A stretch of 64,000 nt of DNA from NCBI GenBank assembly GCA_902525575.1, contig CABZHU010000004.1, positions 1 to 64,000 on the forward strand, written 5' to 3'. Below are positions 1 through 64,000 of the stretch, piece by piece. The number at the start of each line of letters is the position of its first letter. The stretch's first letter is position 1. The position numbers and the translations under genes are program-made. The notes under the pieces are model-generated. The model was not told the origin of the DNA. It searched no databases and saw only the letters and a list, made by a program, of their open reading frames with translations. Source of the DNA: an uncultured Pelagibacteraceae bacterium (GTDB lineage: Bacteria > Pseudomonadota > Alphaproteobacteria > Pelagibacterales > AG-422-B15).

Positions 1-31
1 TTGTTATATTGAGCGAAATCCTCTAACTTCT

Positions 32-583
32 ATGAATTTACAAAAACATACTAAACTCAGAAAAACCAGTTATTTTCCAACAATTTTGTTTTTGGCGTTT
101 CTTTTCGCAAATGGGTGTAGCCAACTAGATATTGTTCAAAATGAAACAGACCCTCGAACAGTCATTGTGGGTGACAATGTCAATGACAGAGCGCTTAGCT
201 ATAGAACAGGGGACAACAAGTCTACTTTTCGAGAATTAGTTTTAGGTGGCGATGGGGAATTTGATGCATCAATTGACAGCTTAACATTTAATGTTGTGTT
301 GGATAAATTAAGTTTCATGCCGCTTGCATCGGTAGACTCTGCATCAGGCGTGGTCATAACCGATTGGTATGCGGTTGATGCAAACAAATTAAGAATAAAA
401 ATTAATGTTCGCATCATAGATAACCAATTAACAGACGACTCAATTGTTGTTCAAATATTTAAACAAGAGTTTGATGGTAATAAATGGAACGATTTAGGTT
501 TAGATAGTGAACAAGCAAATAAAATAAAAACTAGTATATTATCTGAAGCACGTACGCTGAAAAGTGCGATCGACTTATCATAA
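32..583 (+). CDS. DUF3576-like lipoprotein
   Basis: ORF with lipoprotein-type signal (FLFANGCSQ); directly upstream of leuS, a usual position for DUF3576 proteins in alphaproteobacteria. Confidence 0.7.
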   Translation: MNLQKHTKLRKTSYFPTILFLAFLFANGCSQLDIVQNETDPRTVIVGDNVNDRALSYRTGDNKSTFRELVLGGDGEFDASIDSLTFNVVLDKLSFMPLASVDSASGVVITDWYAVDANKLRIKINVRIIDNQLTDDSIVVQIFKQEFDGNKWNDLGLDSEQANKIKTSILSEARTLKSAIDLS

Positions 584-604
584 TAAATAACTTAGTTTAT
601 TTAA

Positions 605-3181
605 ATGTCTGAAAAATATAATCCAAGAGTTATAGAGTCAAAATGGCAATCGTTTTGGCGTGACAATAATACGTTCAAAAGCGAGATGAAGACTGAGAAA
701 GAGAAATATTATATTTTAGAAATGTTTCCTTACCCTTCTGGTAAAATTCATATGGGTCATGTTAGAAATTATACTCTTGGTGATGTCATCGCAAGATACA
801 AAAGAGCAAAAGGTTTCAATGTTATGCATCCAATGGGTTGGGATGCGTTTGGTTTGCCTGCAGAAAACGCTGCCATCGAAAATAATATCTCGCCTGGTAA
901 ATGGACCTATGAAAATATTGATACAATGAGATCTCAACTTCAATCGATGGGTCTCTCGATTGATTGGGATCGTGAAGTGGCTACGTGTGATAGAGAATAT
1001 TATCACCAACAGCAAAAATTATTTCTTAAGTTTTATAAAGAAGATTTAATTTACAAAAAAGAATCGCTTGTTAATTGGGATCCTGTTGAAAATACAGTAC
1101 TAGCAAATGAACAGGTGATTGATGGTAAAGGTTGGCGATCAGGTGCAGACGTAGAGCAAAAAAAATTGTCACAGTGGTTTTTTAAAATTACATCCCATGC
1201 AAATAGCCTCTTAGAGAGTTTAGAAAATATGCCTGGCTGGCCAGAAAAAGTAAAAACAATGCAAAAAAATTGGATTGGACGGTCTGTAGGCTGTGAAATT
1301 CATTTTGAAATAGAGTCTGGCTATAAAGAATATAAGCCTGAAATGTTGGAAATTTTCACTACAAGACCTGATACAATTTTTGGAGCAACTTTCATTGCTA
1401 TCTCACCTTTTCATCCAATTGTGGACGACATACTTGAAAATGATCCAGATATTGTTGAGGAGATCATTGGTCTCAGATCTCAAAAATTAAACGAGGAAAC
1501 CATTTCAAAAAATGAAAAGATTGGAATTTCAACAGCACTGAAAATTAAACATCCTTTTATAGACGGCAAAAAACTACCTTTGTTTATTGCAAACTTTATT
1601 TTGATGGATTATGGAACAGGAGCTATTTACGGTTGCCCAGCACATGATCAAAGAGATTTTGATTTTGCAAAAAAATATGATCTTGAAATAATTGAAGTTA
1701 TCAAACCTGACGATACGAGTGCTACAATTGATAATGGAGCCTACACTGGAGAAGGTTCTTTAATCAACTCGTCCTTTTTAAATGGACTAAAAATTTCTGA
1801 GGCTAAAAAAAAGATTATTAGTGAATTAGAAAAAATTAAAATAGGGAAAAAAACAATTAATTATCGACTAAGAGATTGGGGTATTTCAAGACAACGTTAT
1901 TGGGGTTGCCCTATACCGATTTTATATCGTGAGGACGGAAAAATTATTCCTGTTCCGGAAAAGCATTTACCCATTGAGCTTCCAACTGAAGTCGATCTAA
2001 GTCAATCTGGCAATCCTCTAGAAAATCATCCTTACTGGAAATACACAACATGCCCACACACTGGAATGAAGGCAATTAGAGAAACAGATACTCTCGATAC
2101 TTTTGTAGACTCAGCATGGTATTTTTTGAGATTTTGCTCACCTAAAAATAACAACCCCTTCGACGAAAATGAAATTAACTACTGGATGCCTGTGGATCAA
2201 TATGTTGGCGGGATCGAGCACGCAATTCTACATTTACTTTATTCAAGATTTTTTACAAAAGCTTTAAAAATAAAAAAAATTGATGAACCATTTGAGTCTC
2301 TTTTCACACAAGGAATGGTTTGTCATGCGACCTATAAAAATAAAGATAATGCATGGGTATTTCCAAATGATGTAGAAGAAAAAGGTGGTAAATTTTATCA
2401 AACATCAAATGGGTTAGAAGTCACTATGGGTGCGATAGAGTCAATGTCAAAATCAAAGAAAAATGTCATTGATCCCGAAGAGATTATTAAAAGCTACGGA
2501 TCTGACTCAGCCAGATGGTTTATGTTATCTGATAGTCCTCCCGACAGAGATATAAATTGGTCTGATTCTGGAATTCAGGGTTCTTGGAGATTTTGCCAAA
2601 AAATATGGTCAACAATCACTTCAAATCTCTCAATACTAAGTGATGAAAATATTACAATATATAATCAAAATACCTCGAAAAATGCTGTAATGCTACTTCA
2701 AAGTACCCATCAATCATTGGACGCCGTTACAAAAAGTATTGAAAATTTTCAAATGAATGTTGGGGTTGCTAAAATTTATGAACTCATAAACCATATTTCT
2801 AAATTTAGAGTTTTTGTTGAAAATGATAAAAGTGCCCTCAAAGCCTCTTTAAGAATATTAATTCGTATTATTGAACCCATGGTTCCACATTTAGCTGAAG
2901 AGTGCTGGAGTTTATGTGGAAATAGTAAATCCCTATCATCAGAACCTTGGCCTGATGTTGATGAAAAGTATCTTGTAAGAGAAACAGTCAAAATTGTAAT
3001 TCAAGTGAATGGCAAAAGGAGAGCTGAAGTTGAAATAAAAGTTGAAGCGAGTGAAGAAGAAGTAATGAAAGAAGTTGAGAGTATTAAAAGTGTTAATGAA
3101 CAAATTCAAGACTCAGTTATTGTCAAAAAAATATTTGTCCCTAATAAAATTTTAAATATTGTAATATCTAAAAATGAATAG
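605..3181 (+). CDS. leuS: Leucyl-tRNA synthetase
   Basis: 858 aa; class I motifs [15 protein letters not shown] and MSKSKKN. Confidence 0.98.
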
Positions 3182-4916
3182 ACACGAACGCAGAAAAAAT
3201 AAAGGCAAAGGAATAGAAGATAAAAAATTTTTTGAAGCATTAGCAAGTGCCATTAAAGTCCACGAAACTCGTAATTTTAATAAGGCTGAAAGTATATATA
3301 AAAGACTACTCGTTACTCATCCTCAAAGTTATGAATTAAACAGACATATAGGAATTCTGTACCAAGATAGTGGAAGGGCTGAGGAGTCATTTAATTTTTT
3401 TGTGAAATGCATAGAAAAAAATCCGAAGGGTTTTGAAGCTTATAATAATATGGGCACATCTTATATTATTGTTAAGGAGTATGATCTTGCAATACAATGT
3501 TTTACGCAGTCATTATCAATATCAAATAATTATTATCCTGCAGTCAATAACCTTGCTAGCTTGTACGCTCGAAGAGGTGACGGAGAAAAATCTCTAGAAT
3601 ATTCAAAAACCTTGCTCAAAATTGATCCCAATAATCCAAATGCAATAAGTACTCACGCAAAATCATTAATTTTAAATCACGACATAGATAAAGCTATTGA
3701 TTTAATGGAGAGCCTTGTGAAGGATTATCCAAAAAATGAAGAGTTTCAAATTAATTTAGCTACAGCCTACCGAGAAATAGGTGATTTTAAAAAATCCAAA
3801 AAAATTATTGATATTGGATTTAAAAATTTATTCAAAAAACGATTAAATAATGAACCTGTCAAAAACCTTATTCAATTTTTCGCACAGTATGTAGGTGATA
3901 AAAAAAATTTATTGGATGAGCAAGAAATGAAATTTTTTACAGATAGGCTCCAAAGTTCTGATCTCAACATCGACCAGAAAATTACATTAGCTAAAGCATT
4001 TTTTGAATACTTTAGAAATATCGAAGATTTTGATAAGTCTTATGAATACTTAGAAATAATGAATGAACTATGTTCTCGAATCACTGATTATGACGTCAAA
4101 AAAGAAGAGGTTTTGTTTAATGAACTTGCAAACACTAAAAATTACCCCACAATTCAAAGAAAAGGGAATTCAATAATACCGATATTTATATGCGGAATGC
4201 CTAGGTCGGGTACAACTCTATGTGAACAGATTTTATCTTCACATTCAGAAGTATATGGAGCCGGCGAGTTGCGGTACTTGTTACAATTGACGAAATTACA
4301 AGATGTGGTTAACAACCCTGAAACCAACAATATTGAGAAATACATTAAAAACATAGAAACCGAGGAAATTCTTTTAAATATTAGAGAAGAATATCTCAAA
4401 TTGTTAGCCAATATAAATAGGCGGGGTGAAAGATATATTTGTGATAAAATGCCCCATAATTTTCTATTAATAGATTTGATAAGATTTATTTTACCTGAAG
4501 CAAAAATAATTTACTGTAAAAGAAAACCCGCAGATAACTGTTTTTCATTGCTAACACAAAGGTTTGTGGAAGGAAGACATCTTTACTGTTATAATCAAAA
4601 AACACTTGCCAAATATTATCAGTTTCATGAAAATCTAATGAGTGTCTGGTTAAAGAAATTCAAAGAAGATATTTTTATCCTCGATAATGAGGAATTGGTC
4701 AATGACCAAAACAATATCACTGCTCAATTACTCAAATTTTGTGGTTTAGACTGGGAAGACAATTGTATAGAATTTTATAAAAATAAGCGTCAGGTGAGAA
4801 CTGCAAGTTTAGAACAAGTAAGACAACCAATAAATAAAAAATCAATTGGTGCATGGGAAAATTACAAATCTCACTTAACCGAGCTGATAGGGGTTTTAGA
4901 AAAAAATGTTACGTAA
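3174..4916 (+). CDS. TPR-repeat protein fused to a sulfotransferase domain
   Basis: N-terminal TPR-like repeats; C-terminal PAPS-binding loop motif [17 protein letters not shown]. Confidence 0.88.
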
Positions 4917-5409
4917 TATAATTAGAATCAGTCTTCTCTTATCCGTGTTTTCCTATTTTGTAAGCTGCGGCTTCAAGCCTATGTACAAGTTTTCTGAAAA
5001 CAGCATTAATTTAAATAGTTATTCCGTAAATATAATAAATGAAAGTAATGTCTCTAGACAAATAAAAGAGGAAATCAAAAAATCTTTTCCTCCTGGCCCG
5101 GAGACTGTAAAGGAGTTTATTATTGATTTGGATATATTAGAGAATTTAGATCCTTTAATCACTAACGCAGATGGAACTGTTTCAAAATATAGAATTGAAA
5201 TAGTTATGTATTTTAAAGTAAAAACTATAAATGCAAATGAGACTTTAATAAACGATGTGGTTAGAGGTTTTGCGGAATACACTGTTGAGACATCTGAAAT
5301 TGAAAGTGATGACAAAAAAAAGAGAATGATCCGTAGCGCAACCAGTAGTGCTGCTCAAATGATAATCTCCAAAATACAAATTGAAACTTCAATCACGAAT
5401 GATAATTAA
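4906..5409 (+). CDS. lptE: LPS-assembly lipoprotein LptE
   Basis: Lipobox FVSCGFKPMY; located between leuS block and holA as in other alphaproteobacteria. Confidence 0.8.
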   Translation: MLRNIIRISLLLSVFSYFVSCGFKPMYKFSENSINLNSYSVNIINESNVSRQIKEEIKKSFPPGPETVKEFIIDLDILENLDPLITNADGTVSKYRIEIVMYFKVKTINANETLINDVVRGFAEYTVETSEIESDDKKKRMIRSATSSAAQMIISKIQIETSITNDN

Positions 5410-6424
5410 AGATTTTCAAATAGAAAAAATAGTAAAAGAGAATAAAGGTTTTTTACCTTTTTTGATTTATGGGCCAAACGAGGGGTTAGCAAGGGATCAT
5501 ATCAAAAAAATTAAAAGTGACTATTTAAATGATGTTGATTTTGAAGAGGTCTCTATAACAGGGAAAAGTCTTGATCTAAATCCTGACATTCTTGAAACTT
5601 CAGCAAGTTCAATTTCCATGTTTAATAGCTATAAACTCATTATTCTAGAGTCACTCAAAGATAAGAATATCTCAGAGCTTGAAAGAGTTATCGATTCGGC
5701 TCCCACTCAAACAATGCTGATCGTCAGAGCTGACAATCTCAAAAAAACTTCTAAACTCAGGAAATTTTTTGAGAGCAATTCACAATGTTATGCATTGGCA
5801 TGTTATGAGGATGATGCTAAATCAATGATGAGGCTGATTGATAGTTTCGTGAAAGAAAATAGTATTTCAATTGATCGCGATATAAAAAACTATCTCATGC
5901 AAACCTTAAGTACTGATCGTATGATCAGTTATAATGAACTTCAAAAAATCAGTTTATTTTATACGAATGTTGATGCTACTCCAAATCTTGAGGAAGTAAA
6001 AAATTTACTCAATGATGCAAGTTCAAATAATCTTCAGAAAATGAATGAGTCAGTGATGTATGGAAACACTGCTAAAAGCTCAAATATCATTAGTAAACTG
6101 TTATCCGAGGGAAATAATCCAATTTCTATTCTACGCAGTCTCGTCAATTACCTCAAAAGAGTTCACAAAGTAAAAGTAGAAATGAAAAAAGGGAGTAATT
6201 TTGATACTGCAATAAAGTTTTTAAGGCCTCCCTTATTTTGGAAAGATAAAGATAATTTTCATCAGCACTGCACCCGTTGGCCTTTAAATAAAATTGAGAG
6301 AAATCTATCTCAACTTCTTGATGCTGAAATTAATTGTAAAACCAATAATAAATTATCAAACGTTCTTTGTGAACGTTCAATACTGACAATTTGCCACGAG
6401 GGTAAGCGGCGTTTTCAAAATTAG
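5399..6424 (+). CDS. holA: DNA polymerase III subunit delta
   Basis: LIYGPNEGLARD N-terminus and HolA-like length; ATG at 5399 preferred over the TTG at 5381. Confidence 0.88.
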   Translation: MIIKDFQIEKIVKENKGFLPFLIYGPNEGLARDHIKKIKSDYLNDVDFEEVSITGKSLDLNPDILETSASSISMFNSYKLIILESLKDKNISELERVIDSAPTQTMLIVRADNLKKTSKLRKFFESNSQCYALACYEDDAKSMMRLIDSFVKENSISIDRDIKNYLMQTLSTDRMISYNELQKISLFYTNVDATPNLEEVKNLLNDASSNNLQKMNESVMYGNTAKSSNIISKLLSEGNNPISILRSLVNYLKRVHKVKVEMKKGSNFDTAIKFLRPPLFWKDKDNFHQHCTRWPLNKIERNLSQLLDAEINCKTNNKLSNVLCERSILTICHEGKRRFQN

Positions 6425-7281
6425 ATTTTAAGTTTTTGGGTGACCATTTCTAATTGATCAAGCGTTTTGTAATCAATTTTTATACTACCGCCTTTTTTAC
6501 CTTTATGATTTATATTGATGGTCAAGCCAAGTTTTTCTGAAATTTTATTTTCAAGATCAATTGTATCAGGATCTTTTAGTCTTAATTTTTTAATAATACC
6601 CTTTTTGTCTTTTGCTAGATTTTCTGCATCTCTTACGCTTAAGTTTTCATTAATAATTTTTTCTGCTAGTTGCTCTGGAAATGCACTGTTCATAATTGCG
6701 CGTGCATGCCCTGATGATATTTTTCCCTCAGTTATCATATCTTGGATGGATTGTGGCAAGGATAATAATCGAATGATATTGGCTATATGACTCCTGCTTT
6801 TTCCCACAATTCCTGACAAATCTTCTTGGGTATGACCATGATTTTCGATCAATCTTTTATAACCTGCAGCTTCTTCAATTGGTGAAAGATCCGATCGTTG
6901 AACGTTTTCAATGATAGCAATTTCGAGTGCTTCAGTATCATTAAAGTTTCTTATAACAACGGGCACCTCGTGTAGTTGTGCAATTTGTGCTGCACGCCAT
7001 CTTCTTTCCCCGGCAATAATTTCATAACTATTGGCATCATAGGGCGATGGTCTAACCACTAATGGTTGCACTAACCCTTTTGCTTTTATAGAGTCAGCCA
7101 ATTCATTAATACTATTTTTATTAAACAATCTTCTTGGTTGAGAGGGACTTGGTTTTAAATTAGCAATTGGTATTTTTATTTCTTGACCAACGTTACTATT
7201 TTTTGTTTGTACAGTTTCTGTATCTCCCATTAAAGATGAAAGACCACGACCTAAGCCTTTTTTTGTTGTGTTTGTAACCAC
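6421..7281 (-). CDS. parB: Chromosome-partitioning protein ParB
   Basis: KKGLGRGLSSLMG start, GERRWRAAQ and ENVQRSDLSPIEEA motifs; next to parA. Confidence 0.97.
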   Translation of the reverse strand: MVTNTTKKGLGRGLSSLMGDTETVQTKNSNVGQEIKIPIANLKPSPSQPRRLFNKNSINELADSIKAKGLVQPLVVRPSPYDANSYEIIAGERRWRAAQIAQLHEVPVVIRNFNDTEALEIAIIENVQRSDLSPIEEAAGYKRLIENHGHTQEDLSGIVGKSRSHIANIIRLLSLPQSIQDMITEGKISSGHARAIMNSAFPEQLAEKIINENLSVRDAENLAKDKKGIIKKLRLKDPDTIDLENKISEKLGLTININHKGKKGGSIKIDYKTLDQLEMVTQKLKI

Positions 7282-8069
7282 TATGCTGCCTCTTGTTCTT
7301 TGTTTTGTTTAATAACTTCGTTTGCAAGTCTTAAATAAGCTTGACTACCTGATGCTCTTTGATCATAGATTAAAGCAGGCATGCCGAATGATGGAGCTTC
7401 TGAAACTCTTACATTTCGAGGTATAATGGTTTCATACACTTGCTCTCTTAAATGATTTCTAACATCTGTCGCGACTTGAGAAGATAATTTGTTTCTGCTG
7501 TCGTACATCGTCAACACAATCCCATCAATAGATAAACCAGGATTTAAATTCTGTCTCACGCGCTCAATTGTTTTAATTAACTGACTAAGACCTTCGAGTG
7601 CAAAAAATTCACATTGCAACGGAACAATAATTGCATTGGCCGTCGTCATGGCCATCACCGTCAACAAGCTTAACGCGGGTGGGCAATCAATAAAAATAAA
7701 ATCAAACTCATTTAATTTTTCATTTGCGTTAAAAATATTTTTTAATGTGAAAGCTCGATCATTAACATCAGCAAGCTCAGGTTCAATCCCAGATAAATCA
7801 ACTGTTGAAGGAATTAAAAAAAGATTTTCAATTTCAGTTTTTCGAATGGAATCTGAAATGTTTGCTTGTCCTGCTAATACTTCATAAATAGAGTTTTGCC
7901 TATCGCTGTAATTGACCCCTAAACCAGTGCTTGCATTGCCCTGAGGGTCTAAATCAATAATTAATACTTTTTGGCCTGTTGCTGCGAGGGCTGTGGATAA
8001 GTTTATAGCTGTGGTCGTCTTTCCGACCCCACCTTTTTGATTTGAAATAGCAATTATTTTTCTTTTCAT
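7281..8069 (-). CDS. parA: Chromosome-partitioning ATPase ParA
   Basis: Deviant Walker A NQKGGVGKTTTAINL. Confidence 0.97.
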   Translation of the reverse strand: MKRKIIAISNQKGGVGKTTTAINLSTALAATGQKVLIIDLDPQGNASTGLGVNYSDRQNSIYEVLAGQANISDSIRKTEIENLFLIPSTVDLSGIEPELADVNDRAFTLKNIFNANEKLNEFDFIFIDCPPALSLLTVMAMTTANAIIVPLQCEFFALEGLSQLIKTIERVRQNLNPGLSIDGIVLTMYDSRNKLSSQVATDVRNHLREQVYETIIPRNVRVSEAPSFGMPALIYDQRASGSQAYLRLANEVIKQNKEQEAA

Positions 8070-8070
8070 A

Positions 8071-8694
8071 CTAAGTCATTGATTTTATTACATTATTAAG
8101 TTCTAAAATATAAGATCCCTTTTCAACACTATTTTCGTGCAAGTTATGATCAAATTTCCAACATTTAGTGGCTTCATCAATCTCATCATCTATATGTATA
8201 CCTTTATGAAAAAGGAAAGTAGTACTTTTTTTTGATATATTATAACTTATTGATAATAAATCATTTAATCGTCCAACTGCTCTGGCTAAAACAACATCAA
8301 ATTTTTGATTCGTTGCTTTCTCAGCTTTATGGGGAATCACATAGGTATTCTTGAGTTTTAGTTGGTCAATACAATGCTCTAAAAATTCTGCTCTTTTTCT
8401 TCTATTTTCACATAAAAATATTGAATTTTCCCCATTATAAAACAATGATAACGGTATTCCAGGAAGTCCTGCTCCGCTTCCAATATCAATTATGTTTTGT
8501 TTATTTTCACGAATCAAATCACTTATTCGGAGCGAATCATAAAAATGCCTAATCCAAAGAAGGTTTTTGTCCTTTTTTGATATAAGGCTTTGCTTTTCTG
8601 CTAGTATTAGTGTTCTGTATGCATCGAGTTTATTGATTGTTTCACGTGAAACATTACTTTTTAGCTCCATAAGAGCTTCTAGCGAATCCTCCAT
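8071..8694 (-). CDS. rsmG: 16S rRNA (guanine527-N7)-methyltransferase RsmG
   Basis: IDIGSGAGLPGIPL motif; NVSRET peptide; gidB position between mnmG and parA. Confidence 0.95.
   Translation of the reverse strand: MEDSLEALMELKSNVSRETINKLDAYRTLILAEKQSLISKKDKNLLWIRHFYDSLRISDLIRENKQNIIDIGSGAGLPGIPLSLFYNGENSIFLCENRRKRAEFLEHCIDQLKLKNTYVIPHKAEKATNQKFDVVLARAVGRLNDLLSISYNISKKSTTFLFHKGIHIDDEIDEATKCWKFDHNLHENSVEKGSYILELNNVIKSMT
8638..8653. promoter_or_regulatory. parS centromere site
   Basis: Exact TGTTTCACGTGAAACA 16-bp palindrome inside rsmG, close to parAB. Confidence 0.95.
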
Positions 8695-8704
8695 AATGAA
8701 GATA

Positions 8705-10573
8705 TTAAGCCAGTTTTTTTAATTTTGCTTGAGTTTTTATATGGGCCAATATTACCCCTAAAGCTGCAGGAGTGACACCGTCAATTCTTGAAGCCTGGGC
8801 AATGTTTTTTGGCTTAATTTTTGATAATTTTTCCTTAATTTCATTGGATAAACTCGATAAATCATCATAGTTCATTGTTTCAGGTATCTTTATTTTTTCT
8901 TCTTTATTTATTGAAATGATCTCACTTTCTTGCTTTTTAAGATAACCTTTATAGTGAGCTTCAATTGAGACTTGCTCTAATATCTCTTCTGAAAAATCGT
9001 TTAAATTTATCTCAAACATGTCTCCTACGGTATTGATATCAATATCTGGGTAAGCCAATAAATCAAATGCAGACCTTTTTTTACCATCTTTATTAATTTT
9101 GACACCCATTTTTTCAGCTTTATTTGGTGTAACATATTGATTTTTAACAATATTTAATAAATCTTCCATTTTACTTTGTTTATTGGTAAAATGCTCATAT
9201 CTGTTCTTTGAAACCAGTCCTAATGTATTAGCGGTTTCTGTGAGTCTCAAATCAGCATTGTCAGCTCTTAATAGTAAGCGGTATTCTGCTCTTGATGTGA
9301 ACATTCTATAAGGCTCTGTCACTCCTTTAAGAGTCAAATCATCAATCATCACTCCAATATAAGAGTCATTTCTAGAAAAAATGTGTTCCTTATTTTTAAG
9401 AGAGATCGCTGCATTTAAGCCTGCAACCAATCCTTGAGCTGCAGCCTCCTCATATCCTGTTGTCCCATTAATTTGTCCTGCAAGATAAAGGCCCTTTATT
9501 CTTTTAGTCTCTAAAGTTTGATAAAGTTCTTGTGGATCAATAAAATCATATTCGATCGCATAACCATGTCTTATAATCTTTGCCTTCTCTAAACCATTGA
9601 TTTTACTGATAAATTCTTTTTGAACGTCTGCAGGTAATGAGGTTGATATTCCATTTGGATATATCAAATCACTATCTAAACCTTCTGGTTCAAGGAAAAT
9701 CTGGTGTCTTAATTTATCTGCAAACTTTACAACTTTATCTTCAACAGAGGGGCAATATCGCGGTCCTGTTCCACTGATTTGACCCGAGTAAATAGCTGAT
9801 TTTGCTATATTTTTTTGAATAATGTCATGAACTGTTTCATTCGTATGAGTGATGTGACAAGGCAGTTGCTCGTTATAAGTTTTGTTCGTTAAGAATGAAA
9901 AATATGAATGCTTTTCATCTGCATCCTGTTTTTCAAGCCGATCAAAATCAATAGTATTTTTATCAATTCTTGCAGGAGTGCCTGTCTTTAGTCTTCCAAT
10001 ATTAAAGCCTGTTTTATATAGAGATTTTGCTAAGCCGATTGATGGAGCATCACCATGCCTTCCAGCAGGTATTGTTTTTTCACCCAAGTGAATAAGGCCA
10101 TTTAAAAATGTACCAGTCGTAATGATTACTTTTTTTGTTGAGACCTTTTTTCCACTTTCGCATAAGACGCCAGCTATTTGATTATCCTGATCGAAAATTA
10201 AATCTTCGACAGGATCAAATAAACATTCAAGATTTACTGTTTGAAGGATCTCCTCTTGCATATATTTTTTATACAATTTCCGATCCGATTGAGCGCGAGG
10301 CCCTCGCACAGCTGGACCTTTTGTACGGTTTAAGAGACGATATTGAATGCTTGAGAGATCTGCAATTCTTCCCATGATACCATCTAAAGCATCAATTTCT
10401 CTAACTAAGTGACCTTTACCCAGTCCACCAATGGCTGGATTACACGACATTTCACCAATAGTCTCAAATTTATGGCTAATTAAAAGGGTTTTAGCGCCTA
10501 CTCGTGCAGCCGTTGTTGCTGCTTCACAACCCGCGTGACCACCACCTATGACGACTACATCAAAACTAGACAT
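8705..10573 (-). CDS. mnmG: tRNA uridine-5-carboxymethylaminomethyl modification enzyme MnmG
   Basis: [16 protein letters not shown] motif; [22 protein letters not shown]. Confidence 0.98.
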
Positions 10574-10622
10574 GACTAAGTTAAATAAATTAACTTAGCT
10601 TAATTGCAATCAATAATTTTTG

Positions 10623-11924
10623 TTATTTCCCTATGCAAAAATCTTTGAAAATGACTTCAAGATATTCTTCTACATCAACGTGACCTGTTATTTTTCCAAT
10701 TTCCTGTATTGCTAATCTCAACTCTTCGACCATAAGCTCTGAGTTATTTTTTAAATCAATTGTTTTCGCATTCAACAAGCTCTGGATAGAATTTTGAACA
10801 CCTAAGATGTACCTTGTTTTAGTCGGAATAGTATCTGAGTAGCTTCCAAAATTATTGGAAACTTTTTCAGAAATTTCTTTGATTAGATGATCAATGCCTA
10901 CTCCCGTTGTAACAGAGATATTAATGGCCCTATCATATTTCTTGTTTTCCTGATTATGGAGATCACATTTGTTTAAAATAGTTAGGCGCTGATCGTGAAA
11001 ATTTAATTTGGTTGGATCGTCAAATAATTCAATAACCAGATTTGCTTCATCAATTTTCTTTTGTGTGATTTCGATTCCCTTTTTTTCAATCTCATCACTT
11101 GTCTGTCTCAGTCCTGCTGTATCTGTAAAAACTACAGGAAATCCAGCAATATTTAGCCTTACTTCAAGTGCATCTCTCGTAGTCCCTTCTCTATCAGATA
11201 CAATCGCAACATCGCGGTTGGCTAATAAATTTATGAGACTTGATTTTCCTACATTCGGCGTGCCCACAATTGCGACACGGTATCCGTCCCTTAGAATCTC
11301 TCCTTGATTGCGTTGATTGATATGCTCATTCATCTCAACTAAAAGTTTTTCAATTTTTTCATTTATATTTTTTAAAACATCATCGGGAATATCCTCTTCT
11401 GCAAAATCAATATCAGCTTCAAGGTACGCAACCAGTTCAATCAGAGATTTTCTCCAAGACAGGTATAACTTATTCAATGAGCCGTCCATCTGACTTAAAG
11501 CCTGATTGTGTTGCAGTTCTGTTTGAGCGTTGATTAAATCTCCCATTGCTTCAATGGCTGTAAGATCCATCTTATTATTTATAAATGCTCTTTTTGAGAA
11601 CTCTCCAGGTTCCGCAAGTCGCAGCTGATTAATTCCTGATAAAGTTTTTAAGAGAAGATCAACTGTTGCTCTTCCACCATGAATATGAAATTCAACCACG
11701 TCCTCTCCTGTGAAACTTTTTGGCTTAGCGAAGTAAACAGCTAATCCACGATCGATTAAGTTTCCATTTTCGGAATCATAAAAACTTGTCCTTGTTAATA
11801 CATTGGGATCAAAGTGACTCTTGCGAGAGATAGTTTTAAGTGCAGTCAGCGCTAAGTGACCGGATACACGAACTACAGCCAGACCTGCAATTCCGCTTGC
11901 TGTTGATAGTGCAAATATTGTCAT
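10623..11924 (-). CDS. mnmE: tRNA modification GTPase MnmE
   Basis: GTPase motifs GTPNVGKSSL and DTAGLR; C-terminal CIGK. Confidence 0.97.
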   Translation of the reverse strand: MTIFALSTASGIAGLAVVRVSGHLALTALKTISRKSHFDPNVLTRTSFYDSENGNLIDRGLAVYFAKPKSFTGEDVVEFHIHGGRATVDLLLKTLSGINQLRLAEPGEFSKRAFINNKMDLTAIEAMGDLINAQTELQHNQALSQMDGSLNKLYLSWRKSLIELVAYLEADIDFAEEDIPDDVLKNINEKIEKLLVEMNEHINQRNQGEILRDGYRVAIVGTPNVGKSSLINLLANRDVAIVSDREGTTRDALEVRLNIAGFPVVFTDTAGLRQTSDEIEKKGIEITQKKIDEANLVIELFDDPTKLNFHDQRLTILNKCDLHNQENKKYDRAINISVTTGVGIDHLIKEISEKVSNNFGSYSDTIPTKTRYILGVQNSIQSLLNAKTIDLKNNSELMVEELRLAIQEIGKITGHVDVEEYLEVIFKDFCIGK

Positions 11925-11958
11925 AATAAATTATGTGATTGCTGTTTAATCTAAACGA

Positions 11959-12516
11959 TTAATCCCATTTAGTCACAAAGTCACTTAATTCTAATTCAGG
12001 TATTCTTTTTTCAGATCCTTCTGGCGTCCCGACGTATAAATAACCAAGGACTTTTTCATTTTCTTGAAGGCCTAAGTAAGAGGAAATTTTTTCATCGAGA
12101 GCTAAAGCACCCGTTCTCCACATTCCTCCAAATTTAAGAGCGCTAAGTGCCAATAGAATATTTTGTGCTGCAGCTGCTGTTGACATAATTTGTTCAATCT
12201 CAGGAACCTTTGGATGTTCTGTTATATGAGATATTAAGATGATTATCATTGGTGCTCGGAAAGGCGCGTTTTTATACTTTTCAACTTTTTGTTGATCGCC
12301 GCCTGCAATATGATCATTAGCAAATTGAGAGAATATTTCAGACAATTTTCTAATTCCATCACCTTTAACCTCTATAAACCTCGATGGCCTCAACCAAGCG
12401 TGATCTGGTGCTCGTAAGGCTGCCTTGTATACAAGCTGCATCTGTTCATCTGATGGAACAGGCTCTGAGAGTACTCTGGGCGAATTTCTTGAAATAATAT
12501 TTTCTAATGCATCCAT
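11959..12516 (-). CDS. Nitroreductase family protein
   Basis: Nitroreductase fold signature (RAPDHAWLRPSRF; GGMWRTGAL). Confidence 0.88.
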   Translation of the reverse strand: MDALENIISRNSPRVLSEPVPSDEQMQLVYKAALRAPDHAWLRPSRFIEVKGDGIRKLSEIFSQFANDHIAGGDQQKVEKYKNAPFRAPMIIILISHITEHPKVPEIEQIMSTAAAAQNILLALSALKFGGMWRTGALALDEKISSYLGLQENEKVLGYLYVGTPEGSEKRIPELELSDFVTKWD

Positions 12517-12537
12517 ATAATATATCTTAATGTATAC

Positions 12538-12993
12538 ATGAGTTCTTATGTTTTCAAATCATTGATTGGCAATATAGAGGTTATCTCAAGTAATAATAAA
12601 ATAACTAGCATAAGTCGAACTCGAAAAGCCATTTCTAAGACTGAAGATAAACTCTTACTTCGAGCAGCCTTTCAAATTAACGCCTATTTAGCGCGCAAGC
12701 GAAGATCACTTTCTTTTCCAACAAGACAGATGGGAACTCGTTTCCAGAATCGGGTTTGGAACCACTTGAGACGTGTTCCTTACGGCCGTACTACAAGCTA
12801 CAGTCAAATAGCCAAAAAGTTAAGAACATCTCCACGAGCTGTTGGAGGAGCACTAGGACGGAATAATTTAATGATGAAAGTCCCATGCCACCGCGTTGTA
12901 TCCAAAGACGGCAAGCTTACTGGGTTTACATCAGTCGGTGGGATTAAAACAAAAAAGAAATTGTTAAACGTTGAACAAAAAACTCGTAAATAA
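12538..12993 (+). CDS. ogt: Methylated-DNA--[protein]-cysteine S-methyltransferase
   Basis: Active-site motif PCHRVV plus RVPYGRTTSYSQIA and GGALGRN. Confidence 0.9.
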   Translation: MSSYVFKSLIGNIEVISSNNKITSISRTRKAISKTEDKLLLRAAFQINAYLARKRRSLSFPTRQMGTRFQNRVWNHLRRVPYGRTTSYSQIAKKLRTSPRAVGGALGRNNLMMKVPCHRVVSKDGKLTGFTSVGGIKTKKKLLNVEQKTRK

Positions 12994-13510
12994 ATTAAAA
13001 AAAAATATTCGAGTAATTCCCAACTTTCCAAAAAAGGGGATTCTTTTTCAGGACATCACTTCCATTACTGATAACAAGAAATTATTTACTGAAGTAATTA
13101 ACGAAATATCAAAATATGCTAGTAAGCAGAAGTTTACTAAAATTGCAGGTGTTGAGGCAAGGGGTTTCATCTTCGGTGCTGCGGTTGCTTTTAAACTAAG
13201 CCTTCCTTTTGTTCCGATAAGAAAAAAAGGAAAGCTTCCTGGAAAGGTTCTGCGGCAAAAATATTCTCTTGAGTACGGCAACGACGAAATTCAAATTCAT
13301 AGTAATTCGATTACTTCACGAGATAGGGTTTTAATAATTGATGACTTAATCGCAACCGGTGGTACCGCTATAGCTTCAGCAAAGCTTATCTCCAAGTGCA
13401 AAGTAATAGATATCGAATTTTATTTTATAATCGATCTCAAAAATGTTGGGGGTTCGCAGAAATTAAGAAAGAAATTTAAACTGTCTTCAATTTTAGAAGC
13501 TGAAGGATAA
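12971..13510 (+). CDS. apt: Adenine phosphoribosyltransferase
   Basis: PRPP motif VLIIDDLIATGGTA; PNFPKKGILFQDIT; apparent TTG start overlapping ogt. Confidence 0.93.
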   Translation: MNKKLVNKLKKNIRVIPNFPKKGILFQDITSITDNKKLFTEVINEISKYASKQKFTKIAGVEARGFIFGAAVAFKLSLPFVPIRKKGKLPGKVLRQKYSLEYGNDEIQIHSNSITSRDRVLIIDDLIATGGTAIASAKLISKCKVIDIEFYFIIDLKNVGGSQKLRKKFKLSSILEAEG

Positions 13511-13522
13511 TTGTTGGTACGC

Positions 13523-14782
13523 TTACTTATTCATTGATTGAAAAAAATCAGCGTTATCTTTTGTTTCTTTCAATTTACCAAGCAAGAATTCAATGGAGTC
13601 CATGGTCCCCATTGGGTTAAGAATACGTCTTAGAACATACATTTTTTGTAGTTCATCTTTATCAAGAAGAATCTCCTCTTTTCGAGTACCAGACTTAGTA
13701 ATATCAATCGCTGGGTAGATTCTCTTATCGGCGACTTTTCTATCCAATATGATTTCTGAGTTACCTGTACCTTTAAATTCCTCAAAAATAACTTCATCCA
13801 TTCTGCTTCCTGTATCAATTAGAGCAGTGGATATAATCGTTAAAGAACCACCATCTTCAATGTTTCTTGCGGCGCCGAAGAATCTCTTTGGTCTCTGAAG
13901 TGCATTGGCATCAACACCACCAGTTAAAACCTTTCCTGAGCTTGGAACAACTGTGTTGTATGCGCGGCCCAATCTCGTAATGGAGTCAAGTAAGATCACA
14001 ACATCTTTTTTGTGCTCTACTAATCGTTTAGCTTTATTAATAACCATTTCAGCAACTTGTACGTGACGTGATGCTGGCTCATCAAATGTTGAACTGACTA
14101 CTTCACCTTTTACAGAACGTTGCATGTCTGTCACTTCCTCAGGTCGTTCATCAATTAACAGTACCATCAAGTAACATTCAGGGTGGTTATCTGTAATAGA
14201 GTGTGCAATGTTTTGCAGTAGTACAGTTTTACCCGTTCTTGGGGGCGAAACTATAAGGGCTCTTTGACCCTTACCAATTGGTGAAACCAAATCTATAACT
14301 CGCGCGCTTTGATCTTTGTCGGGCTTTTCTGTTTCAAGCTTAATTTGTTCATCAGGATATAGAGGCGTTAAGTTATCAAAGTTAATTTTATTTCTACTTT
14401 TGTCAGTAGCCTCATAATTGATTGTATCTATCTTTAATAAAGCAAAATATCGTTCACCTTCTTTGGGAGCTCTGATGGGCCCCTCAACTGTATCCCCTGA
14501 TCTTAATCCAAATCTCTTGATCTGACTGGGACTAACATAAATGTCGTCTGGGCCAGGCAAGTAATTTGCTTCCATTGATCTGAGAAAACCAAAACCATCC
14601 TGTAGGACCTCGAGAACACCTTCTCCGTCTATATCTTTTTTGTTTGCAGCAAGAGATCGTAGTATCTCAAACAGCATATCTTGAGTACGCATGGAGCTTG
14701 CGTTTTCAACGCCCGTTTCTTCAGCATATTTCAGAAGTTCTTGTGGAGTTTTCTTCTTAAGTTCTCTTAATTTTAAGCTCAT
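13523..14782 (-). CDS. rho: Transcription termination factor Rho
   Basis: Walker [42 protein letters not shown]. Confidence 0.98.
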
Positions 14783-14962
14783 ACTTTTTTGAATATAGAA
14801 TTAATTTTTTTTTTTTGGAAAGTGTAAAAGAGACCGTTTTCTAACTTTAATTTTTTATTATAGCAAGGAATAAATCTGTTAAATAAGATAGATATGTTGG
14901 TATAATTAACTTAAATAATTGAAATTATTAAATAAAGTATAAAAATATTTTAATTCTAACTA

Positions 14963-15487
14963 TCAAATTTCTGATACCTTTTTAGCAAATTGCTCTACTT
15001 TTTTCCAATTTGTAAAGTCATATGTATTAGACAAGTCGGTAGGGCCTGAAGTAAGCCACATAATAAGACGAATTATATGCTTATCAAAAAAACCATATCT
15101 TGGATAATCGATTTTTCCAGCAAACACAGATATTTCCTTTGGGTTCCATTGAGAAAGCGCTAAAAATTTTTTTGTGTAGGGGTTTGTCGATGGTGAACCC
15201 TTCTCTGAATTTCTTGCTACAGCGTTCACACTAAAGAAGGCGTTCTTTTTAGCTTCGAGTATTGAAATATTTTCTTTTATAAACTTGTATAGTTCTTTCT
15301 TATGTTTTCCGTATCTGATGCTCGCGCCTATAACTATCCTATCAAACATCATGAGATTTTCATCAAATGCCTGATTTAAACTTATGAGTTTTGTATGAGA
15401 TGAATCATTTAGGATGCTGACGATGTGGTTACAAATTTTTTTTGTATGACCGTCTGTTGTTGAATATATAATTAAGCACTTCTCCAT
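14963..15487 (-). CDS. hemG: Flavodoxin-type protoporphyrinogen IX dehydrogenase HemG
   Basis: IYSTTDGHTKKI FMN loop; VIGASIRYGKHKKEL, VNAVARNSEKGSPSTNPYTKKFL and IDYPRYGFFDKHIIRLIM match HemG; next to hemH/hemE. Confidence 0.9.
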   Translation of the reverse strand: MEKCLIIYSTTDGHTKKICNHIVSILNDSSHTKLISLNQAFDENLMMFDRIVIGASIRYGKHKKELYKFIKENISILEAKKNAFFSVNAVARNSEKGSPSTNPYTKKFLALSQWNPKEISVFAGKIDYPRYGFFDKHIIRLIMWLTSGPTDLSNTYDFTNWKKVEQFAKKVSEI

Positions 15488-15493
15488 GATATT

Positions 15494-16498
15494 TTACATA
15501 ACTGAAATATGTTCGTTCAACAGTGTATTGATAAAATTAATTTGCTCATCTGAGTCATTTAGACATGGTATATAATGAAATTTATTACCGCCTGCTTTTA
15601 AAAATATTTCTTTATTTTCCTCGTCAATTTCTTCAATTGTTTCCAGGCAATCAACACTAAAGGCAGGAGCAATTACCATGATATCCTTTATGCCTTCAGA
15701 AGGCAATCGTTCCATAGTCTCACTTGTGTAAGGCTTCAACCACTCTGCTGGTCCAAAACGAGATTGAAAAGTTGTAATGTATTCTTCATCTTTCAAATTT
15801 AATTTTTCAGCAACTAGGCGAGTAGTTTTTTGACAAAAGCATTGGTAGGGATCGCCTAATGTAAAATTTCTCTTAGGTATACCGTGATACGTAAAGATTA
15901 TTTTTTGTGGCCTGTGATTAGAGATTTTATTTTTTATTGTTGCGACCAAGCCTGATATATAACTGTCATGATCGTGGTAGCTGTTTATGAAATTAAGGGC
16001 AGGAACCCATCTCCACTTGGAAAGAACTCGGGTTACCTCGTCAAAAACACTGCCTGTTGTTGTTCCTGAATACTGAGGAAACAAGGGAAGAATTATAAGA
16101 CTTTGACAATTTTTTTCCTTAAGTGAAAGAAGTGCTTTTTCCATATTGGGTTTTCCGTAGCGCATTGCTAGTTCAATTTCAATATTTTCTGGAACAGTTC
16201 TTTTTAGCTTTTCTAATATCCTCTCAGAGTAAACAAGAAGTGGTGATCCCTTGTCTGTCCATACTGACTTATAAAGCTTTGCTGATTTTGCTGGACGAAA
16301 AGTAAGGATTATTCCATTTAAAATGAACCACCAAATAAACTTTGGAATTTCAATGACTCTGCCATCTGATAAAAATTCTTTTAAAAAACTTCGTACGTCG
16401 CGAGTTTTATAACTTTCTGGTGTCCCCAAGTTACAAATAAGAACTCCAATTTTTTTTTGTCTTCCGTGTTCATAGTCTTGTGTACCAATAAATTTCAT
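15494..16498 (-). CDS. hemH: Ferrochelatase
   Basis: GVLICNLGTPES; FTYHGIPKR; FQSRFGPAEWLKPYT. Confidence 0.97.
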   Translation of the reverse strand: MKFIGTQDYEHGRQKKIGVLICNLGTPESYKTRDVRSFLKEFLSDGRVIEIPKFIWWFILNGIILTFRPAKSAKLYKSVWTDKGSPLLVYSERILEKLKRTVPENIEIELAMRYGKPNMEKALLSLKEKNCQSLIILPLFPQYSGTTTGSVFDEVTRVLSKWRWVPALNFINSYHDHDSYISGLVATIKNKISNHRPQKIIFTYHGIPKRNFTLGDPYQCFCQKTTRLVAEKLNLKDEEYITTFQSRFGPAEWLKPYTSETMERLPSEGIKDIMVIAPAFSVDCLETIEEIDEENKEIFLKAGGNKFHYIPCLNDSDEQINFINTLLNEHISVM

Positions 16499-16506
16499 TT
16501 TTTTCT

Positions 16507-17490
16507 TTAATTATTTCTTACCTTTTGTACGAGTCTCTCCACATTTTTTATAGGCGTCTTAGGAAGAACACCGTGACCTAGATTAAAAATATGTGGGTAA
16601 TCACGAAAGGCAAGTAAAATTTTTTCAAGACCTTTATCCATTTCATCACCTCCATTTAAGAGCAGTTTTGGATGTAGGTTTCCTTGATATGAAATATTTG
16701 GATTTAACAAGTTGAGTTGTTGTAGATTAAAATTATAATCTAAACAAATACAATCGAGTTGATTAATAAATGAGTAATTTTTATAGCCGCTTGTGCTAGC
16801 GTTTCTAGGGAATCCAATTATTGGTATATCGGATTTACTTTTAATTTCTTTTACTATTTTCAGAGTAGGGTCAAGAACCCATTTTTCAAAGAGGTAATCG
16901 TCAAGATCACCAGCAGCAGATTCAAATATTTGAAACGCGTCAATGCCAGCGTTTACTTGTTGGATTGCGTAATTAGAAACTATATCAGTTAGCTCATTAA
17001 TGTGATTGTCTATCCTCTTTTTGTTTTTATTAATAAGATCTTTGTTCATCTGTAATCTTTCTTCTTTATTAAATAAACAATACAATAATGTCGTCCAGGG
17101 TCCGCCCACAAAGCCTATTAAAGGGGTGTCTGATACTTTTTTTATTTTTTCTATTCCTTTTGTTACTGGATCCAGTTTGTGTGACTCAAATTTAAATTTC
17201 TCAATGAATTTAACTTGGGGCCCCATTCCCTCTTTAAAACTAACATCGGACCCGGATGCATAAGGGATCGTCAATATGTCTGAAAACAGTATACAGGCAT
17301 CTAATCCGTATCTTTTAACTGGTTGGAGAGAGATCTCTGCGATCACCTCAGGGTCTAGAAACATTTCCATAAGATCTTTATATTTTTGTCTTATCTTAAT
17401 ATACTCTGGCAAGTGTCTTCCCGCTTGTCTCATTAACCAAATGGGAGTTCTTGTTTTATTGCCTTTTAGTGTTTCTATAAAAATACTCAT
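16507..17490 (-). CDS. hemE: Uroporphyrinogen decarboxylase
   Basis: PIWLMRQAGRHLPEY signature. Confidence 0.97.
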   Translation of the reverse strand: MSIFIETLKGNKTRTPIWLMRQAGRHLPEYIKIRQKYKDLMEMFLDPEVIAEISLQPVKRYGLDACILFSDILTIPYASGSDVSFKEGMGPQVKFIEKFKFESHKLDPVTKGIEKIKKVSDTPLIGFVGGPWTTLLYCLFNKEERLQMNKDLINKNKKRIDNHINELTDIVSNYAIQQVNAGIDAFQIFESAAGDLDDYLFEKWVLDPTLKIVKEIKSKSDIPIIGFPRNASTSGYKNYSFINQLDCICLDYNFNLQQLNLLNPNISYQGNLHPKLLLNGGDEMDKGLEKILLAFRDYPHIFNLGHGVLPKTPIKNVERLVQKVRNN

Positions 17491-17765
17491 ATAATATATA
17501 TATAAGGTAGTATTAGTTTATGTACCTGTGATGATGTGTATATATAAAAACCTCTTATTTGCCCACAAATCAATACATGCCTCTAACAAGGTTATTTAGA
17601 ATATTTGTGATGTTGTCCACAAGGTAGAATTATAGTTAAGTCATTATCAACAGGTGGATGAAAAACAAGAAAACATAGGATAAATAAGCAAAAATATTGT
17701 AAATGCTTAAAAACAGTAAACATATAATATATATCCACATTTATTACCCGGGTTGTTAATAGCTT
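17491..17765. other. Putative chromosomal replication origin (oriC)
   Basis: Largest intergenic gap, AT-rich, between divergent hemE and maf; one-mismatch DnaA-box-like 9-mers TTGTCCACA (17613-17621), TTATCAACA (17644-17652), ATATCCACA (17731-17739), and TGTGTATAT (17535-17543, minus-strand ATATACACA). Confidence 0.75.
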
Positions 17766-18368
17766 ATGAACACACAAATAACACTAGCGTCTAAAAGTCA
17801 AACACGCTCAAGGCTGCTAACAAATGCCAAAATAAAATTTAAGACAGTTGATCATGGTGTTGATGAGGATGAGATTAAATTATCTATGTCAGAAAGCTCA
17901 CCTGAAGATATTGTAACAAGGCTAGCTGAGATGAAGGCTTTAAAGGTATCCATATCGAATGAAGGTTTGGTTATAGGTTCTGATCAAGGATTGGACTTGA
18001 ATGGAAAGCTAGTTAATAAAGCAAAAAACTTTAATGAAGCACACGAACAATTAAAAAGTATGAGTGGACAGGAACACACACTTATAACAACCACGGTCGT
18101 GGCTAAGGAAAACAATATTATTTGGAAATACGTTGATAGAGGAAAAATGAAAATGAGAATTCTTGATGAAAAAGTTATCAAAGAATATTTAGAAAGCGTT
18201 GATGAAAAGATTCTGGGGTTAGTTGGTGTTTATGCGATTGAAGAAGAAGGCATAAAACTATTTGAACATGTTGGTAGTGATTTATTTTCAATACAAGGAC
18301 TATCAATGATACCATTAACACAATTTTTATGGGACAACGGTCTGTTGTTTGAAAACAATGGCCATTGA
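17766..18368 (+). CDS. maf: Maf-family nucleoside triphosphate pyrophosphatase
   Basis: ITLASKSQTRSRLL start; GSDQGLDLNG. Confidence 0.93.
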   Translation: MNTQITLASKSQTRSRLLTNAKIKFKTVDHGVDEDEIKLSMSESSPEDIVTRLAEMKALKVSISNEGLVIGSDQGLDLNGKLVNKAKNFNEAHEQLKSMSGQEHTLITTTVVAKENNIIWKYVDRGKMKMRILDEKVIKEYLESVDEKILGLVGVYAIEEEGIKLFEHVGSDLFSIQGLSMIPLTQFLWDNGLLFENNGH

Positions 18369-19185
18369 TAAAACTGCCGTTATAGGATTTCCTGTTGATC
18401 ACAGTCTCTCACCCATTATTCACAACCATTGGATTAAGGAGCTAGTCTTGAATATAAAACCATACGAGAAAATAAATGTAGATCCAAGTATGTTTGAAGA
18501 ACAGATCAACAACCTTAAGGCAGAAGGCTATGGAGGGTTAAATGTTACAGTCCCACTTAAACAACTTGCATTTAATATAAGCGATGAAACATCTGTTGTT
18601 TCTAAGAAACTTAAGTCAGTCAACACTCTTAGTCTAAGTTCTGATAAAATAAATGGTGACAATACCGACGCTATTGGATTTATCAATTCTTTAGATAAAA
18701 AAATAATAGAAAAAAATATTACCAACAAAAAAACTCTTGTTCTTGGTGCCGGGGGCTCGGCCAGGTCTGTCGTTCATGCATTAAATGAATTGGGAAGCCG
18801 GGTGAGATTATTTAACAGAACACCTGAAAAAGCAGCAATTTTGCTTAGTGATTTATCAATAAACTCAAGTCCCGTTAGCACAGAAGAGCTGGATGATTAT
18901 GCTAACTCTTCATCGTTTATTGTTAATACAACCAGCCTTGGGCAAAAGGCAGGAGAGCATAATAATATTTTGAGTTTTGAAAATATAGAAACAGAAACAT
19001 TTATTTATGATTTAATTTATAACCCTAAGCGATCCAGCTTTTTAGAACAAGCTGAAGCAAGAGGTTTGAAAGTTCAAAATGGATTACGCATGTTAATCGA
19101 ACAAGCAGCTTGCTCTTTTCAAATATGGCATGAAATTAAAGTGGGTGTTAGTGAGGAATTAATGTCATTGTTGGAGAGCGTATAA
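18358..19185 (+). CDS. aroE: Shikimate dehydrogenase
   Basis: GFPVDHSLSPIIHN; NVTVPLKQ; ATG at 18358 preferred. Confidence 0.95.
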   Translation: MAIDKTAVIGFPVDHSLSPIIHNHWIKELVLNIKPYEKINVDPSMFEEQINNLKAEGYGGLNVTVPLKQLAFNISDETSVVSKKLKSVNTLSLSSDKINGDNTDAIGFINSLDKKIIEKNITNKKTLVLGAGGSARSVVHALNELGSRVRLFNRTPEKAAILLSDLSINSSPVSTEELDDYANSSSFIVNTTSLGQKAGEHNNILSFENIETETFIYDLIYNPKRSSFLEQAEARGLKVQNGLRMLIEQAACSFQIWHEIKVGVSEELMSLLESV

Positions 19186-19808
19186 TGTTGTTGATAGGCG
19201 TAACAGGATCTATCGGCATGGGAAAGTCTACAGTAGCTAAGATGTTTACCGAATATGGTTTCGGCCTCTACAATGCTGATGATACTGTTCACTATATTTA
19301 TGAAAACGATGAGGAAGTAATTAATAAAATTGAAGAAACTTTTCCTGGAACCAAATCAGAGGGAAAAGTTAATCGAATAGCGCTTAGAGATATACTCAAT
19401 AGAGAACCTGAAAAATTTAGGGATCTTGAAAAAATTGTCCATCCAGCGACTAGACGTTATCAAATTGTATATATTGAGAAATTAATAAGCGAAGATAGCC
19501 CAGGATGTATTTTGGATATTCCTTTATTGTTTGAAACAGGTGGAGAAAAGTATATCGATGTTTCCGTTGTGGTAACAGCATCGGAAGATAAGCAAAAAGA
19601 AAGAGTGGTCGCAGAAAGAAAGGTGCCATTAGAAATTTTTAATTCTATCAAGAATCAACAAATGCCAGACCGAGAAAAACTAAAGAAAGCAGACTATATA
19701 ATTTCAACAGATCAAACTTTAGATGAGACAAAACTTGAAGTAAAAGATGTTGTATCTAAAATAAAGTTGATTAATCCAAAGGCATGGAAAGCTTTCTATA
19801 AGAAATGA
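19185..19808 (+). CDS. coaE: Dephospho-CoA kinase
   Basis: GVTGSIGMGKSTVAKMF P-loop; DIPLLFETG. Confidence 0.95.
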   Translation: MLLIGVTGSIGMGKSTVAKMFTEYGFGLYNADDTVHYIYENDEEVINKIEETFPGTKSEGKVNRIALRDILNREPEKFRDLEKIVHPATRRYQIVYIEKLISEDSPGCILDIPLLFETGGEKYIDVSVVVTASEDKQKERVVAERKVPLEIFNSIKNQQMPDREKLKKADYIISTDQTLDETKLEVKDVVSKIKLINPKAWKAFYKK

Positions 19809-20503
19809 GAGAAATAATTTTAGATACAGAAACTACAGGCCTGAGACCTTCTGAAGGTCATAGAGTGATCGAAATTGCAGCCATTGAATTGGTTGATTTT
19901 CTGCCGACAGGAAAGATTTATCAACAATATATTAACCCCATGAGGGACGTTCCAGAAGCCTCTTTTAAAGTTCATGGACTGAGTTATGAGTTCTTAAAAG
20001 ATAAGCCTTTGTTTGAAAAGATTGCTGACGAGTTCCTCGATTTTGTTGGACAAGATACAATCATCGCGCACAATGTTGATTTTGATATTGGTTTTTTAAA
20101 CCATGAACTCAGTGCATGCGGTAAGGAGAGCATCAAAAACAAAAAAGTGGACACCGTTTCTATTGCAAGAGAAAAGTTTCCTGGTCAGAGCGTTTCGCTA
20201 GACGCTTTGTGTAAGAGATTTTCCATCGATAATAAGGAGCGAGAAATACACTCAGCTACAATTGACACAGAACTACTTGCACGAGTTTACATAGAACTCA
20301 TGGATGCTCGTGAGTTGAGTCTTGATCTAAACGTCAACAATCAAAATGATAGTTCTGTGTCAAATTTTGATATTCAAAAGATTCAAAACAGGGAACTCGC
20401 AACGCGGCTATCAGACAATGACAAAGATTTGCACAAAGCTTTCGTTGAGACACTTGGTGAAAACGCTATTTGGAAAAAGAAAGAGCAGTTTAATAATGAA
20501 TGA
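19805..20503 (+). CDS. dnaQ: DNA polymerase III epsilon subunit (proofreading exonuclease)
   Basis: ILDTETTGL, HNVDFDIGFLN, HSATIDTELLARVY Exo motifs. Confidence 0.96.
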   Translation: MREIILDTETTGLRPSEGHRVIEIAAIELVDFLPTGKIYQQYINPMRDVPEASFKVHGLSYEFLKDKPLFEKIADEFLDFVGQDTIIAHNVDFDIGFLNHELSACGKESIKNKKVDTVSIAREKFPGQSVSLDALCKRFSIDNKEREIHSATIDTELLARVYIELMDARELSLDLNVNNQNDSSVSNFDIQKIQNRELATRLSDNDKDLHKAFVETLGENAIWKKKEQFNNE

Positions 20504-21320
20504 ATATCAAAACTATAAAATCAATCATACATTATCAAATGCGAATGAAAGCGATCAACCATTAATACCAGCAGCAACAGTTTTACTGGTAAGAGATCAT
20601 AATTCTACAATAGAAGTTTTTATGATTAAGCGTGCTATGAAAACAAATTTTGGGGGAGCGTGGGTATTTCCTGGAGGAAAAGTAGATAGTAATGACGACA
20701 TTAAAAATATTAGCAAGTACAGCCCATTATTAAATGATGAAGAAGCTTCTAGAAGACTCGGTATAAAATCTGGTGGATTAATTTATTGGACTGCTTGCAT
20801 ACGAGAATGTTTTGAAGAGAGTGGGATACTACTTGCTGATAATGAACAGAGAAAAATAAGCCTAGGCAGTCTTACTGGAACTGAAATAGATAATATTAAT
20901 CAATACAAAAAGAAATTGCTCAACGGAAAAGATGTCTTCTTGGAATTAATCGACAAATTTGATTTAACATTATCTACCAATGAAATAGCTTATATTTCCC
21001 ATTGGATTACCCCAAAAATTGAAAAAAGAAGATATAGTACCAGATTTTTTATTGCTCGCTGTCCCAACCAACCTGCTAGTCACGATGGCGTTGAAGGGGT
21101 TGAAAGTCGTTGGCTGGAGCCCAAAGTTGCACTTGATTTATATAAGTCCGGAGAGTTTCCCATGATTATGCCAACAATAAAAAATCTTGAATTGATTAAA
21201 GACTTTCAAGATACCCAAACTTTGCTACTTTCAATGAACGACAAATTGATCACTGACATCCCAAAAGTTGAACCTGTGTTTGATGTTGTGGACGGTAAAC
21301 CAAAACTTATCAGTTATTAA
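20496..21320 (+). CDS. NUDIX hydrolase
   Basis: Nudix box GGKVDS...ACIRECFEESGILL; ATG at 20496 (MNEYQNYK), not the 20346 ORF start that overlaps dnaQ. Confidence 0.87.
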   Translation: MNEYQNYKINHTLSNANESDQPLIPAATVLLVRDHNSTIEVFMIKRAMKTNFGGAWVFPGGKVDSNDDIKNISKYSPLLNDEEASRRLGIKSGGLIYWTACIRECFEESGILLADNEQRKISLGSLTGTEIDNINQYKKKLLNGKDVFLELIDKFDLTLSTNEIAYISHWITPKIEKRRYSTRFFIARCPNQPASHDGVEGVESRWLEPKVALDLYKSGEFPMIMPTIKNLELIKDFQDTQTLLLSMNDKLITDIPKVEPVFDVVDGKPKLISY

Positions 21321-21739
21321 TTTGTCTTTTTTCTTTTTTCATAAAGATCAGCAAAATTAACAGGGTCAAGCATTAGGGGAGGCAAAGATCCATCTGCATG
21401 CATATCGTATACAATGCGTCTTGCAAAAGGAAACAATTGCCTTGGGCATTCAACCAATAAATAAGCCTCCTTTATATCATCTGTAAGATTTTTAATTTCA
21501 AATAAACCAACATATTTTAAATCAATAATATAAACATTTTTATCTTCACGTTTAGCACTAATATTAATGTTTAATTCAACTTCATAAATTTCGGTATCTT
21601 TTCTATTAGTAGCCTTTACATCTACATTCGCATTAATGGCAGGTCTTTCACTTCCTTTTTGAAATGCACCAGGTCCCATGGGGTTTTCAAATGATAAGTC
21701 TTTTACAAATTGTGTTATTATTTTCGCAGATACATCCAT
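21317..21739 (-). CDS. secB: Protein-export chaperone SecB
   Basis: SecB C-terminus LMLDPVNFADLY; CPRQLFPFARRIVYD. Confidence 0.96.
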   Translation of the reverse strand: MDVSAKIITQFVKDLSFENPMGPGAFQKGSERPAINANVDVKATNRKDTEIYEVELNINISAKREDKNVYIIDLKYVGLFEIKNLTDDIKEAYLLVECPRQLFPFARRIVYDMHADGSLPPLMLDPVNFADLYEKRKKTN

Positions 21740-22182
21740 TATTTTATTTTATCCTCATCGTCATTAATTTCTTCAAAGTCTCCTTCGATGGATCCATCAT
21801 CTGAACTTTGATTTTTCATACCATATCTAGAAAGAATAGAGTTCGCTACTATCTTTATGAAAATTACTCTTGTTAGGGGGATGAGTCCAAGAAACCCTAA
21901 TGCGTCTGTGAAAAAGCCTGGAGCGATTAGCAAAATTCCAGATATTAATATTACCAACCCTTCAAACATAGTTTGAATTGGGGCCTCTTGATTCTGGAGT
22001 TGATTATATAACTTAGAATAGGTACTGATTCCTTGTTGTTTTACAAAATAAACTCCGATCAATGCAGTTGTAAAAATTAGCAATATTGTGTTAAATGAAC
22101 CAATAAAACTGCCGATTTCAATAAAAAGACTAATCTCTATGACTGGGATTACGATAAATATAATGAGTAATAATAGAGACAA
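21739..22182 (-). CDS. fxsA: FxsA family membrane protein
   Basis: PVIEISLFIEIGSFIG; ISGILLIAPGFFTDALGFL. Confidence 0.9.
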   Translation of the reverse strand: MSLLLLIIFIVIPVIEISLFIEIGSFIGSFNTILLIFTTALIGVYFVKQQGISTYSKLYNQLQNQEAPIQTMFEGLVILISGILLIAPGFFTDALGFLGLIPLTRVIFIKIVANSILSRYGMKNQSSDDGSIEGDFEEINDDEDKIK

Positions 22183-22247
22183 AATAGCTATAAATGTTGA
22201 ATCTTTAGTTTAAATACCTAAATAAGAATCTTATAATATTTGTACAT

Positions 22248-22862
22248 ATGAGTGAAGCATTTCAATACTTAGATATATTAATACTAGCAATTATAGCTGG
22301 TATAGTTTTACTGCGTTTAAGAAGTGTTCTGGGAAGACGAACTGGTCATGAAAAAACCGACAAGTCTTCATTCAATTATGAAACTCCTCAACAAACTCAA
22401 ACTGAGAAAGTTATAGAAATCAAACCTGAAACTGACGCACCAATCAGAGAGGATGGTTGGTTTGACAAGGATGATTTCCTTAAAGGTGCATCTAATGCTT
22501 ATGAGACTATTGTAACTAACTTTGAAAACGGTAATAAAGAAGCTTTAAAGCCTCTTTTATCTAGCGATGTAATGGACAGCTTTTCATCTGTGATAGATGA
22601 GCGTAACAGTAAAAGTGAATCAGTAGAATTTAATTTTATAGGTATTGAAAAGTCCGAAATTGTTCATAAAGATTTAAAGAAAAATCCTATGGAAGTTAGT
22701 GTGAGATTTATTTCTGAAATGATTACATGTATAAAGAATAATAAAGATGAAGTTATTTCTGGAAGCTTGAATCAAGTCCAGAAAATAACTGATGTCTGGA
22801 CTTTCGAGAAAAATCAAAAATCAAAAGGTTCTAATTGGCTTTTAGCAGCTACGACTGACTAA
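22248..22862 (+). CDS. Tim44/TimA family protein
   Basis: N-terminal TM helix then LRLRSVLGRRTG; Tim44-like C-terminal domain; next to secB/fxsA. Confidence 0.82.
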   Translation: MSEAFQYLDILILAIIAGIVLLRLRSVLGRRTGHEKTDKSSFNYETPQQTQTEKVIEIKPETDAPIREDGWFDKDDFLKGASNAYETIVTNFENGNKEALKPLLSSDVMDSFSSVIDERNSKSESVEFNFIGIEKSEIVHKDLKKNPMEVSVRFISEMITCIKNNKDEVISGSLNQVQKITDVWTFEKNQKSKGSNWLLAATTD

Positions 22863-23287
22863 TTTAATATATATTTTCCAAACTTATTTTTTAAATCTTT
22901 CGGAATAGATGCTGGCTTCATTTCATCTTGATTAGTATTAACCCATATAATTTCAGCTTCATTTATCAATTCATCAGATCCATCTCTATATATTTCTTGC
23001 GTAAATGTAATGCTTGAATTTCCAATTTTTTTAATTGCTGTGTAAATGCTTATTTCGTCATTTAGTCTTGCTGGATTTTTAAAATTTAATTGAGCCGCAA
23101 CTGTATGAAACTCATTATTAGTTTTCTCAATATATTCTTCTTGATCAAATAAACTATCAAGCATCTCACTTAAGGAAATGTCATAATAAGTTAGGTAGTG
23201 AGAGTTATAAACAATATTCTGTCTATCAACTTCTGAATAGCGTATTTTCAATTTACTAATATATGTTTTTTTTTCCTTTAAAGACAT
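22859..23287 (-). CDS. Acyl-CoA thioesterase, 4HBT/YbgC-like
   Basis: Hot-dog pattern IRYSEVDRQNIVYNSHYLTYYD. Confidence 0.8.
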   Translation of the reverse strand: MSLKEKKTYISKLKIRYSEVDRQNIVYNSHYLTYYDISLSEMLDSLFDQEEYIEKTNNEFHTVAAQLNFKNPARLNDEISIYTAIKKIGNSSITFTQEIYRDGSDELINEAEIIWVNTNQDEMKPASIPKDLKNKFGKYILN

Positions 23288-23290
23288 TGC

Positions 23291-24595
23291 TTAAAGAATG
23301 AATTTAGATAAATCTGAATCCTTAGATAGTTCGCTAACATTACTTTTTACATACTCTGCGTTTATTGTAATATTCTCTCCACCTTTATCAGCTGCGGAAA
23401 AACTAATGTCTTCTAAAACTCGCTCAAGAATTGTATGAAGTCTTCGTGCTCCAATATTTTCGATCGTCGAATTTATATCAACTGCAAGAGTTGCAATAGC
23501 GTCAATTCCATCCTTACTGAAGTTAATTTTGACATTCTCAGTTCCCATTAAGGCTTCATACTGCTTGATCAAACTATACTTCGGTTCAGTGAGTATGCGT
23601 TTAAAGTCCTCTTGTGTTAATGCCTTTAAGTTTACTCTTATAGGCAGCCTTCCTTGTAATTCTGGGAGTAAATCCGATGGTTTTGATAGTTGAAAAGCTC
23701 CTGAAGCGATAAATAGTATATGATCTGTTTTTATAGTTCCGTGTTTTGTATTCACAGTTGTGCCTTCAATTAGTGGAAGAAGGTCTCTTTGAACGCCCTC
23801 TCGAGATACATCACCACCCACTCTCTCACTGCGTGCACAGACTTTATCTATTTCATCAATAAATACAATACCATTATCTTCTACTGCTTTTTTTGCCTCA
23901 TTTACGATTTGATCTGTATCAATAAGTTTATCCGACTCTTCATTTACAAGTGTCTCGTATGAATCTCCTACAGTCATTTTCTTCTTTTTTGTTTTTGGAC
24001 CCATTGCCTTGCCTAGCATGTCGTTGAGATTAATCATGCCAACACCGGCTCCCTGTCCTCCTTGCAAATCAATTGTTGGAAAGGATCCAGTATCTTGAAC
24101 TGATACTTCTATTTCTTTTTCTTCAAGCTCACCGTTCCTTAATTTTTTTCTGAAACTTTCACGTGTGGTAGGTCCAGCACCAGGACCAACTAATGAGTCC
24201 AACACTCGTTCTTCAGCTGCCAGTTGCGCTTTTGCTTTAACTTCTTTTCTTTTAATTTCGCGTACCATCGTGATTGCAATTTCAATCAAGTCACGCACAA
24301 TAGACTCTACATCTCTCCCAACGTAACCGACTTCTGTAAACTTTGTCGCTTCAACTTTCATAAAAGGCGCCTGAGCCAGTTTCGAAAGTCTTCTAGAGAT
24401 TTCTGTTTTACCAATACCAGTTGGACCAATCATTAAAATATTTTTTGGAAGAACTTCCTCTCTCATGTCTTCAGGAAGCTGTTGTCGTCTCCATCGGTTT
24501 CTTAGTGCAATAGCAACTGACTTCTTAGCATCATCTTGACCAATAATATATCTATCTAATTCAGAAACTATTTCTCGAGGTGAAAATGCTTGCAT
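23291..24595 (-). CDS. hslU: ATP-dependent protease ATPase subunit HslU
   Basis: [39 protein letters not shown]. Confidence 0.98.
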
Positions 24596-24597
24596 GA

Positions 24598-25149
24598 TTA
24601 ATATTCTATTTTTTCTAAAGAAATATTATTATTAGTAAAAACACAAATTTCTCCTGCAATCTTAAGTGACTTCAGAGCAATTTCCTCAGCAGTTAAATCG
24701 CTATCGATAAGTGCTTTTGCTGCAGACAATGCATAGTTGCCACCACTGCCTATACCAATGAGAGATCCTTCAGGGTCCAACACGTCACCCATGCCAGTAA
24801 TGAGCAATGAAGTTGATGAGTCAGCAACAGTAAGAAGTGCTTCCAACCTTCTAAGATACTTGTCAGTTCTCCAATCTTTTGCAAGTTCAACACAAGCTCT
24901 CGTTAATTGTTTTGGATGCTTTTCTAGTTTTGCTTCTAGTCTTTCAAACAGGGTAAATGCATCAGCGGTCGCCCCTGCGAAGCCAGCGATAACACTTCCA
25001 TCTCCAATCTTTCTTACCTTTTGTGCTGTACCTTTAATAACAGTGTTACCTAAACTGACTTGACCATCTCCAGCAACGACTACTTGATTGCCCTTACGAA
25101 CACTAATGATAGTAGTCCCGTGCCATGATATATTTTGTTGATTTTCCAT
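24598..25149 (-). CDS. hslV: ATP-dependent protease peptidase subunit HslV
   Basis: [26 protein letters not shown]; internal ATG at 25149 preferred over the 25161 start. Confidence 0.95.
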
Positions 25150-25159
25150 TATATAAGTC

Positions 25160-25187
25160 ATGTGGCTATTTATTTCATAACTTCAAG
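25160..25187 (-). promoter_or_regulatory. Candidate sigma32-like promoter for hslVU
   Basis: Minus strand CTTGAA (25182-25187), 16-nt spacer, CCACAT (25160-25165) next to the 25149 start. Confidence 0.35.
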
Positions 25188-25262
25188 GCTATTTATCGAC
25201 CAAATATTATATTTTTTATAGATAAATCAGTAATTTATTGATAAAAACCGATTGGATTTGAT

Positions 25263-25862
25263 ATGAGAACTGCAAATTATAAAAGAGAGACAAAAGAAAC
25301 TTCCATTAATGTTGAGATCAACATTGATGGCACAGGTTTGTATGACGTGAAAACTGGAATAGGTTTCCTTGATCACATGTTGGAACAACTTTCAAAGCAT
25401 TCATTAATGGACATGAATATTAAGGCTACAGGTGATACGCATATTGATTACCACCACACAACAGAAGACACTGGCATTGCAATAGGTGAATGCTTATCAA
25501 AAGCCTTAGGCAATAGACAAGGTATTAATCGTTATGCTCATTCTTACATACCAATGGATGAAACACTCTCAAGAGTTGCTCTTGATCTTTCCAATCGTCC
25601 TTACTTAATATGGAATGTAAAATTTAGTACTCCTAAAATTACTTCGTCACAAGGTGACTTTGATACAGAGCTTTTTAAAGAATGGTTTCAGGCATTTGCG
25701 CAGGCAAGTGGAACAACTCTACATGTTGAGAATATTTATGGAGAAAATAATCACCACATCATTGAGTCATGCTTTAAAGCTCTTGCACGAAGTTTAAGAC
25801 TAGCAGTTCAAGTAAATGAACGTGAAGGTAACATAGTGCCATCTACAAAAGGCCAACTATAA
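25263..25862 (+). CDS. hisB: Imidazoleglycerol-phosphate dehydratase
   Basis: [27 protein letters not shown]. Confidence 0.98.
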
Positions 25863-25864
25863 CC

Positions 25865-26326
25865 ATGCTAAAAGAAGGTCAAAAACTTCCATCCTTTAGG
25901 CTGAATAACCAAGAAGGTGTCTCAGTTAAATTTCCAACGAAAGAAATGACTATTATTTATTTTTATCCAAAAGCGGATACCCCAGGCTGCACAAAGGAGT
26001 CTTGTGAATTCCAAAGTAATTTAAAAAAATTCAATAAGCTCGAGACCTCAGTTTTTGGAATTTCAAAAGACTCAGTTCAACGTCAAAGTAAATTCGCTAA
26101 AAAATATAAATTAAAATTTAATCTTCTTTCTGATGAGAGTGAAAAAATTTGTGAAAAATTTGGAGTTTGGGTTAATAAAAGTATGTACGGAAAAACTTAC
26201 AAAGGAATTGAAAGATCAACTTTTCTTGTGAGCAGAAATGGCAAGATCCTAAAAATATGGAGAAAAGTAAAAGTTAATAATCATGTTGAGGAAGTCTTAG
26301 ATACTATTAAAGAATTTAGTAAATGA
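25865..26326 (+). CDS. bcp: Peroxiredoxin, Bcp/PrxQ type
   Basis: YFYPKADTPGCTKESCEF. Confidence 0.94.
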   Translation: MLKEGQKLPSFRLNNQEGVSVKFPTKEMTIIYFYPKADTPGCTKESCEFQSNLKKFNKLETSVFGISKDSVQRQSKFAKKYKLKFNLLSDESEKICEKFGVWVNKSMYGKTYKGIERSTFLVSRNGKILKIWRKVKVNNHVEEVLDTIKEFSK

Positions 26327-26958
26327 ATTTAGCTATAATAAACTTCGGCTCAGGAAATTTACATTCTGTTCATAAGGCTTTTGAAAACGTAAATTCAGAA
26401 TTAAGCAATCCTTACAATATTGTTGTGACCAATGATCCTAAAGAGATCCAGTCAGCTGATAAGATTGTCTTACCTGGAGTAGGTGCCTTCGGTGATTGTA
26501 AAAATGCAATTTTTAAAATTGAAGGTTTGCATGCATCACTTGAAGTTTCAGTTTTAAAAAACAAGGTCCCTTTTATGGGAATATGTGTGGGCATGCAGTT
26601 ATTAGCTGATCTTTCGCATGAGTTTGGTACACACTCGGGTTTTGGCTGGATACCAGGTGAAGTAAGGAGGATTGCATCTCCTAAAGAATACAAAATTCCT
26701 CACATGGGATGGAATGAGATAAGGTTCTCGGATCACAAGTTATTTGATGGTTGTGAGCAAGGGTCAGATTTTTATTTTGTTCACAGTTTTTATTTTCAGA
26801 ATCAAAAAAGTGAACATTCTATAGCCACAACGAAATACCCTGATCAAATTACAGCGGCAGTTTGCAAAGAAAATATATGTGGTACACAATTTCACCCAGA
26901 AAAAAGCCATATAAATGGGAAAAGAATAATTCACAACTTTTTAGAGTGGAGACCATAA
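26323..26958 (+). CDS. hisH: Imidazole glycerol phosphate synthase subunit HisH
   Basis: Glutaminase motif GICVGMQLL; GTQFHPEKS. Confidence 0.97.
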   Translation: MNLAIINFGSGNLHSVHKAFENVNSELSNPYNIVVTNDPKEIQSADKIVLPGVGAFGDCKNAIFKIEGLHASLEVSVLKNKVPFMGICVGMQLLADLSHEFGTHSGFGWIPGEVRRIASPKEYKIPHMGWNEIRFSDHKLFDGCEQGSDFYFVHSFYFQNQKSEHSIATTKYPDQITAAVCKENICGTQFHPEKSHINGKRIIHNFLEWRP

Positions 26959-27683
26959 TGATCTTATTTCCTGCTATAGATATGAAAGATGGTAAATGTG
27001 TACGCCTTATTCAGGGCGATTTTAATAAATCCACTACTTATAATAATTCACCCTTAGATCAGGCTAAGTTATTTGAAGATCTAGGAATAACCTGGCTTCA
27101 TTGTGTAGACTTGGATGGAGCTCTGGCAGGTCACTCAGAAAATGTAAAGTCAATTGAAGACATCGCGTTAAAAACAAAATTGAAATTGCAATTTGGTGGA
27201 GGTATTCGAAATATAAATTCAGTTGAAACTTTATTCAATATTGGCATACAAAATGTGATACTTGGAACAGCAGTATTTGAAGATTATGAATTATTTCAAA
27301 CTGCTGTTCATAAATATCCAAACAAAATATCTATTGCTTTAGATATTAAAAATGAGCAAATTGCGCTGCGTGGTTGGAGCGAAGTTAAGTCAATCAATCT
27401 TGAAAAATTTTTATTATCGATTGAAGGTTTGCAAATAAATTCAATTATATGTACAGACGTGATGAGAGATGGAATGAAAAAAGGAATTAATTTTGATATG
27501 CTGGAGAATGTTATGAAAATGACGAGTTTTTTATGTGTTGCTTCAGGTGGCGTATCCTCAATCAATGACATAAAAAATATCAAAGGTAAAAACTACTCTC
27601 AAATGAAAGGTGTTATTGTTGGTAAAGCAATTTATGATAAAAACATTGATATTAAAGACGCATTAAAAATATTAAGTAAATAA
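26958..27683 (+). CDS. hisA: 1-(5-phosphoribosyl)-5-[(5-phosphoribosylamino)methylideneamino]imidazole-4-carboxamide isomerase
   Basis: [23 protein letters not shown] at 26958. Confidence 0.97.
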
Positions 27684-28441
27684 TGTTAAAAAAAAGAATT
27701 ATACCCTGTTTAGATGTCGATAATGGCAGGGTTGTTAAAGGGGTTAATTTCATCGATTTAGTTGACGCAGGAGATCCAGTTGAACAAGCTATAATCTATA
27801 ATGCTGAAGGTGCCGATGAGCTTTGTTTTTTAGATATTACTGCGTCAAGTGATAATAGAGACACTTTGCTAGAGGTGGTAAAAAAAACAGCTGAGAATTG
27901 TTTCATACCTCTTACTGTAGGTGGCGGTGTCAGGAGTTTGGATGACATATCGCGTTTACTTCATTTTGGAGCAGATAAAGTGTCAATAAATACTGCAGCA
28001 GTGGATAATATTGATCTGGTAGCTGAGGCTGCAAACAAGTATGGTTCATCAACAATCGTAATAGCTGTAGACGCTAAGCAAACTGCTGAAAATCAATGGA
28101 AAGTATTCACTCATGGTGGGAGAAATGAGACCGACATTGATGTTGTTACTTACTGTAATGAAGTGGCAAAACTAGGCGCCGGAGAAATATTGCTTACATC
28201 AATGGATAGAGATGGAACAAAAAGTGGGTTTGACAATAAACTATTAAAAGCTGTTACATCAAAAGTTAATATACCAGTTATTGCGTCAGGTGGAGTTGGT
28301 AACTTGAACCATCTTCTTGATGGAATTCTCGAGGGTGAGGCAAGCGCATTACTTGCTGCTTCTATTTTTCACTTTGGTGAATACAGCATAGGTGAAGTTA
28401 AAAGATATCTTGCTGATAATAATATACCAGTTAGGATCTAA
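27683..28441 (+). CDS. hisF: Imidazole glycerol phosphate synthase subunit HisF
   Basis: [19 protein letters not shown]. Confidence 0.98.
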
Positions 28442-28443
28442 TC

Positions 28444-28731
28444 ATGAAAGGTTATTGGATCGCAAAAGTAAATGTACTTCATCCCGAGAAACAAAAAATG
28501 TATTCTGAACTAGCTTCTAAAGCAGTGCAAAAATATGATGGAAAATTCTTAGTGCGTGGAGGAAGTCAAGTTATTACTGAAGGTAAAGAGTATGAACGAA
28601 ATGTCGTAGTAGAATACTCCTCATTTGACAATGCAAAAAAAGCTTATAACAGCAAAGAATATCAAGAGGCAAAAAAATTACTTGGTGAAGATAAGGATCG
28701 ACTTTTTGCCATTGTTGAAGGTTACGAATAA
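28444..28731 (+). CDS. DUF1330 family protein
   Basis: KGYWIAKVNV...GKFLVRGG...VVVEYSSFDNAKKAYNS. Confidence 0.85.
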   Translation: MKGYWIAKVNVLHPEKQKMYSELASKAVQKYDGKFLVRGGSQVITEGKEYERNVVVEYSSFDNAKKAYNSKEYQEAKKLLGEDKDRLFAIVEGYE

Positions 28732-29039
28732 TGGTTAATAAAGTTGATGTTCTTGTTCGTTTATTTGAGACTATTGAAAAACGTTCAAAAGAAGACCCCT
28801 CTAAATCATACACAGCAAAGCTTTTGTCTGAAGGTAAAATCAAATGCATTGAAAAACTAAAAGAAGAATCTATTGAAACTGTTGAAGCTGCAGAGCAAGA
28901 TAACGCGAAACAAATAATATATGAATCTGCTGATCTCATATATCATTTGCTTGTACTTTGGAAAAAATTTGATATTACAGCGGACCAAATATATGCCGAG
29001 CTAGAAAGCAGGGAAGGTAAAACAGGTTTACGTAAATAA
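28731..29039 (+). CDS. hisE: Phosphoribosyl-ATP pyrophosphatase
   Basis: SYTAKLLSEG; KLKEESIETVEAA; ADLIYHLLVL. Confidence 0.95.
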   Translation: MVNKVDVLVRLFETIEKRSKEDPSKSYTAKLLSEGKIKCIEKLKEESIETVEAAEQDNAKQIIYESADLIYHLLVLWKKFDITADQIYAELESREGKTGLRK

Positions 29040-29422
29040 TGAATTACGACAAAGATAATATATTTGCTAAAATAATAAGAGGAGAAATTCCGTGTGATAA
29101 AATTTATGAAGATGACTTTGTACTTTCTTTTAAAGATATAAGGCCTCAAGCGCCCTCTCACGCATTAATTATTCCTAAGGGAAACTATCTAGACATTAAT
29201 GACTTCAGTTTAAACGCTAGTGATAATGAAATTATAGGGTTTAATCGCGCCATTGCGAAAGTAGCAGATATGTTGGGTATTAGTGAAAATTCTGGAGGAA
29301 ATGGTTATAGAGTTATAGCGAATGCTGGAAATGATGCACATCAGGAAGTACCTCATCTTCACTTTCATTTACTGGCTGGCAGACCTTTAGGTCCAATGGT
29401 TTTTCCAGAAAAATCTAATTAA
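29039..29422 (+). CDS. HIT family protein
   Basis: HIT motif HLHFHLL; ALIIPKGN. Confidence 0.94.
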   Translation: MNYDKDNIFAKIIRGEIPCDKIYEDDFVLSFKDIRPQAPSHALIIPKGNYLDINDFSLNASDNEIIGFNRAIAKVADMLGISENSGGNGYRVIANAGNDAHQEVPHLHFHLLAGRPLGPMVFPEKSN

Positions 29423-29434
29423 GAGTAATTTATA

Positions 29435-29893
29435 ATGACAAGTAAGATTTCAGATGAAGAACTGGTAAAATTATTTAATAAAAATAAATTATTCAATTTA
29501 TTCAATATGACAGTTCTTGACGTAAATACTGATGCTGGAAGTATTAAAATGGAATTTGAAGTAGAGCAAAAATATTGTAATCCTGCAGGTGATGTTCAAG
29601 GAGGTATTGTAAGTGGGATGGTTGATGACGCTACTGCCCTTGCCTTTATCTTTCAAAACCATTTCAAGAAAAGACCACCAACTATAGAACTAAAAACTAA
29701 TTTTTTATATCCTACAAAACCAGGAAAAGTAATAGGATATGGCCAAGTAGTTAAATCAGGAAGAAATATTGCTTTTCTAGAAGGAAGACTTGAACAAAAT
29801 AATAGAACTGTAGTTACAGCTACATCTACTTGTGTAATTGTAGACATGCCTCAAGTAAATTTAAAAAAAATGATGGGGGAAAAACATGATTAA
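29435..29893 (+). CDS. PaaI-like hot-dog thioesterase
   Basis: NPAGDVQGGIVSGMVDDATALAF. Confidence 0.85.
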   Translation: MTSKISDEELVKLFNKNKLFNLFNMTVLDVNTDAGSIKMEFEVEQKYCNPAGDVQGGIVSGMVDDATALAFIFQNHFKKRPPTIELKTNFLYPTKPGKVIGYGQVVKSGRNIAFLEGRLEQNNRTVVTATSTCVIVDMPQVNLKKMMGEKHD

Positions 29894-30902
29894 TAAACAA
29901 TGGATACTAAAAAATTTCCCAGTAGGAGACATTAAAGAGGGTGATTTAGTAATGGAAGAAACTTCTGTTCCTGAATTGAATGAAAATGAGCTTTTGATTA
30001 GAAATATTTATTTATCACTAGATCCAGCTAATAGAGGATGGATGAGTGGACGCTCATCCTATGTTGATGCAATGCAAACAGGTGATGTTATGAGGGGTGG
30101 AACAATAGGTATAGTTGAGAAATCAAAAAATCAGAAATTTAAAGAAGGTGAAATTGTTAATTGTATGGGTGGATGGCAAGAATATTTTATCACTAACGGC
30201 AAAGGTGTTAGACAAATACCACAAGGTACCGGGTTCCCACTAGATAGCTATATGAGTATTTTGGGAATGACAGGCATGACTGCTTATTTTGGTTTACTAG
30301 ATATTACAAAACCTCAAACAGGCGAAACATTAGTCGTTTCAGCCGCAGCGGGTGCTGTGGGTTCTATAGTTTGCCAAATTGGAAAAATAAAAGGATGTAA
30401 AGTTATAGGTATTGCCGGTTCTGACGAGAAATGTCAGTGGTTAGTAAATGATCTTGGTATAGATGGAGCAATAAACTACAAAACAGAAAATGTTAGAAAA
30501 AAACTCAAAGATCTTTGCTCTGATGGAGTCGATATTTATTTTGAAAATGTTGGAGGACCCATTACGGATGCTGTTCTAACAAGAATGAACATAAATGGAA
30601 GAATAAGTTTATGCGGCTTAATATCTGGTTATAACGCTGAGTCATTAGTTCCTGGACCAGCATGGGGAAATTTATTGATTAAAAGAATAAAGCTCAAAGG
30701 TTTCATCGTTTTTGATTATTTTAAGAGATACATAGAAGCTTACCAAGATATTACAACTTGGATTAAAGAGGGAAAAATTAAATATAAAAATCATATAGTC
30801 CCTGGATTAGAAAATGCAGAAAATTCTATTAAAAAGTTATTTACAGGAGAAAATGAGGGGAAACTAATAATAAAAGTTTCAGAAGATACTACTCAAAATT
30901 GA
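29886..30902 (+). CDS. NADP-dependent MDR oxidoreductase, CurA-like
   Basis: SLDPANRGWMS; VSAAAGAVGSIVCQIGKIKGCKVIGIAGS; DIYFENVGG. Confidence 0.9.
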   Translation: MINKQWILKNFPVGDIKEGDLVMEETSVPELNENELLIRNIYLSLDPANRGWMSGRSSYVDAMQTGDVMRGGTIGIVEKSKNQKFKEGEIVNCMGGWQEYFITNGKGVRQIPQGTGFPLDSYMSILGMTGMTAYFGLLDITKPQTGETLVVSAAAGAVGSIVCQIGKIKGCKVIGIAGSDEKCQWLVNDLGIDGAINYKTENVRKKLKDLCSDGVDIYFENVGGPITDAVLTRMNINGRISLCGLISGYNAESLVPGPAWGNLLIKRIKLKGFIVFDYFKRYIEAYQDITTWIKEGKIKYKNHIVPGLENAENSIKKLFTGENEGKLIIKVSEDTTQN

Positions 30903-30906
30903 ACCA

Positions 30907-31887
30907 ATGAAAAAAGTTTTAATCTTCAGCAATGGAGAGCAAATTGGAGATGGCATTTTAAAATTGCCGATAGTTTATCAACTTAAAGATAGATTTCCAA
31001 ATTATGAAATTCATTGGATGACTGATACAATCTATACTGAGTATAATCAAAGACTAAAAAAGTTTATCTCAAACCACATCGATAAAATATGGGAAAAAGC
31101 AAAACTAAGCCCCTTTTTTTGGAAAAAAATTTCAAATACTTACGATTTAAAAAGTGAAGAATTTGATATTATTATTGATACACAAAAAGCAGTATCCAGA
31201 ACTTTTGCCTTAAAAAGAATAAGAACGAAAATTTTTATTTCATCTGCAGCTAATTGGTTTTTTTCTAACCTAAAACCCAAAGAATTAAATAAAGAAAGAA
31301 AATTTTATATAAAAAGTATAATAGAAATGCTCGATCTGGTTTCAAATTATGAAAATGAAAAAGAATTCGAGATAGATATACCTCAAGCAATAACAGAGAC
31401 CCTTAATAAATTATTTGACCCGAGTAAAAAGTATATTGGTATTGCGCCTGGTTCAAATACTCCTAAACGAATTTGGTCATTTGATAAATACATAGAAGTA
31501 GCTAAATTTTATGAAAAAAAAAATTTCAATATTGTTTTTTTCCTTGGTCCTGAAGAACAAAATCTTCGTAAAAAAATAGTTGATATTATTAATGAACCCC
31601 TTTTTCCAGAAGAAGAAGTCAAAAATTATTCTGGAATTGAAGTGGTAATGGCATCAACAAACTATTTAGATATTGCCATAACTAATGATAGTGGAACAGG
31701 TCAAATGCTCTCAACTAATATGTGTCCATTGTTAAAAATCTGTGGTCCAACAAGTGCAGTCAAATTTTTGAATGATCAGTTCACTAATATTGATTTTATC
31801 TCATCTCAGAGTTTTGGTGGCGATGATATAAATTTAATAACTACTAATGCAGTTATTAATGAAATTGATAAAATCTTAGATAACTAA
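30907..31887 (+). CDS. Glycosyltransferase family 9 (heptosyltransferase-like)
   Basis: IGIAPGSNTPKRIW; ITNDSGTGQM. Confidence 0.82.
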   Translation: MKKVLIFSNGEQIGDGILKLPIVYQLKDRFPNYEIHWMTDTIYTEYNQRLKKFISNHIDKIWEKAKLSPFFWKKISNTYDLKSEEFDIIIDTQKAVSRTFALKRIRTKIFISSAANWFFSNLKPKELNKERKFYIKSIIEMLDLVSNYENEKEFEIDIPQAITETLNKLFDPSKKYIGIAPGSNTPKRIWSFDKYIEVAKFYEKKNFNIVFFLGPEEQNLRKKIVDIINEPLFPEEEVKNYSGIEVVMASTNYLDIAITNDSGTGQMLSTNMCPLLKICGPTSAVKFLNDQFTNIDFISSQSFGGDDINLITTNAVINEIDKILDN

Positions 31888-31890
31888 ACT

Positions 31891-32844
31891 CTATAATCTA
31901 GCCCCATAGATTTGTATTATCTCTGAAGCAAACCTAACTCCTTCTTTGCCACATTGTTCAAGGGGTTGTCCCTGAATATATTTTAGTAAAAATCCTGCAG
32001 CAAATAGATCGCCAGCTCCCGTTGTATCAACAAGATTATCTATTTTTTGGGGTTCAATTTTAATCACCTCTTCATTATTTACGATCATTGCCCCTTTTTC
32101 ACCGAGTGTAATTGCAAAAATTTTATTCTTATCTTTAATAATATTTATACTCTCGTTCAAGTCTGATGTGCCTAATAGAGATTTCATTTCCTCTTCATTC
32201 GCAAAAACAATATCTGCATCTTTATCAATTAAACTTAAAAAGCTGTCTTTAAAACGTTCAATGCAGAATACGTCAGATACACTAAAGGCTACAATTTTAT
32301 TGTTCTCTTTAGCTACCTTTGTCGCTTTTTTGATTGCTACTTGCGCATCATCTAGGTCCCAAAGGTACCCTTCTAGATAAGTGATTTTTGATTGAGAAAT
32401 AACATCTTCATTAACATCATCAGAATTAAGCTTTTGGGATATTCCTAAATAGGTACTCATTGTCCTTTGAGCATCAGGGGTTACCATAACTAAGCATCGC
32501 CCTGTTTCACTCTCATCAGATTGAGGGACATTCGCAAAAAATACATTTTCTTTATTTAAGCCATCAATAAATGCGTTACCAACTTCATCCATTCCGACTT
32601 TTCCAATAAAAGCTGTTTTCATATTATTTTGAGCTAAAGCAACTATGGAGTTTGCAACTGAGCCACCAGAAACTGTTTTTTTAATGTCAATTTTTCCTGA
32701 GATATCTTTAATACCATCTAAGTCTACTAAAGACATGAGGCCTTTTCTTAATTCGTGATCATCTAAGAATTGATCTTCTACGTCTGTAATTACATCGACA
32801 ATAGAATTACCAATTCCAACAATATCATATTTATTATCTACCAT
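31891..32844 (-). CDS. PfkB-family sugar/adenosine kinase
   Basis: DTTGAGDLFAAGFL; DIVGIGNSIVD; ATG at 32844 preferred over 32883. Confidence 0.9.
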   Translation of the reverse strand: MVDNKYDIVGIGNSIVDVITDVEDQFLDDHELRKGLMSLVDLDGIKDISGKIDIKKTVSGGSVANSIVALAQNNMKTAFIGKVGMDEVGNAFIDGLNKENVFFANVPQSDESETGRCLVMVTPDAQRTMSTYLGISQKLNSDDVNEDVISQSKITYLEGYLWDLDDAQVAIKKATKVAKENNKIVAFSVSDVFCIERFKDSFLSLIDKDADIVFANEEEMKSLLGTSDLNESINIIKDKNKIFAITLGEKGAMIVNNEEVIKIEPQKIDNLVDTTGAGDLFAAGFLLKYIQGQPLEQCGKEGVRFASEIIQIYGARL

Positions 32845-33566
32845 GTTTCCACCCAAGGACGCAGATCTATTTCGTAAGTCCACGCATTTTTTGGTTGATT
32901 ATGTATCATTAAGTAGTTCTGTGCAATATCATCTGGATTCATTAGTCCATCAATTTTCTTTTTTTCTTTCACATAGTCGGGAAACAATTCATTGACCCAC
33001 GGGGTATCAATTGCTCCATCAATAACAACATGCGCAACATGAATTCCTTTAGGTCCTAACTCTCTTGCCATACTCTGTGAAAGAGCTCGTTTCGCATGCT
33101 TTGCACCTGCAAAAGCAGCAAAACCCTCTTTACCCCTAACACTCGCTGATGCACCAGTAAAAATTATTGTTCCTTTTTTTCTAGGAACCATCTTTTTTGC
33201 GACCTCTCTGCCCATTAGGAATGCGCCGAATGCAGCCATTTCCCAAACTTTATAATATTTTCTGGATGTTGTTTCTAATATGCCATATCTAATGTTTGCT
33301 CCTATGTTGTATACGGCAACTAAGATCTCTCCGATTTCGTTTTCAATTTTATTGATTAAGTTTATGACATCGTCTTCTTTTCTTGCATCAAGGGAATAAA
33401 AGAAACATTGACCACCGCTTTGTTTAATTTCTTCAGCTAACCCGGATAACTTATCACCATTTCTTCTTGCAACTACAACAGTGAACCCATCATCTGCAAA
33501 AACTCTTGCTATTGATGAACCTAAACTATCACCAGCTCCAATTATCAATGCTACTTTATTTTTCAT
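32838..33566 (-). CDS. Short-chain dehydrogenase/reductase
   Basis: Rossmann start ALIIGAGDSLGSSIAR; SDR fold length and spacing. Confidence 0.88.
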   Translation of the reverse strand: MKNKVALIIGAGDSLGSSIARVFADDGFTVVVARRNGDKLSGLAEEIKQSGGQCFFYSLDARKEDDVINLINKIENEIGEILVAVYNIGANIRYGILETTSRKYYKVWEMAAFGAFLMGREVAKKMVPRKKGTIIFTGASASVRGKEGFAAFAGAKHAKRALSQSMARELGPKGIHVAHVVIDGAIDTPWVNELFPDYVKEKKKIDGLMNPDDIAQNYLMIHNQPKNAWTYEIDLRPWVETW

Positions 33567-33625
33567 TTTGAAAGAACTCTAGCAGTTACAGTCAAACTAT
33601 CAACTCTCTATTGTAAAAATATCTA

Positions 33626-34279
33626 TTAAGGTTTTTTTGTTTTTACTGGCTTTTTTCTATTTGGAAAACAGGTTTTGCAAATTTTACAATCTAAGCCAAA
33701 ACATTTTCTAGCTTCACAATACTCTCTTCCATAAAAAATAATCTGTAAATGAAGTTTGTTCCAACTATCCATCGGAAAGATTTTTTTTAAATCTTTTTCT
33801 GTTTGCGTTACATTTTTTCCATTAGTTAGTCCCCATCTTTGTGCTAATCTATGAATATGCGTATCAACAGGAAAAGCTGGATAACCAAAACCTTGTGACA
33901 TTACTACACTAGCTGTTTTATGCCCAACACCAGGAAGCTTCTCTAGTTCATCAAAGCTTTTTGGTACCTTGCCATTAAAATTTTTAACTAATATTTTAGA
34001 TAACCTATAGATCGCACTGGACTTTTGCGGAGCTAGGCCACACGGTCTTATAATCTTGTATATTTTATTTTGAGACAATTTTTGCATTTTTTCTGCATTA
34101 TTTGCTTCTTTAAAAAGTATTGGTGTAATCTCATTCACTCTTTTATCAGTACATTGTGCACTTAGAAGAACAGAAATTAAAAGTTCAAACTTGTTCCTAT
34201 GATTTAGAGGTATGGGAGTTTTAGGATATATTTTATTTAGTATATCCATTATTTTTGTTGCACGTTCAGCTCTTTGCAT
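33626..34279 (-). CDS. nth: Endonuclease III
   Basis: HhH LPGVGHKTASVV; FPVDTHIHRLAQRWGL; 4Cys FeS loop CEARKCFGLDCKICKTC. Confidence 0.95.
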   Translation of the reverse strand: MQRAERATKIMDILNKIYPKTPIPLNHRNKFELLISVLLSAQCTDKRVNEITPILFKEANNAEKMQKLSQNKIYKIIRPCGLAPQKSSAIYRLSKILVKNFNGKVPKSFDELEKLPGVGHKTASVVMSQGFGYPAFPVDTHIHRLAQRWGLTNGKNVTQTEKDLKKIFPMDSWNKLHLQIIFYGREYCEARKCFGLDCKICKTCFPNRKKPVKTKKP

Positions 34280-34297
34280 CAGCTATTTCTTACTGTT

Positions 34298-35104
34298 CTA
34301 AATATTCAAAACGTCGGCCATTGAATAAAGGCCTGGTTCTTTATCCATTCCCCATTTTACAGCTTGGAGCGCGCCATTGGCAAAAATACCCCTATTTTTT
34401 GCTAAATGCTGAATTTTAATCGTTTCATCATTTGATGAGAATATTATCTCATGGTCACCAACGGCTTCACCTTTTCTAAAGGATGACATTACAATTTTAT
34501 CCTTTAAATTTTTACCAATTGTATTGATACGATTAATTTTCATTATATTTTCCAATTTTTTCTTCTTTCCATCAGCAGCAGCTTTGCCAAGCATTATTGC
34601 TGTCCCTGAGGGTGCATCAATTTTATGTTTATGGTGAGTTTCATTTATTTTTATATCAAAAGAACTATCTAATTTGGAGGATGCAATTTTTACAATACTT
34701 TCTAATAAATTCATACCTAAACTCATGTTACCAGATTTAATAATTGTGGCGTGCTGCGCAGCAAAATCTATTTTACGTAATTGACTTTTGTTAAACCCAG
34801 TTGTTCCAATTACATGAACAATTCTTGCCTGCGCAGAATATTTTGCATGATCTAATGTTGCTGTTGGAACTGTAAAATCAATAACTGCATCAGCTTTTGC
34901 AAACAGTTCAATAATATTATCTGTTATTAAAATGCCAGTTTTTTTTATTTTTAAAATTTGACCTATATCTTTTCCTAAAGAAGGATGGCCAACGCTCTCG
35001 GTTGCTCCAAATAATGCAAAAGATTTATCTTTAATAATCCTCTTTAGAATTTGTGTTCCCATACGGCCTGAAGCACCCGTTACGATTACTTTAATTTTTT
35101 TCAT
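34298..35104 (-). CDS. dapB: 4-hydroxy-tetrahydrodipicolinate reductase
   Basis: VTGASGRMGTQIL; ETHHKHKIDAPSGTA. Confidence 0.97.
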   Translation of the reverse strand: MKKIKVIVTGASGRMGTQILKRIIKDKSFALFGATESVGHPSLGKDIGQILKIKKTGILITDNIIELFAKADAVIDFTVPTATLDHAKYSAQARIVHVIGTTGFNKSQLRKIDFAAQHATIIKSGNMSLGMNLLESIVKIASSKLDSSFDIKINETHHKHKIDAPSGTAIMLGKAAADGKKKKLENIMKINRINTIGKNLKDKIVMSSFRKGEAVGDHEIIFSSNDETIKIQHLAKNRGIFANGALQAVKWGMDKEPGLYSMADVLNI

Positions 35105-35144
35105 TTTTTAAAGATAATTCAAATAAAGAAAAAAGTAATGTTAT

Positions 35145-36284
35145 TTAATTTTTTGTTTTCCAGAAATCTCTGGCTTTTTTAAAAAAAGCTGAGCTAAGAG
35201 GATTTTCTTCGTTATTGCTGACTTCTTGAAAGGACTTTAAAATTTCAATTTGCTTTTTGTTTAAATTTACGGGAGTTTCAACTTTGGTTTGTATATACAA
35301 ATCACCAAGATAGCCACTTCTTATATTTGGCATTCCTTTTGATTTAAGTCTAAATTGATCTCCTGTTTGAGTTCCCTGAGGTATCTTTAATCTCGCTTTA
35401 CCCCCATCTATAATTGGTACATCAATAGATCCACCAACAGCGGCATCAATCATTGAAATAGGTACCTCAGCAAAAAGATTTTCATCCTCCCTGGCAAATA
35501 TATTATGTTCGTTGACATTAACAAAAATATACAAATCACCCTGCTGACCACCATTTGTACCAGCCTCACCCTCGCCACTTAGTCTAATTCTTGATCCATC
35601 ATCAACTCCCTTTGGTATTTTAACCATTAGACTTTTTGTTTTTTGAGTTCGACCGGAACCACGACACGGACTACAAGGATCAGATATTGTTGAGCCTGAT
35701 CCCTGACAGGTAGGACACGTTTGTTGAATTGAAAAGAAACCTTGTTGTGATCTAATTTGACCTCTTCCACCACATGTTTGACATGTTACAGGTTGGCTTC
35801 CTTTCGATGCTCCTGAACCAGAACATATCTCACATTGAATCTGTGTAGGTATTTTTACTTTGAATTTTTTTCCATTATAGGCTTCTTCAAGTGAAACTGT
35901 AATATCATATCTTAAATCAGATCCACGATTGTTTGACTTTCTCCTTCTGTTACCACCTCCTCCAAAAAAAGATGAATCACCCCCAAAAAAATCCTCGAAA
36001 ATATCTTGAAAAGCTGATGAAGAGAAATCGAATCCTCCTCCGCCCTGTCCAGAGCTTCCATCGACAGCTGCATGACCAAACTGATCATACGCAGACCTTT
36101 TTTCTTTATCTTGAAGAACCGCGTATGCCTCACTAGCTTCTTTGAATTTCACTTCAGCATCTGCATCTCCCTGATTGCGATCAGGGTGATATTTCATTGC
36201 AAGTTTTCTATAGGATTTTTTTATCTCGGAGTCGTCAGCAGTCTTGGATACACCAAGAACTTCATAATAGTCTCTTTTCGACAT
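35145..36284 (-). CDS. dnaJ: Chaperone DnaJ
   Basis: J domain with HPD; four CxxCxGxG zinc repeats. Confidence 0.98.
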
Positions 36285-36296
36285 AAGCTTACCTGC

Positions 36297-38235
<1,939 letters not shown>

Positions 38236-38249
38236 TTAATTTGATTTGA

Positions 38250-38282
38250 CTTATATATAGGTAGTCCATTTTTGTGTGCAAC
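38250..38282 (-). promoter_or_regulatory. Candidate RpoH-type promoter of dnaK
   Basis: Minus strand GTTG-N17-CCTATATATAAG, close to the alphaproteobacterial heat-shock consensus CTTG-N17/18-CYTATNTNNG; about 25 nt upstream of dnaK ATG. Confidence 0.5.
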
Positions 38283-38346
38283 CCCCCCACAGAAAGTATT
38301 TTTACTTAATTTAAAAAACTTTCATATATGTATGATATTGATATTA

Positions 38347-38895
38347 TTAGTTTTTTTTCTTGACGACGCCTACCATTGCAGGTCTTAAAAGCCTACCCCC
38401 AATGCGGTATCCCTCTTGTATTACCTCAGTAACAATACCAGGTTGTTTATCAGGATTTTCTACTTCAAACATAGCTTGATGCAAATTTGGATCAAAATTT
38501 TGGTCTAAAGAATCAATTTTTTCAATCTTGAACTTTTCAAAAATCGTTACAATTTGTTTTTCTGTCAATTCAATACCTTCAATTAACTGAGAAACATTTT
38601 GATCTGATTTTTTTAATTCATCTTGATCTATAGATTTTAACGCTCTCTCTAAATTATCCAACACGGACAAAATTTCTTTTGCAAAACTAGAAATAACATA
38701 GTTACTGAGATCCTCTTTTTCCCTGTCAAATCTTTTTCTAAGATTATCGTTATCTGCGAGTGAAAGCAAAATTTGATTTTCTGCCTCTTTTAACTTTTCT
38801 TCAAGTTCTGAATAGTCAATTTCCTTTAATTGGGCTTCCTCAACTTTCTCTTCAGATTTTTTCTCAGAAATATTCTTTTTTTTGTCTTTTGCCAT
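38347..38895 (-). CDS. grpE: Nucleotide exchange factor GrpE
   Basis: DPNLHQAMFEVENPD; EGYRIGGRLLRPAMVGV. Confidence 0.96.
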   Translation of the reverse strand: MAKDKKKNISEKKSEEKVEEAQLKEIDYSELEEKLKEAENQILLSLADNDNLRKRFDREKEDLSNYVISSFAKEILSVLDNLERALKSIDQDELKKSDQNVSQLIEGIELTEKQIVTIFEKFKIEKIDSLDQNFDPNLHQAMFEVENPDKQPGIVTEVIQEGYRIGGRLLRPAMVGVVKKKN

Positions 38896-38908
38896 ATCTT
38901 TTTTTGAA

Positions 38909-38937
38909 TATGTAATGATCTATATTATTTTCGTCAA
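38909..38937 (-). promoter_or_regulatory. Candidate housekeeping promoter of grpE
   Basis: Minus strand TTGACG (38932-38937), 17-nt spacer, TACATA (38909-38914). Confidence 0.35.
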
Positions 38938-38962
38938 TACATAGTATAGTGAATTTAATAAT

Positions 38963-39679
38963 ATGAGAAATACAAGAAAAATTAGCGATCTTCGTAAATT
39001 TAAAATTATTCCAAATTTCTCCTCATATCCCGAGGGTTCTTGTATGGTAAAATTTGGTGAAACTCATGTATTGTGCAATGCGTCTTTAGATCAAAATGTT
39101 CCAAGGTGGCTTAAAAATTCACATCAAGGCTGGGTAACTGCTGAATATGGAATGCTTCCTAGATCAACATCTGAAAGAATGTCCCGAGAAGCTGTCAGAG
39201 GCAAACAATCAGGAAGAACGCAAGAAATACAACGTTTGATAGGCAGATCGTTAAGAGCTGTAACAGATCTTAGTTTATTAAAAGATATGCAAATCTTAAT
39301 TGATTGCGATGTTATCCAAGCTGATGGTGGAACAAGAACCGCTTCAATTACAGGTGCCTTTGTTGCATTACAGTTATGTTTTTTGAGCATGATAGAAAAA
39401 AAAATTATAAAAATTAATCCGATAAAGGAAAATCTTGCGGCTATAAGTTGTGGTATAGTTGATAATGTTCCATTGCTTGACCTAGATTATATCGAGGATC
39501 AAAATGCTGAGGTTGACGCTAATTTTGTGATTACAGAAACAAACAAAATAGTTGAGATACAAATGACATCTGAAAAAAAACTTTGTACAGAAAATGAATT
39601 TAACTCCATGTTTGAATTGGCAAAATCAGGTATAAATCAAATAATTCAGTCTCAAAAAACAATTTTTGAAGGTAAATAA
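38963..39679 (+). CDS. rph: Ribonuclease PH
   Basis: GWVTAEYGMLPRST; GRTQEIQRLIGRSLRA. Confidence 0.97.
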   Translation: MRNTRKISDLRKFKIIPNFSSYPEGSCMVKFGETHVLCNASLDQNVPRWLKNSHQGWVTAEYGMLPRSTSERMSREAVRGKQSGRTQEIQRLIGRSLRAVTDLSLLKDMQILIDCDVIQADGGTRTASITGAFVALQLCFLSMIEKKIIKINPIKENLAAISCGIVDNVPLLDLDYIEDQNAEVDANFVITETNKIVEIQMTSEKKLCTENEFNSMFELAKSGINQIIQSQKTIFEGK

Positions 39680-40286
39680 TTTGTTAAAGGATATTGTAAT
39701 AGCAAGTCATAATTCGGGAAAAGTGTCAGAAATAAAATCTTTATTAAAACCATTGGGTTATAATGTCATTTCTGCAAAAAAACTAAAAATTAACGAACCG
39801 ATTGAAAATGGTCTCACATTTGGAGAAAACTCCCTTATCAAATCAAAAAATGCTGCATTAAAATCTAAAATGCCAGCTATAGCTGATGATAGTGGCCTTT
39901 GTATTTCATCATTAAATAATGAACCTGGTATTTATTCTGCACGATGGGCGGGTAAGAGTAAAGATTTTAATATTGCAATGAAAAAAATAGAGAAGAAAAT
40001 GGAAAAAAATAATTATTTTAATAAATCAAGCAGAAAAGCTTTTTTTTGTTGTGCTTTATCAATTTACTTTCCAAACAATGTATGCAGTGTCTTTGAAGGT
40101 AGGATTTATGGACATGTCCAATTTCCCCCAAAAGGTAAGAATGGGTTTGGGTATGATCCAATTTTTGTTCCTAAAGGCTATAAAAAAACATTTGGTGAAA
40201 TGAATTTTAATTATAAAGAAAGAATAAGTCACAGAGCTATTGCTTTCAAAAAACTGTCAAATTTTTTGTATAAAATAAAAAATTAA
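39666..40286 (+). CDS. rdgB: XTP/dITP pyrophosphatase (RdgB/HAM1)
   Basis: IASHNSGKVSEI; ADDSGLCISSLNNEPGIYSARWAG; GFGYDPIFVP; exact start uncertain. Confidence 0.95.
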   Translation: MKVNNLLKDIVIASHNSGKVSEIKSLLKPLGYNVISAKKLKINEPIENGLTFGENSLIKSKNAALKSKMPAIADDSGLCISSLNNEPGIYSARWAGKSKDFNIAMKKIEKKMEKNNYFNKSSRKAFFCCALSIYFPNNVCSVFEGRIYGHVQFPPKGKNGFGYDPIFVPKGYKKTFGEMNFNYKERISHRAIAFKKLSNFLYKIKN

Positions 40287-41569
40287 TTTTTAATTACAAA
40301 TTTATCACTGCCTACATGGAATATTATAGGTCTACGTTCTACTCTTCCACTTTCATTAAAACGGAACCACCCGTTTATACCTATATACCCTAGATTAGAG
40401 TGAAGAATTTCCTTCGTAATTTTCTTATGCTCCATATTTAAGCTGCTAATTAAACCTACTAAATCGTAAGCTAAAGCAGCTAATGAGTGAGGATTATTTT
40501 TGTAAATCTTTTTATACTCTTCATTAAATTTTTTTTGGGCATTTAAGTCTAAGGAAGAAAAATATGAATTCTTCATTGAAGGCTCTTTAAGTATTAATTC
40601 TTTTCCCCAAATAGAATTTCCAATGAATTTTACTTTTTTTGGGTCAACATCGTAATAGGGTAGTATTGAAATAAAATTTGTTAATTCGCTAAAAGAGCGA
40701 GCGATTATTATAATAGCTTCAAAATCTACTTCACCCAACGTATCTTTATTTCTTAATAATTTTAGTTCTTTTAGTGAAGACTCGGATTGTAATTCTTCTA
40801 GAAGTTTAATTCGATTATCTAAATCTAATTTTCTCTCATCATAATTTGAAACTTCCCTAGCTATTTTGTAATAGTCGGGATCTTCCGTTGGATAAAAAAT
40901 AAATTGTGAAGATGAATTATTATTTACATTATGGAATATGTTGATTTCATTCTTTACTTTATTTCCATATTCATTATCAGGAATTATAACTGCAAATTTA
41001 TTAATTCCTCTATTAATTGAATATTCGTAGATTCGGTTTAACTCATCTTCAATAGTTAATCCAAAAACATAGACATTACGATCACTTACTTCAGAATTAT
41101 TTGAAAATGTTATAATTGGAATATTTTGTTCATCTAAGTACTCTTTTACTTTTAAAACTTTTTTAGTAAAAATCGGACCAAGAATTAAATCAACATCATT
41201 ACTAATTAAAAATGATAGATTTTTATATAGTTGGTTTTCTTCTTCAGTGTCTACTATGTAAAATTGTAAACTTTTGTTACCAGTTTTTTCTAATGCAAAT
41301 TGTGCAGAGTCGAGTAGCGATTTGCCTATCTGATAAAATTCCCCAGACAAAGGTAAAAGTAGGCCTATTCTTAAAATCTTATCATCATTTTCTATTAAAT
41401 TTTTTTCTAGAGAATGTGTATCTTCATCTTCTTTTATAGTTTCTAGCAATTTTGTTTGATTGTGTGTTAGTGTTTTATCGTTAGTTAATTGGGTTGTTTC
41501 ACAGCTATATAATAATAAACTTAAGCAAAGAATTACTAAAATAATAAATTTATCTCTAATATAAAACAT
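40283..41569 (-). CDS. Penicillin-binding protein activator / LpoA-like periplasmic lipoprotein
   Basis: Lipobox LLLYSCETT; IGLLLPLSGEFYQIGKSLLDSAQFAL; divergent from rsmI. Confidence 0.8.
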   Translation of the reverse strand: MFYIRDKFIILVILCLSLLLYSCETTQLTNDKTLTHNQTKLLETIKEDEDTHSLEKNLIENDDKILRIGLLLPLSGEFYQIGKSLLDSAQFALEKTGNKSLQFYIVDTEEENQLYKNLSFLISNDVDLILGPIFTKKVLKVKEYLDEQNIPIITFSNNSEVSDRNVYVFGLTIEDELNRIYEYSINRGINKFAVIIPDNEYGNKVKNEINIFHNVNNNSSSQFIFYPTEDPDYYKIAREVSNYDERKLDLDNRIKLLEELQSESSLKELKLLRNKDTLGEVDFEAIIIIARSFSELTNFISILPYYDVDPKKVKFIGNSIWGKELILKEPSMKNSYFSSLDLNAQKKFNEEYKKIYKNNPHSLAALAYDLVGLISSLNMEHKKITKEILHSNLGYIGINGWFRFNESGRVERRPIIFHVGSDKFVIKN

Positions 41570-42455
41570 GCAATCTAATTTAAATTTATCTTATATTACA
41601 AAGTTATTGGAACATGAGAAACCTCAAAGTGGTCTTTATATAGTTCCCACGCCAATAGGAAATCTATCTGATATTACAATAAGGTCATTAAAAATACTTT
41701 CTTCAGTTGATTTAATAATGAGTGAAGATACTAGAGTTACAAAAAAACTTACGTCGAAATATGGAATAAAATGTAAAATACACTCATTTCATAAATTTAA
41801 TTCTAAAAATAAAATTCCTGGAATAATAAAAAAAATAAGTTCTAATTTTTCTATTGCCATAACTACAGATTCTGGAACACCACTTATTTCAGATCCTGGA
41901 GCTGACCTTGTAAAAGAATGTTTTGAAAATAATTTAAGTGTATTTTCTTTACCAGGTCCATCAGCACCAATAGCGAGCTTAGTTCTAGCAGCTTTTCAAT
42001 CAGAAAATTTTACCTTTAGAGGTTTTTTTCCAAAAGAAAAAAAGAAAATAGAGAGCCAATTAGCAAGATTTAATCGAAGTGACTGTCCAGAAATATATTT
42101 TGAATCACCAAAGAGAATTATCAAAACATTAAATTCAATATTAGAACTAAGTGGTGATTGCAAAATAACATTTGTTAGGGAATTAACAAAAAAATACGAG
42201 GAAATTATTAATACAAATATTTCTGACCTTTTAAAGAAAATAAGTTTAAAAGAAAAAATATTGGGTGAGATAACATTTATTATTGAACCAATAATGGTCA
42301 AAATTACTAAACTTTCTGACGAAGAAATAATAAAAACTGGTAATAGCTTATTAAATAAAGGTATGAATATCTCTGAGGTATCGCGTCTTATGTCAAAAGA
42401 TTTGAGTATATCTAAAAGGGATATTTATCAGTTATTAATAAAAAATAGGAAATAA
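41568..42455 (+). CDS. rsmI: 16S rRNA (cytidine1402-2'-O)-methyltransferase RsmI
   Basis: GLYIVPTPIGNLSDITIRSL; SEDTRVT; LPGPSAPIASLV. Confidence 0.96.
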   Translation: MQSNLNLSYITKLLEHEKPQSGLYIVPTPIGNLSDITIRSLKILSSVDLIMSEDTRVTKKLTSKYGIKCKIHSFHKFNSKNKIPGIIKKISSNFSIAITTDSGTPLISDPGADLVKECFENNLSVFSLPGPSAPIASLVLAAFQSENFTFRGFFPKEKKKIESQLARFNRSDCPEIYFESPKRIIKTLNSILELSGDCKITFVRELTKKYEEIINTNISDLLKKISLKEKILGEITFIIEPIMVKITKLSDEEIIKTGNSLLNKGMNISEVSRLMSKDLSISKRDIYQLLIKNRK

Positions 42456-42480
42456 TATAAAATTAATATAATTTTGAATT

Positions 42481-43068
42481 ATGACACTTAATAAATTTTC
42501 AATTCTCTCTATTTTGTCAGTAATTATATTTATACTAACAAATTGTTCTATACCAGTTGCAACAGGAGTAGCAGTAAAGGGAGTAACAGTTTCAAATTCT
42601 GATCGAAGTATAGGAGAGTTTGTTGATGATGTGTTAATTAAAACTGTTTTAAAAAATTCTTATTTTGATCAAAGCGAAAAAATATTTTTTAATGTTGATG
42701 TGGAGGTTTCTCAAGGAAGAGTATTGTTGACCGGAACTGTTGACAATATAGATTTAAGAATAGAGGCTACACGCATTGCATGGGGAGTAAAAGGAGTAAA
42801 AACTGTTATTAATGAGATTCAGATAAGTCAAAGTGACAGTATATTTAATTTTGCAGACGATTTAGTTATTAGTACAAAAGTCTTGGCCAAATTAATGCTT
42901 GATGAAGAAATTAATTCTTTAAATTATAACATCGAAACTGTTAATAAAATTGTATATATAATTGGGATCTCAAGATCGAGTGATGAAAAGCAAAAAGCTA
43001 TAGAACTAGCTAAAGAGGTATTTGGAGTTGAGGAAGTAGTTGACTATATAACCATCAAATCTGAATAG
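42481..43068 (+). CDS. BON-domain lipoprotein
   Basis: Lipobox-like LTNCS; two BON domains (VEVSQGRVLLTGTVDN; GVKGVKTVINEI). Confidence 0.85.
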   Translation: MTLNKFSILSILSVIIFILTNCSIPVATGVAVKGVTVSNSDRSIGEFVDDVLIKTVLKNSYFDQSEKIFFNVDVEVSQGRVLLTGTVDNIDLRIEATRIAWGVKGVKTVINEIQISQSDSIFNFADDLVISTKVLAKLMLDEEINSLNYNIETVNKIVYIIGISRSSDEKQKAIELAKEVFGVEEVVDYITIKSE

Positions 43069-43078
43069 GAATTAGTTT

Positions 43079-44005
43079 ATGAAATTCGGTTTCCAAATAG
43101 ATCCTATACATACACTTAATCATAATACTGACAGCACTTTGCCAATGATATTTGAGTCGCAAAAAAGAAAAAATAGAAATTTTATTTTCTCTCCGAGGTC
43201 GCTTACATTTAAAAAAAATACCTTATATGCACTAGCAAATGAAATTCAATTCAAGAATAATAAATTGAGTAGTTACAATATAAGCAGTGAAAAAATATTA
43301 AATTTAAATTCATTAAATTGTATTTTTATTCGTCAAGACCCACCTTATAATATGGAGTACATATCCTCAATGCATTTACTAGAGCAACTGGATCCAAAAA
43401 CTAGATTAGTTAACAGTCCAGCAGGCATACGTAATGCTCCAGAAAAATTACTAATGTTGAAATTTAAAGATATCATTCCTCCAACTTTAATAACCAGATC
43501 TAGGAAAGAAATAGATCTTTTCATGAGCAACTGTAAGAAATCTGTTATTAAGCCTCTTTACGGCAATGGAGGACAAGGTATTTTTTTATTAGATAAGAAC
43601 GATAAAAATTATAATCAAATTATCGAGAAGTTTATAGATGAAGATAGTGTTCCTTTCATAGTACAAAAGTTTCTGCCAGAAATAATAAAGGGTGATAAAA
43701 GAATTATACTCATTAACGGCGAGCCTGTTGCAGCATTAAAAAGAATTCCTAAAACAAATGAGTTTAGATCAAATATTCATGTAGGAGGAAATACTAAGGC
43801 AGTGAGACTCTCAAAAAATGACAGAAAAATATGCAGTATTATCAAAGAAACTTTAATAAACGAAAAGTTGTTCTTCGTCGGTATTGATGTAATAGGAAAT
43901 TATCTTACAGAAATAAATGTTACTTCACCAACTTGTATCCAAGAGATTAATAAACTTCATAAGATTGACGTTGCAAAAATTATTTTTGACAAATTAGATC
44001 AGTAA
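43079..44005 (+). CDS. gshB: Glutathione synthase
   Basis: FIRQDPPYNMEYI; VIKPLYGNGGQGIF; ATP-grasp. Confidence 0.95.
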   Translation: MKFGFQIDPIHTLNHNTDSTLPMIFESQKRKNRNFIFSPRSLTFKKNTLYALANEIQFKNNKLSSYNISSEKILNLNSLNCIFIRQDPPYNMEYISSMHLLEQLDPKTRLVNSPAGIRNAPEKLLMLKFKDIIPPTLITRSRKEIDLFMSNCKKSVIKPLYGNGGQGIFLLDKNDKNYNQIIEKFIDEDSVPFIVQKFLPEIIKGDKRIILINGEPVAALKRIPKTNEFRSNIHVGGNTKAVRLSKNDRKICSIIKETLINEKLFFVGIDVIGNYLTEINVTSPTCIQEINKLHKIDVAKIIFDKLDQ

Positions 44006-44023
44006 TTATTACTTTAATATTGT

Positions 44024-44986
44024 ATGAGTATCAGAGCAAGAATATTAAATTACGCATTAAAAAAATATGTAAAGAAAGTTCAACCACCATTTGAAGATCG
44101 TTCTTATCTTGAAGCAAGAAAAATGATGAATCAAAAAGGCTATGAAGATACAAAGAGTTCAATTGTAAATACCAGTTTACAAAAACTTATATTTAATAAA
44201 AAAATTTCTAAAATTCAAACAAATGAGATTTATCTAAAAAATATTAGAACACTTTCATTTGATCATGAAGAATTAAGTAATGACAAATGTATACTTTATT
44301 TTCACGGAGGTGGATATATTGCTGGCTCTCCTGAAACCCATCAAAATCTCTTATCAAGTGTAGCTGAAAAATCTAATTTGAAAGTCTATGCAATAGATTA
44401 TGCTCTTGCTCCTGAGAACCCTTTTCCAGCTGCATTAAATGATGCTGTGGAAAGTTATAAATGTTTATTAAGAATGGGGTATAAGAGTCAAAATATATTT
44501 ATAGGAGGTGACTCTGCGGGGGGAAATTTATCAATAGTCACTATATTAAAACTTCAAGAACTTAATAAACCTTTACCATCAAAAGTTTTTCTACTGTCTC
44601 CTTGGGCTGACTTAACTGGAGAAGGCAGCAGCATTAGAGACAATTCAATGTCTGATCCTTATTTGTCTTATGATGACTGGCTTAATACTGCTAAATCAAT
44701 GAAAAAAACTGTTGAAGAGTGGTATGCTCCAAACCAGGACTGTAGGAATCCCTTTATATCACCTGTATTCGCAAATTTTAAAAATTTCCCTCGAACACTT
44801 ATCCAGGTAAGTAATATTGAAATATTATTCAGTGACTCGATTGCAATTTCAAAAAATCTTAAACATAACAATAACGGAGTAAAACTGAGTATCTATGAAA
44901 ATCTACCTCATGTTTGGCAAATTTTTGGATTTTTACCAGAATCAAAAAAAGCAATTAAAGAAATTTCAAATTTCTTAAAAAACTAA
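44024..44986 (+). CDS. Alpha/beta hydrolase, HSL-like
   Basis: Oxyanion HGGGYIAGS; GGDSAGGNLS nucleophile elbow. Confidence 0.9.
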   Translation: MSIRARILNYALKKYVKKVQPPFEDRSYLEARKMMNQKGYEDTKSSIVNTSLQKLIFNKKISKIQTNEIYLKNIRTLSFDHEELSNDKCILYFHGGGYIAGSPETHQNLLSSVAEKSNLKVYAIDYALAPENPFPAALNDAVESYKCLLRMGYKSQNIFIGGDSAGGNLSIVTILKLQELNKPLPSKVFLLSPWADLTGEGSSIRDNSMSDPYLSYDDWLNTAKSMKKTVEEWYAPNQDCRNPFISPVFANFKNFPRTLIQVSNIEILFSDSIAISKNLKHNNNGVKLSIYENLPHVWQIFGFLPESKKAIKEISNFLKN

Positions 44987-47268
44987 TTTTTAAAAGCCGC
45001 AAGTGCTGCAAGATTAACAATGTCAGATACATTTGCCCCCAAAGGAGCTATTTGAATACTCTCTTTAAATCCGACAAGATAAGGACCAACTAGGTTCCCA
45101 CCACCTAATTCTTGTAGCATTTTAGTGGAAATACTGGCACTGTGAATTGCTGGCATAATTAGAAGATTGGCAGGACCAGAAAGTTTGCAAAATGGATACA
45201 AGTCCATCAGGTTTTCATTCAAGGCAGTATTTGCTCCCATTTCGCCGTCATATTCAAAATCAAGTTTTCTTTCATCAAGTATTTTAATGGCATCTCTCAT
45301 ATAAACTGAGCGTTCAGTAAAAGGTTTGCCAAAATTTGAATAAGAAACCAAAGCCGCTCTTGGTTCAATGCCAAATATTTCTTTCACAACTTCAGCACTC
45401 TCTTGAGTTATATTAGCAAGTTGTGCAGCGTTGGGCATGTCATGAACATTCGAGTCAGCAACAAATATGGTCCTTCCATTACATAACATAACAGTCATAC
45501 CTAGAATTGTTTTATTAGGAATAGGATCCAATACATATTCTATACTTTCTAGAGAAGCAGCAAAACTTCTTGTCAGACCGCAAACCATTGCATCAGCTTC
45601 ATTAAGCGATACCATACATGCAGCAAAAACATTTCTTTCTTTAGTAAGCAGATCTAGGCAATCTTTTCTTAAAAAACCTTTTCTTTGTAGTCTGTTATAA
45701 ATGTGTTCAGCGTACCTATCGTGTTCAGTTTTATTTCTGGTACTATGAATTTCTATCTTATCAAAAAAATCAAGTCCCATTTCTTTCATTTTACTTTTTA
45801 TTATTTCTTCCCTGCCAATTAGTATTGGTGTTCCCATTCCATTATTCAGGAATATAACAGAAGCTCTAATAATGTCTTCCTCTTCACCTTCTGTAAAGAT
45901 CACACGTTTGGGATTTTCTTTTACTTCTTGAAATATTTTTTGTAATAACCCAGCTGATGGATTAAGTCTCGCTGATAGCTCATTAGAATATCTGTCCATA
46001 TCAACAATTGCTTTACGCGCTACTCCAGTATCCATAGCTGCTTTGGCAACTGAGGGTGGAACTTTACTTATTAATCGAGGATCAAATGGAGAAGGTATTA
46101 TATAATCAGGACCATATTGTGGGCGCTTCCCAGGGTAAGCATTTGCAACTTCATCAGGTACATCCTCTTTTGCTAAGTCGGCTATTGCTTTTGCAGCAGC
46201 TATCTTCATTTCCAGATTAATTGTGGTAGCTCTAACATCTAACGCTCCTCTAAATATGTATGGAAATCCTAAAACATTATTTACCTGATTTGGATAGTCG
46301 GATCTTCCAGTTGCAATTATTGCATCAGATCTACATTCTTTTACATCTTCGGGAGTAATTTCAGGTTCAGGATTTGCCATAGCAAAAATAATCGGATTAT
46401 CAGCCATTGATAAAGCCATTTTTTGACTGATTATATTCCCGACTGATAAACCAAAAAAAATATCTGCACCAACTAGTGCATCCTCTAATGTTCTGCAATC
46501 AGTTTTTATTGCATGGGCAGATTTCCACTGATTCATATTTTCTTTTCTTTCTGAGTGAATAACGCCCTTTGTATCACAAAGTATTGCATTATTGTTGGGC
46601 ATTCCCATTGCCTTAAGAAGTTCTAAACACGCTATACCAGCAGCTCCTGCACCATTAACAACAATTTTAGCTTCGCTTATTTTTTTCCCACTAAGGTCTA
46701 ATGCATTTAGAAGAGCTGCTGTAGATATTATGGCTGTACCATGTTGGTCATCATGAAATATTGGAATATCCATTAGCTCTCTTAACGTGTCTTCAATAAT
46801 GAAGCACTCAGGAGCTTTAATGTCTTCTAAATTTATTCCACCAAAAGATGGACCCAAATATTTAACAGAATTTATGAACTCATCTGCATTTTCAGTATCA
46901 ATTTCAAGATCAATTGAATCAATGTCAGAAAACCTTTTAAACAATACAGATTTTCCTTCCATCACAGGTTTTGAAGCATGCGCGCCTAAATTACCAAGAC
47001 CAAGAATAGCTGTTCCATTTGATACTACAGCAACAATATTGCCCTTACTCGTATAGTCATAGATTGCACTGGTGTCTTCTGCAATTGCATTAACTGGCGC
47101 TGCAACTCCAGGTGAATAAGCTAAAGATAAGTCCCTTTGTGTTTCAAGAGGCTTAGTCGCTTTAATCTCAATTTTTCCTGGCTTCCCCTGAGCATGAAAA
47201 ACTAAAGCTTCTTTCTCACTAAAATGTTCTGCTCTATCTTTTTTCTTCATAAATCCCTTTTTGGCCAT
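44983..47268 (-). CDS. maeB: NADP-dependent malic enzyme (malic + phosphotransacetylase-like domains)
   Basis: SLAYSPGVAAPV; IFHDDQHGTAIIS; 761 aa with C-terminal PTA domain. Confidence 0.95.
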   Translation of the reverse strand: MAKKGFMKKKDRAEHFSEKEALVFHAQGKPGKIEIKATKPLETQRDLSLAYSPGVAAPVNAIAEDTSAIYDYTSKGNIVAVVSNGTAILGLGNLGAHASKPVMEGKSVLFKRFSDIDSIDLEIDTENADEFINSVKYLGPSFGGINLEDIKAPECFIIEDTLRELMDIPIFHDDQHGTAIISTAALLNALDLSGKKISEAKIVVNGAGAAGIACLELLKAMGMPNNNAILCDTKGVIHSERKENMNQWKSAHAIKTDCRTLEDALVGADIFFGLSVGNIISQKMALSMADNPIIFAMANPEPEITPEDVKECRSDAIIATGRSDYPNQVNNVLGFPYIFRGALDVRATTINLEMKIAAAKAIADLAKEDVPDEVANAYPGKRPQYGPDYIIPSPFDPRLISKVPPSVAKAAMDTGVARKAIVDMDRYSNELSARLNPSAGLLQKIFQEVKENPKRVIFTEGEEEDIIRASVIFLNNGMGTPILIGREEIIKSKMKEMGLDFFDKIEIHSTRNKTEHDRYAEHIYNRLQRKGFLRKDCLDLLTKERNVFAACMVSLNEADAMVCGLTRSFAASLESIEYVLDPIPNKTILGMTVMLCNGRTIFVADSNVHDMPNAAQLANITQESAEVVKEIFGIEPRAALVSYSNFGKPFTERSVYMRDAIKILDERKLDFEYDGEMGANTALNENLMDLYPFCKLSGPANLLIMPAIHSASISTKMLQELGGGNLVGPYLVGFKESIQIAPLGANVSDIVNLAALAAFKN

Positions 47269-47374
47269 TTATATAGGTTTTTATCTGTGTTTCAAATTCA
47301 AAAACTATAAAATGGGAATGCGTACTTAATTTTGACGATATTTAGATGAAAATAGATTAATAAACAACAATTAT

Positions 47375-48913
47375 ATGAATGTAATAAAATCATCATTTAT
47401 CTATTCTTTTTTTACATCCGTAAGCCGAGTATTTGGTTTCCTAAGAGATATCTTGATTGCAAATTTTTTAGGTACAGGAATATTTGCAGATATTTTTTTT
47501 GTAGCCTTTCGTTTTCCAAATACATTTCGCAGAATATTTTCAGAAGGGGCAGTAAATTCTGCATTCGTACCAGTTTACTCAAAGTTGATAAGTGAAAAGT
47601 TTTTGGAAGATGCAAAAAAATTTGCTGGAAATATCATTGTTATTTTTACAACCATAACAGTCATTATTGTCATTATTATTGAGATATTCATGCCAACTTT
47701 TATTTTATTCTTGGCACCAGGTTTTGCCTTGAACGATGAAAAGCTGGACGAACTAATTAATACATCAAGAATTATATTTCCTTTTCTTGTCATAATTAGT
47801 ATTGGATCAATTTATTCATCTATTCTCAATGCAAATAATAAATTTGCCTTGTCAGCTTCGCTTCCAATAATTTTAAATCTCTTCATGATATTGGGAATAC
47901 TATATGCTTATGTAACGAGTAATAATTTTTTACTTTATTTATCGTGGTCTGTAATCATTGGAGGTATAATTCAAATAATTTTTTTAATAGCTTCACTAAA
48001 AAATAATAAAATAGAGATAACTTATTTTTCTCCACTAATTACAACAAACACAAAACGTTTCCTTAGTTTATTTTCTACAAGTTTTTTTTCCTCAGGTCTA
48101 CTTCAGATAAATATTTTTATAGGAACTATAATTGCTTCATATGAAACTGGTGCAATTTCGTATTTATATTATGCAGATAGAATATATCAATTACCTCTAG
48201 CATTGATTGGAATTGCAATTGGAATTGCTTTGCTGCCATCAATCTCAAAAAAAATTCAGAAGAATTCAAAAGCTGAGGTTTATAATACAATCGAGGAGAC
48301 TACTAAATTTGCCGTATTATTATCACTTCCTGCAGCTGTTGGTATTTTTATTCTGCCAGAACTGATAGTTCGCATACTGTTTGAGCGAGGTGAATTTAAT
48401 ATTGAATCGACAGCGCTTACAGCTCAGGCACTAAAATTTTACAGTATAGGCTTGGTTGCATTTATATTAATGAAAATTTTTACACCAATTTTTTTCGCAT
48501 ATGAAAATGTTAAGCCAACACTTTATGTAACTTTTTTTAATTTAGTTTTGAATACAGTATTGAGTATAATACTCTTTATTTATATAGGTTTTGTAGGAAT
48601 TGCGATTGCAACAAGTATTTCAGCGTGGATAAGCGTGTTTGTTCTTTATTATTACCTTCAAAAAAATTGTTATTTTATTTTTAGTTCAAAAATAATTAAA
48701 CCAACAATCTTAGTCTTGTTAGCTTCTTTTATTATAGGAATATATATTTATTTCTTTAAAGATTATTTTGATGAAATATTTATTAGCTTTTATCTTGGAG
48801 AGACTTTTTTTCTTTTATTTTTAGTCCTTTCTTCAATACTACTTTACTTATTTATAATATCCTTTTACAAGCCTTTTTCGTATACTGAAATTAAAAAAGT
48901 TTTTAACAAATGA
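47375..48913 (+). CDS. murJ: Lipid II flippase MurJ
   Basis: FGFLRDILIANFLGTG; FRRIFSEGAVNSAFVPVYS. Confidence 0.96.
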   Translation: MNVIKSSFIYSFFTSVSRVFGFLRDILIANFLGTGIFADIFFVAFRFPNTFRRIFSEGAVNSAFVPVYSKLISEKFLEDAKKFAGNIIVIFTTITVIIVIIIEIFMPTFILFLAPGFALNDEKLDELINTSRIIFPFLVIISIGSIYSSILNANNKFALSASLPIILNLFMILGILYAYVTSNNFLLYLSWSVIIGGIIQIIFLIASLKNNKIEITYFSPLITTNTKRFLSLFSTSFFSSGLLQINIFIGTIIASYETGAISYLYYADRIYQLPLALIGIAIGIALLPSISKKIQKNSKAEVYNTIEETTKFAVLLSLPAAVGIFILPELIVRILFERGEFNIESTALTAQALKFYSIGLVAFILMKIFTPIFFAYENVKPTLYVTFFNLVLNTVLSIILFIYIGFVGIAIATSISAWISVFVLYYYLQKNCYFIFSSKIIKPTILVLLASFIIGIYIYFFKDYFDEIFISFYLGETFFLLFLVLSSILLYLFIISFYKPFSYTEIKKVFNK

Positions 48914-49929
48914 AAAATATAAACAAAATAGTACTCTCCGGAGTTCAACCAACTGGAGGCTTACATATCGGTAATTATTTAGGAGCAATAAAAAATTTTG
49001 TATCAATGCAAACTGAATATGACTGTTTTTTTTGTGTAGTTGATCTTCATGCAATTACAGTAAAACAAGATCCAAAGCTTCTTAAAAATAACACTTACGA
49101 GGTAGTAGCAACTTATTTAGCTTCAGGAATTGATCCTGTCAAAAGTGTAATTTTTAATCAGAGTAATGTTTCGTCTCATTCAGAACTGACTTGGATATTT
49201 AATTGCATCACAAGAATGGGCTGGCTCAACAGAATGACACAATTTAAAGATAAGGCAGGTAAAGATAAAGAGAATGCTAGCTCAGGACTTTTTATTTACC
49301 CCAATTTAATGGCTGCCGATATATTACTTTACAAAGCAACACATGTTCCAGTTGGTGATGATCAAAAGCAGCACTTAGAATTAACAAGAGATATAGCCCA
49401 AAAATTTAATCGTGATTATGAATGTGATGGTTTTTTTCCAATCCCTGAACCAATAATAGATAAAAATATCTCCAGAATAATGTCTCTCAAAAATGGAGAA
49501 CAAAAAATGAGTAAGTCTGATCCATCAGATTATTCAAGAATCAGCTTAACTGATAGCGCTGATCAGATAGAAAAAAAAATAAAAAAAGCTAAAACTGCTG
49601 ACACACTTATGCCAGACAATAATGAGGATGTATCAAAATTACTTGAAGTTAATAACTTATTAAATATATTTTCAGGTTTTTCAGAAATAGATAAATCTGA
49701 ACTAATTGAAAAATATAAAGGACAGAACTTTTCAAATTTTAAAAATAATCTTGCTGAAGTAATAATTGAGCACATTAAACCTATATCAAAAGAAATAGAT
49801 AAATTAATGAGTGATAAAGCTTATTTGAATCAAATAATTTCAAGTGGAGCTGAAAAAGCTTCAGAGAAAGCGAATGTTACAATTAAAGAAGTATATGATA
49901 TAGTTGGATTTGTTAGAAATGAGACATAG
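48910..49929 (+). CDS. trpS: Tryptophanyl-tRNA synthetase
   Basis: SGVQPTGGLHIGNYLGA; KMSKS. Confidence 0.98.
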   Translation: MKNINKIVLSGVQPTGGLHIGNYLGAIKNFVSMQTEYDCFFCVVDLHAITVKQDPKLLKNNTYEVVATYLASGIDPVKSVIFNQSNVSSHSELTWIFNCITRMGWLNRMTQFKDKAGKDKENASSGLFIYPNLMAADILLYKATHVPVGDDQKQHLELTRDIAQKFNRDYECDGFFPIPEPIIDKNISRIMSLKNGEQKMSKSDPSDYSRISLTDSADQIEKKIKKAKTADTLMPDNNEDVSKLLEVNNLLNIFSGFSEIDKSELIEKYKGQNFSNFKNNLAEVIIEHIKPISKEIDKLMSDKAYLNQIISSGAEKASEKANVTIKEVYDIVGFVRNET

Positions 49930-50395
49930 ATCAAAATTTTTAGTTATAGTAGATGACTCCATTGAGTTAAGGGTTGCTATCAGATTTGCTGCACAAAGAG
50001 CTAAAAATACAAAGGGAGGTATTATTCTATTAAATATCATCGAACAATTTGATCCTCAACAATGGCAATCTGTTGAAGAGATTATTCGTCAAGAGGCAAC
50101 TGATAAAGCTCAAGAAAAATTACAAAAGTGGTCTAAAGTTATTCATGATCTCGTAGACATAGTTCCTGAAGTTATAATTAAAGAAGGCATTCCAAGCGAA
50201 AAAATTATTGAAACACTTGAATCTGATGATGCAATAAGGTTTCTAGTTTTAGCTGCAGCTGACGCTGATCAACCAGGTCCACTGGTTACATTATTAGCTG
50301 GACAAAAATCAGGTAAACTTCCAGTTCCAATTGTTGTAATACCACAAGGTTTAGAAGATGATGTTATTGATGATTTGGCATCAAGAGCTAATTAA
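49919..50395 (+). CDS. Universal stress protein family
   Basis: UspA-like FLVIVDDSIELRVAIRFA; ATG at 49919 preferred. Confidence 0.85.
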   Translation: MRHRSKFLVIVDDSIELRVAIRFAAQRAKNTKGGIILLNIIEQFDPQQWQSVEEIIRQEATDKAQEKLQKWSKVIHDLVDIVPEVIIKEGIPSEKIIETLESDDAIRFLVLAAADADQPGPLVTLLAGQKSGKLPVPIVVIPQGLEDDVIDDLASRAN

Positions 50396-50484
50396 AAAAT
50401 ATCGTTAAATTCAGACACTTACAAAATTATCACATGAATTCTTTAAAAAAAATAGAATCTAATTATATAAATTGAATAATTATT

Positions 50485-51045
50485 ATGTTTATACAAACTG
50501 AATCAACACCTAACCCAAACTCATTGAAGTTTATTTTAGATGATCATGAAATATGTTCTGAGCCAGTTGAATATAATGCCGGGGAAGAAAATATAAATTC
50601 AAAGCTTGCAGAAAAGTTACTTAAAATTGATGGTATTGATAAAATTTTATTTAATAAAAATTTTATTTCGATTAACAAAAGCAAATTTACATGGGATCAG
50701 TTAAAAGCAACAATCTTACACGAGATATCTGACTTCATTGGTTCAGGCATTCCGATATTAGATACAGAGAATGAAGTTGACGAAATTAACACAGTTGAAT
50801 TTGACGATGCAGATATAGAAGTTGTTAAGAATATTCATAATATTTTAGTATCAAAAATTAGACCTGCTGTTATGCAAGATGGCGGCGATATAAAATTTAA
50901 GAAATATGACGAGGGTATTGTTTCATTGGCCCTTCAAGGAAGCTGTGCTGGCTGTCCTAGCGCGACATTAACTCTTAAAAATGGAGTTGAAAATATGCTT
51001 AAACATCATATTCCCGAAGTCAAAAAAGTTGAACAAATCATATAG
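50485..51045 (+). CDS. NifU/Nfu-type Fe-S scaffold
   Basis: MFIQTESTPNPNSLKF; C-terminal CAGCPSA. Confidence 0.94.
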   Translation: MFIQTESTPNPNSLKFILDDHEICSEPVEYNAGEENINSKLAEKLLKIDGIDKILFNKNFISINKSKFTWDQLKATILHEISDFIGSGIPILDTENEVDEINTVEFDDADIEVVKNIHNILVSKIRPAVMQDGGDIKFKKYDEGIVSLALQGSCAGCPSATLTLKNGVENMLKHHIPEVKKVEQII

Positions 51046-51050
51046 ATGAT

Positions 51051-52034
51051 ATGAATTTTCTAAATTTATTTGTTACTAAAGATAACTCTTTAATTCTTTT
51101 GTTTAGGATTTATTACTCAATAGCATTATTATTTGTTTTCACAATTTTAACTTCTTTAATATTCAGTCAAAATGTTTACGACAAACAAATTAAAGTATTA
51201 TATCCAAATAATAATTCTAAAAATGAAAACTTTGATCAAACTTTAGATAAACTTTATGCTGCCAAGCTTACTGAAGAAATTTATATAAGCAAAAACGTTA
51301 ATTTAGACTCAATACTAGAAACAAACTTAGTACCAAATATCATTATATCTAAACTACCATTCAATATAACAACACTCAAATCATCTGAAAAAAGAAAAAC
51401 TCTTTTTATAAAAATAGCTCTGCCCATAATCATTAAAGAAAATGAAAAACTGGTACTCATGAATAATAAAATTAGAAATCTAGCAAATAGAATTGACTTT
51501 ATTTCTCGCGGTGATGCTAAGTGGTTATCAAGTAAAATGAAAGAATACAAATTGAAAGAATACTCTATTGAAAAATTATTACAAAAAGTTGACAAAATTC
51601 CAGTTTCTATCGCTCTTGCTCAAGCGGCAATAGAGAGTGGTTGGGGAACTTCTCGTTTTGCTATCGAGGGGAATGCTTTATTTGGACAATATATATGGGA
51701 CCAAAATAAGGATGGGATTGTTCCTGAAAATAGAGATCTAGGTGAAAATTATAAAATTAAATCATTTAATACCCTGAGTGACTCTGTTTCGTCATACATG
51801 AAGAATTTAAACACTAATCATCATTATGCTGAGTTTAGAATAAACAGATATATTATGAGAAACAACAATCTTCCCTTAAATGGGGTTACACTGTCAAATT
51901 ATTTATATAATTATTCAATTGAAGATGACTATTCAGAAAAAATAAAGAATATAATTAAAACAAACAAATTTGAAGACTTTGAGCATCTAAAAATGGAAAA
52001 GCAAAATAAAATTAAATTAACTGAAATTATTTAA
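51051..52034 (+). CDS. Bax/FlgJ-like glucosaminidase-domain protein
   Basis: IALAQAAIESGWGTSRFAIEGNALFGQ; N-terminal membrane segment. Confidence 0.82.
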   Translation: MNFLNLFVTKDNSLILLFRIYYSIALLFVFTILTSLIFSQNVYDKQIKVLYPNNNSKNENFDQTLDKLYAAKLTEEIYISKNVNLDSILETNLVPNIIISKLPFNITTLKSSEKRKTLFIKIALPIIIKENEKLVLMNNKIRNLANRIDFISRGDAKWLSSKMKEYKLKEYSIEKLLQKVDKIPVSIALAQAAIESGWGTSRFAIEGNALFGQYIWDQNKDGIVPENRDLGENYKIKSFNTLSDSVSSYMKNLNTNHHYAEFRINRYIMRNNNLPLNGVTLSNYLYNYSIEDDYSEKIKNIIKTNKFEDFEHLKMEKQNKIKLTEII

Positions 52035-53079
52035 CCAAGAACTGATATCCAAACCAGTGCCATTTGTCGTCAATTTTTGACGTACAATTAAGTTTGCCTC
52101 TTCCAGATAAAAAATCTTCTTCTAATTTTATTTGAAATTTCAAGGGACTTATTTTTATTATTTCTTGTGAATTCCAATTTCCACCAGGATTAGAGTAACA
52201 ATTTAACTCATTATTGTTTAGATCATCAACTAGTGTGAGTTCAATTAATGGACGCTTATTATTTTTTAAGAACATATCTTCAGGACTAAATTGATCTATC
52301 TGTAAGGGAAAAGAATTTACAGCAAACTCAAAACGATCTGATGTGCCAAAATTTTTGTTAAGAGAAAATCTAGGTAAATAGTAATGATTTTCATAACTTG
52401 AAATCACGCCTGAATGCTGACCAAACGCATGGCTAATATTGAGATCTTTAAGAAGCTCTATAATAGCTAAGCTTGTTTCACCGTAAGGATATGCGAAAAG
52501 CTTAGGCACAAAACCAATATTTTTTATAAAGCTTCTATGTGAATTTAGTATGTCTTCCTTCACAAACTTCTTACTGTTTAATGGCATATGAAGGTGAGTA
52601 GAAGTATGCTGACCAATAGAGCCCCCTTCGTCAATAAATTGCTTTATTTGAGACCAATTCATATACCCAGCGGTATTACTATCTATAATATCTGTAGAAA
52701 CAAATAGAGTGACAGGTATTTTGTATTTTTTAAATATTGGCCAAGCATATTCAAAAAAAGATAAGTAAGCATCATCAACTGAAAAAGCTATACTTTTATC
52801 ATTAAATTTTTCGTTATTTCCTAATTTACTAATAATTTTTTCTAAACTTATTACATCAATATTATTTTCAATTATGTATTTTATGTGCGATTGAAACTGG
52901 TCCTTTGTAACACTTGTCGTTGGATATCTATCTTCACCAAATCTATGATACATAAAAGTTGATACTCCCAATTCATTTTCTGAAAAGGAAAAACTAGGAA
53001 TGCCAACAAAGCTAACTATAAGGAATAATTTAATCAGGTATTTAGGAAAAAATAACAGAAACTTATTCATCAAATTCAT
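52027..53079 (-). CDS. Secreted polysaccharide deacetylase
   Basis: Signal peptide; FSVDDAYLSFFEYAWPIFKKYKIPVTLFV; SIGQHTSTHLHM NodB-type motifs. Confidence 0.87.
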   Translation of the reverse strand: MNLMNKFLLFFPKYLIKLFLIVSFVGIPSFSFSENELGVSTFMYHRFGEDRYPTTSVTKDQFQSHIKYIIENNIDVISLEKIISKLGNNEKFNDKSIAFSVDDAYLSFFEYAWPIFKKYKIPVTLFVSTDIIDSNTAGYMNWSQIKQFIDEGGSIGQHTSTHLHMPLNSKKFVKEDILNSHRSFIKNIGFVPKLFAYPYGETSLAIIELLKDLNISHAFGQHSGVISSYENHYYLPRFSLNKNFGTSDRFEFAVNSFPLQIDQFSPEDMFLKNNKRPLIELTLVDDLNNNELNCYSNPGGNWNSQEIIKISPLKFQIKLEEDFLSGRGKLNCTSKIDDKWHWFGYQFLVK

Positions 53080-53111
53080 TTTTTAATCTATATGGTTAAA
53101 ATATCAACCAT

Positions 53112-53738
53112 ATGTTTCTTTTTTTAGACTTCACAACTGATATGTCATTAACTTTAATTGGAAAGCATTCTTTTCTAAGTAAAAAGATTAAGTCTAATAA
53201 AAATATCTCAGAAATTCTAGTAATAGAAATAGAGAAAATTTTTGATAAAGAAAAAATAAATATAAAAAAACTTGATACAATTTTTGTTATTACAGGACCT
53301 GGTAGTTTTACTGGAATAAGATCTGCTCTAACCTTTGCAAAAACAATTCAGCTTACCAATAATACTGACGTAAGGGGGATCTCAAAATTTGAGTATTTGA
53401 ATTTAATTGCGAACTATAAGAACTTACTTGATTTAAGGACTATACTAATCTTCCACAGAAGAAAGCAATTTTTCACTCAAAGCTTTAAGGGAAATACATC
53501 CATTTCTAAACCTGAAATCATTAGTTTTGAAGAAAATCAGAAAATATTTAATAAAAGAACAAGTATTCTTTGTGATAATAATATATTAACAAGTTTTGTT
53601 GATAAAAAATATTTTGAATTATTTAAACAGAATATACACTTTATCGATTATAATAATGAAAAGTTAAAAATATTAATTAATAAAAAAAATAAACTTACCA
53701 ATGATCCAAGACCGATATATATCAACAGTAACTATTAG
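53112..53738 (+). CDS. tsaB: tRNA threonylcarbamoyladenosine biosynthesis protein TsaB
   Basis: ITGPGSFTGIRSALTFAK; upstream of fur. Confidence 0.87.
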   Translation: MFLFLDFTTDMSLTLIGKHSFLSKKIKSNKNISEILVIEIEKIFDKEKINIKKLDTIFVITGPGSFTGIRSALTFAKTIQLTNNTDVRGISKFEYLNLIANYKNLLDLRTILIFHRRKQFFTQSFKGNTSISKPEIISFEENQKIFNKRTSILCDNNILTSFVDKKYFELFKQNIHFIDYNNEKLKILINKKNKLTNDPRPIYINSNY

Positions 53739-53750
53739 GTCTTATTTATC

Positions 53751-54170
53751 ATGATAGATGTAAAAAAGTTGTGCAGTGAAAAAGGTTTAAGGATGACTGA
53801 ACAGAGAAATACTATAGCAGATGTCATAACCGAGATGAGCGTAGAAGGGCATCCGGATGTAAATGAAATTTTTTTAAATGCTAATAAAAAAGATAAAAAT
53901 ATCAGTATTGCCACAGTTTATAGGACAGTTAAATTATTTGAAGAATACGGGGCTATTGAAAAACTTGAATTTAAAGATGGCAGGTCTCGTTATGAGGCGA
54001 TTGAAGCAGCTCATCACGATCATTTAATTGATATTGAAACCGGAGAAATACACGAATTCACAAATGATGAAATAGAGGCTATACAGACTAGAGTTGCTAG
54101 CGAACTCGGATTCAAACTTGTTGATCATCGTTTAGAGCTTTATGGGGTTAAGAAAAAAAATAAAAATTAA
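53751..54170 (+). CDS. fur: Fur family transcriptional regulator
   Basis: RMTEQRNTIADVI; ATVYRTVKLFEEYGAIEKLEF; HHDHLIDIETGEIHEF. Confidence 0.95.
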   Translation: MIDVKKLCSEKGLRMTEQRNTIADVITEMSVEGHPDVNEIFLNANKKDKNISIATVYRTVKLFEEYGAIEKLEFKDGRSRYEAIEAAHHDHLIDIETGEIHEFTNDEIEAIQTRVASELGFKLVDHRLELYGVKKKNKN

Positions 54171-54947
54171 ATGTCAATCATAAGACTTATTTATACGTTA
54201 CTGCTACTGTCATTTTTTATAATTATATCAATTCCGATTCAAATTTTACTAAATATATTTGCTTATAAATTTAAGAATATTTATGCAATATATTTTTATA
54301 AAATAATTAAACTTATTACTGGACTAAAAATTACTTATGACAAGAAAAATCATAGCCGCAAAAAAAAAGGAACTCTCTATGTAGCAAACCATGTCTCATG
54401 GTTTGATATTATTTGCCTAGGCACGTTACTTAATGCAAGATTTATTGCAAAAAAAGAGGTTTCTAAAATGGGAATATTTGGCTTTTTAGCAAAGTTGAGT
54501 AATACTTTTTTTATTGATAATTCTGATAAAAACAAAATTATTGAATACAATCGCATAATTAATAAAAAACTAAGCCAAGGTGAAAATTTTATTATCTTCC
54601 CTGAAGGAACGACTTCTGATGGAAATGGAATTAAGCAATTTAAATCATCAATGTTGGAATGTGCGTTTGATGAAAAAAATCTAATACATATTCAGCCTAT
54701 TTCAATATGCTACTCAAGAAAAAATAACTTACCAATGGGACTCTTTTTAAGAAGGCACATTTCTTGGATCGGTGATACTTCAATGGTTGAGGCAATGTTT
54801 AATTTTTTAAGCTCTGGGCCTGTTACAGTTGAGCTAGTATTTCATAATGAGCTTAATGCAAGTAGCTTTAATAATAGAAAAGATTTGACCTATTATTGTG
54901 AAAATCAGATACTTCAGGGCATAAATCAAACTCTCAAAATTAGCTAA
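54171..54947 (+). CDS. 1-acyl-sn-glycerol-3-phosphate acyltransferase (PlsC-like)
   Basis: NHVSWFD and FPEGTTSDG motifs. Confidence 0.9.
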   Translation: MSIIRLIYTLLLLSFFIIISIPIQILLNIFAYKFKNIYAIYFYKIIKLITGLKITYDKKNHSRKKKGTLYVANHVSWFDIICLGTLLNARFIAKKEVSKMGIFGFLAKLSNTFFIDNSDKNKIIEYNRIINKKLSQGENFIIFPEGTTSDGNGIKQFKSSMLECAFDEKNLIHIQPISICYSRKNNLPMGLFLRRHISWIGDTSMVEAMFNFLSSGPVTVELVFHNELNASSFNNRKDLTYYCENQILQGINQTLKIS

Positions 54948-54948
54948 A

Positions 54949-56256
54949 ATGCAAAACCGTTCATTTTATGTAAAATCTTATGGCTGTCAGATGAATGTCT
55001 ATGATAGCCAAAAAATAACTTCAATACTTGAGAGCAAAGGACTAAAAAATAAATTAGACCCTAAATCAGCCGATTTAGTAATTTTTAACACATGTAATAT
55101 TCGTGAAAAGGCAGCACATAAATTATACTCTGATATAGGAAGAGTAAATAAACTGGGATTAAAAAAAACAATAGCAGTTGTTGGATGTGTAGCTCAGGCT
55201 GAAAACTCTGAAATGTTTCGAAAAAATAAATCAATCGATATTGTCCTTGGACCGCAAAGCTATCATCTCCTTCCAAAAATGCTGGATGATTTAGAAAATA
55301 ATTTCAAACAAATTAACACTGACTTTATAGTGAATGAAAAGTTCGATTATTTGTCTGAGCAAATGAGACCGCAAGGAGTGTCTTCAATGGTAACAATCCA
55401 GGAAGGATGTGATAAATTTTGTTCCTTCTGTGTCGTTCCTTACACAAGAGGTCCTGAATATTCTCGGTCCATTAAATCCATTAGCGATGAAGTAAAATTA
55501 CTATCTCAAAAAGGAGCAAAAGAAATTGTATTCCTCGGTCAGAACGTCAATGCATATAATGATAAATCAAATAATAATAATGCCAAACTATCGGATTTGA
55601 TCAGAGCAATCAGCGAATTTGATAGCGTTAAAAGAATAAGGTACACAACGTCTCATCCAATTAATATGGATGAAGAATTAATTCAAGAACACAAAAATAA
55701 TATGAAGCTAATGCCATTTCTACATTTACCTGTCCAATCTGGTTCAGAATCGATTTTAAAAAAAATGAACAGAAAATATGACCCTGATTTTTATCGAAGA
55801 ACTATCGATAGGTTAAAGAAAGCAAAACCAGATATTGAAATATCTTCAGATTTTATTGTTGGGTATCCAGGTGAGACAGATCAAGATTTTAATGAAACAT
55901 TAAAACTTATTGACGATATTGAGTTTACCCAATCGTATTCATTTATTTATAGTTCAAGACCTGGAACTAAGTCATCGACAGAAGTTGACAATACTCCCAT
56001 TTCAGTGAAAAAAGAAAGACTCCTAGTGTTACAAGAAAAATTAAAAAAAATTCAATACTCCTTTAATAATGAGTTCTGTAATAAAACTGTAAAAGTTTTA
56101 ATTGAGAATCAAAGTTCAAGTAATCCTGAGTATTTCTTTGGAAGAACGCCATTTATGCAATCTGTTTATATTAAGTCCAATGATCTAGTGCCAGGTCATG
56201 AAAAAGATATTGATATTACGTCTTGCAACCATAAGAGTTTATATGGTATTTGTTGA
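54949..56256 (+). CDS. miaB: tRNA-2-methylthio-N6-dimethylallyladenosine synthase
   Basis: YGCQMNVYDS; radical SAM CDKFCSFCVVPYTRGPE. Confidence 0.98.
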   Translation: MQNRSFYVKSYGCQMNVYDSQKITSILESKGLKNKLDPKSADLVIFNTCNIREKAAHKLYSDIGRVNKLGLKKTIAVVGCVAQAENSEMFRKNKSIDIVLGPQSYHLLPKMLDDLENNFKQINTDFIVNEKFDYLSEQMRPQGVSSMVTIQEGCDKFCSFCVVPYTRGPEYSRSIKSISDEVKLLSQKGAKEIVFLGQNVNAYNDKSNNNNAKLSDLIRAISEFDSVKRIRYTTSHPINMDEELIQEHKNNMKLMPFLHLPVQSGSESILKKMNRKYDPDFYRRTIDRLKKAKPDIEISSDFIVGYPGETDQDFNETLKLIDDIEFTQSYSFIYSSRPGTKSSTEVDNTPISVKKERLLVLQEKLKKIQYSFNNEFCNKTVKVLIENQSSSNPEYFFGRTPFMQSVYIKSNDLVPGHEKDIDITSCNHKSLYGIC

Positions 56257-57296
56257 AAATTGATTATCCGCTTAATTTGAAAAATAAACAAATAAAACCC
56301 ATATCTGAAAATCAAAAGGACCTGCCATCAGGATCTTCCATAATAAATATCGATAACTTAGATGTTGTAGAGATATTTGGAGTTAACAATGAAAATTTAA
56401 ATTATTTTGAAGATCAGCTTCCCATTAAAGTCTTTCAAAAAGGAAATCAACTAAACATTAAAGGTGAAAAAAAATACAGAAATATTTTGCGAAATGCAAT
56501 TTTAAAAACACAACAGGATTTAAAATCTAACAGAAAAGGAAACAATATTAATTTAATGCAGGAGAATCTAAAAATGCAATCTTTAAATGAAAACGACAAA
56601 ATAAGAAACTTGACAGTCACCAAGACAGCAAAACTCGATGTCATTGGTAAAAGTAAAATGCAAAATCATTATTTAGATATTCTCCAGAAAAAGAAAATTA
56701 TCTTTGCGGTTGGTCCAGCCGGAACAGGCAAAACATTTTTAGCAGTTGCTGCAGCAGTTTCTCAATTATTAGATAATAAATTTGACAGAATAATTCTATC
56801 TAGACCAGCAGTGGAAGCTGGAGAAAAACTTGGTTTCTTACCCGGCGATTTAAAAGAAAAGGTAGATCCTTACCTGAGACCTTTATATGACAGTCTTTAT
56901 GATCTTATGCCGGCAGATATAGCCCTAAGAAAAATTGAATCTGCTGAAATTGAAATTGCTCCCTTAGCTTTCATGAGAGGTAGGACATTAAATAATTCCT
57001 TTGTAATTTTAGATGAAGCACAGAATGCAACTCATACCCAAATAAAAATGTTCTTAACTAGGTGCGGTAAAAATTCTAGAATGGTTGTTACAGGCGATCC
57101 ATCTCAAATAGACCTGAATAGAAAAAGTGACTCAGGGTTATTAAAATCAGTTAAAATTTTAGAAAAAATTGATAATATTGAGGTTGTTGAGCTAGGCTCT
57201 AAAGATATTGTTAGAGATGAAATGGTCACAAAAATTATAAACGCGTATGATTCATACGATGACCAAATAAAAGATCTTTTTGATAAATCATCTTAA
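56250..57296 (+). CDS. phoH: PhoH family ATPase
   Basis: GPAGTGKTFLAVAAAV; SRPAVEAGEKLGFLPGDLKEKVDPYLRP; start codon uncertain. Confidence 0.96.
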   Translation: MLKIDYPLNLKNKQIKPISENQKDLPSGSSIINIDNLDVVEIFGVNNENLNYFEDQLPIKVFQKGNQLNIKGEKKYRNILRNAILKTQQDLKSNRKGNNINLMQENLKMQSLNENDKIRNLTVTKTAKLDVIGKSKMQNHYLDILQKKKIIFAVGPAGTGKTFLAVAAAVSQLLDNKFDRIILSRPAVEAGEKLGFLPGDLKEKVDPYLRPLYDSLYDLMPADIALRKIESAEIEIAPLAFMRGRTLNNSFVILDEAQNATHTQIKMFLTRCGKNSRMVVTGDPSQIDLNRKSDSGLLKSVKILEKIDNIEVVELGSKDIVRDEMVTKIINAYDSYDDQIKDLFDKSS

Positions 57297-57301
57297 CTTT
57301 A

Positions 57302-57751
57302 ATGGTGGATATCAGTTATAATATAAAAAGTTTAGAATGGAATAAGAATTTTCCATTATACAAAAAATGTATCTCTAATTCTGTTGACCAAATATTTAAA
57401 AAAGTAAAATTTTCATCAAATAATGAAATATCTATTAGTTTTCTTCTTACATCAAATAGTGAGATAAAACTTTTAAACCATAAATATAGAAATAAAAATA
57501 AGCCTACAAATGTTTTATCATTTCCCATGAATGAGCAGATTGAAAATAAAAATTACTTAGGAGATGTTGTTATTGCTTGTGAAAAAATTATTGATGAATC
57601 TTCTGAGCAAAATATGAAAAAGTATAAATATTTATCAAAAATTACCATACATGGCGTGCTTCACTTGTTAGGATATAAACATGATACTGACAGGCAATTT
57701 AATAAAATGAATTCAATTGAAAAAAATATACTCAAAGAAATTTATGAATAA
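57302..57751 (+). CDS. ybeY: Endoribonuclease YbeY
   Basis: HGVLHLLGYKHD zinc motif. Confidence 0.95.
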   Translation: MVDISYNIKSLEWNKNFPLYKKCISNSVDQIFKKVKFSSNNEISISFLLTSNSEIKLLNHKYRNKNKPTNVLSFPMNEQIENKNYLGDVVIACEKIIDESSEQNMKKYKYLSKITIHGVLHLLGYKHDTDRQFNKMNSIEKNILKEIYE

Positions 57752-57753
57752 AT

Positions 57754-58584
57754 ATGCTTAAAAACTTAATAAATAAAATATTTCCAACTAAAAATATCAA
57801 TGGTGAGTCTCTCAAGGAAAGTATTGAAACAGTATTAGAGTCTTCTCAAAAAGGCACCGAAAGCATTTCAAAACAAGAGAGACTGATGCTTTTAAATATT
57901 CTAAAAATTGATGAAATAAGAACGATAGACATCATGATCCCAAGAGCAGACATTGGAGCAGTCGAGGTTAATGATAGCTTTGAAAAAGTATTAGAAATAT
58001 TTATCAAAGAATCCCATTCCAGAGTACCAGTATATGAAAATAATTTAGATAATATTATTGGGATGATTCATATAAAAGATTTAGTTAAATATCAAAATGA
58101 GAACCGAAAAGAAGATAAATTTTTGGACATAATTAAAAGAGAAGTTTTGGAAATTCCACCTTCAATGCCAGTTTTAGATCTTTTATTAAAAATGCAAATC
58201 ACACGACTGCATATGGGCATAGTAATTGATGAGTATGGTTGTACGGACGGTTTAGTTACGATTGAGGATGTAATAGAGGAAGTAATTGGAGAAATTGAAG
58301 ACGAACATGATGAGAAAAATTTACCAATGTTGATCAAGACTTCAACAAATACAATTGAAGCAAGTGCAAGAGTCGAAATAGATGAACTTCAAAAAATAAC
58401 AAATATAAATTTCTTATCGAATGAAAACAGTGATGATATTGATACTTTAGGAGGTTTAATTTTTTCTATAACTGGGCGAGTTCCTCAAAGGGGCGAAATT
58501 ATTAAACATAGTTCAGGTGTGACCTTTGAAATCAATGATGCTGATCCAATGAAAATAAAATCAGTTAAAATTAAAATCATATAA
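57754..58584 (+). CDS. corC: CBS-domain protein of CorC/HlyC family
   Basis: IMIPRADIGAVE; VIDEYGCTDGLVTIEDVIEEVIGEIEDEHD. Confidence 0.93.
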   Translation: MLKNLINKIFPTKNINGESLKESIETVLESSQKGTESISKQERLMLLNILKIDEIRTIDIMIPRADIGAVEVNDSFEKVLEIFIKESHSRVPVYENNLDNIIGMIHIKDLVKYQNENRKEDKFLDIIKREVLEIPPSMPVLDLLLKMQITRLHMGIVIDEYGCTDGLVTIEDVIEEVIGEIEDEHDEKNLPMLIKTSTNTIEASARVEIDELQKITNINFLSNENSDDIDTLGGLIFSITGRVPQRGEIIKHSSGVTFEINDADPMKIKSVKIKII

Positions 58585-58590
58585 TAGTAT

Positions 58591-60036
58591 ATGAACTCAA
58601 AAGTTTTTTTTAAAAAAGAAAAACTTTTGATTTATTCATCCTCATTTTTGCTCGGGATACTCTTATCTTCAAGCTTTGAGCCTTTTAATTTGCCTTTTAT
58701 GTCAGTTATTATCGTAGGCATATTATTTTTAGTGAATGATTATATTCATCAAAATTTACAAAATAAAAAGAAGATATTTTTTTTTACAGGACTAATTTTT
58801 GGTTTTGGATTTTTCATATCTAGCATCAATTGGATTTCAAATTCAATTTTGCAGTTTAATACAGATTTATATTACTTAATTCCGGTGCCGCTATTGATCC
58901 TACCGCTTGTCTTGTCACTATTTTATGCACTTATGCAAATTTTCAACTATATTTTATGGTCTCAGTCCACTTCACGTATTTTTTATTTCTCAGCTAATTG
59001 GGTAATCTTTGAATTGTTAAGAAGTTATATATTTTCAGGATTTCCATGGAACCTAATTGCCTACAGCTGGTCATGGTCCATATATTTCATGCAGTCTTTG
59101 TCTGTATTTGGTGTATTTGGTCTTAGCTTAATTACTGTTTTCTGTGCAGCTAGTTTTTTTTCTTTTAGGATGAATAAGGGCAATATCATGTTTCCTCTAA
59201 TTGCCATCTTAGTATTATTGACAACATTTATATATGGATACAATCGAGTAAGCAATTACGAGGTAATAAAGTCTGGTACTAACTTAAGAATTGTTCACAC
59301 TGATTTTAATCAAAATGAAAAGTGGAAAAAGGAGTCACACAAAAAGATTGCTGAGATGGGTTCACAAGACATGATTACAATTTTTCCAGAAACTGCGTTT
59401 GGAATGGTCGGTATAGGCCCATCAAATTGGTTCATTGGTCATATTCGTAATGAAGCAGGACTTTATTACAATTCATTATCTTTTAATGGTCACCAATACG
59501 ACAAAATTAAACTAGTGCCCTTTGGTGAAAAAATACCACTCTCTAATTTTCTAAAAATATTTTTTCCAAAAAACTCTTTATTATTAAATTCAATGAGGAG
59601 CGGTAATGATGATCAATTATTTGAAAAAAAAATTACCCCACTCATTTGTTATGAGGCTGTTTTTCCTAATTTTGTTCGAAATCAAATTAATAATGAAACT
59701 GAATTACTGGTAAATATTACTAATGATGCATGGTTTGGTACTTTTAGTGGTCCAAAGCAACACTTTGTGCATGTTTTGTATAGATCAGTTGAACTGGGAC
59801 TACCTCTTGCGAGATCATCTAATATGGGTATATCTGCATTGATTAACCCTATTGGCCTTGTAGATAGAATGGCTAGTTCAGATAAAATATCCTTTATAGA
59901 TGTAGAAATACCTAAAAAAATCGATATGACTATTTACCGGCAGTACGGTGAATTGATGGTGTATTTTTTAATAGTTTTATTTTTTATTATTGGCTATGCT
60001 ATCGATCAATTATTTTTGGGGAAAAAAAATGACTAA
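58591..60036 (+). CDS. lnt: Apolipoprotein N-acyltransferase
   Basis: [23 protein letters not shown] catalytic regions; N-terminal TM helices. Confidence 0.95.
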
Positions 60037-61186
60037 AGAATATTTATTTACAAGTGAATCCGTGTCAGAAGGACATCCTGACAAAGTGTGTGATATTATT
60101 TCAGACTCAATAGTTGATGATTTTTTATCGCAAGAAAATCCGGAGAATGCAAGGGTTGCAATGGAAACATTGGTTACTACTAATAAAGTAGTTATTGCTG
60201 GCGAAGTTCGTGGTCCTGAAGGTTACAATTGTAATTATGAAGAGTTAGCAAGAAATGCAGTAAAAGAAATTGGATATGAACAAGATGGATTTCATTGGAA
60301 AAACTTGTCTTTTGACTCGTCGGGTGTTCATAGTCAATCTGCAGACATAGCAATGGGTGTTGATGCATCTGGAAATAAAGATCAAGGCGCGGGAGATCAA
60401 GGAATAATGTTTGGATACGCATGTAAAGAAACACCATCTTTAATGCCAGCACCAATATATTATTCTCATAAGATACTTGAGTTAATGGCATCAGAGCGAA
60501 AATCTGGAAATACTACTGGAATACAACCTGACTCTAAAAGTCAAGTTACATTAAAATATAAAAATGGTGAGCCTGAAATTTGCACTAAAATAGTTGTTTC
60601 TACTCAACATGATGCTGAACTTGATCAGCAAGCCGTTAGTGATCTGGTAATTCCATTAATCAAAACCGTAATGCCTCAAGAATGGATGGATGATAATACT
60701 GAGATACTAATTAATCCAACTGGAAAATTTGTGATCGGTGGCCCCGATGGTGATACTGGATTAACTGGAAGAAAAATCATTGTCGATACTTATGGTGGTG
60801 CTGCTCCTCATGGTGGCGGAGCTTTTTCTGGAAAAGACCCAACAAAAGTTGATAGATCTGCAGCTTACATTTCAAGATATATAGCTAAAAATATAGTTGC
60901 AGCTGGATTAGCTGATAGATGCACACTCCAACTTGCTTATGCTATTGGTGTTTCAGAACCATTATCAATTTATGTAGATACCCATGGAACATCTCAAATA
61001 AAGGACGATGATTTAATAAAAAAAATAACTGATAACATTGATTTATCTCCTAGAGGTATAAGAGATCATTTAAATTTGCATAAGCCAATCTATAAAAAAA
61101 GTGCTGCGTACGGACATTTTGGTAGAGAACCTATGACGGATGGTTCTTTCTCTTGGGAAAAATTAGATCTAGCAGAAAAATTATAA
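60029..61186 (+). CDS. metK: S-adenosylmethionine synthetase
   Basis: [37 protein letters not shown] at 60029. Confidence 0.98.
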
Positions 61187-61190
61187 TTTA

Positions 61191-61892
61191 TTGTTAGACT
61201 TGCGATCGAAATTTCCTGATTATTATCAGTATCATGGAAGAAATGTTTCTAAGAAGCTTTCATTATCAAATGTAAGAGTTCTAAATGATTACTATAGTAA
61301 GTACTCATTAGATAAAAAAATATTAAATATATCTTCTAAAACAAGCACGGAGCAGCTGCTACAATCGAACTTATTCAAAAAAGTAATAATAGAAGTTGGT
61401 TTTGGTGATGGAGAGCATCTTATTGACAGTGCTCTTTCTAATCCAAAAGTTTTATTTGTTGGGTCAGAGGTATATGTTAATGGAGTTGCCAAAGTATTAA
61501 AAAAAATATTAGAGCATGATATTAAAAATATTCGTTTATGCGGTATGAATTTTGTATATTTGCTTAATATACTTAATCAAAACAGCATTGACGAATTAAA
61601 AATTATTAATCCTGATCCGTGGCATAAAAAACGTCATTTCAAACGAAGATTAGTTAATCTAGAAAATATTATTAAGATAATTGTAATAGTAAAAAATAAA
61701 TATTCCACCTACATAACAACAGATTCTGAAAGTTACTTTAAGTATATAAACGAAATTTTTAGTTCAAATTCAAAAATAATTCATGAAAACAAAAGTAAGA
61801 TTCTATCGAAAAATGACCGATTATATGGTGTGTCAAGATACCAAAGAAAAGCCATTAAAAATGGAAAGAAAATATATCAACTAACTTTCTGA
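61191..61892 (+). CDS. trmB: tRNA (guanine46-N7)-methyltransferase
   Basis: IIEVGFGDGEHL; NPDPWHKKRHFKRRLV. Confidence 0.94.
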   Translation: MLDLRSKFPDYYQYHGRNVSKKLSLSNVRVLNDYYSKYSLDKKILNISSKTSTEQLLQSNLFKKVIIEVGFGDGEHLIDSALSNPKVLFVGSEVYVNGVAKVLKKILEHDIKNIRLCGMNFVYLLNILNQNSIDELKIINPDPWHKKRHFKRRLVNLENIIKIIVIVKNKYSTYITTDSESYFKYINEIFSSNSKIIHENKSKILSKNDRLYGVSRYQRKAIKNGKKIYQLTF

Positions 61893-61968
61893 TATCGTTA
61901 TATATTTAGGTACTTGATTTATAAGAATTAGCAGTGTATAGATCTTTCAAAATATAGCTAAACCAAGC

Positions 61969-61996
61969 AAAAGTGGGTTAAGCCCACTTTTTTTTT
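61969..61996 (+). terminator. Rho-independent-type hairpin plus T-tract in nusA leader
   Basis: AAAAGTGGG-TTAAG-CCCACTTTT perfect stem followed by continuous T run to 61996. Confidence 0.85.
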
Positions 61997-62015
61997 ACGC
62001 TAAAAGGAACAAATA

Positions 62016-63551
62016 ATGGTTAGTGCAAATAAGATTGAAATTTTAAGAATAGCTGAGACTGTTGCTCAGGAAAAAATGATTGATAAATCAATTGTAATTT
62101 CTGCATTGGAAGAAGCTATTGAAAAAGCAGCAAAAAGTAATTATGGCGAAGAAAATGAAGTTGTTGTTGAAATAAATCAAGAGAACGGTGATATATCAAT
62201 TTCTAGAAAAATGTCAGTTGTTGAAGAGGTAAAGAACAAATTTTTAGAAATAACTCTAAAATCAGCAAAAAAAATTAATGGAGCTGCTCAGTTAGGTGAC
62301 GTTCTACTTGATCCGTTGCCAGCAATTGACTTTGGCAGAATTGGAGCTCAAGCAGCAAAGCAAGTTATTAACTCCAAAGTTCGAGAGGCTGAAAGAGAAA
62401 GACAGTATAATGAATATAAAGACAGAGTTGGAGAAATAGTAAACGGTATTGTAAAAAGATCTGAATTTGGAAATATCGTGCTTGATTTAGGTAAAGCCGA
62501 AGGAGTGGTTAGAAAAGATCAAACAATACCAAGAGAAAATCTTAGGAATGGTGATAGGGTAAGAGCATATATATATGATGTTAGATCTGAACTCAAAGGC
62601 CCACAGATCTTTATGTCAAGATCTCACCCACAATTTATGGCGAAATTATTTATGCAGGAAGTACCAGAAATTTATGATGGAATTATTTCTATTAAAAGTG
62701 TCGCAAGAGATCCAGGAAGTAGAGCTAAAATAGCAGTTCATACTGAAGATGGCTCAATAGACCCGGTGGGAGCCTGTGTAGGAATGCGGGGCAGCAGAGT
62801 TCAAGCAGTAGTGAATGAATTACAAGGAGAAAAAATTGATATAATTAACTGGTCCGAAAATGTTGCAAATCTTGCTATTTCTTCACTTTCTCCAGCTGAG
62901 GTTCTTAAAGTAGTTTTAGATGAAGATCAAAATAAAATAGAGGTTGTAGTCTCTGAAGAACACCTAAGTCTTGCAATTGGAAGAAGAGGACAAAATGTAA
63001 AACTCGCTACTGAGCTTACAGGTTATGAAATTGATATTCTAACTGAAGACGAGGAATCATCAAAAAGACAAGAAGACTTTTCAATTAAAACAAATGTATT
63101 TATTGACTCACTGGATGTTGATGAAACTCTTGCACAACTATTAGTAAGTGAAGGATTCGGAAGCATTGAGGAAGTAATAGATGCCGAAGAAAGTGAACTT
63201 TTGGCAATCGAAGGGTTTGATGAAGAAATTGCAGCTGAGTTAGTTGAGAGATCAAAGAAATATATGTCTGAAATGGATGAAAAAAATAATAAGAAGCTAG
63301 AGGATTATAAGGTTTCAAAAGACTTAATCAACTTCAGTTTTTTATCAAAAGCGATGTTAGTAAAACTTGCCGAGAATAATATAAAGACTTTGGAAGATTT
63401 TGCAGGCTTAACCACTGATGATCTAATCGGATATCTTGAAGATAGAAGTGATAAAAATTCTAGAGTTACTGGTCTATTCGAAGAATTTAATATTAATAAA
63501 GATGAAGGCGATCAATTAATTATGGAGGCAAGAAAAATATGGCTTGATTAG
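62016..63551 (+). CDS. nusA: Transcription termination/antitermination protein NusA
   Basis: S1/KH architecture; KGPQIFMSRSHPQFMAKLFMQEVPEI; GMRGSRVQAVVNELQGEKIDI. Confidence 0.98.
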   Translation: MVSANKIEILRIAETVAQEKMIDKSIVISALEEAIEKAAKSNYGEENEVVVEINQENGDISISRKMSVVEEVKNKFLEITLKSAKKINGAAQLGDVLLDPLPAIDFGRIGAQAAKQVINSKVREAERERQYNEYKDRVGEIVNGIVKRSEFGNIVLDLGKAEGVVRKDQTIPRENLRNGDRVRAYIYDVRSELKGPQIFMSRSHPQFMAKLFMQEVPEIYDGIISIKSVARDPGSRAKIAVHTEDGSIDPVGACVGMRGSRVQAVVNELQGEKIDIINWSENVANLAISSLSPAEVLKVVLDEDQNKIEVVVSEEHLSLAIGRRGQNVKLATELTGYEIDILTEDEESSKRQEDFSIKTNVFIDSLDVDETLAQLLVSEGFGSIEEVIDAEESELLAIEGFDEEIAAELVERSKKYMSEMDEKNNKKLEDYKVSKDLINFSFLSKAMLVKLAENNIKTLEDFAGLTTDDLIGYLEDRSDKNSRVTGLFEEFNINKDEGDQLIMEARKIWLD

Positions 63552-63572
63552 TCATATATCTGAAGGACTCTC

Positions 63573-64000
63573 ATGACTGAAAATAAAGAGATAAAAAAAG
63601 GAAAAAAAAACGTTAAGTCTTAAGTTGGGTTCTAAACCCATCATTTCTAACAAAAGAGGGATTGAGGCAGGCAAGACAGTAATTGTAGAAAAAAAAAGGT
63701 ATAAAAGAAATACTAACGCAGATCAGAAGCCTGAACAGGCATCGCTAAACAAAAAAGAATTTACCAATACACCAAATGTAGCAGAAGATACTATTAAAGA
63801 TAAAAAATCAAGATCTGGTGTAATTTTGAAACCGCTTACCAAGGATGAGCAAAAAAAGATTTTACAAGCCGACAGTAAAGAAGAAAAAAATGATGCAATT
63901 GATAAAATAAGAAAAGGCAATTTAGCTGAAGAGTCCACAAATAAAAAAGATACAAAATTTGAGGACAATTCAGTATCAAGCATTGAAGCAAAAGAAAATA
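63573..64000 (+). CDS. infB: Translation initiation factor IF-2 N-terminus (partial, apparent frameshift in A9)
   Basis: ATG 63573 preceded by GAAGGA; frame stops at 63621-63623, but the next frame reads KKTLSLKLGSKPIISNKRGIEAGKTVIVEKKRYKRN and stays open to the window end; downstream of nusA. Confidence 0.78.

Follow-up and report, generated by a model that had tools for sequence, protein, structure and literature searches.

The hemE–maf spacer as a probable chromosomal replication origin in SAR11 bacteria

The 275-bp spacer between hemE and maf in an uncultured Pelagibacteraceae bacterium raises the question of where chromosome replication starts in this group, and an earlier note on this DNA had proposed that the spacer is the replication origin (oriC). 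The literature that was searched contained no published SAR11 origin; a prior in silico prediction for cultured SAR11 is possible. The stretch analysed (the window, 64,000 nucleotides) lies on contig C4 (65.8 kb) of a 0.94-Mb, 77% complete source genome in 37 contigs, whose close relatives carry the names Pelagibacteraceae or Pelagibacterales, that is, SAR11. Comparisons covered 37 genomes of the source genome's own family, all from one genus (f1), and 23 of a sister family (f2). The spacer alignment took in 32 of the f1 genomes, which represent species of the one genus. The main f1 clades are clade A (11 genomes, including the window's lineage) and clade B, with the 99% complete f1 genome G020 listed apart. 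Genomes within one clade are non-independent samples, and all counts out of 11 for clade A are to be read in that light.

Results

Probable identity of the spacer with a known origin interval

As the earlier note had stated, the hemE–maf spacer is the largest intergenic gap in the window, the next two being 244 and 180 bp, and it is AT-rich (72.7% AT against 67.5% for the window), with the AT content of some other spacers being higher still. It is the point from which transcription diverges. In four f1 contigs the fraction of coding sequence on the plus strand was 0.37–0.49 to the left of the spacer and 0.68–0.70 to the right, with block-permutation P values from <0.001 to 0.03 for this shift. 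The described gene directions, leftward on the hemE side and rightward on the maf side, were found in outline, but the plus-strand genes ogt and apt are interspersed among the minus-strand genes on the hemE side. The features discussed below are collected in Table 1.

Table 1. Features of the window that bear on the proposed origin (positions in the window; in-family counts refer to f1)
Feature	Position	Strand	Evidence or conservation
Putative oriC (whole hemE–maf spacer)	17491..17765	.	271–275 bp in 32 f1 genomes; conservation
hemE, left boundary gene	16507..17490	-	PF01208, E=4.9e-78
maf, right boundary gene	17766..18368	+	PF02545, E=6.4e-37
DnaA-trio-like element CTAATACTA	17508..17516	-	10 nt beyond weak second box ATCATCACA
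Invariant block TTTATGTnCCTGTGnnnnTGTGTATATATAAAA	17517..17549	.	one copy per genome in 29/37 f1 genomes, none in f2
Weak second DnaA box ATCATCACA	17527..17535	-	in tandem with the 17535..17543 box; CACAGG core conserved in alignment
DnaA-like box ATATACACA	17535..17543	-	identical in 32/32 f1 genomes; overlaps weak box ATCATCACA
DnaA-like box TTGCCCACA	17559..17567	+	identical in 31/32; two mismatches from consensus
DnaA-like box TTGTCCACA	17613..17621	+	box-like in 31/32: TTATACACC, TTACCCACA, TTGTTCACA, others
DnaA-like box TTATCAACA	17644..17652	+	exact TTATCCACA here in 8 clade A relatives
Inverted weak box TCATCCACC	17653..17661	-	two mismatches; GGTGGATGA kept in 8 genomes
DnaA-like box ATATCCACA	17731..17739	+	11/11 clade A; nnnCTCACA in most of clade B
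DnaA-like box TTATGAACA over maf start	17764..17772	+	position kept; TTATACACA in G020
parS palindrome TGTTTCACGTGAAACA inside rsmG	8638..8653	.	exact match; genome's only site at ≤1 mismatch
parB	6421..7281	-	PF02195, PF17762, PF23552
parA	7281..8069	-	PF13614, E=7.8e-66

In 56 of 60 relatives hemE was found. The gene order in f2 is hemE, spacer, PPSR (PF03618, COG1806/DUF299) and maf, with a hemE–PPSR spacer of 238–289 bp (19 genomes). The suggestion that PPSR is missing between hemE and maf was borne out, as the gene was found in 0/37 f1 genomes, G020 included, versus 23/23 f2 genomes. Replication origins have been mapped to the hemE–COG1806 interval in Caulobacter and predicted there in Rickettsia (PMC1914354). 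From its synteny with the f2 hemE–PPSR interval, the hemE–maf spacer most plausibly represents that interval with PPSR lost, that is, as the known alphaproteobacterial origin interval minus one flanking gene. In G037 and G040 (f2, genus g2), rho rather than hemE adjoins a 353-bp spacer beside PPSR, and the only hemE match in these genomes lies far off, at 32–33% identity.

Seven elements (a–g), not all of which are required, have been set out for alphaproteobacterial origins (PMC1914354). The boundary genes are homologous to those of relatives (a), being PPSR then maf in f2 and maf alone in f1, and the spacer length is within the 200–1000 bp range (b) in all 32 aligned genomes. Four predicted DnaA sites at one mismatch are conserved in position (c); these outnumber the sites in other intergenic regions (d) in the window, although not in the clade B genome G016. 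AT content exceeds that of the window, which served as the comparison for the genome (e), and conservation among close relatives exceeds that of the comparison sites given below (f). GC skew (g) shifts in raw form in the sampled closed f2 genomes but tracks gene direction. An exact IHF site, also part of (c), was found in 0/32 spacers and a site with one mismatch in 14/32; HU/IHF-family genes exist in the genome. Exact CtrA sites (TTAA-N7-TTAA), as expected of a Caulobacter-type CtrA-controlled origin, were likewise found in 0/32 f1 spacers. By eye, the three OmpR-type regulators in G020 all appeared unlike CtrA, which is a lead only.

Conservation of the spacer

Within clade A the spacer is 88–91% identical, versus 55–71% at maf fourfold sites. 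The maf sites were used as the yardstick because the window's lineage has had part of its hemE replaced; the fourfold sites of hemE itself were misleading in this role and were rejected. In G007, the hemE–maf spacer ranks first among spacers of at least 100 bp (88% identical, compared with 68–78% for the others). Identity between the main clades drops to ~56%, and conservation there is limited to blocks.

Such blocks might instead be promoters or regulator sites, with the spacer being merely a shared regulatory region of hemE and maf. The two genes are transcribed away from each other, each has TATATATA-like stretches close to its start, and divergent spacers can be conserved in streamlined genomes. 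However, a promoter-consensus scan found nothing within the spacer, the spacer exceeds the other G007 spacers of this size in conservation, and the interval is retained in f2 even though the right-hand gene there is PPSR and not maf. Neither DnaA boxes nor CTA triplets are characteristic of promoters, and a purely regulatory spacer is highly improbable. Promoters may coexist with an origin, as at Caulobacter hemE.

DnaA boxes and a trinucleotide element

The four 9-mers that the earlier note had placed one mismatch from TTATCCACA or TTATACACA (17535 on the minus strand; 17613, 17644 and 17731 on the plus strand, by first position) were recovered, and its two weaker 9-mers, with two mismatches, are correctly positioned. 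Four one-mismatch 9-mers compare with 0.59 expected (P=0.003, dinucleotide shuffles), and the spacer holds the densest cluster of the 64-kb window, other separate 275-bp stretches having at most two. If TTATNCACA is allowed as consensus, TTATGAACA becomes a fifth. Counted against an origin is the absence of an exact consensus box from the window spacer, such boxes being present in some relatives only. The clade B spacer of G016 scores only two 9-mers and is not distinguished from the rest of its contig.

The 9-mer TGTGTATAT is unchanged across 32/32 f1 spacers. Apart from this box and TTGCCCACA, the boxes of the 32 genomes are fixed in position with drifting sequence, and 50% of alignment columns within boxes are invariant versus 20% outside. 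Lack of conservation in close relatives, which had been named as grounds for giving up the origin reading, was thus not what the alignment showed for the box positions. A minus-strand box is also found 38–44 nt from hemE in 7 of the 10 f2 genomes scanned, an offset similar to that in f1. DnaA is intact in the source genome and retains GRDHTTV in its canonical DNA-binding domain (domain IV).

Read on the minus strand toward hemE, the spacer presents ATATACACA, the overlapping ATCATCACA, ten bases, CTAATACTA and then a TA-rich stretch. This arrangement fits the DnaA-trio model, in which the gap between box and trio peaks at 10–13 bp (PMC8287927). An in-frame NTA run of three occurs in 11/11 clade A genomes, and a run of at least three with a CTA in 12/19 f2 genomes, compared with ~6% in mononucleotide shuffles. 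Within f2, the 42 nt next to hemE have CTA at ~7 times its frequency in the remaining spacer, with TAG nearly absent. The spacing defined for the bacterial origin unwinding system, BUS (a box, then within 16 bp at least three trinucleotides whose middle base on the bound strand is A), is present in clade A by way of the weak second box; in clade B and G020 the triplets are degenerate and this spacing was not found. By the NTA-run measure, the predicted trio-like element is not family-wide.

parS, dnaA, and strand skew

A parS site was found in 16/16 genomes, 7–19 kb from the spacer, with one site each except for two in G044. The dnaA gene lies 61–65 kb from the spacer; four f1 genomes have it on the maf side, two f2 genomes on the hemE side. 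This switch of side at about equal distance fits an inversion symmetric around an origin in the spacer, as judged from one gene only.

In two closed f2 chromosomes, raw GC skew was on average negative to the left and positive to the right of the spacer, with the cumulative minimum at the spacer when summation began on the far side (20 sampled stretches each, summed by hand). The raw minimum in four f1 contigs lay 37–39 kb toward the hemE side and the window's own at +30 kb, both of which were counted against an origin at the spacer. The GC-skew check that had been proposed gave raw minima at the spacer (two f2) or within ~38 kb of it (four f1) and was not taken to refute the origin reading, but it is weaker evidence than hoped because skew follows gene orientation.

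Leading-minus-lagging GC skew at fourfold sites was −0.06 to +0.04 in f1, mostly with no strand separation. Two genomes of one f2 genus gave opposite signs, +0.093 ± 0.031 in G042 and −0.118 ± 0.028 in G044, each ~3–4 standard errors from zero. Fourfold skew was dropped as a proof of origin; since it is near zero or opposite in sign, skew is a poor origin marker in the SAR11 genomes examined. Pelagibacter skews were already termed atypical in an earlier survey (PMC2031905).

The offset skew minima in contigs of the same genus, together with the distance to dnaA, would suit a true origin elsewhere near by, for example close to dnaA, the hemE–maf interval then being left over from a former origin or serving as a control site that binds DnaA. 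Against this, the 376-kb G016 contig, which includes dnaA, has no DnaA-box cluster of more than two per 275 bp (the spacer itself having only two), parS adjoins the hemE region and not dnaA, and the side switch of dnaA agrees with inversion about the spacer. A displaced origin is very unlikely. Less likely still is a small RNA or small protein encoded in the spacer, which its strong conservation might suggest, as Rfam and tRNA/tmRNA scans of the spacer gave no match and relatives differ by indels of one or two bases that would disrupt any reading frame. A terminator scan also gave no match.

Probable exchange of the origin between lineages

G007 and G011 are sister species with a mutual fourfold identity of mostly 0.7–0.97 and ~0.35 to the window over most of the contig. 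Their DnaA proteins are 98% identical to each other and 80–81% identical to that of the window's genome. From rho to coaE, a ~6-kb tract reaching ~4 kb to the left and 2 kb to the right of the spacer, both genomes match the window's lineage. Fourfold identity of G007 to G014, of the window's lineage, is 0.47–0.73 in this tract, versus 0.24–0.43 to clade B, and across 180 kb the top fourfold windows of the G007–G014 pair fall in this tract. The spacers of G007 and G011 are 88–90% identical to the window's. Because the tract is common to lineages otherwise saturated at fourfold sites, it points to exchange by recombination, and an assembly chimera is unlikely since two independent assemblies carry it. 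Sequence comparison suggests that oriC has probably been swapped between SAR11 lineages by homologous recombination, leaving G007 and G011 with a window-type origin.

The surroundings are also mosaic. In contig C1 of G007, the stretch from rsmG to ogt, at ~−9.1 to −4.9 kb relative to the spacer, is nearer to clade B (fourfold 0.56–0.64) than to clade A, as is the counterpart tract of G011 from rsmG to mnmE. With a clade B-like tract adjoining the clade A-like oriC tract, several apparent recombination events meet around the putative origin.

The heme genes beside the putative origin (14963–17490) vary between close relatives. HemG (menaquinone-dependent protoporphyrinogen dehydrogenase) and one ferrochelatase type are encoded in the window, in G011 and in a few near relatives; G014, G007 and others have HemJ and a different ferrochelatase type (~31% identical). 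The hemE gene itself looks mosaic, with N-terminal halves alike and C-terminal halves divergent. A nitroreductase-like gene (NF008088, below cut-off) at 11959–12516 is shared by the window with only a few near relatives; in G014 a ferredoxin-like ORF of 106 aa takes its place. To the right of ~22 kb, from fxsA on, spacers of G014 and the window are 88–99% identical, with fourfold identity of 0.86–0.96 up to hisB, and from maf to secB the two are more diverged (fourfold ~0.6–0.8). The near-identity beyond fxsA suggests a recent large transfer.

Discussion

The synteny with the hemE–PPSR interval, the conservation of the spacer, the DnaA box with its trinucleotide element and the nearby parS all support the earlier proposal, and the 275-bp hemE–maf spacer is very probably the chromosomal replication origin, with a probability of roughly 0.93. 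In the mechanism we propose, DnaA would occupy five to seven boxes, most of them degenerate, scattered over the spacer, and from the hemE-proximal pair of minus-strand boxes a DnaA filament would grow along the adjoining trinucleotide element. The filament would open the AT-rich stretch beside hemE, where the helicase could load and send forks both ways. ParB at parS, 9 kb off, would then segregate the new origins.

SAR11 bacteria are very abundant in the ocean and strand skew is a poor guide to their origin; the spacer would provide a small, testable one. The position of a SAR11 origin could help in estimating growth rates from coverage slopes and in building replicating vectors. The hemE-side interval has been kept in both SAR11 families examined, and PPSR has been lost in one. 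If the exchange of origins is true, it has produced natural pairs in which one origin type is served by initiators that differ by 20%.

Similarity to known systems is evident in several parts of the locus. The ParABS locus has the usual parA–parB pair and a canonical parS in rsmG <10 kb from the putative origin; it differs in that almost all genomes checked have only one parS. With the BUS, in which a DnaA box is followed by a DnaA-trio (PMC8287927, PMC6669920), the spacer shares tandem boxes, a ~10-nt gap and CTA-type trinucleotides (3'-GAT-5') toward the AT-rich side, whereas this putative element has only three triplets in the window's clade and degenerate ones in clade B and G020. The origins of Wolbachia and Ehrlichia (hemE–COG1253; PMC1914354) have likewise kept hemE and changed the right neighbour, and some of these species have few CtrA sites or none, although the replacement gene is another one and the change in f1 is a loss that exposed maf. 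Unlike Caulobacter crescentus Cori and the Rickettsia prowazekii oriC (hemE–COG1806/RP001; PMC1914354), the f1 interval is without PPSR, has maf as its right boundary and carries no exact CtrA or IHF site. It shares with them hemE as the left boundary, the intergenic size class, AT richness and DnaA boxes, and f2 has the same COG1806/PPSR right boundary.
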